Positions 1 through 64,000 of a stretch of 64,000 nt of DNA are shown in pieces. Source of the stretch: Afipia sp. (lineage in GTDB: Bacteria; Pseudomonadota; Alphaproteobacteria; Rhizobiales; Xanthobacteraceae); the NCBI GenBank assembly GCA_024707075.1, contig JANQAK010000003.1, positions 1,922,001 through 1,986,000 on the forward strand, written 5' to 3'. A program made the position numbers and the translations under genes. The notes beneath the pieces were generated by a model. It ran no database searches. It had not been told where the DNA came from and saw only the letters and a list, made by a program, of their open reading frames with translations. Position 1 is the first letter of the stretch. The number at the start of each line of letters is the position of its first letter.

Positions 1-298
1 CCGCCCACGGCTGCGATCCTGCGGCGTGAAGCACCATCAGCCCGACCAGCGTCGCGACCAGATCACCGCCGACCAGCGCGCGCGGTTGCGCCGGCGGCGC
101 ATCGGGTGAGCCGATAACGAGCGCGATCGAGGTGGCGAACGGGATGACAGCCAACGGATAGCTCAACCTGACGGACAGCCACTCCATGACGCCGATCGCG
201 AGCGCGATGCCGACGCCAGCGATAACGCCCGCTTTCAGCCTGCGCTGTCCCGCGTCATCCCAAAATCCGGAGGATTTCTCTCGCTGGCGCCTGCTCAC
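1..298 (-). CDS. HPP family membrane protein, N-terminal part (truncated by window edge; probable GTG start at 298)
   Basis: Manual minus-strand reading gives VSRRQREKSSGFWDDAGQRRLKAGVIAGVGIALAIGVMEWLSVRLSYPLAVIPFATSIALVIGSPDAPPAQPRALVGGDLVATLVGLMVLHAAG, resembling the HPP-family motif (PxxxxPFxxSxxLxxxxPxxPxAQPRxxxGG). Confidence 0.6.
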   Translation of the reverse strand, partial: MSRRQREKSSGFWDDAGQRRLKAGVIAGVGIALAIGVMEWLSVRLSYPLAVIPFATSIALVIGSPDAPPAQPRALVGGDLVATLVGLMVLHAAGSQPWA

Positions 299-330
299 GG
301 CAAATCCGCTGTCGCTGGATGTGGAAAAGA

Positions 331-363
331 AAAAGGGCGGCAGATTTCTCTGCCGCCCTTTAG
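331..363 (-). terminator. Rho-independent terminator downstream of the porin-like gene
   Basis: aaagggcggcagatttctctgccgccctttagg: GC hairpin, T-rich on the minus strand. Confidence 0.6.
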
Positions 364-381
364 GCCTTCAAATGAAGGAGA

Positions 382-1341
382 TTACTTGAGCGCGCTCAGG
401 GTCACGTCAGCCGAGAGCTTGGCGATGAAGCTCGCACCGCACCACTTCGATTCGTAAAGACCGTTCGAAGGATTGATGGTGGAGGCGGTGAAGTCGCTGG
501 TGATCGCGTTACAGTCGGTCTTCGACAGATCCGAGTCCGAGTAACGCAGATCGAGGGTGAACACCTTGTAGGTGAAGCCCACACCGACGTTCCAGGTGTT
601 GTAGTCCGCCAAAGGCGTGTTGAGGTAGAAGGCGTCGGTCGTTCCCAGCCACTGATGGCCGTACTCACCCGACAGGTAGGCGCCCACGCCGGAGGTGCCG
701 AACAGGTTGCTCGGAGCAGTGACCTTGGCGTTGACCGATGCGTAGGTCGAATCAAACCCGAAGTTCAGGAAGTTCGGCGAATAGAACACCGTGCCGCCGA
801 GAGCGAAGTAGTCGTTAAAGGTATAGGTCGCCTTGCCGTACACTTCGTAGAAGGACACGTCCTTCTTCATCACGTTGAGGTTGACGAGAGCGTTGGCACC
901 GGAACCAACACCGCAGAACGCAGCAGAGCCGCCCGGAACGGTGTCGATGCACTGTCCACCCGGATACAGGTAGCCCCAGACACCGAAGTCGAACGCAAGA
1001 GCGCCGAAGGTCGGGCGGATACCGGCATAGACGTCGATTTCAGCAGCCGCGCGGTTGGTGAAGGAGATGCTCGCACCGCCAACACCTGCGTAAAGCTGCA
1101 AGTCGGGAGTGATATTGTAGCGCGGCTCGAAGTAGGCAGCGACCGAACCGTTACGGTTCGACTGCGAAATACCGCGGAACACGTAGTTGTTGGTGATCGA
1201 CGCACCGAAGGCCACATCCCAAGGCGAGACGATAACCGGCGCCGGCGCCTTCTTGTAGACCTTGCCGAGATCGGCAGCCGACGCCGAACCCAGACCCATC
1301 GCAACCGCAACTGCTGCGATCGACAAACTTACTTTCTTCAT
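382..1341 (-). CDS. TorF/TIGR02001-like putative outer-membrane porin
   Basis: ORF with signal peptide MKKVSLSIAAVAVAMGLGSASAADL, then DVAFGASITNNYVFRGISQSNRNGSVAAYFEPRYN typical of the family; start at internal Met MKKVSL. Confidence 0.75.
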   Translation of the reverse strand: MKKVSLSIAAVAVAMGLGSASAADLGKVYKKAPAPVIVSPWDVAFGASITNNYVFRGISQSNRNGSVAAYFEPRYNITPDLQLYAGVGGASISFTNRAAAEIDVYAGIRPTFGALAFDFGVWGYLYPGGQCIDTVPGGSAAFCGVGSGANALVNLNVMKKDVSFYEVYGKATYTFNDYFALGGTVFYSPNFLNFGFDSTYASVNAKVTAPSNLFGTSGVGAYLSGEYGHQWLGTTDAFYLNTPLADYNTWNVGVGFTYKVFTLDLRYSDSDLSKTDCNAITSDFTASTINPSNGLYESKWCGASFIAKLSADVTLSALK

Positions 1342-1686
1342 GACGATCCCCATCATCGTTTAAAATTCAGTCCGATTGCCGAAGGTCCGAATGACAAGCG
1401 TTAATCGACTGCGTGAACTCGTGACGCCAATCTGCGGGTCCGAGGGGGTTGGGGGAAGCAAAAAAACCCAAGCAACTGCCGCCTTTTTAGGCGTTTGAAC
1501 GGTTCCAGACGATGTTCTGCCGCAGTGTGGCATTCTGACAACAAATTTCAGCCCAAGTTGGAACCTTGAAGGCACGTTTTTCCACATAACCATCGGCATT
1601 TGCCTCTTGGATGGCCGGGACGTCTGGAATCCTCCCCCGCGCGTCCCCGCTCTCGATTCGGCCCCTTCCACCCTGCTCAAAACACA

Positions 1687-1716
1687 AAGGGCCGCAGCGA
1701 GAATGCTGCGGCCCTG
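1687..1716 (-). terminator. Candidate terminator downstream of the H1-like gene
   Basis: agggccgcagcgagaatgctgcggccct hairpin. Confidence 0.5.
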
Positions 1717-1755
1717 TAAATCCTCAATGGAGCCCGCCGGAGCAGGCACCAAGTC

Positions 1756-2151
1756 TCAATTGCTGGTGCTGTCGTCGCTGCTGGAGCCGGATGACCAGCC
1801 AGGGGCGGGAGCCGGAGCCGGCGACCAGCTCGGCTCGGTTGAAACCGGAGCGGGCTCTGGAGCCGGCGCGGCGGGCTTCGGGGCGCGCTTCTTCTTCGGA
1901 GCGGCCTTCTTCGGCGCAGCCTTTTTGACAGCAGCCTTCTTGACGGACTTCTTTGCGGCTTTCTTGCTCGCCTTCTTGGCGGATTTCTTGACGGCCTTCT
2001 TCGCAGTTTTCTTGGCGGATTTCTTCGAGGCCTTCTTCGCCGACTTCTTGGAAACCTTTTTCTTCGAAGCCTTCTTGGCGGATTTCTTCTTCGCCAGGAT
2101 CAGCTTCTTCTTTTTGTTCTTTTTGTCTTTCTTCTTCTTACCTTTAGCCAT
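1756..2151 (-). CDS. Histone H1-like Lys/Ala-rich DNA-binding protein
   Basis: MAKGKKKKDKKNKKKKLILAKKKSAKKASKKKVSKKSAKKASKK... (S/A)AKK repeats followed by a Pro/Ala/Ser-rich tail. Confidence 0.7.
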   Translation of the reverse strand: MAKGKKKKDKKNKKKKLILAKKKSAKKASKKKVSKKSAKKASKKSAKKTAKKAVKKSAKKASKKAAKKSVKKAAVKKAAPKKAAPKKKRAPKPAAPAPEPAPVSTEPSWSPAPAPAPGWSSGSSSDDSTSN

Positions 2152-2192
2152 TGTGGTCCTCCTGTTTCCGCCAGCACCACTTCAGCCGGCGT

Positions 2193-3557
2193 TCAGGCAC
2201 TCCCAACGCGGGGGCCCTTCATCGATGTCGTCAATAAATCCGGTCGAGGACCGCCTGTCGCCCAGTCGAGCAGCTCAATCGTGTGCACCACAGGGACTGA
2301 CGTTCCATCGGTACTTTCCACCGAGCCTATCTGCACCATGCAACCGATGTTGCCGGCAGAGATGATGTCCGGCTTCGTCGACGCGATGTTGGCGATCTTC
2401 CGTTCGCGTAACCGCTTTGCAATGCCGGGCTGGAGGATGTTGTACGTTCCCGCCGAACCGCAACACAGATGACTCTCCGGTACATCTTTCACCACGAATC
2501 CGCTCTTGGAAAGCAATTCTTTCGGAAGCTGCGTGATTTTCTGTCCGTGCTGCAACGAACATGCGGAGTGATACGCGACAACGAGAGCGCTTTTGCTTTG
2601 CGGCCACGCGATGTCGAGGCCAGCGAGATACTCGGTCACGTCCTTCGCCAGGGCCGATATTCGCGCGGCTTTTGCTGCATAAGCGCCGTCTTCGCGCAGC
2701 ATGTAGCCATAGTCCTTGATCGTCGTACCGCATCCCGACGTGGTCACGAGGATGGCGTCAAGACCGTTGCTGTCGCTCTCCTTTGTCCACACCTCGATGT
2801 TGGCCCGGGCGCGTTTCAGCGCATCGGTGTCGTGGCCCATGTGATGCGTCAGCGAGCCGCAGCACTGCTCATCGGCCACCAGCACGACCTCGATGCCGTG
2901 GCGAGTCAGCATCCGGATCGCCGCCTGATTGATGCCAGGCGACAGCACCTGCTGGGCACATCCTTGCAACAGCGCGACGCGGCCGCGCTTTTTGCCCTCG
3001 GCGGGGAAGATCGTTCCGCCGGAAGGCCCGGGCGCAGGCAAATGTCCCGGCGCCAGCGCCAGCATGGCCCGAAGCCGGTCGAAGAAGGACGGCGCGGTCG
3101 CGCCGGAGGGAGCCGGCAGCAGCGCCGCGAACGGCCGCGCGATCCGGGCCGCGATCATGCTGATCCGGAACAGGCCGGGACGCGGCAGCACGAAGGCGAG
3201 GACGCCCCGCAGGAATCGCTCCGGCAGCGGCCTCGCATAGTCCTCCTCGACCTTCACCCGCGCCTGATCGACGAGGTGCATGTAGTTCACTCCCGAAGGA
3301 CAGGTCGTCATGCAGGCAAGGCAGGACAGGCAGCGATCGATGTGCTTGACCACCTCCTGCGTCGGCTTGCGGTCGTTCTCCAGCATGTCCTTGATCAGGT
3401 AGATCCGGCCGCGCGGACTATCGAGTTCGTCGCCGAGCAGCACGTAGGTCGGGCAGGTCGCGGTGCAGAACCCGCAATGCACGCAGGCGCGCAGGATCTT
3501 GTCGGCTTCGCGGATATCGGGATCGGCGAGCTGGGCCAGGGAAAATTCGGTCTTCAT
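2193..3557 (-). CDS. glcF: Glycolate oxidase iron-sulfur subunit
   Basis: MKTEFSLAQLADPDIREADKILRACVHCGFCTATCPTYVLLGDELDSPRGRIYLIKDML; two CxxCxxCxxxCP motifs and CCG motifs; adjacent to glcE/glcD. Confidence 0.93.
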   Translation of the reverse strand: MKTEFSLAQLADPDIREADKILRACVHCGFCTATCPTYVLLGDELDSPRGRIYLIKDMLENDRKPTQEVVKHIDRCLSCLACMTTCPSGVNYMHLVDQARVKVEEDYARPLPERFLRGVLAFVLPRPGLFRISMIAARIARPFAALLPAPSGATAPSFFDRLRAMLALAPGHLPAPGPSGGTIFPAEGKKRGRVALLQGCAQQVLSPGINQAAIRMLTRHGIEVVLVADEQCCGSLTHHMGHDTDALKRARANIEVWTKESDSNGLDAILVTTSGCGTTIKDYGYMLREDGAYAAKAARISALAKDVTEYLAGLDIAWPQSKSALVVAYHSACSLQHGQKITQLPKELLSKSGFVVKDVPESHLCCGSAGTYNILQPGIAKRLRERKIANIASTKPDIISAGNIGCMVQIGSVESTDGTSVPVVHTIELLDWATGGPRPDLLTTSMKGPRVGSA

Positions 3558-3573
3558 GACTGACGTGTCCGGA

Positions 3574-4806
3574 TCATGTGCGCACCATCCGGCCGCGATT
3601 GAAGATATTGCGAGGGTCGAAGCTCGCCTTGACGCGCGCGCCCAGAGCCGCGACGCCGGGCTCCTGCGGCTGGAAGACATCGACCGTATTGCGCACCTGG
3701 TCGGTGGCGCGAAGTAGCGTCGCATGACCGCCGATGGTCTTCAGCCGCTCGCGCAACAGCGCCGCATGGGCATCCGCCGCCGGCGGCAGCGCCGCCCAGA
3801 TCAGCCCGCCGCCCCAATCGTAGATCACGTCGCCGCCGGTCTCGCGCGCCAGTGCCTGACCGAACGCGCCGCCCGCCGCCGGCGGACAAACGATGCGCCA
3901 CACCGGCCAAGCGCCCAGCGATCCGGACGCCGCGAACGGCGTAACATCGCGGATCGACTCCCAGACCGATGCGGACACATCGTCTGCGAGCATGTCCGAC
4001 GCGCCGAACGGCGCGAGCAACTGGCTGACCGATCCGGCACGATCGGACACCGACGCGCCGATCCCCTCCAGCCGGATCAGCGTCACGCCCTGCTGAGAGC
4101 CCCCAAGAGCGGCCAGCCCGTCACCCGTGGTCCGGAAGATCGACGCGGGCAAATGCGCCACGCCCGACACATCGAACGACGACCCCAGCGCCGCCGTCAT
4201 GGCCCGGTTCGCGGTGACTTCGTCGAGGCCGCGCAGCACCAATGTCCGCTCGCTTTCCGCCTTGGGCAGAACCTTGAGCGTCACTTCCGTCATCACCGAC
4301 AGCGTGCCCCATGATCCGGCAAGCAGCTTGCAGAGATCGTAGCCGGTGACGTTCTTCACCACCTTGCCGCCGGCCTTGAACGAATCGCCGAAGCCTGAGA
4401 CCGCATGGGCGCCGAGCAGATGATCGCGCGCGCCGCCGGCCTTGATCCGCCGCGGCCCTGCGAGACCCGCCGCGATGACGCCGCCGATCGTCCCGGCGCC
4501 GCGCGGCGTGCCCAGCAGCACCGAGGTGTCCATCGGATCGAACGCGAATTGCTGGTTCTTCGAATCGATCAGCGACAAGAGATCGGCCATCGGCGCACCA
4601 GCCTGGACGGTGACGATCAACTCGTTCGGCTCATAGGATGTGATGGCATTGAGCGCCGACAGGTCGAGCACTGCATTGGTCGCCATCGGCAGGCCGATGG
4701 CGCGCTTGCTGCCATGACCGACGATCTCAAGCGGCTGTTCGGCGGCGAGCGCATCGCGCACCGCCTGCTCCACATCCTTGGCATCACGTACTTTCAGGGT
4801 ATCCAC
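3574..4806 (-). CDS. glcE: Glycolate oxidase FAD-binding subunit
   Basis: FAD-binding PCMH-type protein between glcF and glcD; probable GTG start VDTLKVRDAKDVEQAV (track ORF extends to 4866). Confidence 0.88.
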   Translation of the reverse strand: MDTLKVRDAKDVEQAVRDALAAEQPLEIVGHGSKRAIGLPMATNAVLDLSALNAITSYEPNELIVTVQAGAPMADLLSLIDSKNQQFAFDPMDTSVLLGTPRGAGTIGGVIAAGLAGPRRIKAGGARDHLLGAHAVSGFGDSFKAGGKVVKNVTGYDLCKLLAGSWGTLSVMTEVTLKVLPKAESERTLVLRGLDEVTANRAMTAALGSSFDVSGVAHLPASIFRTTGDGLAALGGSQQGVTLIRLEGIGASVSDRAGSVSQLLAPFGASDMLADDVSASVWESIRDVTPFAASGSLGAWPVWRIVCPPAAGGAFGQALARETGGDVIYDWGGGLIWAALPPAADAHAALLRERLKTIGGHATLLRATDQVRNTVDVFQPQEPGVAALGARVKASFDPRNIFNRGRMVRT

Positions 4807-4886
4807 GCCGCACCTTGTTGTTCTTGGGGACCCGTCAACAGACGGGACTTTGCATTGCGATTGCACCGCGATTGCCGGATGACGTT

Positions 4887-4985
4887 CCCTCCCCCTTGCG
4901 GGGGAGGGTCAGGGAGGGAGGTAGGCTCAGCACTCCGGACTCGAAAGCACCCCCCTCTCCACCTCTCCCCCGCAAGGGGGAGAGA
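4887..4985. repeat. Paired intergenic palindromes (ccctcccccttgcgggggaggg / ctctcccccgcaagggggagag)
   Basis: Two hairpin-forming related palindromes between glcD and glcE. Confidence 0.7.
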
Positions 4986-5025
4986 GCAGATCGCGGCCAG
5001 ATGAGAAATCAGCGTCCCTCATCGC

Positions 5026-6519
5026 TCAGAATCGCGGAATATCGGGGAACGCGAGCTTGCCGCCATGGACGTGAACCCGGCCCAGTTCGGCACAGCGATG
5101 CAGTGTCGGGAACACCTTGCCGGGATTGAGCAGCCCCTGCGTATCGAAGGCGCATTTCAGGCGCTGCTGCTGCGCGAGATCGATGTCGCTGAACATCTCG
5201 GGCATCAGGTCGCGCTTCTCGACGCCGACGCCGTGCTCGCCGGTCAGCACGCCGCCCAGCTTGACGCACAGCCGCAGGATGTCCGAGCCGAAGGCTTCCG
5301 CCTTGTCCATCTCTTCGGGGATGTTGGCATCGTACAGAATGAGGGGATGGAGGTTGCCGTCGCCGGCATGGAAGACGTTGGCGACACGCAGGCCATATTT
5401 TTCCGACAGGTCACGAATTCCGGCCAGCGCCTCGGGCAGCTTGCCGCGCGGAATGGTGCCGTCCATGCAGAGATAATCCGGCGATAGCCGCCCGACCGCC
5501 GGAAACGCCGCCTTGCGTCCCGACCAGAACAGCAGCCGCTCCTGCTCCGAATTCGAAATTTGCAGCGTGGTCTGGCCACATGCGCGCGCGATCGTCTCCA
5601 CGCGCCCGATCAATTCGTCGACCTCGACCTTCGGGCCGTCCAGTTCGATAATCAGCAGCGCCTCCACATCGAGCGGATAGCCCGCATGGACGAAGGCTTC
5701 GGCGGCCACGATGGCGTTCTTGTCCATCATCTCCATGCCGCCGGGAATGATTCCCGCGCCGATGATGTTGGCGACGCATTGTCCGGCATCCTCGACCGAC
5801 GCGAAGCCCACCATCAGCGCACGCGCGGTTTCCGGCTTTTGCAGGATACGCACGGTGACTTCGGTGACGACGCCGAGCAGACCTTCCGATCCGTTGATGA
5901 TCCCCATCAGGTCGTAGCCGTCGTTCTCGGGCGCCTTGCCGCCGATCCGCAGGATCTCGCCGGTAATCAGCACGAATTCGCAGCCCAGCACGTTGTTGGT
6001 GGTCATGCCGTATTTCAGGCTGTGAACGCCGCCGGAGTTTTCCGCAACATTACCGCCGATCGAGCAGGCGATCTGCGACGACGGATCGGGCGCGTAGTAG
6101 AATCCTTCGTGCGCCACGGCCTGGCTGATGGCGAGGTTGGTGACGCCCGGCTCGACCACCGCGACGCGATTGTCGAAATCGATCTCGCGCACCCGCTTGA
6201 ATTTGCCGAGGCCGAGCAGCACGCCGTCCGCGAGCGGCAGCGAGCCTCCCGACAGCGACGTGCCGGAGCCGCGCGGCACCACCTTGATGCCGTTGTCGTG
6301 GCAGTATTTCAAAACCTGCGACACCTGTTCGGTGGTGTCGGGCAGCACCACGACCATCGGAGGCTGGCGATAGGCCGTCAGCGCGTCGGATTCATAGGGC
6401 TGCATTTCCCGCGTCGTGGAAATCACACCCTCGCCCGGCACAATCTGACGCAGGGCCGCGACGATCTCGTCACGGCGATCCAGGATCGCCTGATCCGGTT
6501 CAGGCATCATGATGGACAT
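5026..6519 (-). CDS. glcD: Glycolate oxidase subunit GlcD, FAD-linked
   Basis: PRGSGTSLSGGSLPLADGVLLGLGKF and NVFHAGDGNLHPLILYD...GGVLTGEHGVGVEKRDLM. Confidence 0.94.
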   Translation of the reverse strand: MSIMMPEPDQAILDRRDEIVAALRQIVPGEGVISTTREMQPYESDALTAYRQPPMVVVLPDTTEQVSQVLKYCHDNGIKVVPRGSGTSLSGGSLPLADGVLLGLGKFKRVREIDFDNRVAVVEPGVTNLAISQAVAHEGFYYAPDPSSQIACSIGGNVAENSGGVHSLKYGMTTNNVLGCEFVLITGEILRIGGKAPENDGYDLMGIINGSEGLLGVVTEVTVRILQKPETARALMVGFASVEDAGQCVANIIGAGIIPGGMEMMDKNAIVAAEAFVHAGYPLDVEALLIIELDGPKVEVDELIGRVETIARACGQTTLQISNSEQERLLFWSGRKAAFPAVGRLSPDYLCMDGTIPRGKLPEALAGIRDLSEKYGLRVANVFHAGDGNLHPLILYDANIPEEMDKAEAFGSDILRLCVKLGGVLTGEHGVGVEKRDLMPEMFSDIDLAQQQRLKCAFDTQGLLNPGKVFPTLHRCAELGRVHVHGGKLAFPDIPRF

Positions 6520-6638
6520 CGGCAGTCTCCAGAACCTAGCGCGTGCGACCGCGCTTTATTGTTCTGATATATCAAGCATGCCCAGCATGTTTTGAACAGT
6601 TCCAAAGCTGGAGCTGATGCTTGAACCTGTTGTGCGGT

Positions 6639-7331
6639 CTAGCCGACCAGTGCGCCCTGTTCCCGCCGGGCCGGCATCACCGGCATCACGGCCTGCACCA
6701 CCAGACCGCGGGCACGGGCATCCAGCACACCGACGGCGCGCAGCGCGAACAGCGTGATTGCCTGCACCGAATCGCGCAGCTTCACCGGATCGTCGATATC
6801 GTCGGGCGCGAGCGGACCCACCAGCGACTCGTGCAGCGCCCCGATCAGGGCGGTGGCGGCCAGCGAGATGTCCTGCGCCGGAAGATGTCCGGCCCTGACC
6901 GCCGCCTCGATCCGCGCCTCGACTTCGACGGCGATCTCGCGGCGGCTGGCGAGACGCGATGCGGTGACATCGACATCGACCGGCTCGGCAAGGATGCCCC
7001 AGGCGAGTTTGCGGTTCGACACCACATGCACGGCGATGGTGGTCACCGCAGCGGCCAGCGCCGACGAAGGTCCGGGCGCTGCGTCAGCGGCACGCCGGAT
7101 CGCCGTCAGTTCGGCGCGCGACACATCGGCGATGAGTTCGGAAATCAGGTCGGCCTTGGATGGAAAGTAACGATACACCGTGCCCGCCGCGACATTGGCG
7201 CGGGTGGCGACAGGCGCGATCTGGACCGCGGCCATTCCGCCCTCAGCGGCTGCGTCGCGTGCGGCCGAAAGGATCGCATTGCGGCGTGCCGCAAGACGTT
7301 TCACGACCTGATGAGTTCGCCTGTAAACCAT
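6639..7331 (-). CDS. TetR/AcrR family transcriptional regulator
   Basis: N-terminal HTH AARRNAILSAARDAAAEGGMAAVQIAPVATRANVAAGTVYRYFPSKADLISELI. Confidence 0.88.
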   Translation of the reverse strand: MVYRRTHQVVKRLAARRNAILSAARDAAAEGGMAAVQIAPVATRANVAAGTVYRYFPSKADLISELIADVSRAELTAIRRAADAAPGPSSALAAAVTTIAVHVVSNRKLAWGILAEPVDVDVTASRLASRREIAVEVEARIEAAVRAGHLPAQDISLAATALIGALHESLVGPLAPDDIDDPVKLRDSVQAITLFALRAVGVLDARARGLVVQAVMPVMPARREQGALVG

Positions 7332-7358
7332 TGACGGCGTTCGTCTCCCGAAAAGAAG

Positions 7359-7372
7359 TGAACATCAGTTCA
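7359..7372. promoter_or_regulatory. Candidate TetR operator TGAAC-ATCA-GTTCA
   Basis: Perfect 5-bp inverted repeat 27 bp upstream of the TetR start. Confidence 0.5.
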
Positions 7373-7487
7373 AAAGGGATGACAAGCGTTTCAAAGCGTG
7401 CGGATTCAAATTCGCAGTGCAGCATAAAAGCTGGTTAAATAATCACGTAGAACACGGGGTTTTCGTCTCATCTGAGACCGACCTGCT

Positions 7488-7805
7488 TTATCCGCTGAAT
7501 CCGATCGCACGGGCCAGGGCTGCCACCGCCATACCGGTGATGACCGCGACGAACTCGTTGCGCCGGATGATGGTGATGGCAACCGCCGCACCGATGGCGA
7601 ACAACACGACTGCGCCGCCATTGACCGCGACCGGCAGCGACGCGGCAACGATGATCGATCCCGGCAACGCGTCGAGCATCCGCCGCACCCGCGGCGTGAT
7701 GGTGACGTAGCCCATCAGCCAATAGCCGCCGAGGCGCGAGGCCACCGTCACCGCCGTCATCACGGCGAAGGCGATCATCACGTCGGAGCGGAGAAAATCG
7801 CTCAT
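7488..7805 (-). CDS. azlD: AzlD family branched-chain amino acid exporter small subunit
   Basis: MSDFLRSDVMIAFAVMTAVTVASRLGGYWLMG...RRMLDALPGSIIVAASLP; overlaps azlC by ATGA. Confidence 0.82.
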   Translation of the reverse strand: MSDFLRSDVMIAFAVMTAVTVASRLGGYWLMGYVTITPRVRRMLDALPGSIIVAASLPVAVNGGAVVLFAIGAAVAITIIRRNEFVAVITGMAVAALARAIGFSG

Positions 7806-8587
7806 ACGCCCGCCCCGTGCGGCTTTACGTGCGGATGGGCGGGGGGCGGATCGTCCATCAGACCGGCGCTGATCGCGCCCGACACCGCGCCCGCAATAAT
7901 GAACCACCAGCCCGGCGTCAGCCAATGGACAGCAAGCGCCACAATGCCCGACACCGCCCACGGGATCGCACGCCGCGGGCCTTTCCAGGCCGGCACCAGC
8001 ATTGCCGCATAGAACGCCGGCACCACCAGATCGACCCCGTATTTCTTCGGGTCGCTCAATTGCCCGGCAAGCAAATATCCCGGCAGCGACGACAGGAACC
8101 AGACGACATAGAGCACGATGCCGCCGCCGACGAAGAACGACGCATCAGCGCCGCCGTGATTGCGATAACGCGTGGCGGCGAGCCAGCCGCCGTCGGTCAC
8201 CAGCAGCATCGAGGGGTAGGATTGCCACGGCGGCAGCGTGCCGAACCATGGACGCAGGCTGGCGCTCATCAGCGAGAAGCGGATGTTCACGGTGATCGTC
8301 AGCAGCGCCAATGTCGCGATCGACGACACCGTCAGCGTATCCGGCCACGACGACACCGCGACGAACTGCGACAGCCCGCCGTAGACGAAGGCCATCATCA
8401 CCTGCACTTCGGTCAGCGTGAAATTCTTTTGCGCGCAGAGCGCGCCGAATGCCATGCCGAACGCGATGGTGCCCGGCAGCATCGGCGAGATGGCGTAGAT
8501 GCCCGGCACGATCGCCTCGCGCGACCAGTAGGCAGGCGTGTGGAAATGGTCGGGCGCCGTCTCGGACGTTGGGTGGGGCGTCGTCAT
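7802..8587 (-). CDS. azlC: AzlC family branched-chain amino acid exporter
   Basis: PMLPGTIAFGMAFGALCAQKNFTLTEVQVMMAFVYGGLSQFVAV typical AzlC; start taken at MTTPHP. Confidence 0.87.
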   Translation of the reverse strand: MTTPHPTSETAPDHFHTPAYWSREAIVPGIYAISPMLPGTIAFGMAFGALCAQKNFTLTEVQVMMAFVYGGLSQFVAVSSWPDTLTVSSIATLALLTITVNIRFSLMSASLRPWFGTLPPWQSYPSMLLVTDGGWLAATRYRNHGGADASFFVGGGIVLYVVWFLSSLPGYLLAGQLSDPKKYGVDLVVPAFYAAMLVPAWKGPRRAIPWAVSGIVALAVHWLTPGWWFIIAGAVSGAISAGLMDDPPPAHPHVKPHGAGV

Positions 8588-8705
8588 CGATTCATCCGCG
8601 GAAAGACGATCATGCGTGCGGTGAATGCCAGACCGGGTCAAGCCGTCCGCCTGCGGGCCTGCCCGTCATTTCGGACGACCCTGCGCAGCCCCAGTCGCTC
8701 AACAT

Positions 8706-8824
8706 TGTCATTCCGGGGCGCGAGCATCTTTGCGAGCGAGCCCGGAATCCATCGCGACCGGCAAATGAAAAAGGAGGGCTGGATTCCGGGCCTGCGCGTG
8801 AAGAACGCGCATCCCGGAATGACG
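8706..8824. repeat. Dispersed intergenic palindrome pair (gtcattccggg...cccggaatcc / ggattccggg...cccggaatgac)
   Basis: Nested inverted repeats with attccggg arms. Confidence 0.7.
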
Positions 8825-8841
8825 GAGAGATCACGCGCCAA

Positions 8842-8876
8842 CAAAAAGGCCGGTCAAAAGACCGGCCTTTTTTTTA
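8842..8876. terminator. Strong bidirectional intrinsic terminator between ftsH and azlC
   Basis: aaaaaggccggtcaaaagaccggcctttttttt. Confidence 0.85.
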
Positions 8877-8897
8877 AGAATGCGGGATTTAAGACGC

Positions 8898-10815
<1,918 letters not shown>

Positions 10816-11008
10816 TGAGCTTCCTTCGTGGCCGCATGGATCGCGGCCTCATATCCTTGGGCCTGCAACACGTTTCTCGGTGCGGGTTGCAATACAATCT
10901 AGGTGCGGACCCCCTCAATGCCAAGGGAACCTCGCAGGACTATTTAACGCATCTTAATGCCATTCCGGGTGAAATAAGGGCGGTTTGCCCGGGCTATTTC
11001 CACAGTGG

Positions 11009-12046
11009 TTAAGGCAAACCACCCATCCGCCGCCGCGGCGGCGCCGGCATGATATGGATACGGCCTTTCTGGATGCTGATAACGGCCCCGGCCAGCGTCT
11101 GCTTCAGCCGGAACCGTCCAGCCCCCGGCTTTTCCCTGCGCACAGCCTCGTCCATCGCCTGCAACAACGCCTCGACCTTGCCGAGTTCGGCCGGTCCCTC
11201 GTGGCCGGCACGATTGATCGCGCGCAGCAACAATCGGACCCGGATTTCGTCGGACAATGCGGTGAAGGCCGCCAGATCGAACCCAGCGTCCGGATCGATG
11301 CTCGCCAGATACCGCGCCGCGCCATCCGTCATGATGTCCAGCGCGGCATTGGCGCGGGCGAGACGCGATGCAAGCCGCGCCAGACTGCGTGCGTCGGCCC
11401 CTTCGGCGGCCAGCGCCGGCATCAGCGCACGCAGCCGCGGGCGGGTGAAGCGCGGATCGCGGTTGGTGGGATCATCGGCGAAGGCGACACCGGCGTTTTC
11501 CAGCGTGGCGACAAGCCGGGATTTCGGCACATCCAGAAAAGGCCGCACCAGCACCATGCCGTCGCGGTCCGATTGACGCGCCATCGCCGCCAGCCCGGCG
11601 AGGCCGCTGCCCCGCGACAGCCGCATGATGACGGTCTCTGCCTGATCGTCCCGGGTGTGCGCCGTAAAAATATGCGATGCGCCATGCCGCTGCGCGGCGC
11701 GAACCAGCAGCCGATAACGGGCATCGCGCGCGGCCGATGGCACACCAGTGTCCGGCTTCGCGCCGGACCAGCGAACGGTGCGATGTTCAATATCCAGCGC
11801 TTTGGCCAGACGCTTGACGTCGCGGGCTTCGCGCGCGGCCTCCTTGCGCAGGCCGTGATCAACCGTGACCGCCACCAGACGCGGGGCTTTTTTCAACGCG
11901 CGCCGCCAGCGTGCGGCCAACCACATCAATGCAACGGAGTCCGGGCCGCCGGACACCGCGAGCACGATCGCAGGCAAGGTTTTCCAGTCGGCGAACAGCC
12001 GCTTCGCTTCCTGCACCGAGATCGGCAATGTTTCGGCGTTGTACAT
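11009..12046 (-). CDS. tilS: tRNA(Ile)-lysidine synthase
   Basis: PP-loop AVSGGPDSVALMWLA...DHGLR...HTRDDQAETVIMRLSRGSG. Confidence 0.92.
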   Translation of the reverse strand: MYNAETLPISVQEAKRLFADWKTLPAIVLAVSGGPDSVALMWLAARWRRALKKAPRLVAVTVDHGLRKEAAREARDVKRLAKALDIEHRTVRWSGAKPDTGVPSAARDARYRLLVRAAQRHGASHIFTAHTRDDQAETVIMRLSRGSGLAGLAAMARQSDRDGMVLVRPFLDVPKSRLVATLENAGVAFADDPTNRDPRFTRPRLRALMPALAAEGADARSLARLASRLARANAALDIMTDGAARYLASIDPDAGFDLAAFTALSDEIRVRLLLRAINRAGHEGPAELGKVEALLQAMDEAVRREKPGAGRFRLKQTLAGAVISIQKGRIHIMPAPPRRRMGGLP

Positions 12047-12116
12047 TCAGTCCAGAAGCCCGGTCCTCGTTCCCGACAGGGAAGGAAATGCGGACTCAGA
12101 ATAAGCGGTCTACGCC

Positions 12117-12242
12117 GTCATTGCGAGCGAAGCGAAGCAATCCAGTGGATAGCCCGGGCAAAGGAATGTCTGGATTGCTTCGTCGCGGAACCTGTGCCCG
12201 GACGGCGCAAAGCGCCGATCCGGGTGCTCCTCGCAATGACGG
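12117..12242. repeat. Dispersed palindromic repeat, family 'gtcattgcgag...gaagcaatcca'
   Basis: cgtcattgcgagcgaagcgaagcaatccag ... ctggattgcttcgtcgcgg...ctcctcgcaatgacgg; same family at 25471 and 48368. Confidence 0.8.
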
Positions 12243-12251
12243 ATTGATATC

Positions 12252-13289
12252 CTAGCAGCCCACCCGCTTCTGCTCGCGGGCAACGCCCTGCTTTACGCCG
12301 TTCGAGGCGCGCGGATATTTCCGGTTGATTTCGCCGAACGCCGCGCAGGCGGCTTCCTTTTCCTTCAGCGCCGCAAGCGACTGGCCGAGCCGCAACAGCG
12401 CGTCGGGCGCTTTCGCCGAGGTGTCGAACTTGGTGGTCACGCCGAGAAATGCTTCCGCGGCGTCGCGGTATTTCTGCCGCTGGTAGAGGCTTTCGCCGAG
12501 CCAGTACTGCGAATCCGGCAGCATTGGATCGGACGGGTATTTGACGGCAAAATTTCGCATCGTCTCTTCGGCGAGCGCGTAGTCCTTGCGCTGGATATAC
12601 CCGATGCCGAGATCGAACTCATCGCGCGGCGTGGCCGACGGCGGCAAGGTGGTCAGCGATGCCGTGGTGTTCGGCGCCTGCTGAACCGGCCGCTGCGCCG
12701 GCGCACCGGTCCCGTAAGGATCGCGGGCGCCGCCGACATTCGACAGATCAAGCGGCTCGCCGGCATCACGTCCGCCCGGCGCACCGACCGGGGCTTCCGC
12801 CACGGGTAACTGTCCGCCGCCCAGCGCGCGCGGCACACCCGGTGCGTTCGGATTCCGGCTGGGATCGAACGCGTCGCCGCGACGGCCGCTGCTGGCGACA
12901 GGAGCGGCGATCACCGGCGGCGCTTGCCCTGCGCCGGGCAGCGGCTGATAGCCGGGGTTCGGCTGGGCTTGCGGCGCGACGGCGACGCCGGGCGCAACCG
13001 GACGAGGCGCCGCAGCCTGACTGGCCGGGGCCGGCTGCGCACCCTGCAACGCCCGCAACTGCTCCTCGAGTTGACGGTTGCGATACTGCAATTCCTCGTT
13101 CTGACCGGTCAGCGTGCGCAACTGGTTTTCCAGCCGCTCGATGCGGATTTCAGGATCGATATCCTGCTGCGCAGACGCGCTGACGGGCAGCCACAAGGGC
13201 GCGGTCAAGAGAACCGCATAGGCGAAAATTTGAAATCTGGATGACATTTTGACCCGAAGAAATAAGGGCATCGCTTTCAAAGCGACCAA
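12252..13289 (-). CDS. cpoB: Tol-Pal system protein YbgF / cell division coordinator CpoB
   Basis: Signal peptide, coiled coil RIERLENQLRTLTGQNEELQYRNRQLEEQLRAL, C-terminal TPR (DEFDLGIGYIQRKDYALAEETMRNFAVKYPSDPMLPDSQYWLGESLYQRQKYRDA). Confidence 0.88.
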   Translation of the reverse strand: MVALKAMPLFLRVKMSSRFQIFAYAVLLTAPLWLPVSASAQQDIDPEIRIERLENQLRTLTGQNEELQYRNRQLEEQLRALQGAQPAPASQAAAPRPVAPGVAVAPQAQPNPGYQPLPGAGQAPPVIAAPVASSGRRGDAFDPSRNPNAPGVPRALGGGQLPVAEAPVGAPGGRDAGEPLDLSNVGGARDPYGTGAPAQRPVQQAPNTTASLTTLPPSATPRDEFDLGIGYIQRKDYALAEETMRNFAVKYPSDPMLPDSQYWLGESLYQRQKYRDAAEAFLGVTTKFDTSAKAPDALLRLGQSLAALKEKEAACAAFGEINRKYPRASNGVKQGVAREQKRVGC

Positions 13290-13351
13290 GATTGACCGGT
13301 TCAGTACGCCAAAAATATGGCTTCCGACAGCTTGAAAATAAGCACCAAAAC

Positions 13352-13379
13352 AAAAACGGCGCCCGAAGGCGCCGTTTTA
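13352..13379 (-). terminator. Intrinsic terminator downstream of pal
   Basis: aaaaacggcgcccgaaggcgccgtttt. Confidence 0.75.
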
Positions 13380-13398
13380 GAAGCTCTCAAGTACGGCC

Positions 13399-13890
13399 TT
13401 ATGAACTCGCGTTCAGGACGGTCACCGCGCGGCGGTTCTGCGACCAGCACGAGATGTCGTTACACACCGCGACCGGACGTTCCTTGCCGTAGGAAATCGT
13501 GCGCATTCGGCCGGGATCAATGCCGCGCGACGCGAGGAAGCTGCGCACCGATTGCGCACGCTTGGCGCCGAGCGCGATATTGTACTCGCGGGTGCCGCGT
13601 TCGTCGGCATGGCCTTCGATCGTGAACGAATAGCGGTTGTACTGCTGCAACCACTGCGCCTGCTTGTCGAGGGTCGCGATCGCCTGCGGCGACAATTCGG
13701 TCTGGTCGCTCTCGAAGAACACGCGGTCGCCGACATTGACCACGAAATCCTGCTGGCTGCCCGGCACAGCCGCGCTCGCCATGGCATCGCCGCCGACGCC
13801 GGTCTTGTTGGCGCAGGCGCCCATCGAAAGCGCCACGGCCAAAACCGCTGCCAGTTTCAATCCCTGGAGGATACGCATCTGATGTTTCAT
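13399..13890 (-). CDS. pal: Peptidoglycan-associated lipoprotein Pal
   Basis: Lipobox LSMGAC, OmpA-like VFFESDQTELSPQAIATLDKQAQWLQQYNRYSFTIEGHADERGTREYNIALGAKRAQSV; start MKHQMRILQG. Confidence 0.94.
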   Translation of the reverse strand: MKHQMRILQGLKLAAVLAVALSMGACANKTGVGGDAMASAAVPGSQQDFVVNVGDRVFFESDQTELSPQAIATLDKQAQWLQQYNRYSFTIEGHADERGTREYNIALGAKRAQSVRSFLASRGIDPGRMRTISYGKERPVAVCNDISCWSQNRRAVTVLNASS

Positions 13891-14153
13891 TCCGGAGCCT
13901 CCACGCTCTGGTTTTAAGGACAGCACCCGGTCTACAGCGGCTTGGTTAAACGAACGTTCCGTCAACCTTGATGAGGCGTTGCCGAACACCCTCAAATGCC
14001 GACCATCGGGCAAAACACGCAACGATAGTTAATGCTGTATGAATATGGCGCGACGGTGAATGTGCCAAGCAAAAAGGGCCCCGGCCGGCGGCTGGAGCCC
14101 TTAATCCATGGGAAATTTTCTGCCGTGACCGGCCGCCTGGCGGCAAGTCTGCT

Positions 14154-14942
14154 TCAGGAGCGCGGGGCGATGGTCGCCTTCTTGAACGGAAATTCGGGCA
14201 AGGTCACGATGGAAGTCGAGTCCGGCTGCGGCTGGCTTCGCTCGAACAGTTTGCGGCGCTCGAAGAAGCTGGAACGGAAATACGGATAGCGCTCGAACAC
14301 GCGATCGCGCATTGCAGGATAATCCACCGCCATCAGGCAAATCGGCTTGATCAGCCCGGGATATTCACGAGGCCCGCTGATCGGCTTGTGCAGAAATACC
14401 CGGCGATAGAACGCCTGATGCTCCGAGCGCACGCTCGCAAATCCGACATCGGCTTCAAAATACTCGCAGGCGACGTAAGCGAGGCGCAGCGTCATGTATG
14501 GCAGTTCAGGAAAACGCGTCTCGCGATCCGGATCTGCGACGAAGCGCGTCGGGTCCACCAGAACCTTGCCCTCGGCCAGTTGAGGCCTGATCAGATCCGG
14601 AAACACATCGAGCGACGGACAATCCGGCATCTCCGGCGAGGCCACGGTGATGCGGAGCGAACTCATCAGCACCCCGTCGAAATAAACTCCGAAGATCCAG
14701 GAATTCGGCAGGTCGTCGTACCGGTCGTGGACCATTTCGCTCGAATTTGGCGCGACCGCGCCTTCTTCACGATATGCGCGATAGCGAAGCCGGTAGATTT
14801 CCTCCCTCTCGGCAGGCGTTTCAGCCAGCCTGTAGTCCACCGCATCGAGAGGAAACCTGCTGCGTTCGGACGGACGACCGGACGTCTGCACTGCTGAGAT
14901 CATATTCTTGCTCCGACCGATCGCGGAAACGCTCTGCGCCAC
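14154..14942 (-). CDS. FeeM-like N-acyl amino acid synthase / autoinducer-synthase-fold (LuxI/GNAT-like) protein; alternative start 14903
   Basis: DYRLAETPAEREEIYRLRYRAYREEGAVAPN...DDLPNSWIFGVYFDGVLMSSLRITVAS...KVLVDPTRFVADP...YMTLRLAYVACEYFEADVGFASVRSEHQAFYRRVF. Confidence 0.75.
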   Translation of the reverse strand: MAQSVSAIGRSKNMISAVQTSGRPSERSRFPLDAVDYRLAETPAEREEIYRLRYRAYREEGAVAPNSSEMVHDRYDDLPNSWIFGVYFDGVLMSSLRITVASPEMPDCPSLDVFPDLIRPQLAEGKVLVDPTRFVADPDRETRFPELPYMTLRLAYVACEYFEADVGFASVRSEHQAFYRRVFLHKPISGPREYPGLIKPICLMAVDYPAMRDRVFERYPYFRSSFFERRKLFERSQPQPDSTSIVTLPEFPFKKATIAPRS

Positions 14943-14952
14943 TGTTGAGAGG

Positions 14953-14967
14953 TTAATGCTTTCTTAA
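14953..14967. promoter_or_regulatory. CtrA-type box TTAA-N7-TTAA upstream of the FeeM-like gene
   Basis: ttaatgctttcttaa; exact match to TTAA-N7-TTAA. Confidence 0.5.
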
Positions 14968-15090
14968 CCCGAGAGCAAAGTGTAGCCGGAATTAACCTTA
15001 ATCCGGATGTCGAATCTGCAATATTCTTCCACACCAGAAGCATGGCAGCGTTGCCTGAATTTGGAGATCGCAATTAGCGGCGAGCGCGCC

Positions 15091-17416
15091 TTAGCGCTGT
15101 GTCTGCCGGAGGGGCACAACGGTCTTGGTGGCAGAGGCGTGCGAGGCCTTCAACAACTCGCGCACACGGGTCGCGGGAACCGGCCGGCTGAACAGATAGC
15201 CTTGCGCTTCGGTGATCGTCCCTTCGGCGCTGATCAGTTCAAGCTGTTCGTTGGTCTCGATACCTTCGACAACAACAGTCATACCGAGGTCGGCGCTCAG
15301 GCGCGCGACGCCGCGCAGCAGCGTCAGAGGCCGCTGGGTGTTGATGTCTTCAAGGAACGAGCGATCGATCTTCACCTTCTGAAGCGGGAAGTTGTGGAGA
15401 TAGCTCAGGCTCGAATAGCCGGTGCCGAAATCGTCGAGCGAGATGCGGACGCCCGCCTCGCGCAGTTGTGTCAGCACGTCGAGCGTCCATTGCGTGTTGC
15501 GCAACAGCGAAGACTCGGTGATCTCGATCTCCAGCCGGTTCGCAGGCAGCCCCGACACTTCGAGCGCGTAACGAACTTCGGTCATGACGTCGCGCTGATG
15601 GAATTGCTGCGGCGAGAAATTCACGGCAACACTGACCGCCTCCGGCCATTTCATGCATTCCATGCAGGCCTTGCGCAGTATCCACCGGCCCAGATCGACA
15701 ACGAGGCCCATATCCTCAACGACCGGAATGATGTCGGCCGGCGACACCGATCCGCGCGTCGGATGATTCCAGCGCAACAGCGCTTCGCAGGTTGAAATCC
15801 GTCCCGACTTCAAATTGACCAGCGGCTGGTAATACAGTTCGAACTCCTCATGCGCGAGCGCGTGGCGCAGATCGAGTTCGAGCACGCGCCGCGCTTCGAC
15901 GGTGTGCGCCATCTCCTCGCGGAAGAAACAGAAGGTGCCGCGGCCATCGGCCTTGGCGCGATAAAGCGCCATGTCGGCGTTCTTCAGCAGGACGTCGGCG
16001 GTGATATTTGGCGACGTAAGCGCAATGCCGATGCTGGCGCCGATCTCGACCAGATGGTGGTCGATCTCGTAGCGCTCGCTCAGGCGATCGACGATCCGGC
16101 GCGCCAGCGAGGCGGCATCTTCGGTGGAGTGAATTCCGCGCTGGAACACGACGAATTCATCGCCGCCGAAACGCGCGACGAAATCCTGCGGACGCAACAG
16201 CCGGCGCAGCCGGGCCGTGACCGCGCAAAGCAGCTTGTCGCCGCTCGGATGACCCAGGGTATCGTTGACCTGCTTGAATTGATCGAGATCGATGAAGAGA
16301 AGCGCCGACGGCGATGCCTCGCCAAACGGAGCCGCCAGCAATTTCTCGATCTCGTCGCGGAAACTGACGCGGTTCGGCAATCCCGTCAGTTCGTCGACCC
16401 GCGCCATATGGCTGATCTTCGCTTCGGCGTTACGTCGCTCGGTGATGTCTTCCACCAGAACGACGGTGCCGCCGCCCTCCATCGGCTGGAATGTCCAGGA
16501 CAGCGCGCGCTCGCCAGAACCGCTCGCGTCGATTGTGACGATCTCCCCGGCCCGCGATGCTTCGACTTCCGCCACAATGGCCTTGGCGCTGGCAACGGAA
16601 AGCGTATTTACGGCAATGGCGTCCGACACAATATCGCGGACCGTCACATCGCCATGAGCCAGATCCCTGTTCAGCTTCATCATTTCGCTGAAGGCCCGAT
16701 TGACCACCGTGATGTGGCCGTCCGGGTTAATCATGTAAAGGCCGTTGGGCATGTTGTTCAGCGCGGTATCGAACTGTGCGGCAATCGACGCCTCACGTTC
16801 GTTTGCAAGCAGCGCTTTCACGAAGATCGAATGCAGGCTCAGGTTGATGTCCTTCAACCCGAGGAAAAAACAGCACCAGCAATCCCGCCAGCCCCATATG
16901 ATAGGGGTCACCATGCAGAGCCAGCGCGACAGACATCGGCCCGCAGGACAGCAGGATGTGAAGCTGAACAATGCGCGGACGGCCGTAGTTGCGCGCGGCG
17001 CCGCCGCCGGTATAGGCGATGGTCACCGTCGTACAGAGCATATGGGCGATCGGATCGTCGGTGCCGAGCAGCACCACCGCGCACCAAAGTCCGAGCACCC
17101 CGGCGTAGAGCATCGCGCCGACCATGTAACGCGGTTCAAAATCGGCAGCCTGTTCGGGGGTAAGAACCGTGGTGCGCTTCTCGTATTTGCGCATCTGGAA
17201 CGCGCGCGCGATACCAATGGTGATGATCAAAAGCGCGCACGGCCAGATCGGAGCGTAGCCGGTCTTGAGCGCCGTCATCAAAGCCGCGGCGGCGGCGCAG
17301 ATAGCCCCAAACAGCATCGGCCAGGAATTCTGGCACATGGAATCGACCAGCGCCGCATAAATTGACGGCGATAGAGACTCTTCTTCCGATCTCTTTTTCC
17401 GATGAACCAATTGCAT
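15091..17416 (-). CDS. Membrane-anchored PAS-GGDEF-EAL diguanylate cyclase/phosphodiesterase, with apparent frameshift at the A6 tract 16865-16870
   Basis: N-terminal TM ORF 16793..17449 (MQLVHRKKRSEEESLSPSIYAALVDSM...LAGLLVLFF) continues in another frame in ORF 15091..16971 (FLGLKDINLSLHSIF...VARFGGDEFVVF...CEALLRWNHP...DDFGTGYSSLSYL). Confidence 0.88.
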
Positions 17417-17599
17417 GGGGCGCGCGCACGTCCTTTGGACGGCCAGCATTACCCTCCGCTGATGAAGTCTTTCTGAGCGAACGTCGTTACCAATTCGTTG
17501 CCGCGCTCAAGGAAACAGAAAATTTGCCTGCAAATTCAGCACACTAGGCAAGTATTGCCGATTAACAGGCCTGCCGCTGAACGGCCCTTAACGTCTCGT

Positions 17600-18985
17600 T
17601 TACGATAGCAGCGGCGACCATGCCGGATCGGACGCGAAGCCCGGCGTCGGCACCTTCTGTTCGTTGCGGCCGGAAATATCCACCGTGAACAGTGACGGCC
17701 CGCCCCCCGCCTCTCGGAAGAACATCACGACGCGGCCGTTCGGCGCGAAGGTCGGCCCTTCATTGTGGTAGCCGGAGGTGAGAATGCGCTCGCCCGAGCC
17801 ATCCGGCTTCATGATGCCGATGGCGAACTGTCCGCCACCCTGCTTGGTGAAGGCGATATAATCGCCACGCGGCGACCAGACCGGGGTCGAGTAGCTGCCT
17901 TCGCCGAACGAGATGCGCTGCGCCGCGCCGCCGCTCGCGCCCATGACATAAATTTGCGGCTTGCCGCCGCGATCGGATTCGAAACAGATTCGTCCGCCGT
18001 CCGGCGCGTAGGACGGCGAGGTGTCGATAGCCGGCGTATCGGTGAGACGCGTGGTCGACTTCGACCGCAAGTCCATCACGAACAGATTCGAGTTACCGCC
18101 CTGCTGCAAGCTCATGATGATGCGCTGGCCATCCGGCGAGAACCGCGGTGAGAATGACATGCCGGGGAAATTGCCGACGATCTCGCGCTGGCCGGTCTCG
18201 ACGTTGAACAAATAGACCCGCGGATCGCCCTGGCCGAATTCCATGTAGGTGATTTCCTGCGTGGACGGCGAGAACCGCGGCGTCAGCACGAGGTCAGCGC
18301 CGCGCGTGAGATAGCGCACGTTCGCGCCGTCCTGATCCATCATGGCGAGGCGCTTGACGCGGCGCTCCTTGGGGCCGGTTTCATCGACGAACACCACGCG
18401 GCTGTCGAAATAGCCTTTTTCGCCGGTCAGACGCTCGTATATCTGATCTGAAATGATGTGCGCGATGCGCCGCCATGATTCCGGCGACGTGAAATACTGC
18501 TGGCCCGTCAGTTGCTGGGCCTGCGGCACGTCCCAGAGACGGAATTCGGCCTTGAGACGGCCGTCGCCCTGCCGGGTGGCGCGGCCGGTGACCAGCGCCT
18601 GTGCATTGATCTGACGCCAGTTCGCAAATTGCGGCGGAACGTCGATGTTGGAAATGCGCTCGATGAACGCCGCCTGATCGATCGGCGCGAACAATCCGCT
18701 GCGCTTGAGGTTGTTGGTGATGACCTGCGCGATGCCGGCGGCGACGTCGCCGTCGCCCTGCGTGCCGGGAACGAAATTCGGGATCGCGATCGGGATCGGC
18801 TGGAAGTTGCCTTCGGTCACCGTGACGCGCGCCTGCGCCAAGGCCTTGCTGACGGGCGTCGCCAGCAGCAGTCCGGCGGATGCCGCGCCCGACATCACCT
18901 GGCGGCGTGAAAGTTTCAGATTCGTCGGCGCGCTCATCGCCTGCAACTCGTCCGGCCCTTGTTCGTTCAAGTCTCGCATGCTCAT
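17600..18985 (-). CDS. tolB: Tol-Pal system beta-propeller protein TolB
   Basis: [39 protein letters not shown]... and WD-like repeats [24 protein letters not shown]. Confidence 0.95.
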
Positions 18986-19075
18986 CCAAACTTCATTCTG
19001 GCGATGACGCCGTTTCTGGTATGTATGGGCATGATCCGATCCGAAAGCCGGTTTCCACCTTTCGGGATCATGCCG

Positions 19076-20014
19076 TCACGAAAATTTTTCGGTAAATGCC
19101 GGCTCGAAGAATTTCCACTCGTCGAAATAGGCCGCCGGCAGATTGTACGGCTGGCACTCGATGATCGCGCGCTGTGCGCTCTCCTGATAAACGCGGAAAT
19201 AAGGACTCGATCCGCCCGGCAGCGGCACCGGCATGGTCTCGAGCGTGCCGTCACGCTTCAGCTTGATGGTGAAGACCGCCTCGACCTTCTGCGCCTCGAC
19301 GCCGCCATAAGGCTTCTTCCAGCAACGCTCGACCTGCTGGCGGAACATCGCGCCCCATGTCGCGGAATTGTCGGCGGCGGTCCCGCGCGCGGTGCCCAAA
19401 GAGGCCTGCGAGTTGATCGCAGCCCCCGTGATGGACTGGCGCGACGGATCGCGCTTGTCGAGCAAGGCTGCGATCTTCGACTGATCAAATACGCGCTCGG
19501 CTTTCTGCTTGTCCGGCGGAGGCGGTGTCGCCTTGACCTGCTGCGGCTTCGGAGGCTTCTTGGCCTCCTCCTTCTTCAACGCCTCGGCGATCGGATCGAC
19601 CTTGGCCTGATCCGGCTTTTTCTCCGCGGGCTTCTGCTCTTCCTTTGGCTTGTTCTCGACAACAGGCTTCGGCGGATCGGGTTTTTTCTCGACCGGCTTT
19701 TCCTCGGGCTTCGGCGTCGGCGGCGGCGCCGCTTCGGTGACCACCGGCGCCTTCTTGTCGTCGATCTTGCCGACCGCATCGTCCACCGGCGGCTTCGGCT
19801 CGGCGACTTTCTCCACCAGCGGCTTCGGATTTTCCTTCTTGCCGGTTTTCATGCCGGCCATGGCCTTGGCGAACTGATCCGCGGAAATGATGTCGACCGG
19901 AACGGAATCCTCCGGCATCGACTCGAAGGCCCTGGTCGAGAACGACACCAGGCCCCAGCCGATCACCAGGGCATGCAAAGCGACAGACGCTGCGACGGTC
20001 TTGTCGATCTTCAC
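19076..20014 (-). CDS. tolA: TolA-like cell envelope integrity protein
   Basis: N-terminal TM, long K/P/E-rich linker, TonB-like C-terminal domain; between tolR and tolB. Confidence 0.82.
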   Translation of the reverse strand: MKIDKTVAASVALHALVIGWGLVSFSTRAFESMPEDSVPVDIISADQFAKAMAGMKTGKKENPKPLVEKVAEPKPPVDDAVGKIDDKKAPVVTEAAPPPTPKPEEKPVEKKPDPPKPVVENKPKEEQKPAEKKPDQAKVDPIAEALKKEEAKKPPKPQQVKATPPPPDKQKAERVFDQSKIAALLDKRDPSRQSITGAAINSQASLGTARGTAADNSATWGAMFRQQVERCWKKPYGGVEAQKVEAVFTIKLKRDGTLETMPVPLPGGSSPYFRVYQESAQRAIIECQPYNLPAAYFDEWKFFEPAFTEKFS

Positions 20015-20015
20015 G

Positions 20016-20465
20016 TCAGTTTCCCTGCTCGACCTCGGTCACCAGAGCCACGCGCTTGAAGCCTGCGGCGGACAGGCGTCCCATCACGCGCATCACCGTA
20101 CCGTAATCCACCTTTGTATCGCCGCGAACGAAGATACGCTCGTCCAGACCGCCGCGCGCCTCGGTGATTGCCTTCAATTTCGGCACCAGTTCGTCCATCG
20201 CGATCTCGGTGTTGTTGAGAAACACCTTGCCGCTGAGCTGGACCGACAACGTCAGCGGCTCCTTGTCCTGATCGAGGCTCTTGGCCGCCGTCTGCGGCAG
20301 GTCGAGCGGCACGCCCACGGTGAGCAGGGGCGCCGACACCATGAAGATGATGAGCAGCACCAGCATCACGTCCACCATCGGAGTGACGTTGATCTCGGCC
20401 ATGACGTTGGCGCGGCGATAGCGGCCACGACCGCCGGACGACCCGCCTCCCATGTTCATGCCCAT
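20016..20465 (-). CDS. tolR: TolR/ExbD family protein
   Basis: ANVMAEINVTPMVDVMLVLLIIFMVSAPLLTVGVPLDLP. Confidence 0.93.
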   Translation of the reverse strand: MGMNMGGGSSGGRGRYRRANVMAEINVTPMVDVMLVLLIIFMVSAPLLTVGVPLDLPQTAAKSLDQDKEPLTLSVQLSGKVFLNNTEIAMDELVPKLKAITEARGGLDERIFVRGDTKVDYGTVMRVMGRLSAAGFKRVALVTEVEQGN

Positions 20466-20502
20466 AACCGGTACCCCGAAGTCGATCTCAAATAGTCGCC
20501 GT

Positions 20503-21216
20503 TCACGCCCGTTCGTCGATCTGGCGCGAAAGGATCGCCGAGAACTCGTCGGCGAACCCTTCAAGCCGCTGGGCCTGCCGGTTCACCTCCGAGGTGAACT
20601 TATTGTAGAAAATTGTCGCCGGAATTGCGGCGATCAGGCCGATCGCCGTGGCAAACAGCGCTTCCGCGATGCCCGGAGCCACCACCGCCAGCGAGGTATT
20701 CTTGGACGCCGCGATCGACTGGAAGCTCGACATGATGCCCCAGACCGTGCCGAACAGGCCCACGAAAGGGCTGGCGGACCCTACCGTCGCCAGAACCAGC
20801 AGCCGCCGGTCCAGCCGCTCGACCTCGCGGGCGATCGACACACTCATCACCTTGTCGATCCGCATCTGGAGGCCGGCGAAGGACCGGGAATGGCTCTCGA
20901 AAGAGCGCTTCCACTCGCGCATCGCCGCCACGAACAGCGCCGCCATCGATTGCGTCGGCTTGGCGGCCAGCGCGCGGTACAACTCATCGATGGACTGGCC
21001 CGACCAGAACGCCTGCTCGAAACGGTCCATCGCCTTCTTGGTGCGCGAATAAAGGATCATCTTGTCGATGGCGATGGCCCAGACCCATACCGAGCAGGCC
21101 AGCAGTCCGAGCATGATCGTTTTGACGACGAAATGCGCATGCCAGAACAGCGAGATCAGCGACACGTCAGCGGAGGCCAAAGGCAACGCCGACTGCGCCA
21201 CGTCTGCTGGATTCAT
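20503..21216 (-). CDS. tolQ: TolQ proton channel subunit
   Basis: ISLFWHAHFVVKTIMLGLLACSVWVWAIAIDK...ATVGSASPFVGLFGTVWGIMSSFQSIAASKNTSLAVVAPGIAEALFATAIGL. Confidence 0.94.
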   Translation of the reverse strand: MNPADVAQSALPLASADVSLISLFWHAHFVVKTIMLGLLACSVWVWAIAIDKMILYSRTKKAMDRFEQAFWSGQSIDELYRALAAKPTQSMAALFVAAMREWKRSFESHSRSFAGLQMRIDKVMSVSIAREVERLDRRLLVLATVGSASPFVGLFGTVWGIMSSFQSIAASKNTSLAVVAPGIAEALFATAIGLIAAIPATIFYNKFTSEVNRQAQRLEGFADEFSAILSRQIDERA

Positions 21217-21548
21217 GATCGGTATCCTCTCAAGGCGATTATCCCAAAATTCACGCGCGACCACCGCATGGTCACGGCCATCGGCCAAGCGACCGCCGCA
21301 GCGAAAACGCTGACGCTGCCGATCGCCCCGTTCCGGTCTCGTGTCGCGTGGGATGGCCTGTCCCGAGGCCGGGTCCTGAATCCCCTGCTAACGTGTCAAA
21401 ACGAGGGCTGCCGGTGTCACTTGAGCCCATATAACCAAACGCTAATCATGGTTAAGGCGAAGTTACCGCCTGCTGTCCAGAGCCGGAATATGGCTTTGGT
21501 AGCCGGGGCCTGTGACAGGGCGGCGACCGGCCCCGGCGTCATCCAGGA

Positions 21549-22517
21549 CTAGGGCTGGGACGTGCCCCGCAGCCTCCGGACCAGCGGCTTCAGCAGTTGC
21601 GGCGACAGGTAAATCGGGAACTGCGCCAGCGCAAAATAGAGCCAGGTCAGCCCCGGCACCACGCCATCAGTCCCGGCCAGCATCAGGCCCATGTTGCGCT
21701 GGGACACCATCAGCCCGAGCGCCAGCGCGCGCTCGCGCCCGGCCTTGCGGAATACCAGCACGGTCGCACCCAGCAGCACCGCGAAGATGACAAAAGCGAA
21801 TACCGTTAAAAGCAATACGCCGGCCGGATCGGCCCAGAAGCTCGCCGCGACCGTGCCCATCACCGCACTGACGAACACCAGCAGTACCAGGATGTTGAAG
21901 CCATCGATGGCCTGCTTGTAACGCACGATCGCGTCCGCGCCGGCAAGGCGGCGGATCACGGCGGCGGCAAGGATCGCTCCGGCAAGGATCGCGAACAGTT
22001 TCACTCCCAGCACCAGCGGCGACAGCGTCAGCGCGCTGCCGAAGAATACCCAGGCAAACAGCGGCGCGCTGAGCGGCACCAGCGCCGTGCTCGTCACCAG
22101 CGTGATGAGCACCAGCGTCGAATCCAGTCCCATCAGCGCCACCAGCGCGGGTGACGCCATCATCGGCGACGCCACCGCCTGCAACATGAGGCCGAGAAAC
22201 AGATCGGGTGACGAATGATCGAGGCCGCTCGCGACGCCGCCAATGCCGAACAGCAACGGAACGGCGATCGTGCTCCACAGCGTGGCGCCGATGACAAGGG
22301 CCGGACGCGCGAGGTACCCGCGCATGGCGGCGACATCCACGCGCATGAACGAAATTACCAGCAGAATGAACACCGCCTCGGTCACATAAGGCTTGAGCAG
22401 TAAGCCGAGCGGCGGAATTGCGATGCCGATGAAAACCAGCGCCGCGATGGCCCGGGTGCCCTGTCGGCCGAGCCAGGCGAGCGCCGCCACGGGCAACGCA
22501 GGAATGTTTGCAGACAT
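21549..22517 (-). CDS. Bile acid:sodium symporter (BASS)-like membrane transporter
   Basis: About 9 hydrophobic helices; LMLQAVASPMMASPALVALMGLDSTL and LALGLMVSQRNMGLMLAG motifs resemble the family. Confidence 0.6.
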   Translation of the reverse strand: MSANIPALPVAALAWLGRQGTRAIAALVFIGIAIPPLGLLLKPYVTEAVFILLVISFMRVDVAAMRGYLARPALVIGATLWSTIAVPLLFGIGGVASGLDHSSPDLFLGLMLQAVASPMMASPALVALMGLDSTLVLITLVTSTALVPLSAPLFAWVFFGSALTLSPLVLGVKLFAILAGAILAAAVIRRLAGADAIVRYKQAIDGFNILVLLVFVSAVMGTVAASFWADPAGVLLLTVFAFVIFAVLLGATVLVFRKAGRERALALGLMVSQRNMGLMLAGTDGVVPGLTWLYFALAQFPIYLSPQLLKPLVRRLRGTSQP

Positions 22518-22783
22518 GATGTCACCAAGGGTCGAGGTCGAACGCCGACAGAAGGATTTATGATTGATGGGAAGAAAGATGCCCGATGCACGTTGTTGAG
22601 CATCGGCCGGCGAACAGTGCGCCGCGATCAGCCTACCAGATGCCGTTGCAGGAAACGGATCGCCACCAGCGGCGGCGAAGTGAGGTCACGCGCTCGATCA
22701 TGCCTCATTGATACGCATCCGGCCTGCGATGGCAACGGCAAAGACTACGGCCAACTGACGAGGCGATCTGCGCATAAAACAAA

Positions 22784-22813
22784 ACCGCCCGCCTGTTCGA
22801 CAGGCGGGCGGCT
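22784..22813 (-). terminator. Intrinsic terminator downstream of the DUF2852 gene
   Basis: accgcccgcctgttcgacaggcgggcgg preceded by aaaa (T-tract on minus strand). Confidence 0.6.
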
Positions 22814-22841
22814 TCGCGAGCCACTGAGGGAGACGGGGGCG

Positions 22842-23351
22842 TTATCCCTGCTGCGGCTGATCGTTCGGCGGCGTCGGGCGCTGCTTGTGCTGCGCCATGA
22901 AGGCGTCGAACTCTTCTTTGTCCTTGGCGTGACGCAGGCGGTCGAGAAAGTCCTTGAACTCGGTCTGCTCTTCCTCGAGACGGCGCAGCGTCTCCATGCG
23001 GTAGTCGTCGAAGGCACGGTTGCCGCTCGACGGCGCGTAGAACCCGCGGCCTTCCATGCGGCTGCGCATCCGCTCCATCTTCCACTGCATACGCTCCATC
23101 TTGTCGGCAAAACGGCCGTGACGATCGTGAGACCAGCAACCCATTTTTCTGCTCCAGAATGAATAAGCGAGAGCGGCCAGACCGAGCGGCCACCAGATGA
23201 TGAAACCGGCGACGATCAGAATGATGCGTCCGGGATGAAAGCCCGGCCGCCAGTCGTGCCGCGATTCGAAGTTGTCGTGATGCGGTCCGGCCCAGGCAGG
23301 GCGGCCCCATCTGTCGAGCTGTGCAGTGTTGACGTCTGCGGTGTTCGCCAT
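22842..23351 (-). CDS. DUF2852 domain-containing protein
   Basis: RIILIVAGFIIWWPLGLAALAYSFWSRKMGCW...FDDYRMETLRRLEEEQTEFKDFLDRLRHAKDKEEFDAFMAQ. Confidence 0.82.
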   Translation of the reverse strand: MANTADVNTAQLDRWGRPAWAGPHHDNFESRHDWRPGFHPGRIILIVAGFIIWWPLGLAALAYSFWSRKMGCWSHDRHGRFADKMERMQWKMERMRSRMEGRGFYAPSSGNRAFDDYRMETLRRLEEEQTEFKDFLDRLRHAKDKEEFDAFMAQHKQRPTPPNDQPQQG

Positions 23352-23383
23352 TGGCGTCCTCCCTGGGTTTCACGCTTCCGTGA

Positions 23384-23402
23384 ATGTAAATAACATTTAC
23401 AT
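23384..23402. promoter_or_regulatory. Candidate operator ATGTAAAT-AAC-ATTTACAT upstream of the DUF2852 gene
   Basis: Perfect 8-bp inverted repeat between the TetR gene and its downstream DUF2852 gene. Confidence 0.55.
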
Positions 23403-23455
23403 AGATAAATCATCCGGGGATTTTGTCAAGCGGAGCGGTTGTCGCAGCCGTGAAA

Positions 23456-24124
23456 TTATTTCGGAGCGCCGGCAGGAGGCCGCTGATCGGTCGGAAAGCC
23501 GAGGCCTTTCAGATAGATCAGCACGCCCGCTTCCAGCAGGTCTTCCGCCGACATGGGCAGCTTGCGCCGCGCCGCATCGCCCCGACCGAACAGCGAGGCG
23601 ATGCCATGGGACATCGACCAGATATGGAGCGCCATCATCAATGCAGGCGGGCGCGGTACGTTCGGCGGCGCCATCGCTACCAGCCGCTCGGAAGCGGCGC
23701 GAATGACTGCAAAAGCGCGCTCGCCAGCGAGCAGCAGAGCCGGATTGCTCTCCAGCGGAATGCCCGATTCAAACATCGCCGAATAATAAGCGGGATTTTC
23801 GCGCGCGAAGGCGAGATAGGCTTTGCCGACCCGCTGAAATGCCGTCGGCGTATCGGGGCGGCCATCGTCCCACGCCGCGGTGAGTTGTGCCTCGAACTGC
23901 TCGAAGCCCTGCTGCGCCACGCTGGCAAGCAGTTCGTCGCGGTCGCGGAAATGGCGATAGGGAGCCGCCGGACTAACGCCCGCCGAACGCGCAGCCTCGG
24001 CGAAGGTGAAGCCGCCCGGCCCTTTTGCGGCGATCAGATCGAGCGCGGCCTGCACCAGCGCTTCTTTCAGGTTGCCGTGATGATAGCCGCCTTCGCGGCG
24101 GCCGCGGTTCTTGTGCCAGCTCAT
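23456..24124 (-). CDS. TetR/AcrR family transcriptional regulator
   Basis: YHHGNLKEALVQAALDLIAAKGPGGFTFAEAARSAGVSPAAPYRHFRDRDELLASV. Confidence 0.9.
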   Translation of the reverse strand: MSWHKNRGRREGGYHHGNLKEALVQAALDLIAAKGPGGFTFAEAARSAGVSPAAPYRHFRDRDELLASVAQQGFEQFEAQLTAAWDDGRPDTPTAFQRVGKAYLAFARENPAYYSAMFESGIPLESNPALLLAGERAFAVIRAASERLVAMAPPNVPRPPALMMALHIWSMSHGIASLFGRGDAARRKLPMSAEDLLEAGVLIYLKGLGFPTDQRPPAGAPK

Positions 24125-24160
24125 GTGAATAGCTCTTACATGAGTTGCATGCAGACGTCA

Positions 24161-24326
24161 CTAGTGTCCTGAAATCCGAAGTTCGCATCATTTTGCGGCG
24201 CGCTCCGTAGCGAACTTCGGATTCAAAAGGACACTAGAAAACAATGATTCTAGTGTGGTTTTGGTTCGCAAGTCCACAAATGAACGCGCTGTAGAAATGA
24301 TGCGGACTTGCGAACCGCCACACTAG
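24161..24326. repeat. Composite double-hairpin repeat, copy 1 (hairpin A 24161-24237, spacer, hairpin B 24250-24326)
   Basis: ctagtgtcctgaaatccgaagttcgc...gcgaacttcggattcaaaaggacactag + aaaacaatgatt + ctagtgtggttttggttcgcaagtcc...ggacttgcgaaccgccacactag; inverted copy at 41329. Confidence 0.92.
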
Positions 24327-24342
24327 GCTGGCAAGACAAGCA

Positions 24343-24903
24343 TTAACGTTTGACCAGCCGCTTTTGGGACTCCGCGAGCGCCCGCGAAAAGACCTTCGAG
24401 TCATCCAGCGCCCGCGCGATCACCAGCGCGCCCTGGATTTCCAGCACAGCATGTTCGGCCTTGCGGCGGGCCGCGCCCCTCTCGTCGCCCAGACGCCGCA
24501 ATGCCGCCGCCAGCGCATCAACCCAGCCGACAAAGTAGGTCTTCACCTTGGCAGCGAAAATGTCGCGCGACGCGCCCAGTGCTACGACGCCGACAAGACA
24601 GACGCGCTGCCCGGAGCGGAAATAGGCATCGGTCGCAGCGTACATCGCTGCGATGCCCTTCGCCGGATCGGATGCTGTGCGCAACGGCGTGTAGATGTTG
24701 TCCACAAACCAGCGGTCGATCGAGGCCAGCACCTCCGCCGCCATCTGCTCTTTGCCGTCGGGAAAGAAGTTGTACAAGCTGCCCTTGCCGAAGCCCGTGG
24801 CTTCCGAGATCAGCGCAAGCGTCGCACCCTCATAGCCGTGGGCGCGAAACACCTCGGCCAACGCCGCCAAAATGTCTCCACGCGCGGCTTCCGTCTTTGT
24901 CAT
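24343..24903 (-). CDS. TetR/AcrR family transcriptional regulator
   Basis: ARGDILAALAEVFRAHGYEGATLALISEATGFGKGSLYNFFPDGKEQMAAEVL. Confidence 0.9.
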   Translation of the reverse strand: MTKTEAARGDILAALAEVFRAHGYEGATLALISEATGFGKGSLYNFFPDGKEQMAAEVLASIDRWFVDNIYTPLRTASDPAKGIAAMYAATDAYFRSGQRVCLVGVVALGASRDIFAAKVKTYFVGWVDALAAALRRLGDERGAARRKAEHAVLEIQGALVIARALDDSKVFSRALAESQKRLVKR

Positions 24904-24920
24904 TTCAGCCTTCTGGCGAA

Positions 24921-25388
24921 CTATTTCGGCACGGGCGCGAGACCCGGCGTATCCGCCGGCCGGGGTCCGGGCGCGGGCCAGTGAAACCGGCGTTCGCTCT
25001 CCTTGATCGCAACATCATTGATGCTGGCTTCGCGGCGCTTCATCAGGCCGTGCTCGTCGAATTCCCAGTTCTCGTTGCCGTAGGAGCGGAACCAGTTTCC
25101 GGCATCGTCGTGCCATTCGTACTGAAAGCGCACGGAGATGAAGTTGCGGTCGAACGCCCACAGATCCTTGATCAGGCGATACTCGTGTTCCTTCGCCCAT
25201 TTGCGGGTGAGGAATTCGACAATCGCGGCGCGGCCTTGAAAGAACTCCGAGCGATTCCGCCAGATGCTGTCCTCGGTATAGGCCAGCGAGACCTTGACCG
25301 GATCGCGCGAATTCCAGGCGTCTTCCGCCATGCGCGCCTTCTGCGCGGCGGTGCCTCGTGTGAACGGCGGTAGCGGGGGACGGGACAT
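24921..25388 (-). CDS. DUF1348 family (SnoaL/NTF2-like) protein
   Basis: [79 protein letters not shown]. Confidence 0.88.
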
Positions 25389-25402
25389 AGTGGGCGCTCC
25401 TG

Positions 25403-25440
25403 TTGTACCGATAGGTACAATCCTGTACCTATCGGTACAA
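25403..25440. promoter_or_regulatory. Tandem TetR-type operator, perfect inverted repeat TTGTACCGATAGGTACA-ATCC-TGTACCTATCGGTACAA
   Basis: 17+4+17 perfect palindrome 15 bp upstream of the DUF1348 start; each arm contains a near-palindrome TGTACC-GATA-GGTACA. Confidence 0.8.
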
Positions 25441-25470
25441 ACCGTCAAGCGCCTATCCGCAATGCCATCC

Positions 25471-25583
25471 CGTCATTGCAAGGAGCGCTTGTGACGAAGC
25501 AATCCAGTCCTTCCTTGAAACACTGGATTGATTCAGTGAGCCTGTGGACGGCACGTCGTGCAGACCGCTCGCTCGCAATGACG
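25471..25583. repeat. Dispersed palindromic repeat, family 'gtcattgc..gaagcaatcca'
   Basis: cgtcattgcaaggagcgcttgtgacgaagcaatccag...ctcgcaatgacg; abuts ybgC stop. Confidence 0.75.
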
Positions 25584-26066
25584 TTATGCTGCGTCCTGAT
25601 CGGCCTTCATGGCGATGCGCAGCGCTTTCGGGATCGGCCGGGCGCGGCCGCCGGAGACGAACGCAACCTTGACCCGCGCCTCGACCAGCACGTCATCGCC
25701 ACGGCGGACCTCCTGCGCCAGCGTGATCGAGGCGCCCTTGATCTCGGCGGGCACCGTCACGACCTCGAGGACATCGTCCATCCGCGCCGGCGTGAGATAT
25801 TCGATCTGCATCGCGCGCACGACGAAGGCAAAACCCGGCGCTTCGTTTTGCGCTTCGGCGAACAGCGCGTGCTGATCGGCGCCGAGCAGCCGCAGATAGT
25901 TGGTGCGCCCTCGCTCCATGAAGCGCAGATAATTGGCGTGATAGACGATGCCGGTGAAATCGGTGTCTTCGTAATAGACGCGTACCTGCATGACATGCCG
26001 GCCATCGCGGATCGATCCGTCGAGATGCGGCAAAGACCCGTCGCTCATTACCGGGCCGGTCATGAT
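25584..26066 (-). CDS. ybgC: Tol-Pal associated acyl-CoA thioesterase YbgC
   Basis: VRVYYEDTDFTGIVYHANYLRFMERGRTNYLRLLGADQ hot-dog signature; start near MTGPVMSDGS. Confidence 0.92.
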   Translation of the reverse strand: MMTGPVMSDGSLPHLDGSIRDGRHVMQVRVYYEDTDFTGIVYHANYLRFMERGRTNYLRLLGADQHALFAEAQNEAPGFAFVVRAMQIEYLTPARMDDVLEVVTVPAEIKGASITLAQEVRRGDDVLVEARVKVAFVSGGRARPIPKALRIAMKADQDAA

Positions 26067-26419
26067 GTCCGCCGCGACTTCGATGATGCCTGTGGCGCGC
26101 AATAGATCGCATAGAGCGTTTTCAGCACGGCGCGAACATTGTCGGATGCGAGACGATAATACACCGTCTGCGCTTCCCGGCGCGTTGTCACCAGTCCGAG
26201 CGCGCGCATCTTGCCGAGATGTTGCGACAGCGCAGCCTGACTGAGCCCGGCGACCACGGCGAGATCGCCGACCGAACGCTCCCCTTCCAGGAGTTTGCAG
26301 AGCACGAGCATGCGCTTGGGATTGGCCATCGCCCCCAGCAATTCCGCCGCCTCTTCGGCGACCAAACTCAAATCCTCAAGCCCGCGGGCAGCCAAGCCGG
26401 ATTGCTTCAATCTTGACAT
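26060..26419 (-). CDS. ArsR family regulator, probably BigR/SqrR-like
   Basis: AAELLGAMANPKRMLVLCKLLEGERSVGDLAVVAGLSQAALSQHLGKMRALGLVTTRREAQTVYYRLAS; Cys in LCKLLEGE typical of BigR-like proteins; divergent from DUF2892/YeeE genes. Confidence 0.82.
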   Translation of the reverse strand: MSRLKQSGLAARGLEDLSLVAEEAAELLGAMANPKRMLVLCKLLEGERSVGDLAVVAGLSQAALSQHLGKMRALGLVTTRREAQTVYYRLASDNVRAVLKTLYAIYCAPQASSKSRRTS

Positions 26420-26455
26420 ATTAGTACTTTCGAATATAATAATGTAATCGAATTC
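26420..26455. promoter_or_regulatory. AT-rich divergent operator/promoter, BigR-like
   Basis: attagtactttcgaatataataatgtaatcgaattc: two TCGAAT-type half sites around an AT-rich core. Confidence 0.45.
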
Positions 26456-26478
26456 GCGATCACCGCAAGCGAGGCTTC

Positions 26479-26697
26479 ATGGTCAACGTCGGCTCCCTGG
26501 ATCGGACGATCCGATTCTCAGTAGGCATCCTGCTTATCGTGCTTCCGTTCCTTCCGCCAATCGCGCCCTGGTTTGCGGCTCTCGGCAACTGGACATGGGC
26601 CCTCCTTGCCGTGGGCATCATCATGGCCGCGACCGCCGCGATGCGCTTCTGCCCTGCCTATGCGCTGTTCGGCGTCAGCACATGCGGCCGGAAATAA
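26479..26697 (+). CDS. DUF2892 family (YgaP-like transmembrane) protein
   Basis: MVNVGSLDRTIRFSVGILLIVLPFL...AATAAMRFCPAYALFGVSTC. Confidence 0.85.
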   Translation: MVNVGSLDRTIRFSVGILLIVLPFLPPIAPWFAALGNWTWALLAVGIIMAATAAMRFCPAYALFGVSTCGRK

Positions 26698-26725
26698 ACT
26701 GACCACCCGGGAACGAGAGTCAACC

Positions 26726-27271
26726 ATGAGTTCGATCACCCACATTTTACCCGCCGCTCGCGCAGACCGCATCGACTGGACACCCTATCTGGTCGGCGCC
26801 GGCATCGGCGTGCTGAGCTGGGCCGCCTTCGCGATTGCCAACAATCCCATCGGCATCACCACCGCGCTGTCACAGGCGTCGGGTGGCGTCGCCGCGTCGA
26901 TCTGGGGCCAGGATTTCGTCGCGCACAATTCGTACTGGATCAAGAATGCGTTCCAGATCGACTACGGCATGCTGTTCCTGGCCGGCACGCTGCTCGGCGG
27001 ACTTTTGTCAGCACTCACCTCCGGTACATGGAGGCTCGAGACCGTGCCGTCGGCATGGGCGGACCGCTTCGGCCCGTCCGTCATCAAGCGTTATGCGGTC
27101 GCATTCCTCGGCGGCATCGTCGCCATGTACGGCGCGCGCCTCGCTAACGGCTGCACCAGCGGCAACGGCATTTCGGGCGGACTGCAACTGGCGCTCAGCG
27201 GCTGGCTGTTCCTGGCCGTGATGTTCCCGACCGGCATGCTGACAGCGTTCGCGCTGTTCGGCCGCCGCTGA
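26726..27271 (+). CDS. YeeE/YedE family sulfur transporter component (PmpA-like)
   Basis: YGARLANGCTSGNGISGGLQLALSGWLFLAVMFPTGMLTA typical YeeE/YedE repeat. Confidence 0.85.
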   Translation: MSSITHILPAARADRIDWTPYLVGAGIGVLSWAAFAIANNPIGITTALSQASGGVAASIWGQDFVAHNSYWIKNAFQIDYGMLFLAGTLLGGLLSALTSGTWRLETVPSAWADRFGPSVIKRYAVAFLGGIVAMYGARLANGCTSGNGISGGLQLALSGWLFLAVMFPTGMLTAFALFGRR

Positions 27272-27288
27272 TTGAAGGAGAAGACGCC

Positions 27289-27843
27289 ATGCTTCCAGTC
27301 ACCGGAACCGGCCTTCTGGCCCTCGCGGTCCTGTTCGGCGCCGCCTTTGGATTCCTGCTCCATCGCGGGCGGGTCTCCGACTACAACACCATCATCGGTC
27401 AGTTTCTTCTGAAGGACTTCACGGTTCTAAAAATCATGCTGACCGCCATCGTGGTGGGCGGCATCGGCGTCTTTACCCTCGTCCAGCTCGGCTACGCCCA
27501 ATTCCATATCAAGCCCGCCGACCTTCTCGCGATCAGTCTCGGCGCAGCATTGTTCGGTGTCGGCATGGTGCTGTACGGCTACTGCCCCGGCACCGCGCTC
27601 GCGGCCATCGGGGGCGGCAGCCTGCACGCGCTAATCGGTGCAGCCGGCATGTTGGCCGGCGGAATTCTCTATGCGCTTAGCTTCGACTGGGTGAAAGCAA
27701 ACATCCTGCCGGTCGGCGCCATGGGCAAGGTGCAATTGCCCGCGCTTCTCGGCGTCAATGCGCCTGTTATCTTTGCGGTCCTCGCCATCGCGGCGGTGGC
27801 GTTCTTCACCGTGCTGGAAAGCCGTCCGGCGAAGCGGCAATAA
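27289..27843 (+). CDS. YeeE/YedE (DUF6691-like) family protein (PmpB-like)
   Basis: AAFGFLLHRGRVSDYNTIIGQFLLKDFTVLKIMLTAIVVGGIGVF...GYCPGTALAAIGGGS. Confidence 0.85.
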   Translation: MLPVTGTGLLALAVLFGAAFGFLLHRGRVSDYNTIIGQFLLKDFTVLKIMLTAIVVGGIGVFTLVQLGYAQFHIKPADLLAISLGAALFGVGMVLYGYCPGTALAAIGGGSLHALIGAAGMLAGGILYALSFDWVKANILPVGAMGKVQLPALLGVNAPVIFAVLAIAAVAFFTVLESRPAKRQ

Positions 27844-27844
27844 T

Positions 27845-28891
27845 TCAGGCGCGATCGTCATCCTGCTCGAACATGCCGAACTGCGCGGGATCCCGCGACG
27901 GTTCGGCGAGGCCGAGGTGTTTGAACGCGTGCGATGTCAAAAGCCGCCCGCGCGGCGTGCGTTGCAGATAGCCGCACTGGATCAGGAACGGCTCGATGAT
28001 GTCCTCGATGGCGTCGCGCGGCTCGGAGAGAGCCGCCGCCATTGTCTCGACACCCACCGGCCCGCCGCCGTAGTTGATCGCAATCGTCGTCAGATAGCGC
28101 CGGTCCATTGCATCGAGTCCGGCCTTGTCCACTTCCAGCGCGCCGAGCGCGTTGTCGGCGATCTTGCGATCGATGGCATTGGCGTCAGCCGCGGAGGCAA
28201 AATCGCGCACCCGCCGCAGTAAGCGTCCGGCGATGCGCGGCGTGCCGCGTGCGCGCCGCGCAATCTCGTTGGCGCCGTCCGGCGTCATGCCGATGTTGAG
28301 CACCCGCGCGCCGCGCGTCACGATCTTTTCCAGTTCGTCCTCTGTGTAGAAATTCAGCCGCACCGGAATGCCGAAGCGGTCGCGCAGCGGATTGGTGAGA
28401 AGTCCGGCGCGCGTTGTCGCACCGACCAGCGTGAATTTGGCGAGGTCGATCTTCACCGACCGCGCCGCCGGCCCCTCGCCGATGATGAGATCGAGCTGGA
28501 AATCCTCCATCGCCGGATAGAGCACTTCTTCCACCGCCGGACTGAGCCGGTGAATTTCGTCGATGAACAGCACGTCGCGCTCTTCGAGATTGGTCAGCAA
28601 TGCCGCAAGATCGCCGGCCTTGGCGATCACCGGGCCCGAGGTGGCGCGAAAGCCGACGCCAAGCTCGCGCGCCACGATCTGCGCCAGCGTGGTCTTGCCC
28701 AGCCCCGGCGGCCCGACGAACAGCACATGGTCGAGCGCTTCCTTGCGCTTGCACGCGGCGTCGATGAACACCTGAAGATTGGCGCGCGCCTGCTGCTGGC
28801 CAACGAATTCCGACAGGTTCTGCGGACGCAGCGAAGTGTCGCCGATGTCATCGGCGCGGCGCTCGGGAGTGACGATGCGGGGCGAAGTCAT
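27845..28891 (-). CDS. ruvB: Holliday junction branch migration DNA helicase RuvB
   Basis: [58 protein letters not shown]. Confidence 0.97.
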
Positions 28892-29415
28892 GGCGTATGT
28901 TTAACCCGATGCAGCGGGCGGGCAAGCCACCAGCAGAAACTCGCCGCGAGAAATCCAAGGACGGCCAGCATGGAAAACAGCGAAATCCCCTGCGCGAACG
29001 ACTGCACACTGGGCAGAATCAATGCGGACGATTCGCTCGGCCTGATGAACATGCCGAACACCACAAAACCCGCGACGGCCGCGAAAGCCGCCAGCCACGC
29101 CATCCAGATAGCGTTGAGGTCAGCATAGATCGCCGACCATGCGAAAATGGTTCCGGCCGCGACCGACGGCAGAAACGAGGCAAGAATCGCAATCGCCGCC
29201 AGCAGCCACGCCGCGAACGACGCCACCGTACGCAGCGCATCGAGATCCGCCACCGCGAGCAGCAGTTGCAACAGCGGCGCGCCGAGCGCGATCACGAGCA
29301 GCGACACCATCGCCGCAATCGTCAGCGGTCCCGCGATGGTGAAGATCGCGACGATGCCGAGAAATTTTCCGGCGCGCTTGAGGCTGCCCGGTCCGACGCT
29401 CGCGCCGCCGGTCAC
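28888..29415 (-). CDS. Hypothetical multi-pass membrane protein between ruvA and ruvB
   Basis: Open frame with several hydrophobic segments, overlapping ruvA and ruvB ends. Confidence 0.75.
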
Positions 29416-30029
29416 TTCGACAATTCCTTCAAGCCGAGCCGGATGAGCTGCGCGGTCTCGGCGGCTTCGCCCGCGCCGCGCGAGGCCGCCGCGATCGCAG
29501 CGGCCGCCTGCGGCTGACCATAACCGAGATTGACCAGCGCCGAGATCGCATCGGTGACCGGACGCGGCGCGCGGTTGTCATCGAGCGCGCCGGACAGATG
29601 CACCACCGCCGGATCGAGATTGGTGAAGGCCGGTGTTTTATCTTTCAATTCGGTGACGATGCGCTCGGCGACTTTCGGGCCGACGCCTGGCGTGCGCGCC
29701 ACCGCGGCCTTGTCACGCAGCGCAATGGCGTTGGCGAGATCGTGCGGCGGCAGGGTGCTGAGCACCGCAAGCGCAACTTTCGCGCCGACGCCCTGCACGG
29801 TTTGCAGCAGCCGGAACCATTCACGCTCCATGTCGGTGCGAAATCCGAACAGCTTGATCTGATCCTCGCGGACATAGGTCTCGATGGAGAGCACCGCCGC
29901 CTCGCCCGGCTGCGGCAGCGCCTGCAACGTCCGCGCCGAGCAATGCACCTGATAGCCGACGCCCTGCACGTCGAGGATCACATAATCCTCACCGTAGGAA
30001 TCGATCAGGCCTTTGAGTTTTCCGATCAT
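29412..30029 (-). CDS. ruvA: Holliday junction branch migration protein RuvA
   Basis: [31 protein letters not shown]...[17 protein letters not shown]...[19 protein letters not shown]. Confidence 0.96.
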
Positions 30030-30652
30030 TATACTTGCCGTGTCGCGATGGCCGCGGCGGCACCCGCCATCACACCGCCTCCGATACGGTTGAGCAGCTT
30101 CATGGCGTGCGGGCTGCGGAACAGCCTGCGCGCCCGCGACGCCGCCAACACATAACCGCTGAAAACCAGCACCAGCACCACGGCGATGATTCCGGCAAGT
30201 TCAGCGTAGCTGACGAGATCGATGCGCGACACGTCGATCAGCGTCGGCGTCAGCGCGAGATAAAATGCAATGGCCTTGGGATTGCCGAGTGTCAGCAACA
30301 GCCCGCCCATAAAGGAGCGTAGCGGCTTGCCGTCGACATTATCGGCCGCGTTCATATCGACTGCCACCGCAGGCGCAGTCCACAAACGATACGCGAGGTA
30401 GAGCAGATAGGCCGCGCCGGCATATTTGATGATCGAAAAAATCATCTGGAAACTGCTGGCGACGAACGACAGGCCGAGCACGGCGATGGCGAGCCAGGTA
30501 ACATCGCCAAGCACAATGCCGGCGATAAAGGCCGGCACACCCGCGGTGCCGCGGCCGATCACGCGCGCCAGAATCGCCGCGATCGCGGGACCGGGCGAAG
30601 CCGCCGCCACCAGGATGGCGAAGGCAAAGATCGTCAGTGCGGTTATCGTCAT
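30029..30652 (-). CDS. LysE family amino acid exporter
   Basis: [45 protein letters not shown]...[18 protein letters not shown]. Confidence 0.88.
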
Positions 30653-30721
30653 TCCAAATTCCTTGTGGCCGCCATCTTCGCACCGAACGCGCCGCGCCGC
30701 CACCGGGACGGCTGCGCCGCT

Positions 30722-31252
30722 TCAGCGGATTGCCGCAACCTTCAGCTTCAGCATCGCGCTTTGGCGATGATGGGCATGGGTGATCGCGATGGCCAGCGCG
30801 TCGGCCGCGTCCGACGTCTGCGGATCGGCTTTCGGCAGCAGCACGCCAAGCATGACGCGAATCTGGTTCTTGTCGGCATGGCCTGCCCCGACCACGGTCT
30901 TCTTGATCTGGTTCGGCGCGTATTCCGCGACTGCAATTCCGAACATCGCCGGCGCCAGCATGGCGATGCCACGCGCCTGACCGAGTTTCAGCGTCGATGC
31001 GCCGTCCTTGTTGACGAAGGTCTGCTCGACGGCGGCCTCCGCCGGCTTGAAATCACCAAGCACGCGGGCGAGACCTTCATGGATCGCGAGCAGACGTTCC
31101 GCCAGCGGCGAGGCCTCGCGCGATTCCACCGAGCCGCAGCCGACGTAAATCAGCCGGTTACCGTCGATATCGATCACACCCCAGCCCGTCCGGCGCAGGC
31201 CCGGATCGATCCCCAGAATGCGGACGGGTGAGCGAATCGGCAAAGATGTCAT
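30722..31252 (-). CDS. ruvC: Crossover junction endodeoxyribonuclease RuvC
   Basis: [32 protein letters not shown]...[24 protein letters not shown]. Confidence 0.95.
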
Positions 31253-31304
31253 AAAGCCATGATACCGCCGGGCGAGGCGCAAGCCCAGCGGAGCAGGACC
31301 GGCC

Positions 31305-32051
31305 TCACGCGTTCATCTTGGCCGCAAGCGCGTCGGACACTTCGAAGTTCGCATAGACGTTCTGGACGTCGTCATGCTCGTTCAGCAGGTCGAGCAGCTT
31401 GAACAGCTTTTCGCCGGTCTCGTCATCGACCGTGATGGTGTTCTGCGGCTTCCACACCAGCGCCGCCTTGCGCGGCTCGCCGAACTTCGCCTCCAGCGCC
31501 TTGGCGACTTCGCGAAATGTGTCCTGCGACGCGAAGACCTCATGGCCGTCCTCGTCCGAGGCCACATCATCCGCGCCGGCCTCGATCGCGGCTTCCAGCA
31601 TGGCGTCGTCGGACGCGACCTTGGCGTCGTATTCGATCACGCCGACACGGTCGAACATGAAGGAGACCGAGCCGGTTTCGCCGAGGTTCCCGCCGGACTT
31701 GGTGAAGTAGGACCGAATGTCGGAGGCCGCGCGATTGCGGTTGTCGGTGAGCGCCTCGACGATCACGGCGACACCGCCGGGACCGTAACCCTCATAGCGG
31801 ATTTCATCGTAGTTCTCGCCGTCGTTGCCGATGGCCTTCTTGATCGCGCGCTCGATGTTGTCCTTCGGCACGTTTTCCGCGCGCGCCGCCGTGATCGCCA
31901 GACGCAGGCGCGGGTTCATGGCCGGGTCCGGGGTTCCCAGCTTGGCGGCGACGGTGATTTCCCGCGCCAGCTTGCCGAACATCTTGGACCGCATGGCGTC
32001 CTGTTTGCCCTTGCGGTGCATGATGTTCTTGAATTGGGAATGTCCGGCCAT
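31305..32051 (-). CDS. yebC: YebC/PmpR family DNA-binding regulator
   Basis: [39 protein letters not shown]...[23 protein letters not shown]. Confidence 0.95.
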
Positions 32052-32294
32052 CGGGGGTGTCTCTCGGGCGTTCAGCGATGAAATTGAGCGATCTCGTGAT
32101 TCTTGGGCGTCGTTAATGCAACAGCCCGGCGGGGCGGCGTTATAGGCCGGGAACGGCCAAATTTAAAGGCAGAAAGCCCGATTTCCGGTACGCCGATATG
32201 GGGGACGGCAAATCTGCCCGGTAAAAGTTAACCGTGACTTCACGCTGGAATGAGACACTGCCTATCTATTACTCATATATTTCAGAGAGCCCTC

Positions 32295-34047
32295 ATGGCG
32301 TTCGGTCTTTTTCGGAAGCGGCAGCCAGAACAGGCCATGCCGGATATTGCCCCTGAAGCCGCGCCGGCCGCGGCTCCGGAATCTGTCGCCACGGACCATG
32401 ATTCGGCCCGCGAGATTCTTGAACTGCTCGAACTCGAACTGGTCGCGATGGTCCGCCAGCTCGAGCGCGCGGCGAACTCGGTTGCGAGCGGCGCGCAATC
32501 CACCGCGACCACGCTCCACGCCATCCGTCATCGCGCCGACGCGCTGACCGACCGCACCAGCGACGCGCAGGCGACCGCCGAAACCTTCTCGCAAGCGGCG
32601 GAAAAATTCACCCAGTCGGCTCACGGCATCGGCGCACAGGTGCGCGACGCCAGCAAGCTCGCGGATGAAGCCAGCGCCGCAGCGCTGGAAGCCAGCATGA
32701 ACGTCGAGCGGCTGCGCGAATCCTCCGCGGCCATCGGCAACGTCGTCAATCTGATCGCGACCATCGCCAAGCAGACCACCCTGCTCGCGCTCAACTCCAC
32801 CATCGAGGCCGCGCGCGCGGGTTCCGCCGGCCGCGGATCTCGCCGTGGTGGCGTCCGAAGTGAAGGCGCTGGCGGTGCAGACCCAGAACGCGACCGAAGA
32901 GATCAAGCGGAAGATCGACGCCTTGCAGCAGGACGCCGCGACGTCGTTCGACGCAGTGCATCGGATCAGCGCCGCGATCGACGCCATCAAGCCGGTGTTC
33001 GCGCATGTCAACGGCGCGGTGGCCGAGCAGACCGAAGTTACCGGGGAGATTGCGCAAAACGCAGCATCGGCCTCTCAATTCATCGTCTCGGTGGGCACCA
33101 GCAGCGCCGAAATCGACAGCGCCGCCAAGGAAGCCGAGACCCATGGCGAGAGCGTCGCGCAGGCCGGCAAGGCGGTGACGATGTTCGCCGAGAAATTGAA
33201 GACGCGCTGCGCGGTGCTGCTGCGCCAGAACGAAGGCGAAGAGCGCAACGCCGAGCGGATGCCGTGCCGGCTTCAGATCGAGATCGCGGCACATCCTTCG
33301 CCCATCAAGGCCGAGGCGCTCGAACTGTCCATCGCGGGGATTCTGATTTCCGGTGCGGGCGCCAATAGCCTGTCCCAGAATCAGGTCGTGCGCGCGAAGC
33401 TGGAAGACATCGGCCCCTGCGAGATCTGCGTGACCGAACGCACGTCTGCGGGAGTCCAGGCCGAATTCGTCTCGCCCGACGCCGCGCTCAAGGGAAAGAT
33501 CGAGGACAAGGTCTGGAGCATCCACGACGAGAACACCGAATTCGTCACTCGGGCGATGGAAGCCGGCGACACGATCACGAAGATTTTTGAGAATGCTGTT
33601 TCGAAGGGTGCCGTGACGATCGAGGATCTGTTCGACGAGGACTACGTCAAGATCGAAGGCACCGATCCGGTGCAATACCGCACTCGCTTCCTTAACTGGG
33701 CCGACAGGGCGTTGCAGGAATTTCAGGAAGCCTTCCTCGCGAAAGATCCGCGGCTTGCTTTCAGTGTCGCCATCGACCGCAACGGCTATCTGCCGGTGCA
33801 CAACAAGATCTACTCCCAGCCGCAGCGCGCGGGCGACGTCACGTGGAATACGGCAAATTCACGCAACCGCCGCATCTTCAACGATCCCGCCGGACTCGCC
33901 GCGGGCCGCAACATCCGCTCCTACCTGATCCAGAGCTACGCCCGCGACATGGGCAACGGCACCACCATCATGATGCGCGAGATCGACGTGCCGATCCGCG
34001 TCAACGGCCGCCACTGGGGCGGATTCAGGACGGCGTACAAGATTTGA
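32295..34047 (+). CDS. Soluble methyl-accepting chemotaxis-type protein with PilZ-like and C-terminal sensor-like region; apparent frameshift near 32835-32836
   Basis: ORF 32250..33368 gives MAFGLFRKRQPEQ...NLIATIAKQTTLLALNSTIEAARAGSAGR; ORF 32845..34047 resumes VVASEVKALAVQTQNATEEI, then PilZ-like ERMPCRLQIE...LELSIAGILISG and KIEGTDPVQYRTRFLNWADR...GNGTTIMMREIDVPIRVNGRHWGGFRTAYK. Confidence 0.82.
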
Positions 34048-34062
34048 GCCGGCAAGGAAGAA

Positions 34063-34178
34063 CTCATGGTGAGGAGGCGCTCTTGCGCCGTCTCGAACCA
34101 TGAGGCGCGTTGAAAACGTCCCTCTCCCCATCCTCATCCTTCGAGACGCAATGCTGCGCATTGCTCCTCAGGATGAGG
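34063..34178. repeat. Dispersed palindromes, family 'cctcatccttcgagacgc...ctcctcaggatgagg'
   Basis: Two adjacent hairpins; same family at 50854 and 56201. Confidence 0.8.
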
Positions 34179-34197
34179 CGGAGCGCCGAGAAAAACT

Positions 34198-35016
34198 CTA
34201 CCAGAAATCCGGCACGGCGCGATCCAGCATCGGACCGATGCGCACGGGTGCCACGCGCGCGGCAAGGCCCGTCGCATCGTCGGTCTCCACCGCAACACCG
34301 CTTAAGGTTGCGACGCCCTCGGCAGGCTCGAAGCGGCCTGCCGGATAGCCGCGCAGGAAGCGTCCGAGCGGCTCTTCCCGGTCCATCCCGATGATCGACT
34401 GATAGTCGCCGGTCATGCCGGCGTCGGTCATGTAGGCGGTGCCACCCGGAAGAATCCGGTGATCCGATGTCGGCACATGGGTGTGCGTACCGACCACAAG
34501 GCTGGCGCGGCCGTCGCAGAAATAGCCGATGGCCTGCTTCTCGCTCGACGCTTCGGCGTGAAAATCCACCAGCACCGCATCGGCGGCCTCGCGCAACGGA
34601 CACGCATTCAACTCGCGATCGATGATGGCGAAGGGATCGTCGAACGGTTGCATGAAGATACGGCCGATGCCGTTGACGACCAATGCGCGCTTGCCGGTCC
34701 TGGTATCGACCAGCGCGGCGCCGCGGCCCGGCGTGCCCGGAGGGAAATTCGCCGGACGGATGAGACGCGGCGCGCGCTCGATGAAAACCAGAGCCTCGCG
34801 CTGATCCCATGAATGATTGCCGAGCGTAATGGCATCGGCACCCGCCTCAAGCAGTTCATAATAGATCGCTTCGGTGATGCCGAAGCCGCCGGCTGCGTTT
34901 TCGCCGTTGACCACGACGAGATCGAGTTTCCAGTCACGGACGAGACCCGGAAGCGTTTCGGTCACGGCCGCGCGGCCGCTTCGTCCCACCACGTCACCGA
35001 CAAACAGGATACGCAA
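34198..35016 (-). CDS. TIGR00282/YmdB family metallophosphoesterase
   Basis: MRILFVGDVVGRSGRAAVTETLPGLVRDWKLDLVVVNGENAAGGFGITE...GNHSWDQRE...VVGTHTHVPTSDHRILPGGTAYMTDAGM. Confidence 0.92.
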   Translation of the reverse strand: MRILFVGDVVGRSGRAAVTETLPGLVRDWKLDLVVVNGENAAGGFGITEAIYYELLEAGADAITLGNHSWDQREALVFIERAPRLIRPANFPPGTPGRGAALVDTRTGKRALVVNGIGRIFMQPFDDPFAIIDRELNACPLREAADAVLVDFHAEASSEKQAIGYFCDGRASLVVGTHTHVPTSDHRILPGGTAYMTDAGMTGDYQSIIGMDREEPLGRFLRGYPAGRFEPAEGVATLSGVAVETDDATGLAARVAPVRIGPMLDRAVPDFW

Positions 35017-35017
35017 T

Positions 35018-35608
35018 TCATAAACTCCGCAGATCGATCAGCCCGCGTTCCGTTAGCACACAATCGAGCTGTTCGTCGTGGGGAAGTCGGGGCACGGTCT
35101 CGATTTCCTGCACTGCAAAAGCGAGACCGATCACCGTGATTTTTTTTGATGCGCGAAGGTTTTGCAGGGTGCGGTCATAGTAGCCGCGGCCATAACCGAT
35201 GCGATGACCAGCTCGGTCGAAGGCGGCCAGCGGCACAAGCACGATATCGGGATCGACCTCAGGCGCATCCGACGACGGCTGGAAAATTCCGAACGGCCCA
35301 CGCACCAATCCCTCCTCCGGCCGCCAGGCGCGGAAAATCAGGGCGTGATCGCGCGCGATGATGACCGGCAAGGCGAGCGCTGCGCCTTTACCAGCAAACG
35401 CACGCATCAATGGAAACGGATCGAGTTCGGTGTTGATTGGCGAATAACCTGCGACGATGGTGTCATGCGACAGTTCGACCGGCAGGGGCGCAGCAGCAAT
35501 GGCCTCGGCGGCAGCGGTACGGGCCTCAAGGCTCAACGCATCGCGCCGCGCCAGCGCGTCGCGCCGGAATTCATCTTTCAGATTTGCGAGAAATTGGTTC
35601 CCGTCCAC
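35018..35608 (-). CDS. fau: 5-formyltetrahydrofolate cyclo-ligase
   Basis: VAGYSPINTELDPFPLMRAF...DIVLVPLAAFDRAGHRIGYGRGYYDRTL. Confidence 0.93.
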   Translation of the reverse strand: MDGNQFLANLKDEFRRDALARRDALSLEARTAAAEAIAAAPLPVELSHDTIVAGYSPINTELDPFPLMRAFAGKGAALALPVIIARDHALIFRAWRPEEGLVRGPFGIFQPSSDAPEVDPDIVLVPLAAFDRAGHRIGYGRGYYDRTLQNLRASKKITVIGLAFAVQEIETVPRLPHDEQLDCVLTERGLIDLRSL

Positions 35609-35649
35609 GACCTTAAGTCCCTGTCATTCACTGCGCGACAAGAAGCCGG

Positions 35650-35805
35650 AGGCGAAAATAAAGTGCGAAGCCACGATGGCCGTTGAAGCACTCGATCCCG
35701 GAGCACCTACGAAAGTAGGTGGGCACCATGTGACCGGATCCACGGACCCGGTCAGGGACAGTTCCCTGAAGGATCGATAAGGCCCCGGGGATATATGGCT
35801 TCTGA
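35650..35805 (-). ncRNA. ssrS: 6S RNA (approximate boundaries)
   Basis: Non-coding gap between zapA and fau; minus strand folds with closing stem GAAGCCA/TGGCTTC and internal helices (ccccgggg, ccttcagggaactgtccctgaccgggtccgtggatccggtc, cacctactttcgtaggtg, ctccggg); matches the conserved zapA-ssrS-fau synteny. Confidence 0.75.
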
Positions 35806-35880
35806 CGCGCGACGCAGCCTCGCCAAACCAATGTAGTCACGATCGCAGCGGAGCGCCAGCGGGTGCAGCCGGCAATCGTG

Positions 35881-36264
35881 TCAGCCGATCGCGATGCCGT
35901 TCCGCGCCGGACGATTCAGCGCCTGGGTCATCTTTTCGATCCGGTCGGAGGCCGAATTCAGCGCATTGGCGACCGCCGACTGCGTCGCGCGGGCGCGATC
36001 CGCTGCAACCACACGAACGTCGCGCAACGCGTTCAGTTCTTCCTCAAGCCCGCGAATGCGTTGCCCCGCGTCCACCAGTTCGTCGGCGACCGTCAGCGCC
36101 GCCATCACGGTCAGGCGCTGGTCTCCAATCTCGCCGAACTTGCCACGCAGGCTGGCGATCCGCGCCTCCAGGCTCTCGGCCAGCCGCAGCAGGCGGTTTT
36201 CCTGCCCGGCCTCGCAGGCCATGCGATATTGCCGGCCATTGATGGTGACGTTGATGTGACTCAT
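35881..36264 (-). CDS. zapA: Cell division protein ZapA
   Basis: MSHINVTINGRQYRMACEAGQENRLLRLAESLEARIASLRGKFGEIGDQRLTVMAALTVADEL. Confidence 0.93.
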   Translation of the reverse strand: MSHINVTINGRQYRMACEAGQENRLLRLAESLEARIASLRGKFGEIGDQRLTVMAALTVADELVDAGQRIRGLEEELNALRDVRVVAADRARATQSAVANALNSASDRIEKMTQALNRPARNGIAIG

Positions 36265-36274
36265 GACAATTTTC

Positions 36275-36604
36275 TCATGGCGATTCTCCGGAATCGATCA
36301 CCGAGCGGATGGTATCAATGGCGATGTCGAGACGCTCCGCGATCTCGCGGTTGGTCCGCTCCAGCGCGCGGGAACGCACCAGCGTGCCGTCGAGTTCATT
36401 GGCGAGCCGCGAGCGGTCGGCCCCGAGCGCCTGAATCCGCGCGCCGAGTTCCTCGTCCGCGCGATCGGCGTCCCGCCGCCGCTCGACGGCGCTTTCGAGC
36501 GCGTCCAGCGCCGCCGCCAGCCGCCGCGTCGCAAGCTCAATATCGCTCGTTCCCGCGGCTGCGGGCTCTGGGTTGGCGAAACCGTTGGCACTGCGATCGG
36601 TCAT
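36275..36604 (-). CDS. DUF4164 family coiled-coil protein
   Basis: IELATRRLAAALDALESAVERRRDADRADEELGARIQALGADRSRLANELD upstream of zapA. Confidence 0.8.
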   Translation of the reverse strand: MTDRSANGFANPEPAAAGTSDIELATRRLAAALDALESAVERRRDADRADEELGARIQALGADRSRLANELDGTLVRSRALERTNREIAERLDIAIDTIRSVIDSGESP

Positions 36605-36872
36605 CACGGAACGGCGGCCTTTGTGTTCTGGCCGGCATCGCAAAAATGGCGGACCGGCAAGTAGTTAGGCGGATAAATTTACGACCCGGAAGAGCCGCGC
36701 GCAACGCCGGGCGCAAGCTATGCACACAAAGCGAAAACTCTGTCGTCGCGAGGCCTTAATGCCCTTGGACTCAAGGGTTTCACGATGCTATCCACCCCGG
36801 GAATGCTTCCCCGGCCGTGTCATTTTTGAGACACGAAGCCGCTTCCCTCACCGAATGTCAGGCGGACCTCCC

Positions 36873-38864
36873 ATGACTGTGCGTGTCGATCCTTCCCGTA
36901 TGGCCAATGCGATTCGCGCACTCGCCATGGATGCCGTGGAAAAGGCCAAATCGGGACATCCCGGTCTGCCGATGGGCGCGGCAGATGTCGCGACGGTTCT
37001 TTTCACACAGTTTTTGAAGTTCGACGCCAGCGACCCCGCATGGCCGAACCGCGACCGCTTCGTTCTGTCCGCCGGTCACGGCTCGATGCTGCTCTACGCA
37101 CTGCTGTATCTCACCGGCAATTCGTCGATGACTATCGAGCAGATCAAGAACTTCCGCCAGCTCGGCTCATTGACGCCGGGCCATCCGGAAAACTTCGTCA
37201 CGCCGGGCATCGAGACCACGACGGGTCCGCTCGGTCAGGGCATCGCCACCGCGGTCGGCATGGCGCTGGCCGAACGTCACCTCGCGGCGGAATTCGGCGG
37301 CGATATCGTCGATCACCACACCTACGTGCTGGCCTCGGACGGCGACCTGATGGAAGGCATCAGCCAGGAAGCCATTGCATTCGCCGGACACCTCAAGCTC
37401 AACCGGCTGATCGTGCTGTTCGACGACAACGGCATCTCCATCGACGGCGCGATTTCGCTGTCGGATTCAGTCGATCAGGTGAAGCGTTTCGAATCGGCCG
37501 GCTGGGCCGCGGAACGTGTCGACGGCCACGATCCGAAGGCCATCGCCGACGCGCTGGCGCGCGCGCAGACCTCCGACCGTCCCAGCCTGATCGCGTGCAA
37601 AACCACCATCGGTTTCGGCGCGCCCAACAAGGCGGGCTCGGAGAAATCGCACGGTTCGCCGCTCGGTGCCGATGAAATCGCAGGTGCCCGCAAGAACCTG
37701 AAATGGGATTCGCCACCGTTCGAGATTCCTCAGGACATTCTCGACGCATGGCGCGCCGCCGGATCGCGCGGCAAGGCTGCGCATGAGGCATGGACGAAGG
37801 CGATCACCGCCAAGGATGCCGGCTTGCGCGCCGAATTCGAGCGCCGCGTGAAGGGCGATCTTCCCGTCAAGGCGCTTGCCGAAGCCGTCGCGAAGATGAA
37901 GGCGTCGCTGGCAGCAACTCCGAAAGAAATTGCCACCCGCACCGCCTCCGAGCACGCGCTGGAAGTTCTCACCGCCGCCGTGCCGGAAATGATCGGCGGC
38001 TCGGCCGATCTCACCGGCTCCAACAACACCCGCGTCAAGGGCATGGTCGCGATCTCCGCCAACAATTACAGCGGCCGCTACGTCAACTACGGCATCCGCG
38101 AACACGGCATGGCTGCCGCCATGAACGGCATGGCGCTGCATGGCGGGCTGATCCCCTATTCCGGCACGTTCCTGGTGTTCTCGGACTACCTGCGCCCGGC
38201 GCTGCGGCTCTCCGCGCTGATGGGCGAGCGGGTGATCCATGTGCTGACCCACGATTCGATCGGATTGGGCGAAGACGGCCCGACCCATCAGCCGGTCGAG
38301 CATGTGGCGGCGCTGCGTGCGATCCCGAACCTCAACGTGTTCCGGCCCTGCGACACGGTGGAGACGCTGGAATGCTGGCAGCTCGCGCTTGAAGCCAAGG
38401 ACCGTCCGAGCGTGCTGGCGCTGACCCGCCAGAACCTGCCGCAACTGCGCCTTGCGAACGATGCCGACAACAAGTGCGCCGCCGGCGCCTACGAAATCTC
38501 CAGGGCCGACGGCGAGGCGAAAGTCTCGATCTTCGCCTCCGGCTCGGAGGTCTCGCTGGCGGTCGAGGCGCAGAAGCTGCTGGCGGCGCGCGGCATTCCG
38601 ACGCGGGTGGTCTCCGTGCCTTGCATGGACCTGCTGCTGGAACTCCCCGCAGCCCAAAAGGCCGCGATCATCGGCAAGGCCCCGGTGAAAATTGGCGTCG
38701 AGGCGGCGATCCGGCAGGGCTGGGACGCCATCATCGGCTCCGACGGCATCTTCGTGGGCATGGACGGATTCGGCGCCAGCGCCCCCTACAAGGACCTGTA
38801 CCGGCATTTCGGGATCACCCCCGAGGCTGTCGCGGAGGCAGCGCAGGCCCGGCTCCAACCCTGA
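36873..38864 (+). CDS. tkt: Transketolase
   Basis: [42 protein letters not shown]...[28 protein letters not shown]. Confidence 0.96.
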
Positions 38865-38969
38865 TAACCCTTCCCGAACATTCGGGATTCAGGTGATTGC
38901 ATCGTGGCGTCATTCGGGGCAAAAACCGCCTCGAAAATCGTCATTTCCGACCTATCGAGGAGAACTTGA

Positions 38970-39977
38970 ATGGCAGTCCGTGTCGCGATCAATGGATTTG
39001 GCCGTATCGGCCGCAACATTCTGCGGGCCATTTATGAATCCAAGCGCACGGATATCCAGGTCGTCGCCATCAACGATCTGGGGCCGGTCGAAACCAACGC
39101 CCACCTGCTCCGCTTTGACTCGGTGCATGGCCGCTTCCCCGGCGAAGTGACGGTCGAGGGCGACTCGATCGATCTCGGCAATGGCAAGATCAAGGTCACC
39201 CAAGTGCGCGATCCGGCCACCCTGCCCTGGAAGGACCTCGGCATCGACATCGCGATGGAATGCACCGGCATCTTCAGCGCCAAGGCCAAGGCGTCGGCGC
39301 ATCTCACCGCAGGCGCCAGGCGCGTGCTGGTGTCGGCTCCGTCGGACGGCGCGGACGCCACCATCGTCTACGGCGTCAACCACGACAAGCTCACCAAGGA
39401 TCACCTCGTCGTCTCGAACGGCTCGTGCACGACGAACTGTCTCGCGCCCGTCGCCAAGGTGCTGAACGACACCGTCGGCATCGAGACCGGCTTCATGACG
39501 ACGATCCACGCCTATACCGGCGACCAGCCGACGCTCGACACCATGCACAGCGATCTCTATCGCGGCCGCGCGGCGGCGCTGTCCATGATCCCGACCTCGA
39601 CGGGTGCGGCGAAGGCCATCGGCCTCGTGCTGCCGGAACTGCAGGGCAAGCTCGACGGCGTCGCGATCCGCGTGCCGACGCCGAACGTCTCGGTGATCGA
39701 CCTCAAGATCGTCGCAAAACGCGCGACCACCAAGGAAGAGATCAACGACGCGATCAAGCGCGCCGCGTCGCAGGAATTGAAGGGCATCCTCGGCACCACC
39801 AGCCACCCCAACGTCTCGATCGACTTCAACCACGACGCCCACTCCTCGACCTTCGCCTTTGATCAGACCAAGGTGCAGGGCGGAACGCTCGTGCGCGTGC
39901 TGTCGTGGTACGATAACGAGTGGGGCTTCTCCAACCGCATGGCCGACACCGCCGCTGCGATGAGCAAGCTGATCTAA
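38970..39977 (+). CDS. gap: Glyceraldehyde-3-phosphate dehydrogenase
   Basis: [20 protein letters not shown]...[21 protein letters not shown]...[12 protein letters not shown]. Confidence 0.97.
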
Positions 39978-40135
39978 ATCCTCTTGTCCCGGGCGCGATG
40001 TGTCACGCAGTAGCGCATCGCTGACCCGGGACTGTTTCATATTCTGGCGGTCCCGGCTCTACAGCGACCGCCAGCGTGTCGAAGACGCGCGTTACCGCGC
40101 TTACGGCGATGCACCGCGTCCGGGACAGGGAATCG

Positions 40136-41332
40136 ATGACGAAATCTTTTCGCACCCTCGATGATGTTGACGTGAAGGGAAAACGCGTGCTCCTGCGCGT
40201 CGATCTCAACGTGCCGATGGACAACGGCCGCGTCTCCGACACCACACGGCTGGAACGCGTCGCCAAGACCATCGTCGAAATCTCCGACAACGGCGGCAGG
40301 GTGATCCTGCTCTCGCACTTCGGCCGGCCGAAAGGTTTCGACCCGAAGGAATCGCTCAAGCCGGTTGCGATCATGCTGGCCTACCTGTTGCGCCGTCATG
40401 TCGAGTTCGTCGGCGACTGCATCGGCGAGAAGGCGCAGGCGGCCGTCGCCACGATGCAGAATGGCGACATCGTCTGTCTGGAAAATACCCGCTTCCACAA
40501 GGGCGAGGAAAAGAACGATCCGGCCTTCGTCGCCGAACTGGCGAAGCTCGGCGACATCTGGATCAACGATGCGTTCTCCACCGCGCACCGCGCTCACGCC
40601 TCCACCGAAGGCCTCGGCCATGTGCTGCCGGCCTATGCCGGGCGCTCCATGCAGGCCGAACTCGACGCCCTGACCAAGGCGCTGGAAGCCCCGATCCATC
40701 CGGTGATCGCCGTGATCGGCGGCGCAAAAGTTTCCACCAAGCTCGACCTGCTGGAAAATCTCGTCACCAAGGTCGACGCGCTGGTGATCGGCGGCGGCAT
40801 GGCCAACACCTTCCTGCACGCGCAGGGCGTCGACGTCGGCAAATCCCTTTGTGAAAAGGAACTCGCGCCGACCGCGTTGCGGATTCTGGAGAAGGCGGAA
40901 GCGGCGAAATGCGCCGTCATCCTGCCGGTCGACGTGATCGTTGCGAAGGAATTCAAGGCCAACGCCGAGTCCCATGCCTACGGCCTCGATTCGGTGCCGC
41001 CGGACGCCATGATCCTCGACGTCGGGCCGAAGTCGGTCGATCGGGTGCGCGCGGCGTTCGACGATGCCGCCACCGTCGTCTGGAACGGTCCCCTTGGTGC
41101 GTTCGAGATCAAGCCATTCGACCGCGGCACGGTGCAGGCCGCGCGGCACGCCGCCGGACGCACCCGCGACGGCAAGCTAGTGTCCGTCGCCGGCGGCGGC
41201 GATACCGTCGCGGCATTGAACCACGCTGGCGTCGCAGAGGATTTCACTTACGTTTCAACGGCGGGCGGCGCGTTCCTGGAATGGATGGAAGGGAAACCTT
41301 TGCCCGGCGTCGAGGTTCTTAGAATACGCTAG
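40136..41332 (+). CDS. pgk: Phosphoglycerate kinase (stop codon lies inside repeat copy 2)
   Basis: [30 protein letters not shown]...[10 protein letters not shown]...[35 protein letters not shown]. Confidence 0.97.
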
Positions 41333-41491
41333 TGTGGTGGTTTGCAGGTCCGCATCGTTGTTCCGCACGTCTGTAGCGGACCTGCAAACCAAAACCGCAC
41401 TAGCATTTATAGTTTTCTAGTGTCCTTTCAGATCCGAAGTTCGCTAGGAAGATGCTGCAGGGTTAGGCGAACTTCGGATTCGGGACACTAG
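41329..41491. repeat. Composite double-hairpin repeat, copy 2, inverted relative to copy 1 (hairpin B 41329-41403, spacer, hairpin A 41417-41491)
   Basis: ctagtgtggtggtttgcaggtccgc...gcggacctgcaaaccaaaaccgcactag + catttatagtttt + ctagtgtcctttcagatccgaagttcgc...gcgaacttcggattcgggacactag. Confidence 0.92.
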
Positions 41492-41553
41492 TAATTTCAA
41501 CACATCAGGCGCCCTCTGGCGTCCACTTTTAAAGACCACGGAGACAAGGTCAC

Positions 41554-42621
41554 ATGGCTCGCATCACATTGCGTCAATTGCTGGATCATGCGGCGGAGAA
41601 CGACTACGGCGTGCCGGCGTTCAACATCAACAACATGGAGCAGGCGCTCGCCATCATGGAAGCCGCCAGTTCCCTGGACGCACCGGTCATCATCCAGGCC
41701 TCGCGCGGCGCGCGCTCCTACGCCAACGACGTGATGCTGAAGCACATGATGGACGCGGTGACGGAAATCTATCCGCAGATTCCGGTCTGCGTGCATCTCG
41801 ACCACGGCAATGAGCCCGCTACCTGCATGACGGCAATCCAGGCAGGCTTCACCTCGGTGATGATGGACGGCTCCCTGAAGGCCGACGGCAAGACCCCGGG
41901 CGACTGGGACTACAATGTCGGCGTGACCAAGACCGTCACCGACATGGCGCATCTCGGCGGCATCTCGGTGGAAGGTGAACTCGGCGTGCTTGGATCTTTG
42001 GAAACAGGCATGGGCGACAAGGAAGACGGCCACGGCGCGGAGGGCAAGCTCTCCCACGACCAGTTGCTGACCAATCCCGACGAGGCGGTGAAGTTCGTCA
42101 AGGAAACCCAGGTCGACGCGCTTGCCATCGCCATGGGCACCTCGCACGGCGCCTACAAGTTCACCCGCAAGCCGGACGGCAACATCCTCGCCATGAACGT
42201 GATCGAGGAAATCCACCGCAAGCTGCCGAACACCCATCTCGTCATGCACGGCTCGTCGTCGGTGCCGCAGGACTTGCAGGACATCATCAACAAGTTCGGC
42301 GGCCAGATGAAGCCGACCTGGGGCGTGCCAGTCGCGGAAATCCAGCGCGGCATCAAGAACGGCGTGCGCAAGATCAACATCGACACCGACAACCGCATGG
42401 CGATGACCGGACAGATCCGCAAGGTGCTTGCGGAAAATCCCAGCGAGTTCGATCCGCGCAAGTATCTCAAGCCGGCGATGGAAGCCATGACCAAGCTGTG
42501 CAAGGAGCGCTTGCAGGAGTTCAACACCGCGGGCCAGGCCAGCAAGATCAAGAAGGTGCTGACCACCGCCCAGATGGCGCAACGCTACGCCAAGGGCGAA
42601 CTCGCGCCGAAAATTGCGTGA
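41554..42621 (+). CDS. fba: Class II fructose-bisphosphate aldolase
   Basis: [35 protein letters not shown]...[31 protein letters not shown]...MHGSSSVPQ. Confidence 0.96.
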
Positions 42622-42641
42622 CACGCTACCGATATCTATGA

Positions 42642-42728
42642 CGTCATGGCCGGGTTTATCCCGGCCATCCACGCCTTGAAGACCAAAGCAAAAAGATATG
42701 GATGCCCGCGACAAGCGCGGGCATGACG
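42642..42728. repeat. Dispersed intergenic palindrome pair (gtcatggccgggtttatcccggccatcc / ggatgcccgcgacaagcgcgggcatgac)
   Basis: Two hairpins downstream of fba. Confidence 0.7.
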
Positions 42729-42814
42729 AGCTGAACATTTCTGCTGTCTCATTTAACTCAGGGCGACGTCCCGCCCCTTTTTTGGCCGCAGTCCGGGGGC
42801 ATCACACCGACATC

Positions 42815-43495
42815 ATGGCCACAAAACCCGTCCCACCGCGCCCGGCGCCACGGCTTTACCTTGCGACGCCGCTGGTTGCCGACCCCACGCTGCTCGCATC
42901 GCAACTGCCCGCGCTGCTGGCCGCTGCGGATATTGCCGCGGTTCTGTTGCGGCTGGCACCTAGCGACGAGCGTGGCATCATCCAGCGCACCAAGGCGCTC
43001 GCGCCGGTCATTCAGAAAGCCGGCGCGGCCCTTCTGCTCGACGGACATTACGAGCAGGTCGCACGCGGAGGTGCGGACGGTGCAAATGTCAGCGGCATCG
43101 AGGCGATGCAGGAAGCCCTGCCGACGCTGAAGCCGGACCGCATTCTTGGCGTCGGCGGACTAATCACGCGTCACGACGCCATGGTCGCCGGCGAAGCCGG
43201 TGCTGATTATGTGCTGTTCGGCGAACTGGATGCTCAGGGCGAGCGGCCATCGCCGGACGCCATCGGTGAACGGCTCGGCTGGTGGGCTGAATTGTTCGAG
43301 CCGCCCTGCGTCGGCTTTGCGACCTCGCTGGACGAAGCGCGCCTGTTCGCGTCGGCGGGTGCGGATTTCGTTCTGGTCGGGGATTTCATCTGGCAGGACC
43401 CGCGCGGGCCGCAAGCGGCGCTGGCTGAAGCCGCCGAAGCCATCGCGCAGGGCTTCAAAGCCTCTCCTGCAACAGCCACGGTCAAAGAGGGATAG
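42815..43495 (+). CDS. Thiamine phosphate synthase-like (ThiE/TenI superfamily) protein
   Basis: PRLYLATPLVADPTLLASQLPALLAAADIAAVLLRL...GADYVLFGELDAQG...ASAGADFVLVGDFIW. Confidence 0.75.
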   Translation: MATKPVPPRPAPRLYLATPLVADPTLLASQLPALLAAADIAAVLLRLAPSDERGIIQRTKALAPVIQKAGAALLLDGHYEQVARGGADGANVSGIEAMQEALPTLKPDRILGVGGLITRHDAMVAGEAGADYVLFGELDAQGERPSPDAIGERLGWWAELFEPPCVGFATSLDEARLFASAGADFVLVGDFIWQDPRGPQAALAEAAEAIAQGFKASPATATVKEG

Positions 43496-43502
43496 GATCG
43501 CG

Positions 43503-44600
43503 ATGACCGCGCTTCGCCGTGCAACATCCATTGCAGCCGCTCGTGCGGGATTTCTTGCATCGGTCGTTGCCGGGATGGTCGCATTGTCGGCGAGTGCCGT
43601 CGCGCAGGGCACTGCGCCGAATCCTTTTCCGGAGCCGATCAAACCTGCCGAAAAACCCCCGGCGGCAAAACCCGCCGTACCCAAAGCCTCACCGAAGGCG
43701 GACGCGCAGAAACAGAAGAAGGCCGAACCCGTAAAGGCGTCAGCACCTGCTGTGCTGGACGATCCGAACGCCGATCTCGCCTACGGCGCCTATCAGCAAG
43801 GACTTTATCGCACCGCCTTCAACATCGCGACCAAGCGCGCGCAGGAGATGGGCGATCCCAAATCGATGACACTGCTTGGCGAACTCTATTCCAATGCGCT
43901 TGGCATCAAGCGCGATTACGTCAAGGCGGCGGAATGGTACAAGCAGGCCGCCGACCGTGGCGACCGCGAAGCGATGTTCGCGCTCGGCATGATGAAGATT
44001 TCCGGACGCCCGCCTCCTCCCAATCGCGAAGAAGGCGCGCGGTTGCTGGCGTCATCCGCCAAACTCGGGAAAGCGGCGGCGGCCTACAATCTCGGCCTGC
44101 TCTATCTCGAGGGACAGATCTTTCCGCAGGACATCAAGCGCGCCGCCGAACTGTTCCGGCAGGCGGCCGACGCCGGCAATCCGGAAGCGCAATACGCGCT
44201 TGCGACCTTCTACAAGGAAGGCCGCGGCGTGGAGAAAAATGTCGTCGAGGCCGCAAAGCTAATGCGCGCCGCGGCGATGGCCGACAATCTCGACGCCGCA
44301 GTGGAATACGGCATCGCGCTGTTCAACGGCACCGGCACGCCGAAAGACGTTCCGCTGGCAGTTGCCGTTCTCACTCGTGCCGCGCGGCAGAACAGCCCGA
44401 TCGCGCAAAACCGCCTCGCGCGCATTCTCGTCGATGGACTCGGGGTTCCCGCCGACAAGGTGCAGGGCTTCAAATGGCATCTGATCGCCAAGACTGCCGG
44501 CGGAAGCGACCCCGACCTCGATGCGAAATTCGCGCAACTTTCGCCAGTCGACAAGGCCAAGGCCGAAGACCTCGCCCGGAAGTGGTTTGGCACGAAATGA
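43503..44600 (+). CDS. SEL1-like/tetratricopeptide repeat protein, secreted
   Basis: Signal peptide; repeats such as YVKAAEWYKQAADRGDREAMFALGMM and IKRAAELFRQAADAGNPEAQYALATFYKEGRGVEKN. Confidence 0.88.
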   Translation: MTALRRATSIAAARAGFLASVVAGMVALSASAVAQGTAPNPFPEPIKPAEKPPAAKPAVPKASPKADAQKQKKAEPVKASAPAVLDDPNADLAYGAYQQGLYRTAFNIATKRAQEMGDPKSMTLLGELYSNALGIKRDYVKAAEWYKQAADRGDREAMFALGMMKISGRPPPPNREEGARLLASSAKLGKAAAAYNLGLLYLEGQIFPQDIKRAAELFRQAADAGNPEAQYALATFYKEGRGVEKNVVEAAKLMRAAAMADNLDAAVEYGIALFNGTGTPKDVPLAVAVLTRAARQNSPIAQNRLARILVDGLGVPADKVQGFKWHLIAKTAGGSDPDLDAKFAQLSPVDKAKAEDLARKWFGTK

Positions 44601-44770
44601 GACAGAGGCTCTCTGACGCGCGTTCCTCGCGCGAACCGGCCGCTTCGCTCGAAAATGCTTTGACGCCCGTTATCGCCCTTGACGCGCCAGCGCTTTGACG
44701 CCAAGCATCCCGCCCACAGCACCAGCCCTTATCCCGATCCGGCCTTGGCCGATCCCATCAAGCCGAAACG

Positions 44771-45562
44771 ATGCTTCATTCAGCGCTCATCAACGTTATG
44801 GTCAAGGCCGCGCGCCGCGCGGGCCGCAGTCTCAGCCGCGATCTCGGCGAGATCGAGAACCTTCAGGTGTCGCTGAAAGGTCCGGCCAATTTCGTCTCGC
44901 TTGCCGACAAGCGCGCCGAGCAGATGCTTTATGAAGACCTGACCAAGGCGAGGCCCGGCTACAGCTTTCTCGGCGAGGAAGGTGGCGTCCGCGAAGGCAC
45001 CGACAAGTCCAATACGTGGATCGTCGATCCGCTCGATGGCACCACCAATTTTCTGCACGGCATTCCGCAGTTCGCGATCTCGATCGGCCTGCAACGCGAT
45101 GGCGTGATCATCGCCGGCGTGATCTACAATCCGGCCACCGATGAACTCTACATGGCCGAGCGCGGCAAGGGCGCATTCCTCAACGACACGCGGTTGCGCG
45201 TCGCGGCCCGCAAGCAGCTCAGCGATTGCGTGATCGCCTGCGGCCTGCCGCATATCGGGCGCGGCGACCACGAACTCTCCCGGCGCGAAATGGCAGAAAT
45301 GCAGCAGCGCGTCGCAGGCCTGCGCCGTTTCGGCGCAGCCTCGCTCGATCTCGCCTTCGTCGCGGCCGGCCGTCTCGACGGTTACTGGGAGCGCAATCTC
45401 CAACCGTGGGATATCGCGGCTGGATTGATCATGGTGCGCGAGGCCGGCGGCGTCGTCAGCGGCATCGAGGGCGGCGACACGGCGATGGCGACCGGTCACG
45501 TTGTCTGCGGCAACGAGACGATCCAGCGCGAACTCGTAAAGATCCTGAAGCCGCTGGGCTGA
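44771..45562 (+). CDS. suhB: Inositol monophosphatase family protein
   Basis: SFLGEEGG...TWIVDPLDGTTNFLHGIPQFAISIGLQ...NLQPWDIAAGLIMVREAGG. Confidence 0.92.
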   Translation: MLHSALINVMVKAARRAGRSLSRDLGEIENLQVSLKGPANFVSLADKRAEQMLYEDLTKARPGYSFLGEEGGVREGTDKSNTWIVDPLDGTTNFLHGIPQFAISIGLQRDGVIIAGVIYNPATDELYMAERGKGAFLNDTRLRVAARKQLSDCVIACGLPHIGRGDHELSRREMAEMQQRVAGLRRFGAASLDLAFVAAGRLDGYWERNLQPWDIAAGLIMVREAGGVVSGIEGGDTAMATGHVVCGNETIQRELVKILKPLG

Positions 45563-45620
45563 TCTTCACTGCATCAATTCGGGATTGCGGATGAGTTGGC
45601 GTGCCTTGCGCTAACGACTC

Positions 45621-45720
45621 GATGTCGTCCCCGCGAAGGCGGGGACGACATCTGGATCAGAACCGTACCCATCAACAAAGTAAGAAGGTCTGGATCCCCG
45701 CTTTCGCGGGGACGACGTCT
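45621..45720. repeat. Dispersed palindromes, family 'gtcgtccccgcgaaggcggggacgac'
   Basis: Two hairpins, gatgtcgtccccgcgaaggcggggacgacatc and tggatccccgctttcgcggggacgac; also at 63517. Confidence 0.8.
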
Positions 45721-45854
45721 GTTGATATCCTCCGGCCAATCCTGACCATCGGAGTTCCTCCCTGCCCTCAGACCGGCAGCGGCATTCTTTTCCTGCCGCT
45801 GCTGTGCCATATTGCTGACCGACATTTTCCCCGGAGAAGGATTGACCATCCGCC

Positions 45855-46853
45855 ATGGCGAAAAATCCCCCACCCAGCACCGCAGCCGACATCAGCGTCA
45901 CCAAACTGTCGTCTCCTCGAATCTTTCTGGTCCGGATGCTGGTGTTCCTGATCCTGTGCGGATTGATCGTCGTCGTACTCTACAAGCAGATCTGGACGGC
46001 GTTCCTCGCCAATCCGGGACTCAACGCGCTGATCGGCGGCGTTCTCGCCATCGGCATCATCCTCGCCTTCCGGCAGGTGATCCGGCTCTATCCGGAAATT
46101 GCGTGGGTCAACAGTTTCCGCATCTCGGATCCGGGCCTCGCCGTGGACCGCCGCCCGACGCTGCTGGCGCCGATGGCCGCGATGCTGAGCCATCGCTCCG
46201 GCCGCATGAGCATTTCGCAGCAGACCATGCGGCACCTGCTCGATTCCATTGCCACCCGCCTCGACGAAGCGCGTGACCTGTCGCGCTACATGACAGGCCT
46301 GCTGGTATTCCTTGGCCTGCTCGGCACGTTCTGGGGCCTGATCGAGACGGTCGGTTCGGTCGGCAAGGTGATCGAAGGGCTGAAAGTCGGCGGCGAAGCA
46401 GGCGCGTTATTCGATACGCTCAAGGACGGCCTCGCCGCGCCGCTCGGCGGCATGGGTATTTCGTTCTCATCCTCGCTGTTCGGCCTCGCCGGATCGCTGA
46501 TCCTCGGCTTTCTCGACCTGCAATCGAGCCAGGCACAAAACCGCTTTTACACCGATCTCGAAGACTGGCTCGCCGAAACCGTGCAGGAATATGCCGGCGA
46601 CGGCCACGCAGCCGGCGCAGGGGGAGATTTCAATCCCGCGCTCGACCGGCTGCGGACGGCAGTGGAAGAAATGGGATCGAACCGCGCCTCCACCACCGCG
46701 ATGGCCAACCTGGCCGAAGCCATTCAGGGCCTCGTGCATCACATGCGCACCGAGCAGCAGTTGATCCGCGAATGGGCTGATGGCCAGGGCGAGCAGAACC
46801 GCGAAATCAAGAGCCTTCTGGAACGCCTCGCACGGCAACCCGAAAACAATTGA
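45855..46853 (+). CDS. MotA/TolQ/ExbB-type proton channel family protein
   Basis: Three TM segments; MTGLLVFLGLLGTFWGLIETVGSVGKVIEGL...LAAPLGGMGISFSSSLFGLAGSLILGFLDL. Confidence 0.85.
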   Translation: MAKNPPPSTAADISVTKLSSPRIFLVRMLVFLILCGLIVVVLYKQIWTAFLANPGLNALIGGVLAIGIILAFRQVIRLYPEIAWVNSFRISDPGLAVDRRPTLLAPMAAMLSHRSGRMSISQQTMRHLLDSIATRLDEARDLSRYMTGLLVFLGLLGTFWGLIETVGSVGKVIEGLKVGGEAGALFDTLKDGLAAPLGGMGISFSSSLFGLAGSLILGFLDLQSSQAQNRFYTDLEDWLAETVQEYAGDGHAAGAGGDFNPALDRLRTAVEEMGSNRASTTAMANLAEAIQGLVHHMRTEQQLIREWADGQGEQNREIKSLLERLARQPENN

Positions 46854-46870
46854 ACCGGGAATAACAGGTC

Positions 46871-47899
46871 ATGGCGCTTTCGCGATCACGCCGCAGCGAC
46901 CCGGGCTTCAATTACTGGCCCGGCTTTGTCGACGCCCTGTCGACGCTGGTGCTGGCCATCGTCTTCCTGCTGTCGGTGTTTCTGGTCGTGCAGTTCTTCC
47001 TGTCGCAGGAGGTCACCGGCAAGGACAAGGCGCTGGAGCGGCTGAATGCGCAGATCGCGCAGCTCAACGAACTGCTCTCGCTGGAAAAACTCGGCAAGCT
47101 CAATCTCGACGATCAACTGTCGCAGATGCGCGCCGGACTTGCCTCCGCCGAGGCCGAACGCGATCGCGTCAAAGGCCTTTACGACGGCCTTGCGGGCGCA
47201 GGCGCCAACGCCGCCGGCCGTGCCACCGAACTCGGCAAGGCGCTCGACTCCGAGAAGCAGGTGTCTGCCCGCGCGCTGGCCCAGATCGAGGTGCTGAACC
47301 AGCAGATCAGCGCACTGCGCCGCCAGCTCGCTGCACTTGAGGAAGCACTGGACGCGTCCGAGAAGCGCGACAAGGAATCGCAGGGCAAGATCGCCGACCT
47401 TGGGCAGCGGCTCAACGTGGCGCTGGCGCAGCGCGTGCAGGAACTGTCACGCTACCGTTCCGAATTCTTCGGCCGCCTGCGCACCATTCTCGGCAACCGG
47501 CCGGATGTCCGCATCGTCGGCGATCGTTTCGTGTTCCAGTCCGAAGTGTTCTTCGACACCGGACAGGCATTACTCCTGCCGGAAGGCCGCGCCGAACTCG
47601 ACAAGCTCGCCGCGGCGCTGACCGATCTCGACAAGCAGATTCCGGCGGAAATTGCCTGGGTGCTGCGCGTGGACGGCCACACCGACGTGCGGCCGATCAA
47701 CAGCCCGCAGTTCAAGTCGAACTGGGAACTATCATCGGCGCGCGCTATTTCGGTGGTGCAGTATCTCGTTTCGCTCGGCGTGCCGGCGCAGCGGCTGGTC
47801 GCGGCAGGCTTTGCGGAATTCCAGCCGCTCAATCCGGGCACGACCGAAGAGGCCTACAAGCGCAATCGCCGCATCGAGCTGAAGCTGACCGAGCGATGA
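46871..47899 (+). CDS. OmpA/MotB-type peptidoglycan-binding protein with N-terminal TM and coiled coil
   Basis: YWPGFVDALSTLVLAIVFLLSVFLVVQFFLSQEVTGKDKALERL...C-terminal OmpA-like LRVDGHTDVRPINSPQFKSNWELSSARAISVVQYL. Confidence 0.88.
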   Translation: MALSRSRRSDPGFNYWPGFVDALSTLVLAIVFLLSVFLVVQFFLSQEVTGKDKALERLNAQIAQLNELLSLEKLGKLNLDDQLSQMRAGLASAEAERDRVKGLYDGLAGAGANAAGRATELGKALDSEKQVSARALAQIEVLNQQISALRRQLAALEEALDASEKRDKESQGKIADLGQRLNVALAQRVQELSRYRSEFFGRLRTILGNRPDVRIVGDRFVFQSEVFFDTGQALLLPEGRAELDKLAAALTDLDKQIPAEIAWVLRVDGHTDVRPINSPQFKSNWELSSARAISVVQYLVSLGVPAQRLVAAGFAEFQPLNPGTTEEAYKRNRRIELKLTER

Positions 47900-47906
47900 T
47901 ACGCGC

Positions 47907-48356
47907 ATGAGCGCAGATGTCACGCTGCGGCCCTATACCGATAGCGACGAGGACGCGGCCATCGACCTGTGGTTCCGCACCTGGCAACAGGCCTATCCGT
48001 CGATCGATTTTTCGCAGCGGCTGGATGGCTGGCGCGCGCGCTGGTGCGACGAACTGGTGCCTGCCGCGCAGATCGTGGTCGCTTCACAAGACGACAGGAT
48101 GATCGGCTTCGTCACCATTGATGCCACCGGCTATCTCGACCAGCTTGTGGTCGCGCCGGAACAATGGGGATCTGACCTCGGAAATTCTTTGATCGCCGAG
48201 GCCAAGGCGATGTCGCCAAACGGCATCACGCTGCTGGTCAACACCGACAACGCCCGCGCCATCCGCTTTTATGAGCGCAATGGATTCGTCCGCACGCACG
48301 AGGACGTCAACCCGGTGTCGGGTCGGAAAGTTTATGGGATGAAGTGGGAGCCGTAG
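47907..48356 (+). CDS. GNAT family N-acetyltransferase
   Basis: VTLRPYTDSDEDAAIDLWFRTWQQAYP...LLVNTDNARAIRFYERNGFVRTHED. Confidence 0.87.
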   Translation: MSADVTLRPYTDSDEDAAIDLWFRTWQQAYPSIDFSQRLDGWRARWCDELVPAAQIVVASQDDRMIGFVTIDATGYLDQLVVAPEQWGSDLGNSLIAEAKAMSPNGITLLVNTDNARAIRFYERNGFVRTHEDVNPVSGRKVYGMKWEP

Positions 48357-48367
48357 AATCTACAAAA

Positions 48368-48449
48368 CGTCATTGCGAGGAGCACTTGCGACGAAGCGAT
48401 CCACCTTTTTATGTCGCTCTGGATTGCTTCGCTTCGCTCGCAATGACGA
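48368..48449. repeat. Dispersed palindromic repeat, family 'gtcattgcgag..gaagc(a/g)atcca'
   Basis: cgtcattgcgaggagcacttgcgacgaagcgatcc...ggattgcttcgcttcgctcgcaatgacg. Confidence 0.82.
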
Positions 48450-48450
48450 G

Positions 48451-50190
48451 CTACACGCCCTCGAACTGCAATCGCGCCAGCCGTGCATAAAGGCCGTTCG
48501 CGGCAACGAGCGACACATGCGTGCCCTGCTCGACAATACGGCCGTTCTCCATCACCAGAATGCGATCGCAGGACAACACAGTCGCAAGACGATGCGCGAT
48601 CACCAGCGTGGTGCGGTGCTTCATCAGCTCTTCCAGAGCGGTCTGCACCAGCGTTTCACTCTCGGCATCGAGTGCTGACGTGGCTTCATCCAGCAGCAGC
48701 AGCGGTGCATCGCGCAGGATCGCGCGCGCAATTGCGATGCGCTGGCGCTGGCCGCCGGACAGCGTGACGCCGCGCTCGCCGAGTTGGGTGTCGAAGCCGA
48801 GCGGCAGACGCGAAATGAACTCGGTGGCATGGGCGAGATCGGCGGCGCGCGCGACCTCCTCGTCGCTGGCGTCGGGCCGGCCGAAGCGGATATTCTCGCG
48901 GGCGCTGGTTGCGAACACAACGGAGTCCTGCGGCACGAGCGCGATGCGCGAGCGCACATCGGACGGATCGGCGTCGCGGACCGGCACGCCATCGACCGAG
49001 ATCTCGCCGCTCGCTGGATCGTAGAACCGCAGCAGCAAGTGAAACAGCGTGCTCTTGCCCGCGCCGGACGGCCCGACCACGGCAACCTTCTCGCCGGCCT
49101 TGACCGAGAACGACACGCCGTCAACGGCCAGATGCTCGGGCCGCGTCGGATAGGCAAACCGTACATTGTCGAAAACAACATCGCCACGCGGCGGCACCGG
49201 AAGCATGCGCGGGTTCGCGGGCGCCGCGATGTCGGGCTTGAGCCGCAGAATTTCGAACAGCCGCTCCGATGCGCCGGAGGCCTGCGAGATTTCGCCCCAG
49301 ACTTCGCTCAACTGGCCGAGCGCGCCTGCCGCGAATGCCGCATACAGGACGAACTGTCCGAGCCGTCCCGCACTGATCTGGCCGGTCAGCACATCGTGCG
49401 AACCGACCCAGAGGATCGCCACGACACTGGCGAACACCAGAAAGATCACGATCGCGGTCAGGATCGCGCGCGCGCCGGTCGAATTGCGCGCGGCCTGATA
49501 GGCGCGCTCGACCTCGCCGCCGAAACGCAGCTTCGCAAGGCGTTCGTTGGTGAAGGCCTGCAACGTCCGCATCGCGCCAATTAACTCAGAGGCATAGGAC
49601 GATGCGTCAGCCAGCGTGTCCTGCGCGCCGCGCGACAGTTTCTGCACCCGGCGGCCGAACGCCACCAGCGGCAGAACGATCAGCGGAATCACCGCGAGCA
49701 CGAAGCCGGACAGTTTCGGACTGCTGATGACCATCATGGCGGACGCGCCGATGAACAGCACCAGATTGCGCAGCGCGATCGAGACCGATGCGCCGACCGC
49801 GGACTTGATCTGCGTGGTGTCGGCGGTCAGGCGCGAGACCAGTTCGCCGCTGTGGGCGGTGTCGAAGAACGACGGCGACAGCGAGGTCAGATGATTGAAC
49901 ACGTCGCGGCGCAGGTCGGCGACGATGCGTTCGCCGAGCGTGATGACGAGGTAGTAGCGGACAGCGCTCGCGCCGGCGAGCACCGCCACCACCGCGATCA
50001 TCACCATGAAGTAGCTGTTGATCAGCGCGATGCCCTCGGGGCTGAATCCGAAGTCGATCATGCGGCGCACCGCGAGCGGCACCACCAGCGTCGCAGCCGA
50101 GGCCACGATCAGCGCCACCAGCGCCGCGATCGCCTGCAAGCGATACCGCGCCACGTAAGGTGCCAGCGCCAGCAGCGGCCGCAGCTTCAT
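48451..50190 (-). CDS. MsbA-like ABC transporter (fused permease/ATP-binding)
   Basis: VGPSGAGKSTLFHLLLRFYDP...LSGGQRQRIAIARAILRDAPLLLLDEATSALDAESE. Confidence 0.92.
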   Translation of the reverse strand: MKLRPLLALAPYVARYRLQAIAALVALIVASAATLVVPLAVRRMIDFGFSPEGIALINSYFMVMIAVVAVLAGASAVRYYLVITLGERIVADLRRDVFNHLTSLSPSFFDTAHSGELVSRLTADTTQIKSAVGASVSIALRNLVLFIGASAMMVISSPKLSGFVLAVIPLIVLPLVAFGRRVQKLSRGAQDTLADASSYASELIGAMRTLQAFTNERLAKLRFGGEVERAYQAARNSTGARAILTAIVIFLVFASVVAILWVGSHDVLTGQISAGRLGQFVLYAAFAAGALGQLSEVWGEISQASGASERLFEILRLKPDIAAPANPRMLPVPPRGDVVFDNVRFAYPTRPEHLAVDGVSFSVKAGEKVAVVGPSGAGKSTLFHLLLRFYDPASGEISVDGVPVRDADPSDVRSRIALVPQDSVVFATSARENIRFGRPDASDEEVARAADLAHATEFISRLPLGFDTQLGERGVTLSGGQRQRIAIARAILRDAPLLLLDEATSALDAESETLVQTALEELMKHRTTLVIAHRLATVLSCDRILVMENGRIVEQGTHVSLVAANGLYARLARLQFEGV

Positions 50191-50495
50191 ACGGGATTTT
50201 TGGGCGCCGTGATGGGCTCCGGTGGTTCCTGAGCCGCTCCTGACGGTGGCGAGGCCTCAACTGGGGCTGGCTGGCGGAGCCGCACAGGCGTGGCGCCAGC
50301 GGCCGCATCTTCAAGTCTCTCAACTGCGCTCATGAATCCGGCCGCCGCTCTGTCTGGAAGTCTTCAATTAAGCACCGAAGCGGGTGCTGGCAAATGACCA
50401 TCCGGCTTGTTTCCGAGCCGTTCCTGCGATATAGACCCGCAAAATTCGTCCCGAACATCCCTGATCTGTGGGCGCGCGGCGCCAGAGGATTTGCC

Positions 50496-50723
50496 ATGAA
50501 AGCCGAAATTCACCCGGATTATCATACAATTAAGGTCGTCATGACCGACGGGACCGAATATCTCACCCGTTCGACCTACGGCAAGGACGGCGACACGCTG
50601 AACCTGGATATCGACTCCAAGTCGCATCCGGCCTGGACTGGCGGAACCCAGCAGTTGCTCGACCGCGGCGGTCGGGTCTCGCGCTTCCAGAAGAAGTTTT
50701 CGGGCTTCCTCAAGAAGGACTGA
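50496..50723 (+). CDS. rpmE: 50S ribosomal protein L31 (cysteine-free form)
   Basis: [71 protein letters not shown]. Confidence 0.94.
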
Positions 50724-50764
50724 TCGTCCGTCCGAACCCTGTTTCCGAACACGCTGTTTCCAGA

Positions 50765-50798
50765 CAAAAACGCCCCCGCTTTCGCAGGGGCGTTTTTC
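50765..50798 (+). terminator. Intrinsic terminator of rpmE
   Basis: caaaaacgcccccgctttcgcaggggcgtttttcg. Confidence 0.85.
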
Positions 50799-50849
50799 GT
50801 TTTGACGGTGAGTTCGTTTTGACGGTGAGTTCGTGTTGACGGTGAGTTC
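50799..50849. repeat. Three-copy 17-bp tandem repeat gttttgacggtgagttc
   Basis: Units at 50799, 50816 and 50833; third unit has one substitution (gtgttgacggtgagttc). Confidence 0.9.
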
Positions 50850-50853
50850 GGGA

Positions 50854-50955
50854 CCTCATCCTGAGGAGGCGCACTTGCGCCTTCTCGAAGGATGAGGGAG
50901 TCGAAGCCCTTATGGCTCGAGACGCGTCGCAAGTACGACGCTCCTCACCATGAGG
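50854..50955. repeat. Dispersed palindromes, family 'cctcatcctgagg'
   Basis: cctcatcctgaggaggcgcacttgcgccttctcgaaggatgagg and cttatggctcgagacgcgtcgcaagtacgacgctcctcaccatgagg. Confidence 0.82.
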
Positions 50956-50966
50956 AAACCCTTTTC

Positions 50967-51473
50967 TTATCTCTCGAACGCCGCCTTGAGCATGTTCATC
51001 TGCGGCACCAGTGGATTGCCGATCGCAAGATGTTCGGCGGCCGGCGTATGAATCGTCGCATCGAGCCGGCGCACTTTGGTTTGCAATGCCATCGAGCGCG
51101 CGACCAGTTCCTGCAACCGCGCCGGCAGATTCGCCATCATGTCATCCGGGCACGGATCGGCCGCGGTCAGTTTCACCTTGGTCTTTTCACGGTTGGCCTG
51201 GTGCAGCGTCATCTCGCCTTCCTTGACCGCGCGATGCAGCAACAGCCATGACGCGAGCTGCATCAGCCGTGTCGTCAGCCGCATGCTTTCAGTGGCGTAG
51301 CTGAGGCTCGCAGAACGCTCCAGCGCCTTGGCCTCGGTACGGCCGGGCCCATCCAGATAGGCGGCTGTTTCCTCGACCAGATCCATGCCTTCCCTGAACA
51401 ATGTCCCGAAGGCGGCTGAGTTGGTAATCCTCTCGCTTAAGAGAACGAGATCGGCTTCGGCCTGATCGGACAT
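50967..51473 (-). CDS. rcdA: DUF1465 family protein; RcdA (regulator of CtrA degradation)
   Basis: LSERITNSAAFGTLFREGMDLVEETAAYLDGPGRTEAKALERSASLSYATESMRLTTRLMQLASWLLLHRAVKEGEM. Confidence 0.88.
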   Translation of the reverse strand: MSDQAEADLVLLSERITNSAAFGTLFREGMDLVEETAAYLDGPGRTEAKALERSASLSYATESMRLTTRLMQLASWLLLHRAVKEGEMTLHQANREKTKVKLTAADPCPDDMMANLPARLQELVARSMALQTKVRRLDATIHTPAAEHLAIGNPLVPQMNMLKAAFER

Positions 51474-51614
51474 GGTTAACGCCTCACGCGGTTACGCTGA
51501 CTTTTTTATGATGAACAAATCATTGCGCGCCGGCGGCCGGGAGTCCAGCGCGTCGTCGGACAATGCGAAGATATGGTTTCCAGCGGGATGCCGCGCGCGA
51601 TGAAAGATGACCGC

Positions 51615-51730
51615 GCAAAAAAGAGCCGCCGTTTCCGGCGGCTTTTAAAAGTTGATAACAGGGAGGCGTCAAACAGAGTGGACAGGAGCCACTCGGTGTC
51701 CAAACAAGGACAACGCCAGTCATAAACGCT
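51615..51730 (-). ncRNA. Candidate small RNA with strong intrinsic terminator (approximate boundaries)
   Basis: Minus strand: GTCCttgtttGGAC hairpin, GAGTGGctcctgtCCACTC hairpin, unpaired gcctccctg, then gccgccggaaacggcggctcttttttg terminator. Confidence 0.4.
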
Positions 51731-51805
51731 AAGGCTTAATACCGAGTAAATGAATGATTTCCTTTACGGTTCCTTTGCGAATGCGCGGAACCGGCGTTTA
51801 CGATT

Positions 51806-51997
51806 TTACGATTTGAAAAACGCATTGGCGGCGTCGCGGCTCGCGCGCTTCTTCGCAGCGTCGGCCTTCAGCCGCTCGATCTCGGCCGCGAGCCTCGCAA
51901 TGCGGTCTTCAACGTCGCCAACGGACAACAGCGACAGATCCTGCCCGATCTCATGGCTGATTTTCTTGCGCGGTTTGTCGTCGTCCTCGGCCGCCAT
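51806..51997 (-). CDS. DUF1192 family small coiled-coil protein
   Basis: MAAEDDDKPRKKISHEIGQDLSLLSVGDVEDRIARLAAEIERLKADAAKKRASRDAANAFFKS. Confidence 0.87.
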   Translation of the reverse strand: MAAEDDDKPRKKISHEIGQDLSLLSVGDVEDRIARLAAEIERLKADAAKKRASRDAANAFFKS

Positions 51998-52081
51998 GCT
52001 TCCCTCCTGTCGTTCACGCGATTATAGCTCTGTTCCGTCTCCATCTATTATCGCCCGCCTCCGCCGCCACAAGGATACATC

Positions 52082-53080
52082 ATGGACAAGCTGCCCACGC
52101 ATATGACCGCCGTCGCGATCAGCAAACCCGGTGGACCCGAGGTGCTCATCCCCGAGCAGCGGCCGGTGCCGCAGCCCGGCCCGCACCAGATCCTGATCAA
52201 GGTCGCGGCCGCTGGCGTGAACCGACCCGACGTGGCGCAGCGCAGCGGCAGCTATCCGCCACCGCCCGGCGCCAGCGATCTGCCGGGCCTTGAGGTTGCC
52301 GGCGAAGTGGTTGCGCTCGGCGAAGGCGTCACGAAACGCAAGATCGGCGACAAGGTGATGTCGCTGGTCGCGGGCGGCGGCTACGCCGAATACTGCCTGA
52401 CGCATGAAACCCACGCGATCCCGGTGCCCAGCAACTTCTCGATGATCGAAGCGGCGGCGACGCCGGAAACGCTGATGACCGTGTGGCACAACGTGTTCGA
52501 GCGCGGCGGGTTGAAACCCAATGAAACGCTGCTGATCCACGGCGGTTCGTCCGGCATCGGCACCACCGCGATCCAGATGGCGAAAGCCCACGGCGCAAAG
52601 GTATTCGTCACCGTCGGCGGACAGGACAAGGCCGACGCATGCCTCAAGCTCGGTGCGGATGCGGCGATCAACTACAAGACCGAGGACTTCGTCGCGAAGA
52701 CCAAGGAACTGACCGGCGGCGCGGGCGTGAACTTGATTCTCGACATGGTCGGCGGCGACTATATCGACCGCAACTATGACGCGGCGGCGGTCGAAGGCCG
52801 CATCGTGCAGATCGCGTTTCTCGGCGGCCCCAAGGCCTCGCCAAATTTCGCCAAGCTGATGACAAAGCGGCTGCACCACACCGGCTCGACGCTGCGCCCC
52901 CGCACGGTCGAGGACAAGGCCGCGATGGTCACCGCAATTACGGCGAAGGTCCTGCCCTGGATCGCCGAAGGACGGCTCAAGCCCTTGATGGACAGCACCT
53001 TCCCGCTGAAAGACGCTGCAAAAGCCCATGCGCGAATGGAATCGAGCCAACATATTGGCAAAATTGTGCTCACCGTTTAG
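52082..53080 (+). CDS. NAD(P)H-quinone oxidoreductase (zinc-independent MDR family, PIG3-type)
   Basis: MTAVAISKPGGPEVLIPEQRPVPQPGPHQILIKVAAAGVNRPDVAQRSGSYPPPPGASDLPGLEVAGEV...IHGGSSGIGTTAIQMA. Confidence 0.92.
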   Translation: MDKLPTHMTAVAISKPGGPEVLIPEQRPVPQPGPHQILIKVAAAGVNRPDVAQRSGSYPPPPGASDLPGLEVAGEVVALGEGVTKRKIGDKVMSLVAGGGYAEYCLTHETHAIPVPSNFSMIEAAATPETLMTVWHNVFERGGLKPNETLLIHGGSSGIGTTAIQMAKAHGAKVFVTVGGQDKADACLKLGADAAINYKTEDFVAKTKELTGGAGVNLILDMVGGDYIDRNYDAAAVEGRIVQIAFLGGPKASPNFAKLMTKRLHHTGSTLRPRTVEDKAAMVTAITAKVLPWIAEGRLKPLMDSTFPLKDAAKAHARMESSQHIGKIVLTV

Positions 53081-53190
53081 GGCGGGGAAACCGCTCGAAA
53101 CCCTTTGATTTGCTTCATATTTGTGGCATTTATCGCGTTCCTTCCGGCAGGCTGTCCAGGGCCTGCCGCGTCTAACGCGGAGAGCTGACT

Positions 53191-56187
53191 TTGCGCTCGA
53201 TCAGAGGCTTCGCGCTGCCAGTGTTCCACATCCGAAGTTCGCTTCGTGTCGCAGCGCTTTCGTTCCTGCTGAGTTTGGTGTTGTTCGCCGCCGTGCAGCC
53301 CGCGCAGGCGCTCGACGCGATCAGCGTGCGCAGCGACGCGCCTGCGATCGATCTTACCGGCGTGCTCGAATTCCAGCGCAGCGACACCGACCGCATCCAG
53401 GTCTCCACCGCGCCCGGCACCGACGGCATCGTCCGCCGCATTGAAGTGCGCGCGCGCGAAGGCGGCCAGAACTGGATCGTGTTCGCGCTGACCAACAACA
53501 CCGACGACCAATTGGACCGCCTGATCGTGGTGCCGCATTATCGCATCGTGTCGTCGGGCCTGTTGTGGCCCGATCTCGGTCTCTCACGTATTGCGACCAT
53601 CACGCCGTCCACCGGCGACCGACCCGAACGTCAGGACAGCGCCACCGCCGATATCTTCCGCATCACGCTCGACCCCGGCGCGGTCATCACCTTCGTCGCC
53701 GAATTGCGCACCGACAAGATTCCGCAGCTCTATCTGTGGGAGCCGGAAGCCTACAAGGACAAGGTCAACTCATTCACGCTCTATCAGGGCATCGTCATCG
53801 GCATTTCCGGATTGCTGGCGCTGGTGCTGACCATCCTGTTCGTGGTCAAGGGCAGCATCATGTTCCCGGCGGCTGCGGCGCTGGCATGGGCGGTGCTGGT
53901 CTATATCGGCGTCGACTTCGGTTTCTGGGGCAAGGTGTTCGACATGTCGGCAGGCGCCGAGCGCATCTGGCGCGCGTCGGGCGAGGCCATGCTGGCCGCG
54001 ACACTGCTGGTGTTCCTGTTTGCCTATCTCAACCTGTCGCGATGGCATGTGCGCTACTCGCATATCACCATGGGCTGGCTGGTATTCCTCGGCGCGCTGG
54101 TGGCGCTGGCGCTGTTCGATCCCGAAGTGGCATCCGGCATCGCGCGCATCTCGCTGGCGCTGATCGCAGTGTTCGGTTTCGCGCTGATCGTCTATCTCTC
54201 CACCCACGGCTTCGACCGCGCCGTGCTGCTGATCCCGACCTGGTTCCTGCTGGTGGTCTGGGTGATCGCGGCGGGCATGACCATCGCCGGCGGCGTCACC
54301 AACGACATCGTCGGACCGGCGCTGCTCGGCGGCCTCGTGCTGATCGTGATGCTGATCGGATTCACGGTGATGCAGCACGCCTTCGCGGGCGGCGGCGCCA
54401 GCAACGGCATCGTCTCCGACGTCGAGCGCCGCGCGCTGGCGCTGACCGGCTCCGGCGACCTGATCTGGGATTGGGACGTCTCCGCCGACAAGGTTTTCAC
54501 CAGCCCTGAGACCGAGACGCTGCTGGGCCTGAAACGCGGCACGCTCGAAGGCCCCGCCGCCAAGTGGCTCGAAGTGCTGCATCCGCTCGATCAGGACCGT
54601 TTCCGCGCCGCGCTCGACAGCGTGCTGGACCAGCGGCGCGGCCGTCTGGTGCAGGACTTCCGGCTGCGCACGCCCGATGGACATTTCATGTGGTTCGCGC
54701 TCAAGGCGCGTCCCGTCGTCGGCTCCGACGGCGAAGTGTCCCGCGTGGTTGGCACGCTGACCGACGTGACCGAGACCAAGAATTCCGAAGAGCGGCTGCT
54801 GCACGATTCGGTGCATGACAATCTCACCGGCCTGCCCAACCGGCAACTCTTCATCGACCGCCTCACCGCCGTCTCGACCTTCGCCAAGACCACGCCGAAC
54901 CTGCGGCCCACGGTGATGGTGATCGACCTCGACCGCTTCAAGCAGGTCAACGATTCCGTCGGCATCGCGGTCGGCGACTCGATCCTGCTGACGCTGGCGC
55001 GGCGGCTCGCCCGCATCCTCAAGCCGCAGGACACGCTGGCGCGCCTGGCCGGCGACCAGTTCGGCCTGATCCTGATCTCCGAGCATGAGCCCGCGCGGAT
55101 CACGGCCTTCGCGGAAACCATACGCAAGACCATCCGCGCGCCGATCGCGTTCGACGGCCGCGAGATATTCCTCACCGCCTCCATCGGCCTTGCGCTAAGC
55201 GATCCGCAGGTGCCGCTGACCGAGGAGATCATCAAGGACGCCGAGCTTGCGATGTATCATTCCAAGCGCATCGGCGGCGACCGCATCGACGTCTACAAGC
55301 CGGCCATGCGCGCGCGCAAGACCGACCGCCTCGCGCTGGAGGCCGAACTGCGCCGCGCCATCGAGCGCGAGGAAATCACCATCCTCTACCAGCCCATCGT
55401 GCGGCTGGAAGATCGCACCATCGCGGGCTTCGAGGCGCTGGCGCGCTGGGATCATCCCAAGCTCGGCCGCATGTCGCCAACGGAATTCATTTCCATCGCC
55501 GAAGAGATCGGCCTGATCGTCGAACTTGGCCTGTTCGTGATGGACACCACCGCCAAGCAGCTTGCCGTTTGGCAGCGCACGGTGCGCTCGCGCGAACCGA
55601 TCTTTGCCAGCGTCAACGTCTCCTCGCGCCAGTTGCTGCGCCACGACCTGATCCACGACGTGCGCGGCGTGATGTCACGCTCGGCGGTGGCGCGCGGCTC
55701 GCTCAAGCTGGAACTGACCGAATCCCTCGTGATGGAAAATCCCGAACACGCCGCGCAGATGCTGCACCGGATCAAGGAACTCGGCGTCGGCCTCTCGCTG
55801 GACGATTTCGGCACCGGCCACTCGTCGCTCGCCTACCTGCAACGTTTCCCGTTTGACACCATCAAGATCGACCAGTCCTTCGTGCGCACCACCAATCGCG
55901 GCGCGCGGCCGGTGCTGCTCAAGTCGATCGTGGCACTGGCGCATGATCTCGACATGGAAGTGGTCGCCGAAGGCGCGGAGACCGATTCCGACGCGGTCGA
56001 GCTGTTTCAACTGGGCTGCGAATATGCGCAGGGCTTCGCCTTCGGCGAGCCGATGGATGCCGACGCCACGCTGCGGCTCCTAACCGGCGAGCAGGTGCCG
56101 AAGCCACGCAACCGCCGGCAAAGCATCCGCAACATCACAACGCCGGCCGCCGCACCCGCCGCCGTGCCCGGATCGGAGACGGCTTAG
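53191..56187 (+). CDS. Membrane PAS-GGDEF(degenerate)-EAL protein
   Basis: Signal peptide and multiple TMs; PAS-like LIWDWDVSADKVFTSPETETLLGL; RLAGDQFGLI at the GGDEF position; intact FEALARW and LDDFGTGHSSLAYLQRFPFDTIKIDQSFV. Confidence 0.92.
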   Translation: MRSIRGFALPVFHIRSSLRVAALSFLLSLVLFAAVQPAQALDAISVRSDAPAIDLTGVLEFQRSDTDRIQVSTAPGTDGIVRRIEVRAREGGQNWIVFALTNNTDDQLDRLIVVPHYRIVSSGLLWPDLGLSRIATITPSTGDRPERQDSATADIFRITLDPGAVITFVAELRTDKIPQLYLWEPEAYKDKVNSFTLYQGIVIGISGLLALVLTILFVVKGSIMFPAAAALAWAVLVYIGVDFGFWGKVFDMSAGAERIWRASGEAMLAATLLVFLFAYLNLSRWHVRYSHITMGWLVFLGALVALALFDPEVASGIARISLALIAVFGFALIVYLSTHGFDRAVLLIPTWFLLVVWVIAAGMTIAGGVTNDIVGPALLGGLVLIVMLIGFTVMQHAFAGGGASNGIVSDVERRALALTGSGDLIWDWDVSADKVFTSPETETLLGLKRGTLEGPAAKWLEVLHPLDQDRFRAALDSVLDQRRGRLVQDFRLRTPDGHFMWFALKARPVVGSDGEVSRVVGTLTDVTETKNSEERLLHDSVHDNLTGLPNRQLFIDRLTAVSTFAKTTPNLRPTVMVIDLDRFKQVNDSVGIAVGDSILLTLARRLARILKPQDTLARLAGDQFGLILISEHEPARITAFAETIRKTIRAPIAFDGREIFLTASIGLALSDPQVPLTEEIIKDAELAMYHSKRIGGDRIDVYKPAMRARKTDRLALEAELRRAIEREEITILYQPIVRLEDRTIAGFEALARWDHPKLGRMSPTEFISIAEEIGLIVELGLFVMDTTAKQLAVWQRTVRSREPIFASVNVSSRQLLRHDLIHDVRGVMSRSAVARGSLKLELTESLVMENPEHAAQMLHRIKELGVGLSLDDFGTGHSSLAYLQRFPFDTIKIDQSFVRTTNRGARPVLLKSIVALAHDLDMEVVAEGAETDSDAVELFQLGCEYAQGFAFGEPMDADATLRLLTGEQVPKPRNRRQSIRNITTPAAAPAAVPGSETA

Positions 56188-56200
56188 CGCCGCCACGATC

Positions 56201-56348
56201 CCTCATCCTGAGGAGCGCGCCACGTAGCCAAGTTTACGCGGGCTATGCTTGCTATGGCGCGCGTCTCGAAGGATGAGGATGACCGGGACATCTCTCGACA
56301 TACACCTCATGGTTCGAGACGCGCGAAGACGCGCTCCTCACCATGAGG
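56201..56348. repeat. Dispersed palindromes, family 'cctcatcctgaggagc...gtctcgaaggatgagg'
   Basis: Two hairpins downstream of the EAL gene; the first carries a longer central insert than other copies. Confidence 0.82.
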
Positions 56349-56380
56349 TTTCGATTGCTTGGATGTTAGCCGTCTGGAGT

Positions 56381-57037
56381 TTACGCGTGGCCGGCTTCGT
56401 TCGACAGCATCGCCAGATCGATGCCGATCTTGTCCAGCGCGCGCTGATATTTCTCATCGACATCGTCCCCGAAAATCAGATCGGGATCGGCGGGACAATG
56501 CAGCCAGCCGTTGTGCTGGATTTCGTTTTCCAGCTGCCCCGGCGCCCAGCCGGCATAGCCCAGCGCCAATATCGCGTGCTTGGGACCGGCGCCGGCGGCG
56601 ATGGCTTTCAGGATATCGAGCGTCGCGGTGAGGCAGATGCCGTCATCGATCGGCAGCGTGGCATCCTTGATGAAGAAATCGCTCGAATGCAGCACGAAGC
56701 CGCGGCCCGTATCCACCGGCCCGCCCTTCATGACCTTCATGTCTTCGGCGCTGCCGGGCAGCTTGATCTGCTCGGCCTTATTGATGATATCGAGTTGAAC
56801 CAGCAGTTGCGGGAAGTCGATGCTGCCGGCGGGGCGGTTGACGATGATGCCCATCGCGCCTTCGGACGAGTGGGCGCAGAGATAGATCACCGCGCGGGCG
56901 AAGCGCTCATCGTCCATGACCGGCATGGCGATCAGCAACTGGCCGTCGAGATAGCCGGCTCCGGGCGCCTCGCCTTCAGCCGCTCTCAGGCCCCCAGCGG
57001 ACTTCTCGGCTTTCTTGCGCGTGGCCTTCATTCGCAA
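56381..57037 (-). CDS. YqgE/AlgH family protein
   Basis: [40 protein letters not shown]...[22 protein letters not shown]. Confidence 0.93.
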
Positions 57038-57187
57038 ACGACTCTCGTCCTATTGTCCATCCTGATATTGGGCGCGGTTTCTGTCAATCAAGCGTCGCGG
57101 GTGCGACAAGCGGCGTTCGGTCGCGAAAAAGACCGGATCACAGGCAATTCAATGGTTCGCCGGGTCTTCGCCCTGTAAGGACGTCTG

Positions 57188-58039
57188 ATGACTTTGATTG
57201 TTCCCGTTCGCGCGGCCTCCGGCCTCGCCCTTGCTGCCGTTGCCTGCCTGCTCCCCGTCCATGCGCGCGCGCAGGACGCCTCGCCATGGATCAAGGATAC
57301 CTATTCGTCGGTCCGGCTGATTGCAGGCTCGCGCAGCGGCAACGTGCTGCTGGGCGGCATCGGCTTCCAGTTGCAGCCGGGCTGGAAAACCTACTGGCGC
57401 ACGCCGGGAGATTCCGGCGTGCCGCCGCGGATCGATTTTGCCAAATCCGAAAACGTCGATTCCGTCACCATCCTCTGGCCCGTGCCTACGAAGTTCGCAG
57501 ACGGCGCGGGCGGCACATCATTCGGGTACCAGAAGCAGGTGCTGCTGCCGCTGCGGATCGTCACAAAGAGTCCTGACAAGCCCGTGACGCTGCGCGCATC
57601 GATCAACTACGCGGTGTGCGAGAAGCTCTGCATCCCGGTCGAGGCCGAGGCCGAACTGGCATTCCGCAGCGTGGCCAGCACCGAAGACAATGCCATTGCC
57701 GCGGCGCTCGATACCGTGCCGAAGCCGGCGAAGATCGGCGACGCCACGCCGGTCGCCATCCGCGAGGTCCGGCGCGAGGACAAGCGCGTGCTGGTCGATA
57801 TCATCGCCCAGGACGACAAGGGCTCGCCGGGCAAGGAGGTCGAGCTGTTCGCAGAAGGGCCGACGCTGGAATGGGCGTTGCCGGTCCCGAAACTCGTCAA
57901 GCGCGAGCCCGGCGGCGTCCAGCGCTTCGCTTTCGACCTCGACGGCCTGCCGCCGGGCGCGACCGCCGAGGGGGCGGTCCTCAAACTGACAGTCGCAGGA
58001 TCGGGCAGCGCTTACGAAGTCACCACGAAACTGCCGTAG
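57188..58039 (+). CDS. Stand-alone DsbD N-terminal (DsbC/alpha)-domain periplasmic protein
   Basis: Signal peptide; GGIGFQLQPGWKTYWRTPGDSGVPPRIDF...ASINYAVCEKLCIPVEAEAEL (CxxxC). Confidence 0.82.
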   Translation: MTLIVPVRAASGLALAAVACLLPVHARAQDASPWIKDTYSSVRLIAGSRSGNVLLGGIGFQLQPGWKTYWRTPGDSGVPPRIDFAKSENVDSVTILWPVPTKFADGAGGTSFGYQKQVLLPLRIVTKSPDKPVTLRASINYAVCEKLCIPVEAEAELAFRSVASTEDNAIAAALDTVPKPAKIGDATPVAIREVRREDKRVLVDIIAQDDKGSPGKEVELFAEGPTLEWALPVPKLVKREPGGVQRFAFDLDGLPPGATAEGAVLKLTVAGSGSAYEVTTKLP

Positions 58040-58172
58040 GAGGAGAACACTGGATCGCACCGCAGCACGCAGGTCTGCCTGTCGGCCAACGGCGTCATTC
58101 CATCGCAAAACCCGTTCCCATTTTCGCTGAAGACGCGCTAAGACAGCCCCATTGATCCCACGGAGAATAAAA

Positions 58173-58658
58173 ATGACCATCAAAGTTGGCGACAAGCTGC
58201 CCGCGGCCCAGTTTCGCGTGATGACCGCGGACGGCGTGCAGGTGAAGACCACCGACGATATTTTCAAGGGCAAGAAGGTCGCGCTGTTCGCTGTGCCGGG
58301 CGCCTACACCGGCACCTGCCACAAGATGCACATGCCGAGCATTTTCCTGAACGCCTATGCGCTCAAGGACAAGGGCATCGACACCATCGCCGTGGTGTCG
58401 GTGAACGATGCCTTCGTGATGAGCGCCTGGAAGCGCGACACCGACCAGCGCGACGAGGCGATTTTCCTCGCCGACGGCAACGCGGATTTCACCAAGGCGA
58501 TCGGCCTCGAAATGGACGCCTCCGGCAACGGCCTCGGCATCCGCTCGAAGCGCTACTCGATGCTGGTGGACGACGGCACGGTGAAGCTGCTCAATCTCGA
58601 AGCGGTGCCGAGCAAGGTCGAAGTCTCCGGCGGCGATACGCTGCTGTCGCAGCTTTGA
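58173..58658 (+). CDS. Peroxiredoxin (Prx5-type)
   Basis: MTIKVGDKLPAAQFRVMTADGVQVKTTDDIFKGKKVALFAVPGAYTGTCHKMHMPSIFLNAYALKDKGIDTIAVVSVNDAFVMSAWKRD. Confidence 0.92.
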   Translation: MTIKVGDKLPAAQFRVMTADGVQVKTTDDIFKGKKVALFAVPGAYTGTCHKMHMPSIFLNAYALKDKGIDTIAVVSVNDAFVMSAWKRDTDQRDEAIFLADGNADFTKAIGLEMDASGNGLGIRSKRYSMLVDDGTVKLLNLEAVPSKVEVSGGDTLLSQL

Positions 58659-58680
58659 TCCTGACACACACGGCCTTGAT

Positions 58681-58795
58681 CCGTCATCCTGAGGCGCTGT
58701 CGCGAAGGGACAGCCTCGAAGGGTGACGGATCGCTCCAAATCATCGACGTCATCCTTCGAGGCTCGCCGCAAGCGGCTCGCACCTCAGGATGACG
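58681..58795. repeat. Dispersed palindromes, family 'cgtcatcctgaggcgc...cgaagggtgacgg'
   Basis: Two hairpins between peroxiredoxin and rnhA genes. Confidence 0.8.
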
Positions 58796-58802
58796 AACTA
58801 AC

Positions 58803-59252
58803 TTACCGATTTTCCGCCAGTCCATCGCGCGCGAGCTGATCGGCGCGCTCGTTCTCGGCGTGGCCGGTATGGCCCTTGATCCAGTGCCAGCGAATATGAT
58901 GCGTCTTGAGCGCCGCATCGAGCCGCTGCCAGAGATCGGCATTCTTCACCGGCTTCTTGTCGGCGGTGCGCCAGCCGTTCTTCTTCCAGTTGTGAATCCA
59001 GCTCGTGATGCCCTGACGGACATACTGGCTGTCGGTGGTGAGATCGACCGAGGCCGGTTTCTTCAGGGCTTCCAGCGCCGAGATCGCCGCCATCAGTTCC
59101 ATGCGGTTGTTGGTCGATGGATTCTCGCCGCCCTTCAGTTCCTTCTCGAGATCGCCAGATCTGAGGATCGCGCCCCAGCCGCCCGGCCCCGGATTTCCGG
59201 AGCACGCGCCGTCGGTGAAGATCGTCACATGCGGAAGTTTTTCGGCGCTCAC
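58803..59252 (-). CDS. rnhA: Ribonuclease HI (probable GTG start at 59252 overlapping the thrB stop)
   Basis: [82 protein letters not shown]. Confidence 0.94.
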
Positions 59253-60229
59253 GCGGCGAATCCTGAATCTTCGATGCCGTAATCGCGGATGCTTTTCACG
59301 CTCTGATGGAAGCGCAGTTTGCGGACATATTCGAGCGGGTCCTTTGGCTTCACAAGTGCGCCCGGCGGCACGTTGAGCCAGTCCACCAGCCGCGTCAGCA
59401 GGAAGCGGATCGCCGCTCCCCGCGCCAGCAACGGAAACGCCTGCTGCTCGGCGGCGGAGAGTTTGCGCTCGCGGGCATAGGCGCCGAGGAACGCCCGCGC
59501 CTTGGTCACGTTGAACGAGTGATCGATCTCGAAACACCAGGCATTGAGGCAGATCGCGACGTCATAGGCGAGCATATCGTTGCAGGCGAAATAGAAATCG
59601 ATCAGTCCCGACAGCTTGTCGCCGAGGAACAGCGCGTTATCCGGAAACAGGTCGGCATGGATCACGCCTTGCGGCAGATTGTCCGGCCAGTGCTGTTCGA
59701 GATGGGTGAGTTCCGCGCTCAGCAAGTCGCGCAGTCCATGCTGCACGCTGTCGGCGCGCGCCGCGGCCTGATCGAACAGCGGACGCCAGCCGTTCACCGA
59801 CAGCGCATTGGGGCGCGACATGGAAAAATCCGCGCCAGCCAGATGCATCTTCGCCAGTGCTTCGCCGACGGCGGCGCAATGCGCGGCGCTCGGCCGGCGC
59901 GGCCAGACCCCTTCAAGAAAATCGATGATCGCGGCGGGCCGTCCCGCCAGCGTGCCCAGCGCCTCACCGCTTTTGTTCACGACCGGCTGCGGACAGGTGA
60001 TGCCGTGTCTGGCCAGATGCGCCATCAGCCCGAGGAAGAACGGTAGATCCTTCACCGCAACGCGCTTCTCGTACAGCGTCAGGAAGAAATAGCCCTTGCT
60101 GGTGTGCAGCAGATAGTTGGAATTCTCCACGCCCTCCGCAATGCCCTTGTAGGACAGCAGGTCGCCTATACCGTAGGTGGAGAGAAAATCCGCGAGTTCT
60201 TCGGCGGTGACGTCGGTATAAACCGCCAT
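59249..60229 (-). CDS. thrB: Homoserine kinase
   Basis: [57 protein letters not shown]...[31 protein letters not shown]. Confidence 0.93.
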
Positions 60230-60237
60230 ATCGAAAA

Positions 60238-61209
60238 CTACTCCGCCGCGTCGTTCCGCAGCGGCCGAGGCAGCGGGAAGAATTCGTTTTCCTGCGCAGC
60301 AGACACCGTCTCGACGCTCAGCTTGTAGTGAGCGGCGAACGCATCCATGATTTCCTCGACGATGACTTCCGGCGCGGATGCGCCCGCCGTGATGCCGAGC
60401 GTCTTGATGCCCTCGAACTTCGACCAGTCGAGCTCGGAGGCGCGCTGCACCAGCACCGACACCTTGCAGCCTTCACGCTCGGCGACTTCGCGCAGGCGCT
60501 GCGAGTTCGACGAGTTCGGCGAGCCGACGACGATCATGGCTTCGACCTGAGGCGCGACCTTCTTCACCGCGAGCTGGCGGTTGGTGGTCGCGTAGCAGAT
60601 GTCTTCCTTGTGCGGACCGTCGATATCCGGGAAGCGCTCCTTGAGCACCGCGACGATTTCCTTGGTGTCGTCGATCGACAGCGTGGTCTGCGTCACGAAG
60701 GCGAGCTTGGAGGCGTCCTTGGGCTGGAACGAACGTGCCGCGTCCATGGTCTCGATCAGCACCACAGCGCCCTTCGGCAACTGGCCGAGGGTGCCCACCA
60801 CTTCCGGGTGGCCGGCATGACCGATCAGGATGATCTCCCGGCCGCGCTTGAAATGGATCGCCGCCTCGCGGTGAACCTTGGTCACCAGCGGACAGGTCGC
60901 GTCCAAAGTGAAGAAATTGCGTTTGTCGGCTTCGTTCGGGATCGCCTTCGGCACGCCGTGGGCGGAAAACACCACCGGCGCGTCGGTCTGGGGAATCTCG
61001 TTGAGTTCCGCGACGAAAATCGCGCCTTTTTCGCGCAGGCTTTCCACAACATAGCGATTATGCACGATTTCGTGACGGACATAGACCGGCGCGCCATAGA
61101 GTTTCAGCGCGCGCTCCACCGTGTCGATGGCTCGCACCACACCGGCGCAGAAGCCCCGGGGGGAACAAAGCACGACCGATAGCAGCGGTTTTTGAGCTTC
61201 AGAGGTCAT
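60238..61209 (-). CDS. ispH: 4-hydroxy-3-methylbut-2-enyl diphosphate reductase
   Basis: [58 protein letters not shown]. Confidence 0.96.
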
Positions 61210-61403
61210 TTTAAGCCGGAATCAAGCATTTGAGGCCAATAAAAGGGGACTTGGGGCCGCCTCCCCCGTTCTGTCAAGGGCGATCCAAACCATTGCACCG
61301 TCCGCCCCCGACGGACTATATAGGGACGAATTCCCGTCATCACCGATGACCAGACGGCTTTACCCCCAAAAATCTGGCGGGCGAAGCGCAAAGGAGATTT
61401 GCC

Positions 61404-62102
61404 ATGAGCAATGCACCGCTGATGCCGAAGGCGACGGCCGTGTGGCTGGTTGATAACACCGCCCTGACGTTCGACCAGGTGGCCGAGTTCACCAAGATGC
61501 ACCCGCTTGAAATCCGCGCCATCGCCGACGGCGACGCCGCGCAGGGCATCAAGGGCATGGACCCGATTTCGACCGGCCAGCTCACCCGCGAGGAAATCGA
61601 GAAGGGCGAAGCCGACCCGGATTATCGCCTGAAACTCGGCGAATCCAAGGTGATCCTGCCACAGGCGGCGAAGAAGAAGGGTCCGCGCTACACGCCGGTG
61701 TCGCGCCGCCACGAACGGCCGAGCGCGATCCTGTGGCTGGTGCGCAATCATCCTGAACTTAAAGACAGCCAGATCATGCGCCTCGTCGGCACCACCAAGA
61801 CGACGATCGCCAGCGTCCGCGACCGCACCCACTGGAACGCCTCGACCCTGACGCCGATGGACCCGGTGACGCTCGGCCTGTGCTCGCAGATCGAACTCGA
61901 TTTCGAGGTGCAGCGCGCGGCCAAGGAAAAGCCGGCCGCCCAGCAATACGGCGGCGCGACGCTGCTGCCGGCGTCGGAGACCACGCGCAAGGACGCCGAG
62001 CACGAGATCGCGACCACCACGGAAAAGCAGCGCGACGACATGAATGTCGACGCCGTGTTCGCCAAGCTGAAGACCATCGGCGGCAAGAAGGCCGAGGACT
62101 AA
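61404..62102 (+). CDS. trcR: DUF1013 family protein; cell cycle transcriptional regulator TrcR
   Basis: PLMPKATAVWLVDNTALTFDQVAEFTKMHPLEIRAIADGDAAQGIKGMDPISTGQLTREEIEKGEADPDYRLKL. Confidence 0.88.
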   Translation: MSNAPLMPKATAVWLVDNTALTFDQVAEFTKMHPLEIRAIADGDAAQGIKGMDPISTGQLTREEIEKGEADPDYRLKLGESKVILPQAAKKKGPRYTPVSRRHERPSAILWLVRNHPELKDSQIMRLVGTTKTTIASVRDRTHWNASTLTPMDPVTLGLCSQIELDFEVQRAAKEKPAAQQYGGATLLPASETTRKDAEHEIATTTEKQRDDMNVDAVFAKLKTIGGKKAED

Positions 62103-62135
62103 GCGTCACTGCCGCTCCCGGCAGGCTCGCCATGA

Positions 62136-62164
62136 CAAAGGCCGCGCTTCGGGCGCGGCCTTTC
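62136..62164 (+). terminator. Intrinsic terminator of the DUF1013 gene
   Basis: caaaggccgcgcttcgggcgcggcctttcc. Confidence 0.7.
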
Positions 62165-62192
62165 CATTTCTGCGAGCCTGTTTCTGCAAGCC

Positions 62193-62903
62193 TCAGAACT
62201 TGTAGGTGATGCCGGTGCCGACCAGCCACGGATCGAGATTGACCTTGCCGGAAACCGGCGTGACGCCGTTGAGAGTGCCGTCCCAGTTCGGACGCAGCCA
62301 GATTTTCTTGACGTCGACGTTCCATCCCCAGTGCTTGTCGATCATGTAGTCGAAACCGAACTGCGCGACAGGAGCGAAACTGTCTTTCAGGTGGCTGTTC
62401 GTCACCGCCACGCCAGCGCCGTTCGCGACATTGCCTGCGGACTGGCTGAAGAAGAACGTGTAGTTCACGCCGCCGCCGATATACGGCTTGAAGGCGCCGA
62501 ACTCGGTGAAGTGATACTGCAAGGTCAGGGTCGGCGGCAGCAGCCACGCCTTGCCGACATCAAGGCCATTCGTGGCCGGAACGCCTGTTCCCGTGACATG
62601 ATGCTTGGTCACACCGAGGATCAGTTCCGCCGCGATGTTCCTGGTGAAGAAATAGGAGATGTCGAGTTCGGGCACGACCGTATCGGATGTGCTCAACCCC
62701 GATCCCGGCACCTGATCCACGTGTCCGGAATTATCGGTGATCACGCCCAGCGCACGCAGGCGGATCATCCACGGATTCCACGGCTCGTACACCGGTGCTT
62801 TATAGACAGGCGCGGCGGGAAGATCGGCAGCCTGCGCCGACATTGCGCCCCCGGCAAGTGCAGCCGCCACTGCCAGCGACGACACGGCAAGAAATTTCTT
62901 CAT
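62193..62903 (-). CDS. ompW: OmpW family outer membrane protein
   Basis: MKKFLAVSSLAVAAALAGGAMSAQA...PWMIRLRALGVITDNSG...LPPTLTLQYHFTEFGAFKPYIGGGVNYTFFF...C-terminal DPWLVGTGITYKF. Confidence 0.9.
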   Translation of the reverse strand: MKKFLAVSSLAVAAALAGGAMSAQAADLPAAPVYKAPVYEPWNPWMIRLRALGVITDNSGHVDQVPGSGLSTSDTVVPELDISYFFTRNIAAELILGVTKHHVTGTGVPATNGLDVGKAWLLPPTLTLQYHFTEFGAFKPYIGGGVNYTFFFSQSAGNVANGAGVAVTNSHLKDSFAPVAQFGFDYMIDKHWGWNVDVKKIWLRPNWDGTLNGVTPVSGKVNLDPWLVGTGITYKF

Positions 62904-62981
62904 GATAGACCCCATAAGCGATCGTCAGCGAACCCATCGGCTGACGATGTCCATAGGCAACAACGCGAAGTCCGATTCTGT

Positions 62982-62995
62982 TTGATGTGAGTCAA
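62982..62995. promoter_or_regulatory. FNR/FixK/CRP-type box TTGAT-GTGA-GTCAA upstream of ompW
   Basis: ttgatgtgagtcaa; matches TTGAY-N4-RTCAA, 79 bp upstream of the ompW start. Confidence 0.55.
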
Positions 62996-63173
62996 ATCTC
63001 GGAGGGGCGGAAGCGCGATTGGCCGTCACCGTGACACCGAAGACACTGCAACATTTTTCGCGGCTCTCCCGGGATCAGTCTTCCGATCGCGGTCGCGTCC
63101 CGGCCATCACAAGGCAGGCGATTGCCCTCGCCAGGGTCACCTTGACGCCCGAAGAGGGGGGGGCGCGATAGCT

Positions 63174-63473
63174 TTGGCGGACACGCTGCACTATAGTGCG
63201 CGGATGCGTAAGGGATATGCCCATTCGACGCTTCGCCGGATCCTGATCGGGCTGCCGATTGCGATGCTCGCCAGCGCGCCGTCGCTTGCCGACAGGATCG
63301 TCGATCCCAAAACCGTCGCGCCGGAGTTTCGCGAGGCCGCCGAAAAGCGCCGCGCCGAACAGGTCAAGCTGATCGAATGCAACAACGCGGCAAGGATCGC
63401 GAAGATTCCGCCGCGCGACATGGCGCATTACGTCGCCGAATGCTTCGACAAGCCGGCCGACAAGCCGCAGTAA
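63174..63473 (+). CDS. Small hypothetical secreted/periplasmic protein
   Basis: MRKGYAHSTLRRILIGLPIAMLASAPSLADRIVDPKTVAPEFREAAEKRRAEQVKLIECNNAARIAKIPPRDMAHYVAECFDKPADK: signal-like N-terminus, two Cys. Confidence 0.6.
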   Translation: MADTLHYSARMRKGYAHSTLRRILIGLPIAMLASAPSLADRIVDPKTVAPEFREAAEKRRAEQVKLIECNNAARIAKIPPRDMAHYVAECFDKPADKPQ

Positions 63474-63516
63474 TCCAATCCCGGAACGCATCACGCGCTT
63501 CAGGCAAAATTCACTG

Positions 63517-63689
63517 CGTCGTCCCCGCGAACGCGGGGACCCATAACCGCTCATGAAGAATGGATCGCCGTCATCCTGAGGTGCGAGCCCTTGCGAGCCC
63601 CGAAAGGTGATGCGGTGTCATGAGGTGTCGTGACAATCAACGGTCCCCGTGACGATCAATGGGTCCCCGCGTTCGCGGGGACGACACTG
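63517..63689. repeat. Nested dispersed palindromes: 'gtccccgcg' family flanking a 'cgtcatcctgagg' family member
   Basis: cgtcgtccccgcgaacgcggggaccca ... cgtcatcctgaggtgcgagcccttgcgagccccgaaaggtgatgcgg ... tgggtccccgcgttcgcggggacgac. Confidence 0.75.
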
Positions 63690-64000
63690 AATATGTGTCT
63701 GCCTTCGATCTTCACACGCCGACACACTCTCGCGGCGCGATTCAATGCGTCCGAGTTGTGCGACAGGCCACGCTCCGCGCCGTTGCGCGAAGGCGATGGA
63801 GCCTCGGGAGGCGCCGGGGTGCTTGCGAGACACCCGTGAGGCGGACCTTGCGATCGGCCCGCCTGCGCAGCCTTGCGAGGGCCGCGCGCGCCAAATGACT
63901 TTGGCGCTGCGCCTCCCGGCGCTCCACCGTCGTCACTTCGCCTTGCCGCTCAAATGCCGATCACTCATTCGAGACGAATTTAGGATTATATTCTTAATAA

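Follow-up and report, generated by a model that had tools for sequence, protein, structure and literature searches.

Alphaproteobacteria carry intergenic repeats built of two hairpins, a class recognised decades ago for which, to our knowledge, no mode of moving has been demonstrated. Among these repeats are CIR1-CIR4, the Caulobacter CcrM-associated intergenic repeats (Chen and Shapiro 2003), which according to the summary in PMC2229807 are intergenic, have TA termini and are made of a pair of long inverted repeats with a linker between them; the same review terms their mobility mechanism unascertained. RIME (Rhizobium intergenic mosaic elements) and Bru-RS1/2 of Brucella are, by description, mosaic palindromic intergenic repeats of the same order. 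REPIN/BIME elements with RAYT are inverted hairpin pairs, mobile as one unit, whose singlets are rare and degenerate. MITEs of the IS5/IS427 group, of which IS711 is a member, or of the IS630 group (e.g. RUP of Streptococcus pneumoniae) are small and non-coding, with inverted ends, a YTAR/TA-like target, many copies and one internal hairpin. Palindromic repeats also occur in the bacterial family of our host, namely Br-REP1/Br-REP2 and the GTAG/CGTC REPs of Bradyrhizobium (PMC5082802, PMC3733652).

Here we describe a 166-bp composite from Afipia in which two hairpins, A and B, are joined by a short spacer. Comparing by description, we file it as a MITE-like addition to the two-hairpin alphaproteobacterial intergenic repeats, with CIR, RIME and Bru-RS as its nearest counterparts. 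It has in common with CIR, as the review describes them, an alphaproteobacterial host, intergenic location, two stem-loops with a linker and TA termini, whereas CIR, known here by description, are ~110 bp long and carry GANTC at the terminal loop. In the composite, GANTC is found in 0 of 56 loops; most A hairpins have it in each of their two arms instead. Bru-RS1/2 (103-106 bp) are likewise shorter. The composite resembles REPIN/BIME elements in being an inverted, jointly mobile pair with few lone hairpins, but its hairpins are much longer, CTAG stands at four feet and most congeners have no resident RAYT; the MITEs named above differ in having one internal hairpin in place of two, and the Bradyrhizobium repeats in both sequence and size.

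Architecture of the composite

The window, the whole 64-kb stretch of DNA analysed, holds two A-spacer-B composites, at 24161-24326 on the plus strand and at 41329-41491 on the minus strand. Their parts are listed below, with bit scores to the covariance models of hairpin A (R1) and hairpin B (R2).

24161-24237, plus strand: copy 1, hairpin A, 77 nt, 96 bits to R1; ends CTAGTGTCC...GGACACTAG, inner stem ATCCGAAGTTCGC, A-rich bulge on the inner side
24238-24249, plus strand: copy 1, spacer, 12 nt, A/T-rich, AAAACAATGATT
24250-24326, plus strand: copy 1, hairpin B, 77 nt, 96.8 bits to R2; ends CTAGTGTGG...CCACACTAG, inner stem GGTTCGCAAGTCC
41417-41491, minus strand: copy 2, hairpin A, 75 nt, 85.3 bits to R1
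41404-41416, minus strand: copy 2, spacer, 13 nt, A/T-rich
41329-41403, minus strand: copy 2, hairpin B, 75 nt, 80.1 bits to R2; arms GGTTTGCAGGTCC / GGACCTGCAAACC
41329-41332, plus strand: copy 2, outer CTAG; its TAG, 41330-41332, serves as stop codon to the phosphoglycerate kinase ORF (40076-41332)

Re-reading both copies confirmed the coordinates of the preliminary description, the spacer lengths (12 and 13 nt) and both compensated changes in hairpin B. Single-strand folding of the two copies gave z-scores of -10.1 and -9.7 against dinucleotide shuffles, ~10 standard deviations lower. CTAG is scarce in the window (17 observed in 64 kb versus 57 expected), and 9 of the 17 occurrences lie inside the two composites.

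The same description had taken the two hairpins to be unlike, which proved wrong: the covariance model of A also matches B, on the opposite strand, at ~50-76 bits, indicating that the two hairpins are related, B being inverted and diverged with respect to A, and that the composite is therefore REPIN-like in shape. The loops of A and B have a TTTTGCAGCRC-like motif in common once B is reversed, and the spacer is 85% A+T.

Elsewhere in the window, Rfam matches were obtained to the sRNA BjrC1505 (51616-51758, minus strand) and to 6S RNA (35664-35823, minus strand). Other palindromic repeat families lie at 12116-12145 and 48419-48448 (CGTCATTGCGAG...), at 63518-63685 (GTCGTCCCCGCG...) and at 34052-34105 and 56305-56358 (CTCATGGTGAGGAG...), several kinds of which show insertion polymorphism between congeners.

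Copies in the source genome

Searching the 5.3 Mb genome with R1 and R2, we found 31 A-B composites (16 A+B+ and 15 B-A-), invariably ordered A then B, with spacers of 11-13 nt. At ~22 additional loci, an A-like hairpin is paired with other hairpins in an identical layout. Of the A-like matches outside the 31 composites, 20 of 23, together with two A+/A- pairs, adjoin a second hairpin of different sequence (e.g. CTAGTGGTCC...GGTTCTGACATTCGC or CTAGTGGAATTTTGGATTTGGCATTCGC), and certain hairpin types are found in both positions of the pair. Since nearly every A-like match has a partner hairpin, the unit is the pair; lone hairpins are few and degenerate.

Three composites (L019, L020 and L022) lie in a 2-2.6 kb segment that is present three times in the genome at >99% identity, leaving ~29 independent composites, and flanks are unrelated in 27 of 30 aligned loci. 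With inverted ends CTAGTGTCC/CCACACTAG on a small (166 bp), multi-copy, non-coding unit, the composite has the make-up of a MITE. One composite is divided by ~2.4 kb (L200, C1:511888-514470). We considered this contig 1 A...B pair as an autonomous element and rejected it, as its cargo, named from translations, is an AraC-type regulator and a porin-like gene, which makes it a split composite.

Filled and empty sites

Copy 2 of the window lies in the stop codon of pgk. This pgk-fba site is filled in four genomes (G000, G007, G022 and G027). In at least eight congeners it is empty, with one tetranucleotide kept, and reads GTACGCTAG-ATTT or has CTAA or CTGA. A further genome, G024, has a single A hairpin only at this site, which fits a deletion, consistent with the CTAGTGT direct repeats. 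Synteny over segments of at least 0.4 Mb in four species yielded ~11 additional filled/empty pairs, including one at the groEL stop codon. Across these sites, the empty allele has one tetranucleotide (CTAG, CTAA, TTAA, TTAG, CTGA, CCAG, CTGG, CCGG or CTCG) and the filled allele two, showing that the two-hairpin unit inserts as a whole, with a tetranucleotide at each outer end. The preliminary description had proposed a MITE/REPIN-like mobile unit with maintained folding and had suggested looking for empty sites in relatives; the sites found, along with the further copies, support that proposal. Neither outcome that it had named as a refutation, chance pairing of separate palindromes or a lack of additional copies and empty sites, was observed.

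Most insertions lie in intergenic sequence or at the 3' ends of genes. Insertion into a CTAG that holds a stop codon restores that stop, as in pgk and groEL, and an outer TAG ends the upstream long frame in 7 of the 28 copies tested. We rejected the idea that stop codons are specially targeted, given no frame enrichment over 56 ends. In a Hyphomicrobiaceae bin, a composite is located shortly downstream of groEL (L331, 6749-6915), comparable to the one at the groEL end in the source genome.

Distribution among relatives

All 29 genomes of the genus contain matches, from 3 to at least 150 per genome, but, because a hairpin can match on both strands, true copy numbers are some two to four times lower. 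The genus is Afipia-like: one locus of Afipia sp. RGIG5183 has 90% identity to two of its genomes, and a second locus has 87-91% identity to four. At the family level, matches were obtained in 82 of 150 genomes and in 32 of 47 genera. An exact pattern scan returned at least 116 stretches, mostly from Hyphomicrobiales, with Afipia, Nitrobacter, Bradyrhizobium, Rhodoplanes, Hyphomicrobium and Devosia represented, as well as a few from Phenylobacterium and unclassified bins. The two-hairpin layout also occurs on plasmids of Roseibium, Aminobacter, Rhizobium, Martelella, Ochrobactrum and Agrobacterium, so that layout-level relatives are found on plasmids of Rhizobiaceae and Brucellaceae. The phage records searched gave no match, and viral contigs gave four matching stretches.

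In one genome (G083), at least 11 A hairpins have the same score, a burst indicating recent activity. Adjoining hairpins with a common CTAG, or chains of three hairpins, were observed at L366 4520-4714, L377 1989-2217 and G083:C1:120829-121065, which suggests that units insert into one another's CTAG.

Proposed mode of movement

On balance, the composite is probably a non-autonomous, MITE-like element that is moved in trans by a YTAR-specific transposase and whose arm pairing is kept at the DNA level; both the transposase and the DNA-level step we infer. The mobile unit comprises ~158 bp plus a 4-bp target, built as two 75-78 nt hairpins in inverted relation with an 11-14 nt A/T-rich spacer between them. 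It enters a CTAG (broadly YTAR-like) tetranucleotide as a whole, leaving one tetranucleotide at each outer end, as the filled and empty sites show. The enzyme acting in trans would most likely be a DDE transposase that chooses YTAR/TA targets, like those of the IS5/IS427 group or IS630. The pair may have originated from two single-hairpin MITEs, each with its own CTAG, that became fixed together, their outer ends then serving for movement. Compensating arm changes would most simply result from arm-to-arm correction of an extruded hairpin during replication, with selection on transcripts as a putative secondary contributor to arm complementarity.

Covariation of the hairpin arms

In hairpin A, both-sided changes occur in 11 of 24 pairs (22 cells), compared with 2.5 pairs and 3.8 cells in shuffles; the corresponding values for hairpin B are 10 of 25 pairs (19 cells) against 2.0 pairs and 2.5 cells. 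The covariation of either hairpin was reached by 0 of 500 shuffles, and slid structures also fall short. Orthologous copies at the pgk site in four species are 1-4 compensated pairs apart, with unpaired bases and loops far more diverged, showing that the changes arose in place and not solely between subfamilies.

Arm covariation of this strength could also reflect selection on RNA, with the hairpins used by the host as terminators, mRNA stabilisers or 3'-end RNase sites, a reading favoured as well by the many copies at gene ends, some of which supply the upstream stop. However, one-sided mismatches over 147 hairpins comprise 23 G-T and 32 A-C, counted with transcription orientations mixed, so that G-T(U) is not in excess over A-C and RNA wobble selection is unsupported. 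Both orientations of the composite are used, ORF ends show no frame preference and close relatives have empty sites. No Rfam family was matched at gathering level over the window copies, and among other subfamilies there was one sub-threshold isrG match. Taken together, we regard use of the hairpins as host RNA as rather unlikely.

End tetranucleotides and target choice

The CTAG ends claimed in the preliminary description are present in both window copies, but CTAG is not invariant among copies overall. Ends other than CTAG are mostly matched by the inner arm (CCAG/CTGG, CGAG/CTCG, TTAG/CTAA), and the outer tetranucleotides of a given copy, where they are not CTAG, are often unlike, each usually pairing with its own inner partner. 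At several sites just one outer tetranucleotide equals that of the empty site, and the two outer ones are identical at a subset of sites. The differing outer tetranucleotides would follow from duplication of a YTAR-like target and later change from arm to arm; one target-derived end combined with one element-borne end is a possible alternative.

The feet could also be read as a pairing-based target code that operates without a Y1 enzyme, in which the inner tetranucleotide helps choose the target or is rewritten by it. The unit would then insert beside a tetranucleotide able to pair with the inner CTAG, and subsequent arm-to-arm copying would render inner and outer tetranucleotides complementary. 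We consider such a code unlikely.

Candidate mobilising enzymes

A REPIN proper would consist of two inverted REPs moved as single strands by Y1, the inner tetranucleotide acting as an IS200/IS605-like guide that pairs with the target. The homologous hairpins in an inverted pair with bulge and spacer agree with this, as does the covariation between outer and inner tetranucleotides, and the sites that match the empty site at one outer tetranucleotide only are expected of target-derived plus element-borne ends. Against it, the 75-78 nt hairpins with CTAG at both feet contrast with short, GTAG-footed REPs, and Y1_Tnp (RAYT) was undetected in 26 of 29 congeners, including the copy-rich G006, G007, G019, G022, G027 and G028. 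Y1 was found in 3 of the 29; among copy-rich genomes, these detections amount to a weak match in G001 and, in the source genome, a frameshifted, IS200-like gene that is its only Y1 transposase (C5:178906-179265, L201). We therefore rejected RAYT/TnpA-REP as the mobiliser, leaving the earlier suggestion of a TnpA-REP transposase unsupported, and we judge a REPIN proper to be distinctly improbable. That two palindrome families are paired by chance, or that one ancestral locus was duplicated with its flanks as in the threefold 2-2.6 kb segment, can be dismissed almost entirely given the 31 pairs at 11-13 nt, the unrelated flanks and the filled/empty sites.

For the favoured reading, in which a YTAR-specific transposase moves a MITE-like element in trans, published targets offer two candidate groups. 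IS711 has a YTAR target of which TA is duplicated (PMC2266754), and IS630 prefers CTAG, with TA in CTAG as the target, as cited in PMC2170065. By published target preference alone, the target rule of the composite would fit either the IS5/IS427 group (IS711) or IS630. Of the 29 congeneric genomes, 9 have DDE_3 (IS630-type), which was undetected in the other 20, including the copy-rich G006 and G007; the one IS630 of the source genome that was inspected has no CTAGTG ends. On these two grounds, IS630 was rejected as a resident mobiliser. The search for a transposase with matching ends, as the preliminary description had advised, returned no autonomous element with the composite's ends in 3.9 Mb of sequence. 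Composites lying 1.2-1.5 kb apart in L331, L367 and L377 were considered as transposon ends and rejected, as they enclose host genes, not transposases.

Significance

The composite family offers clean filled and empty sites, a CTAG/YTAR target rule, in-place compensatory change between orthologous copies and at least one recently bursting genome. Together these allow direct tests of which enzyme mobilises the unit and of whether DNA correction or RNA selection causes the arm covariation.
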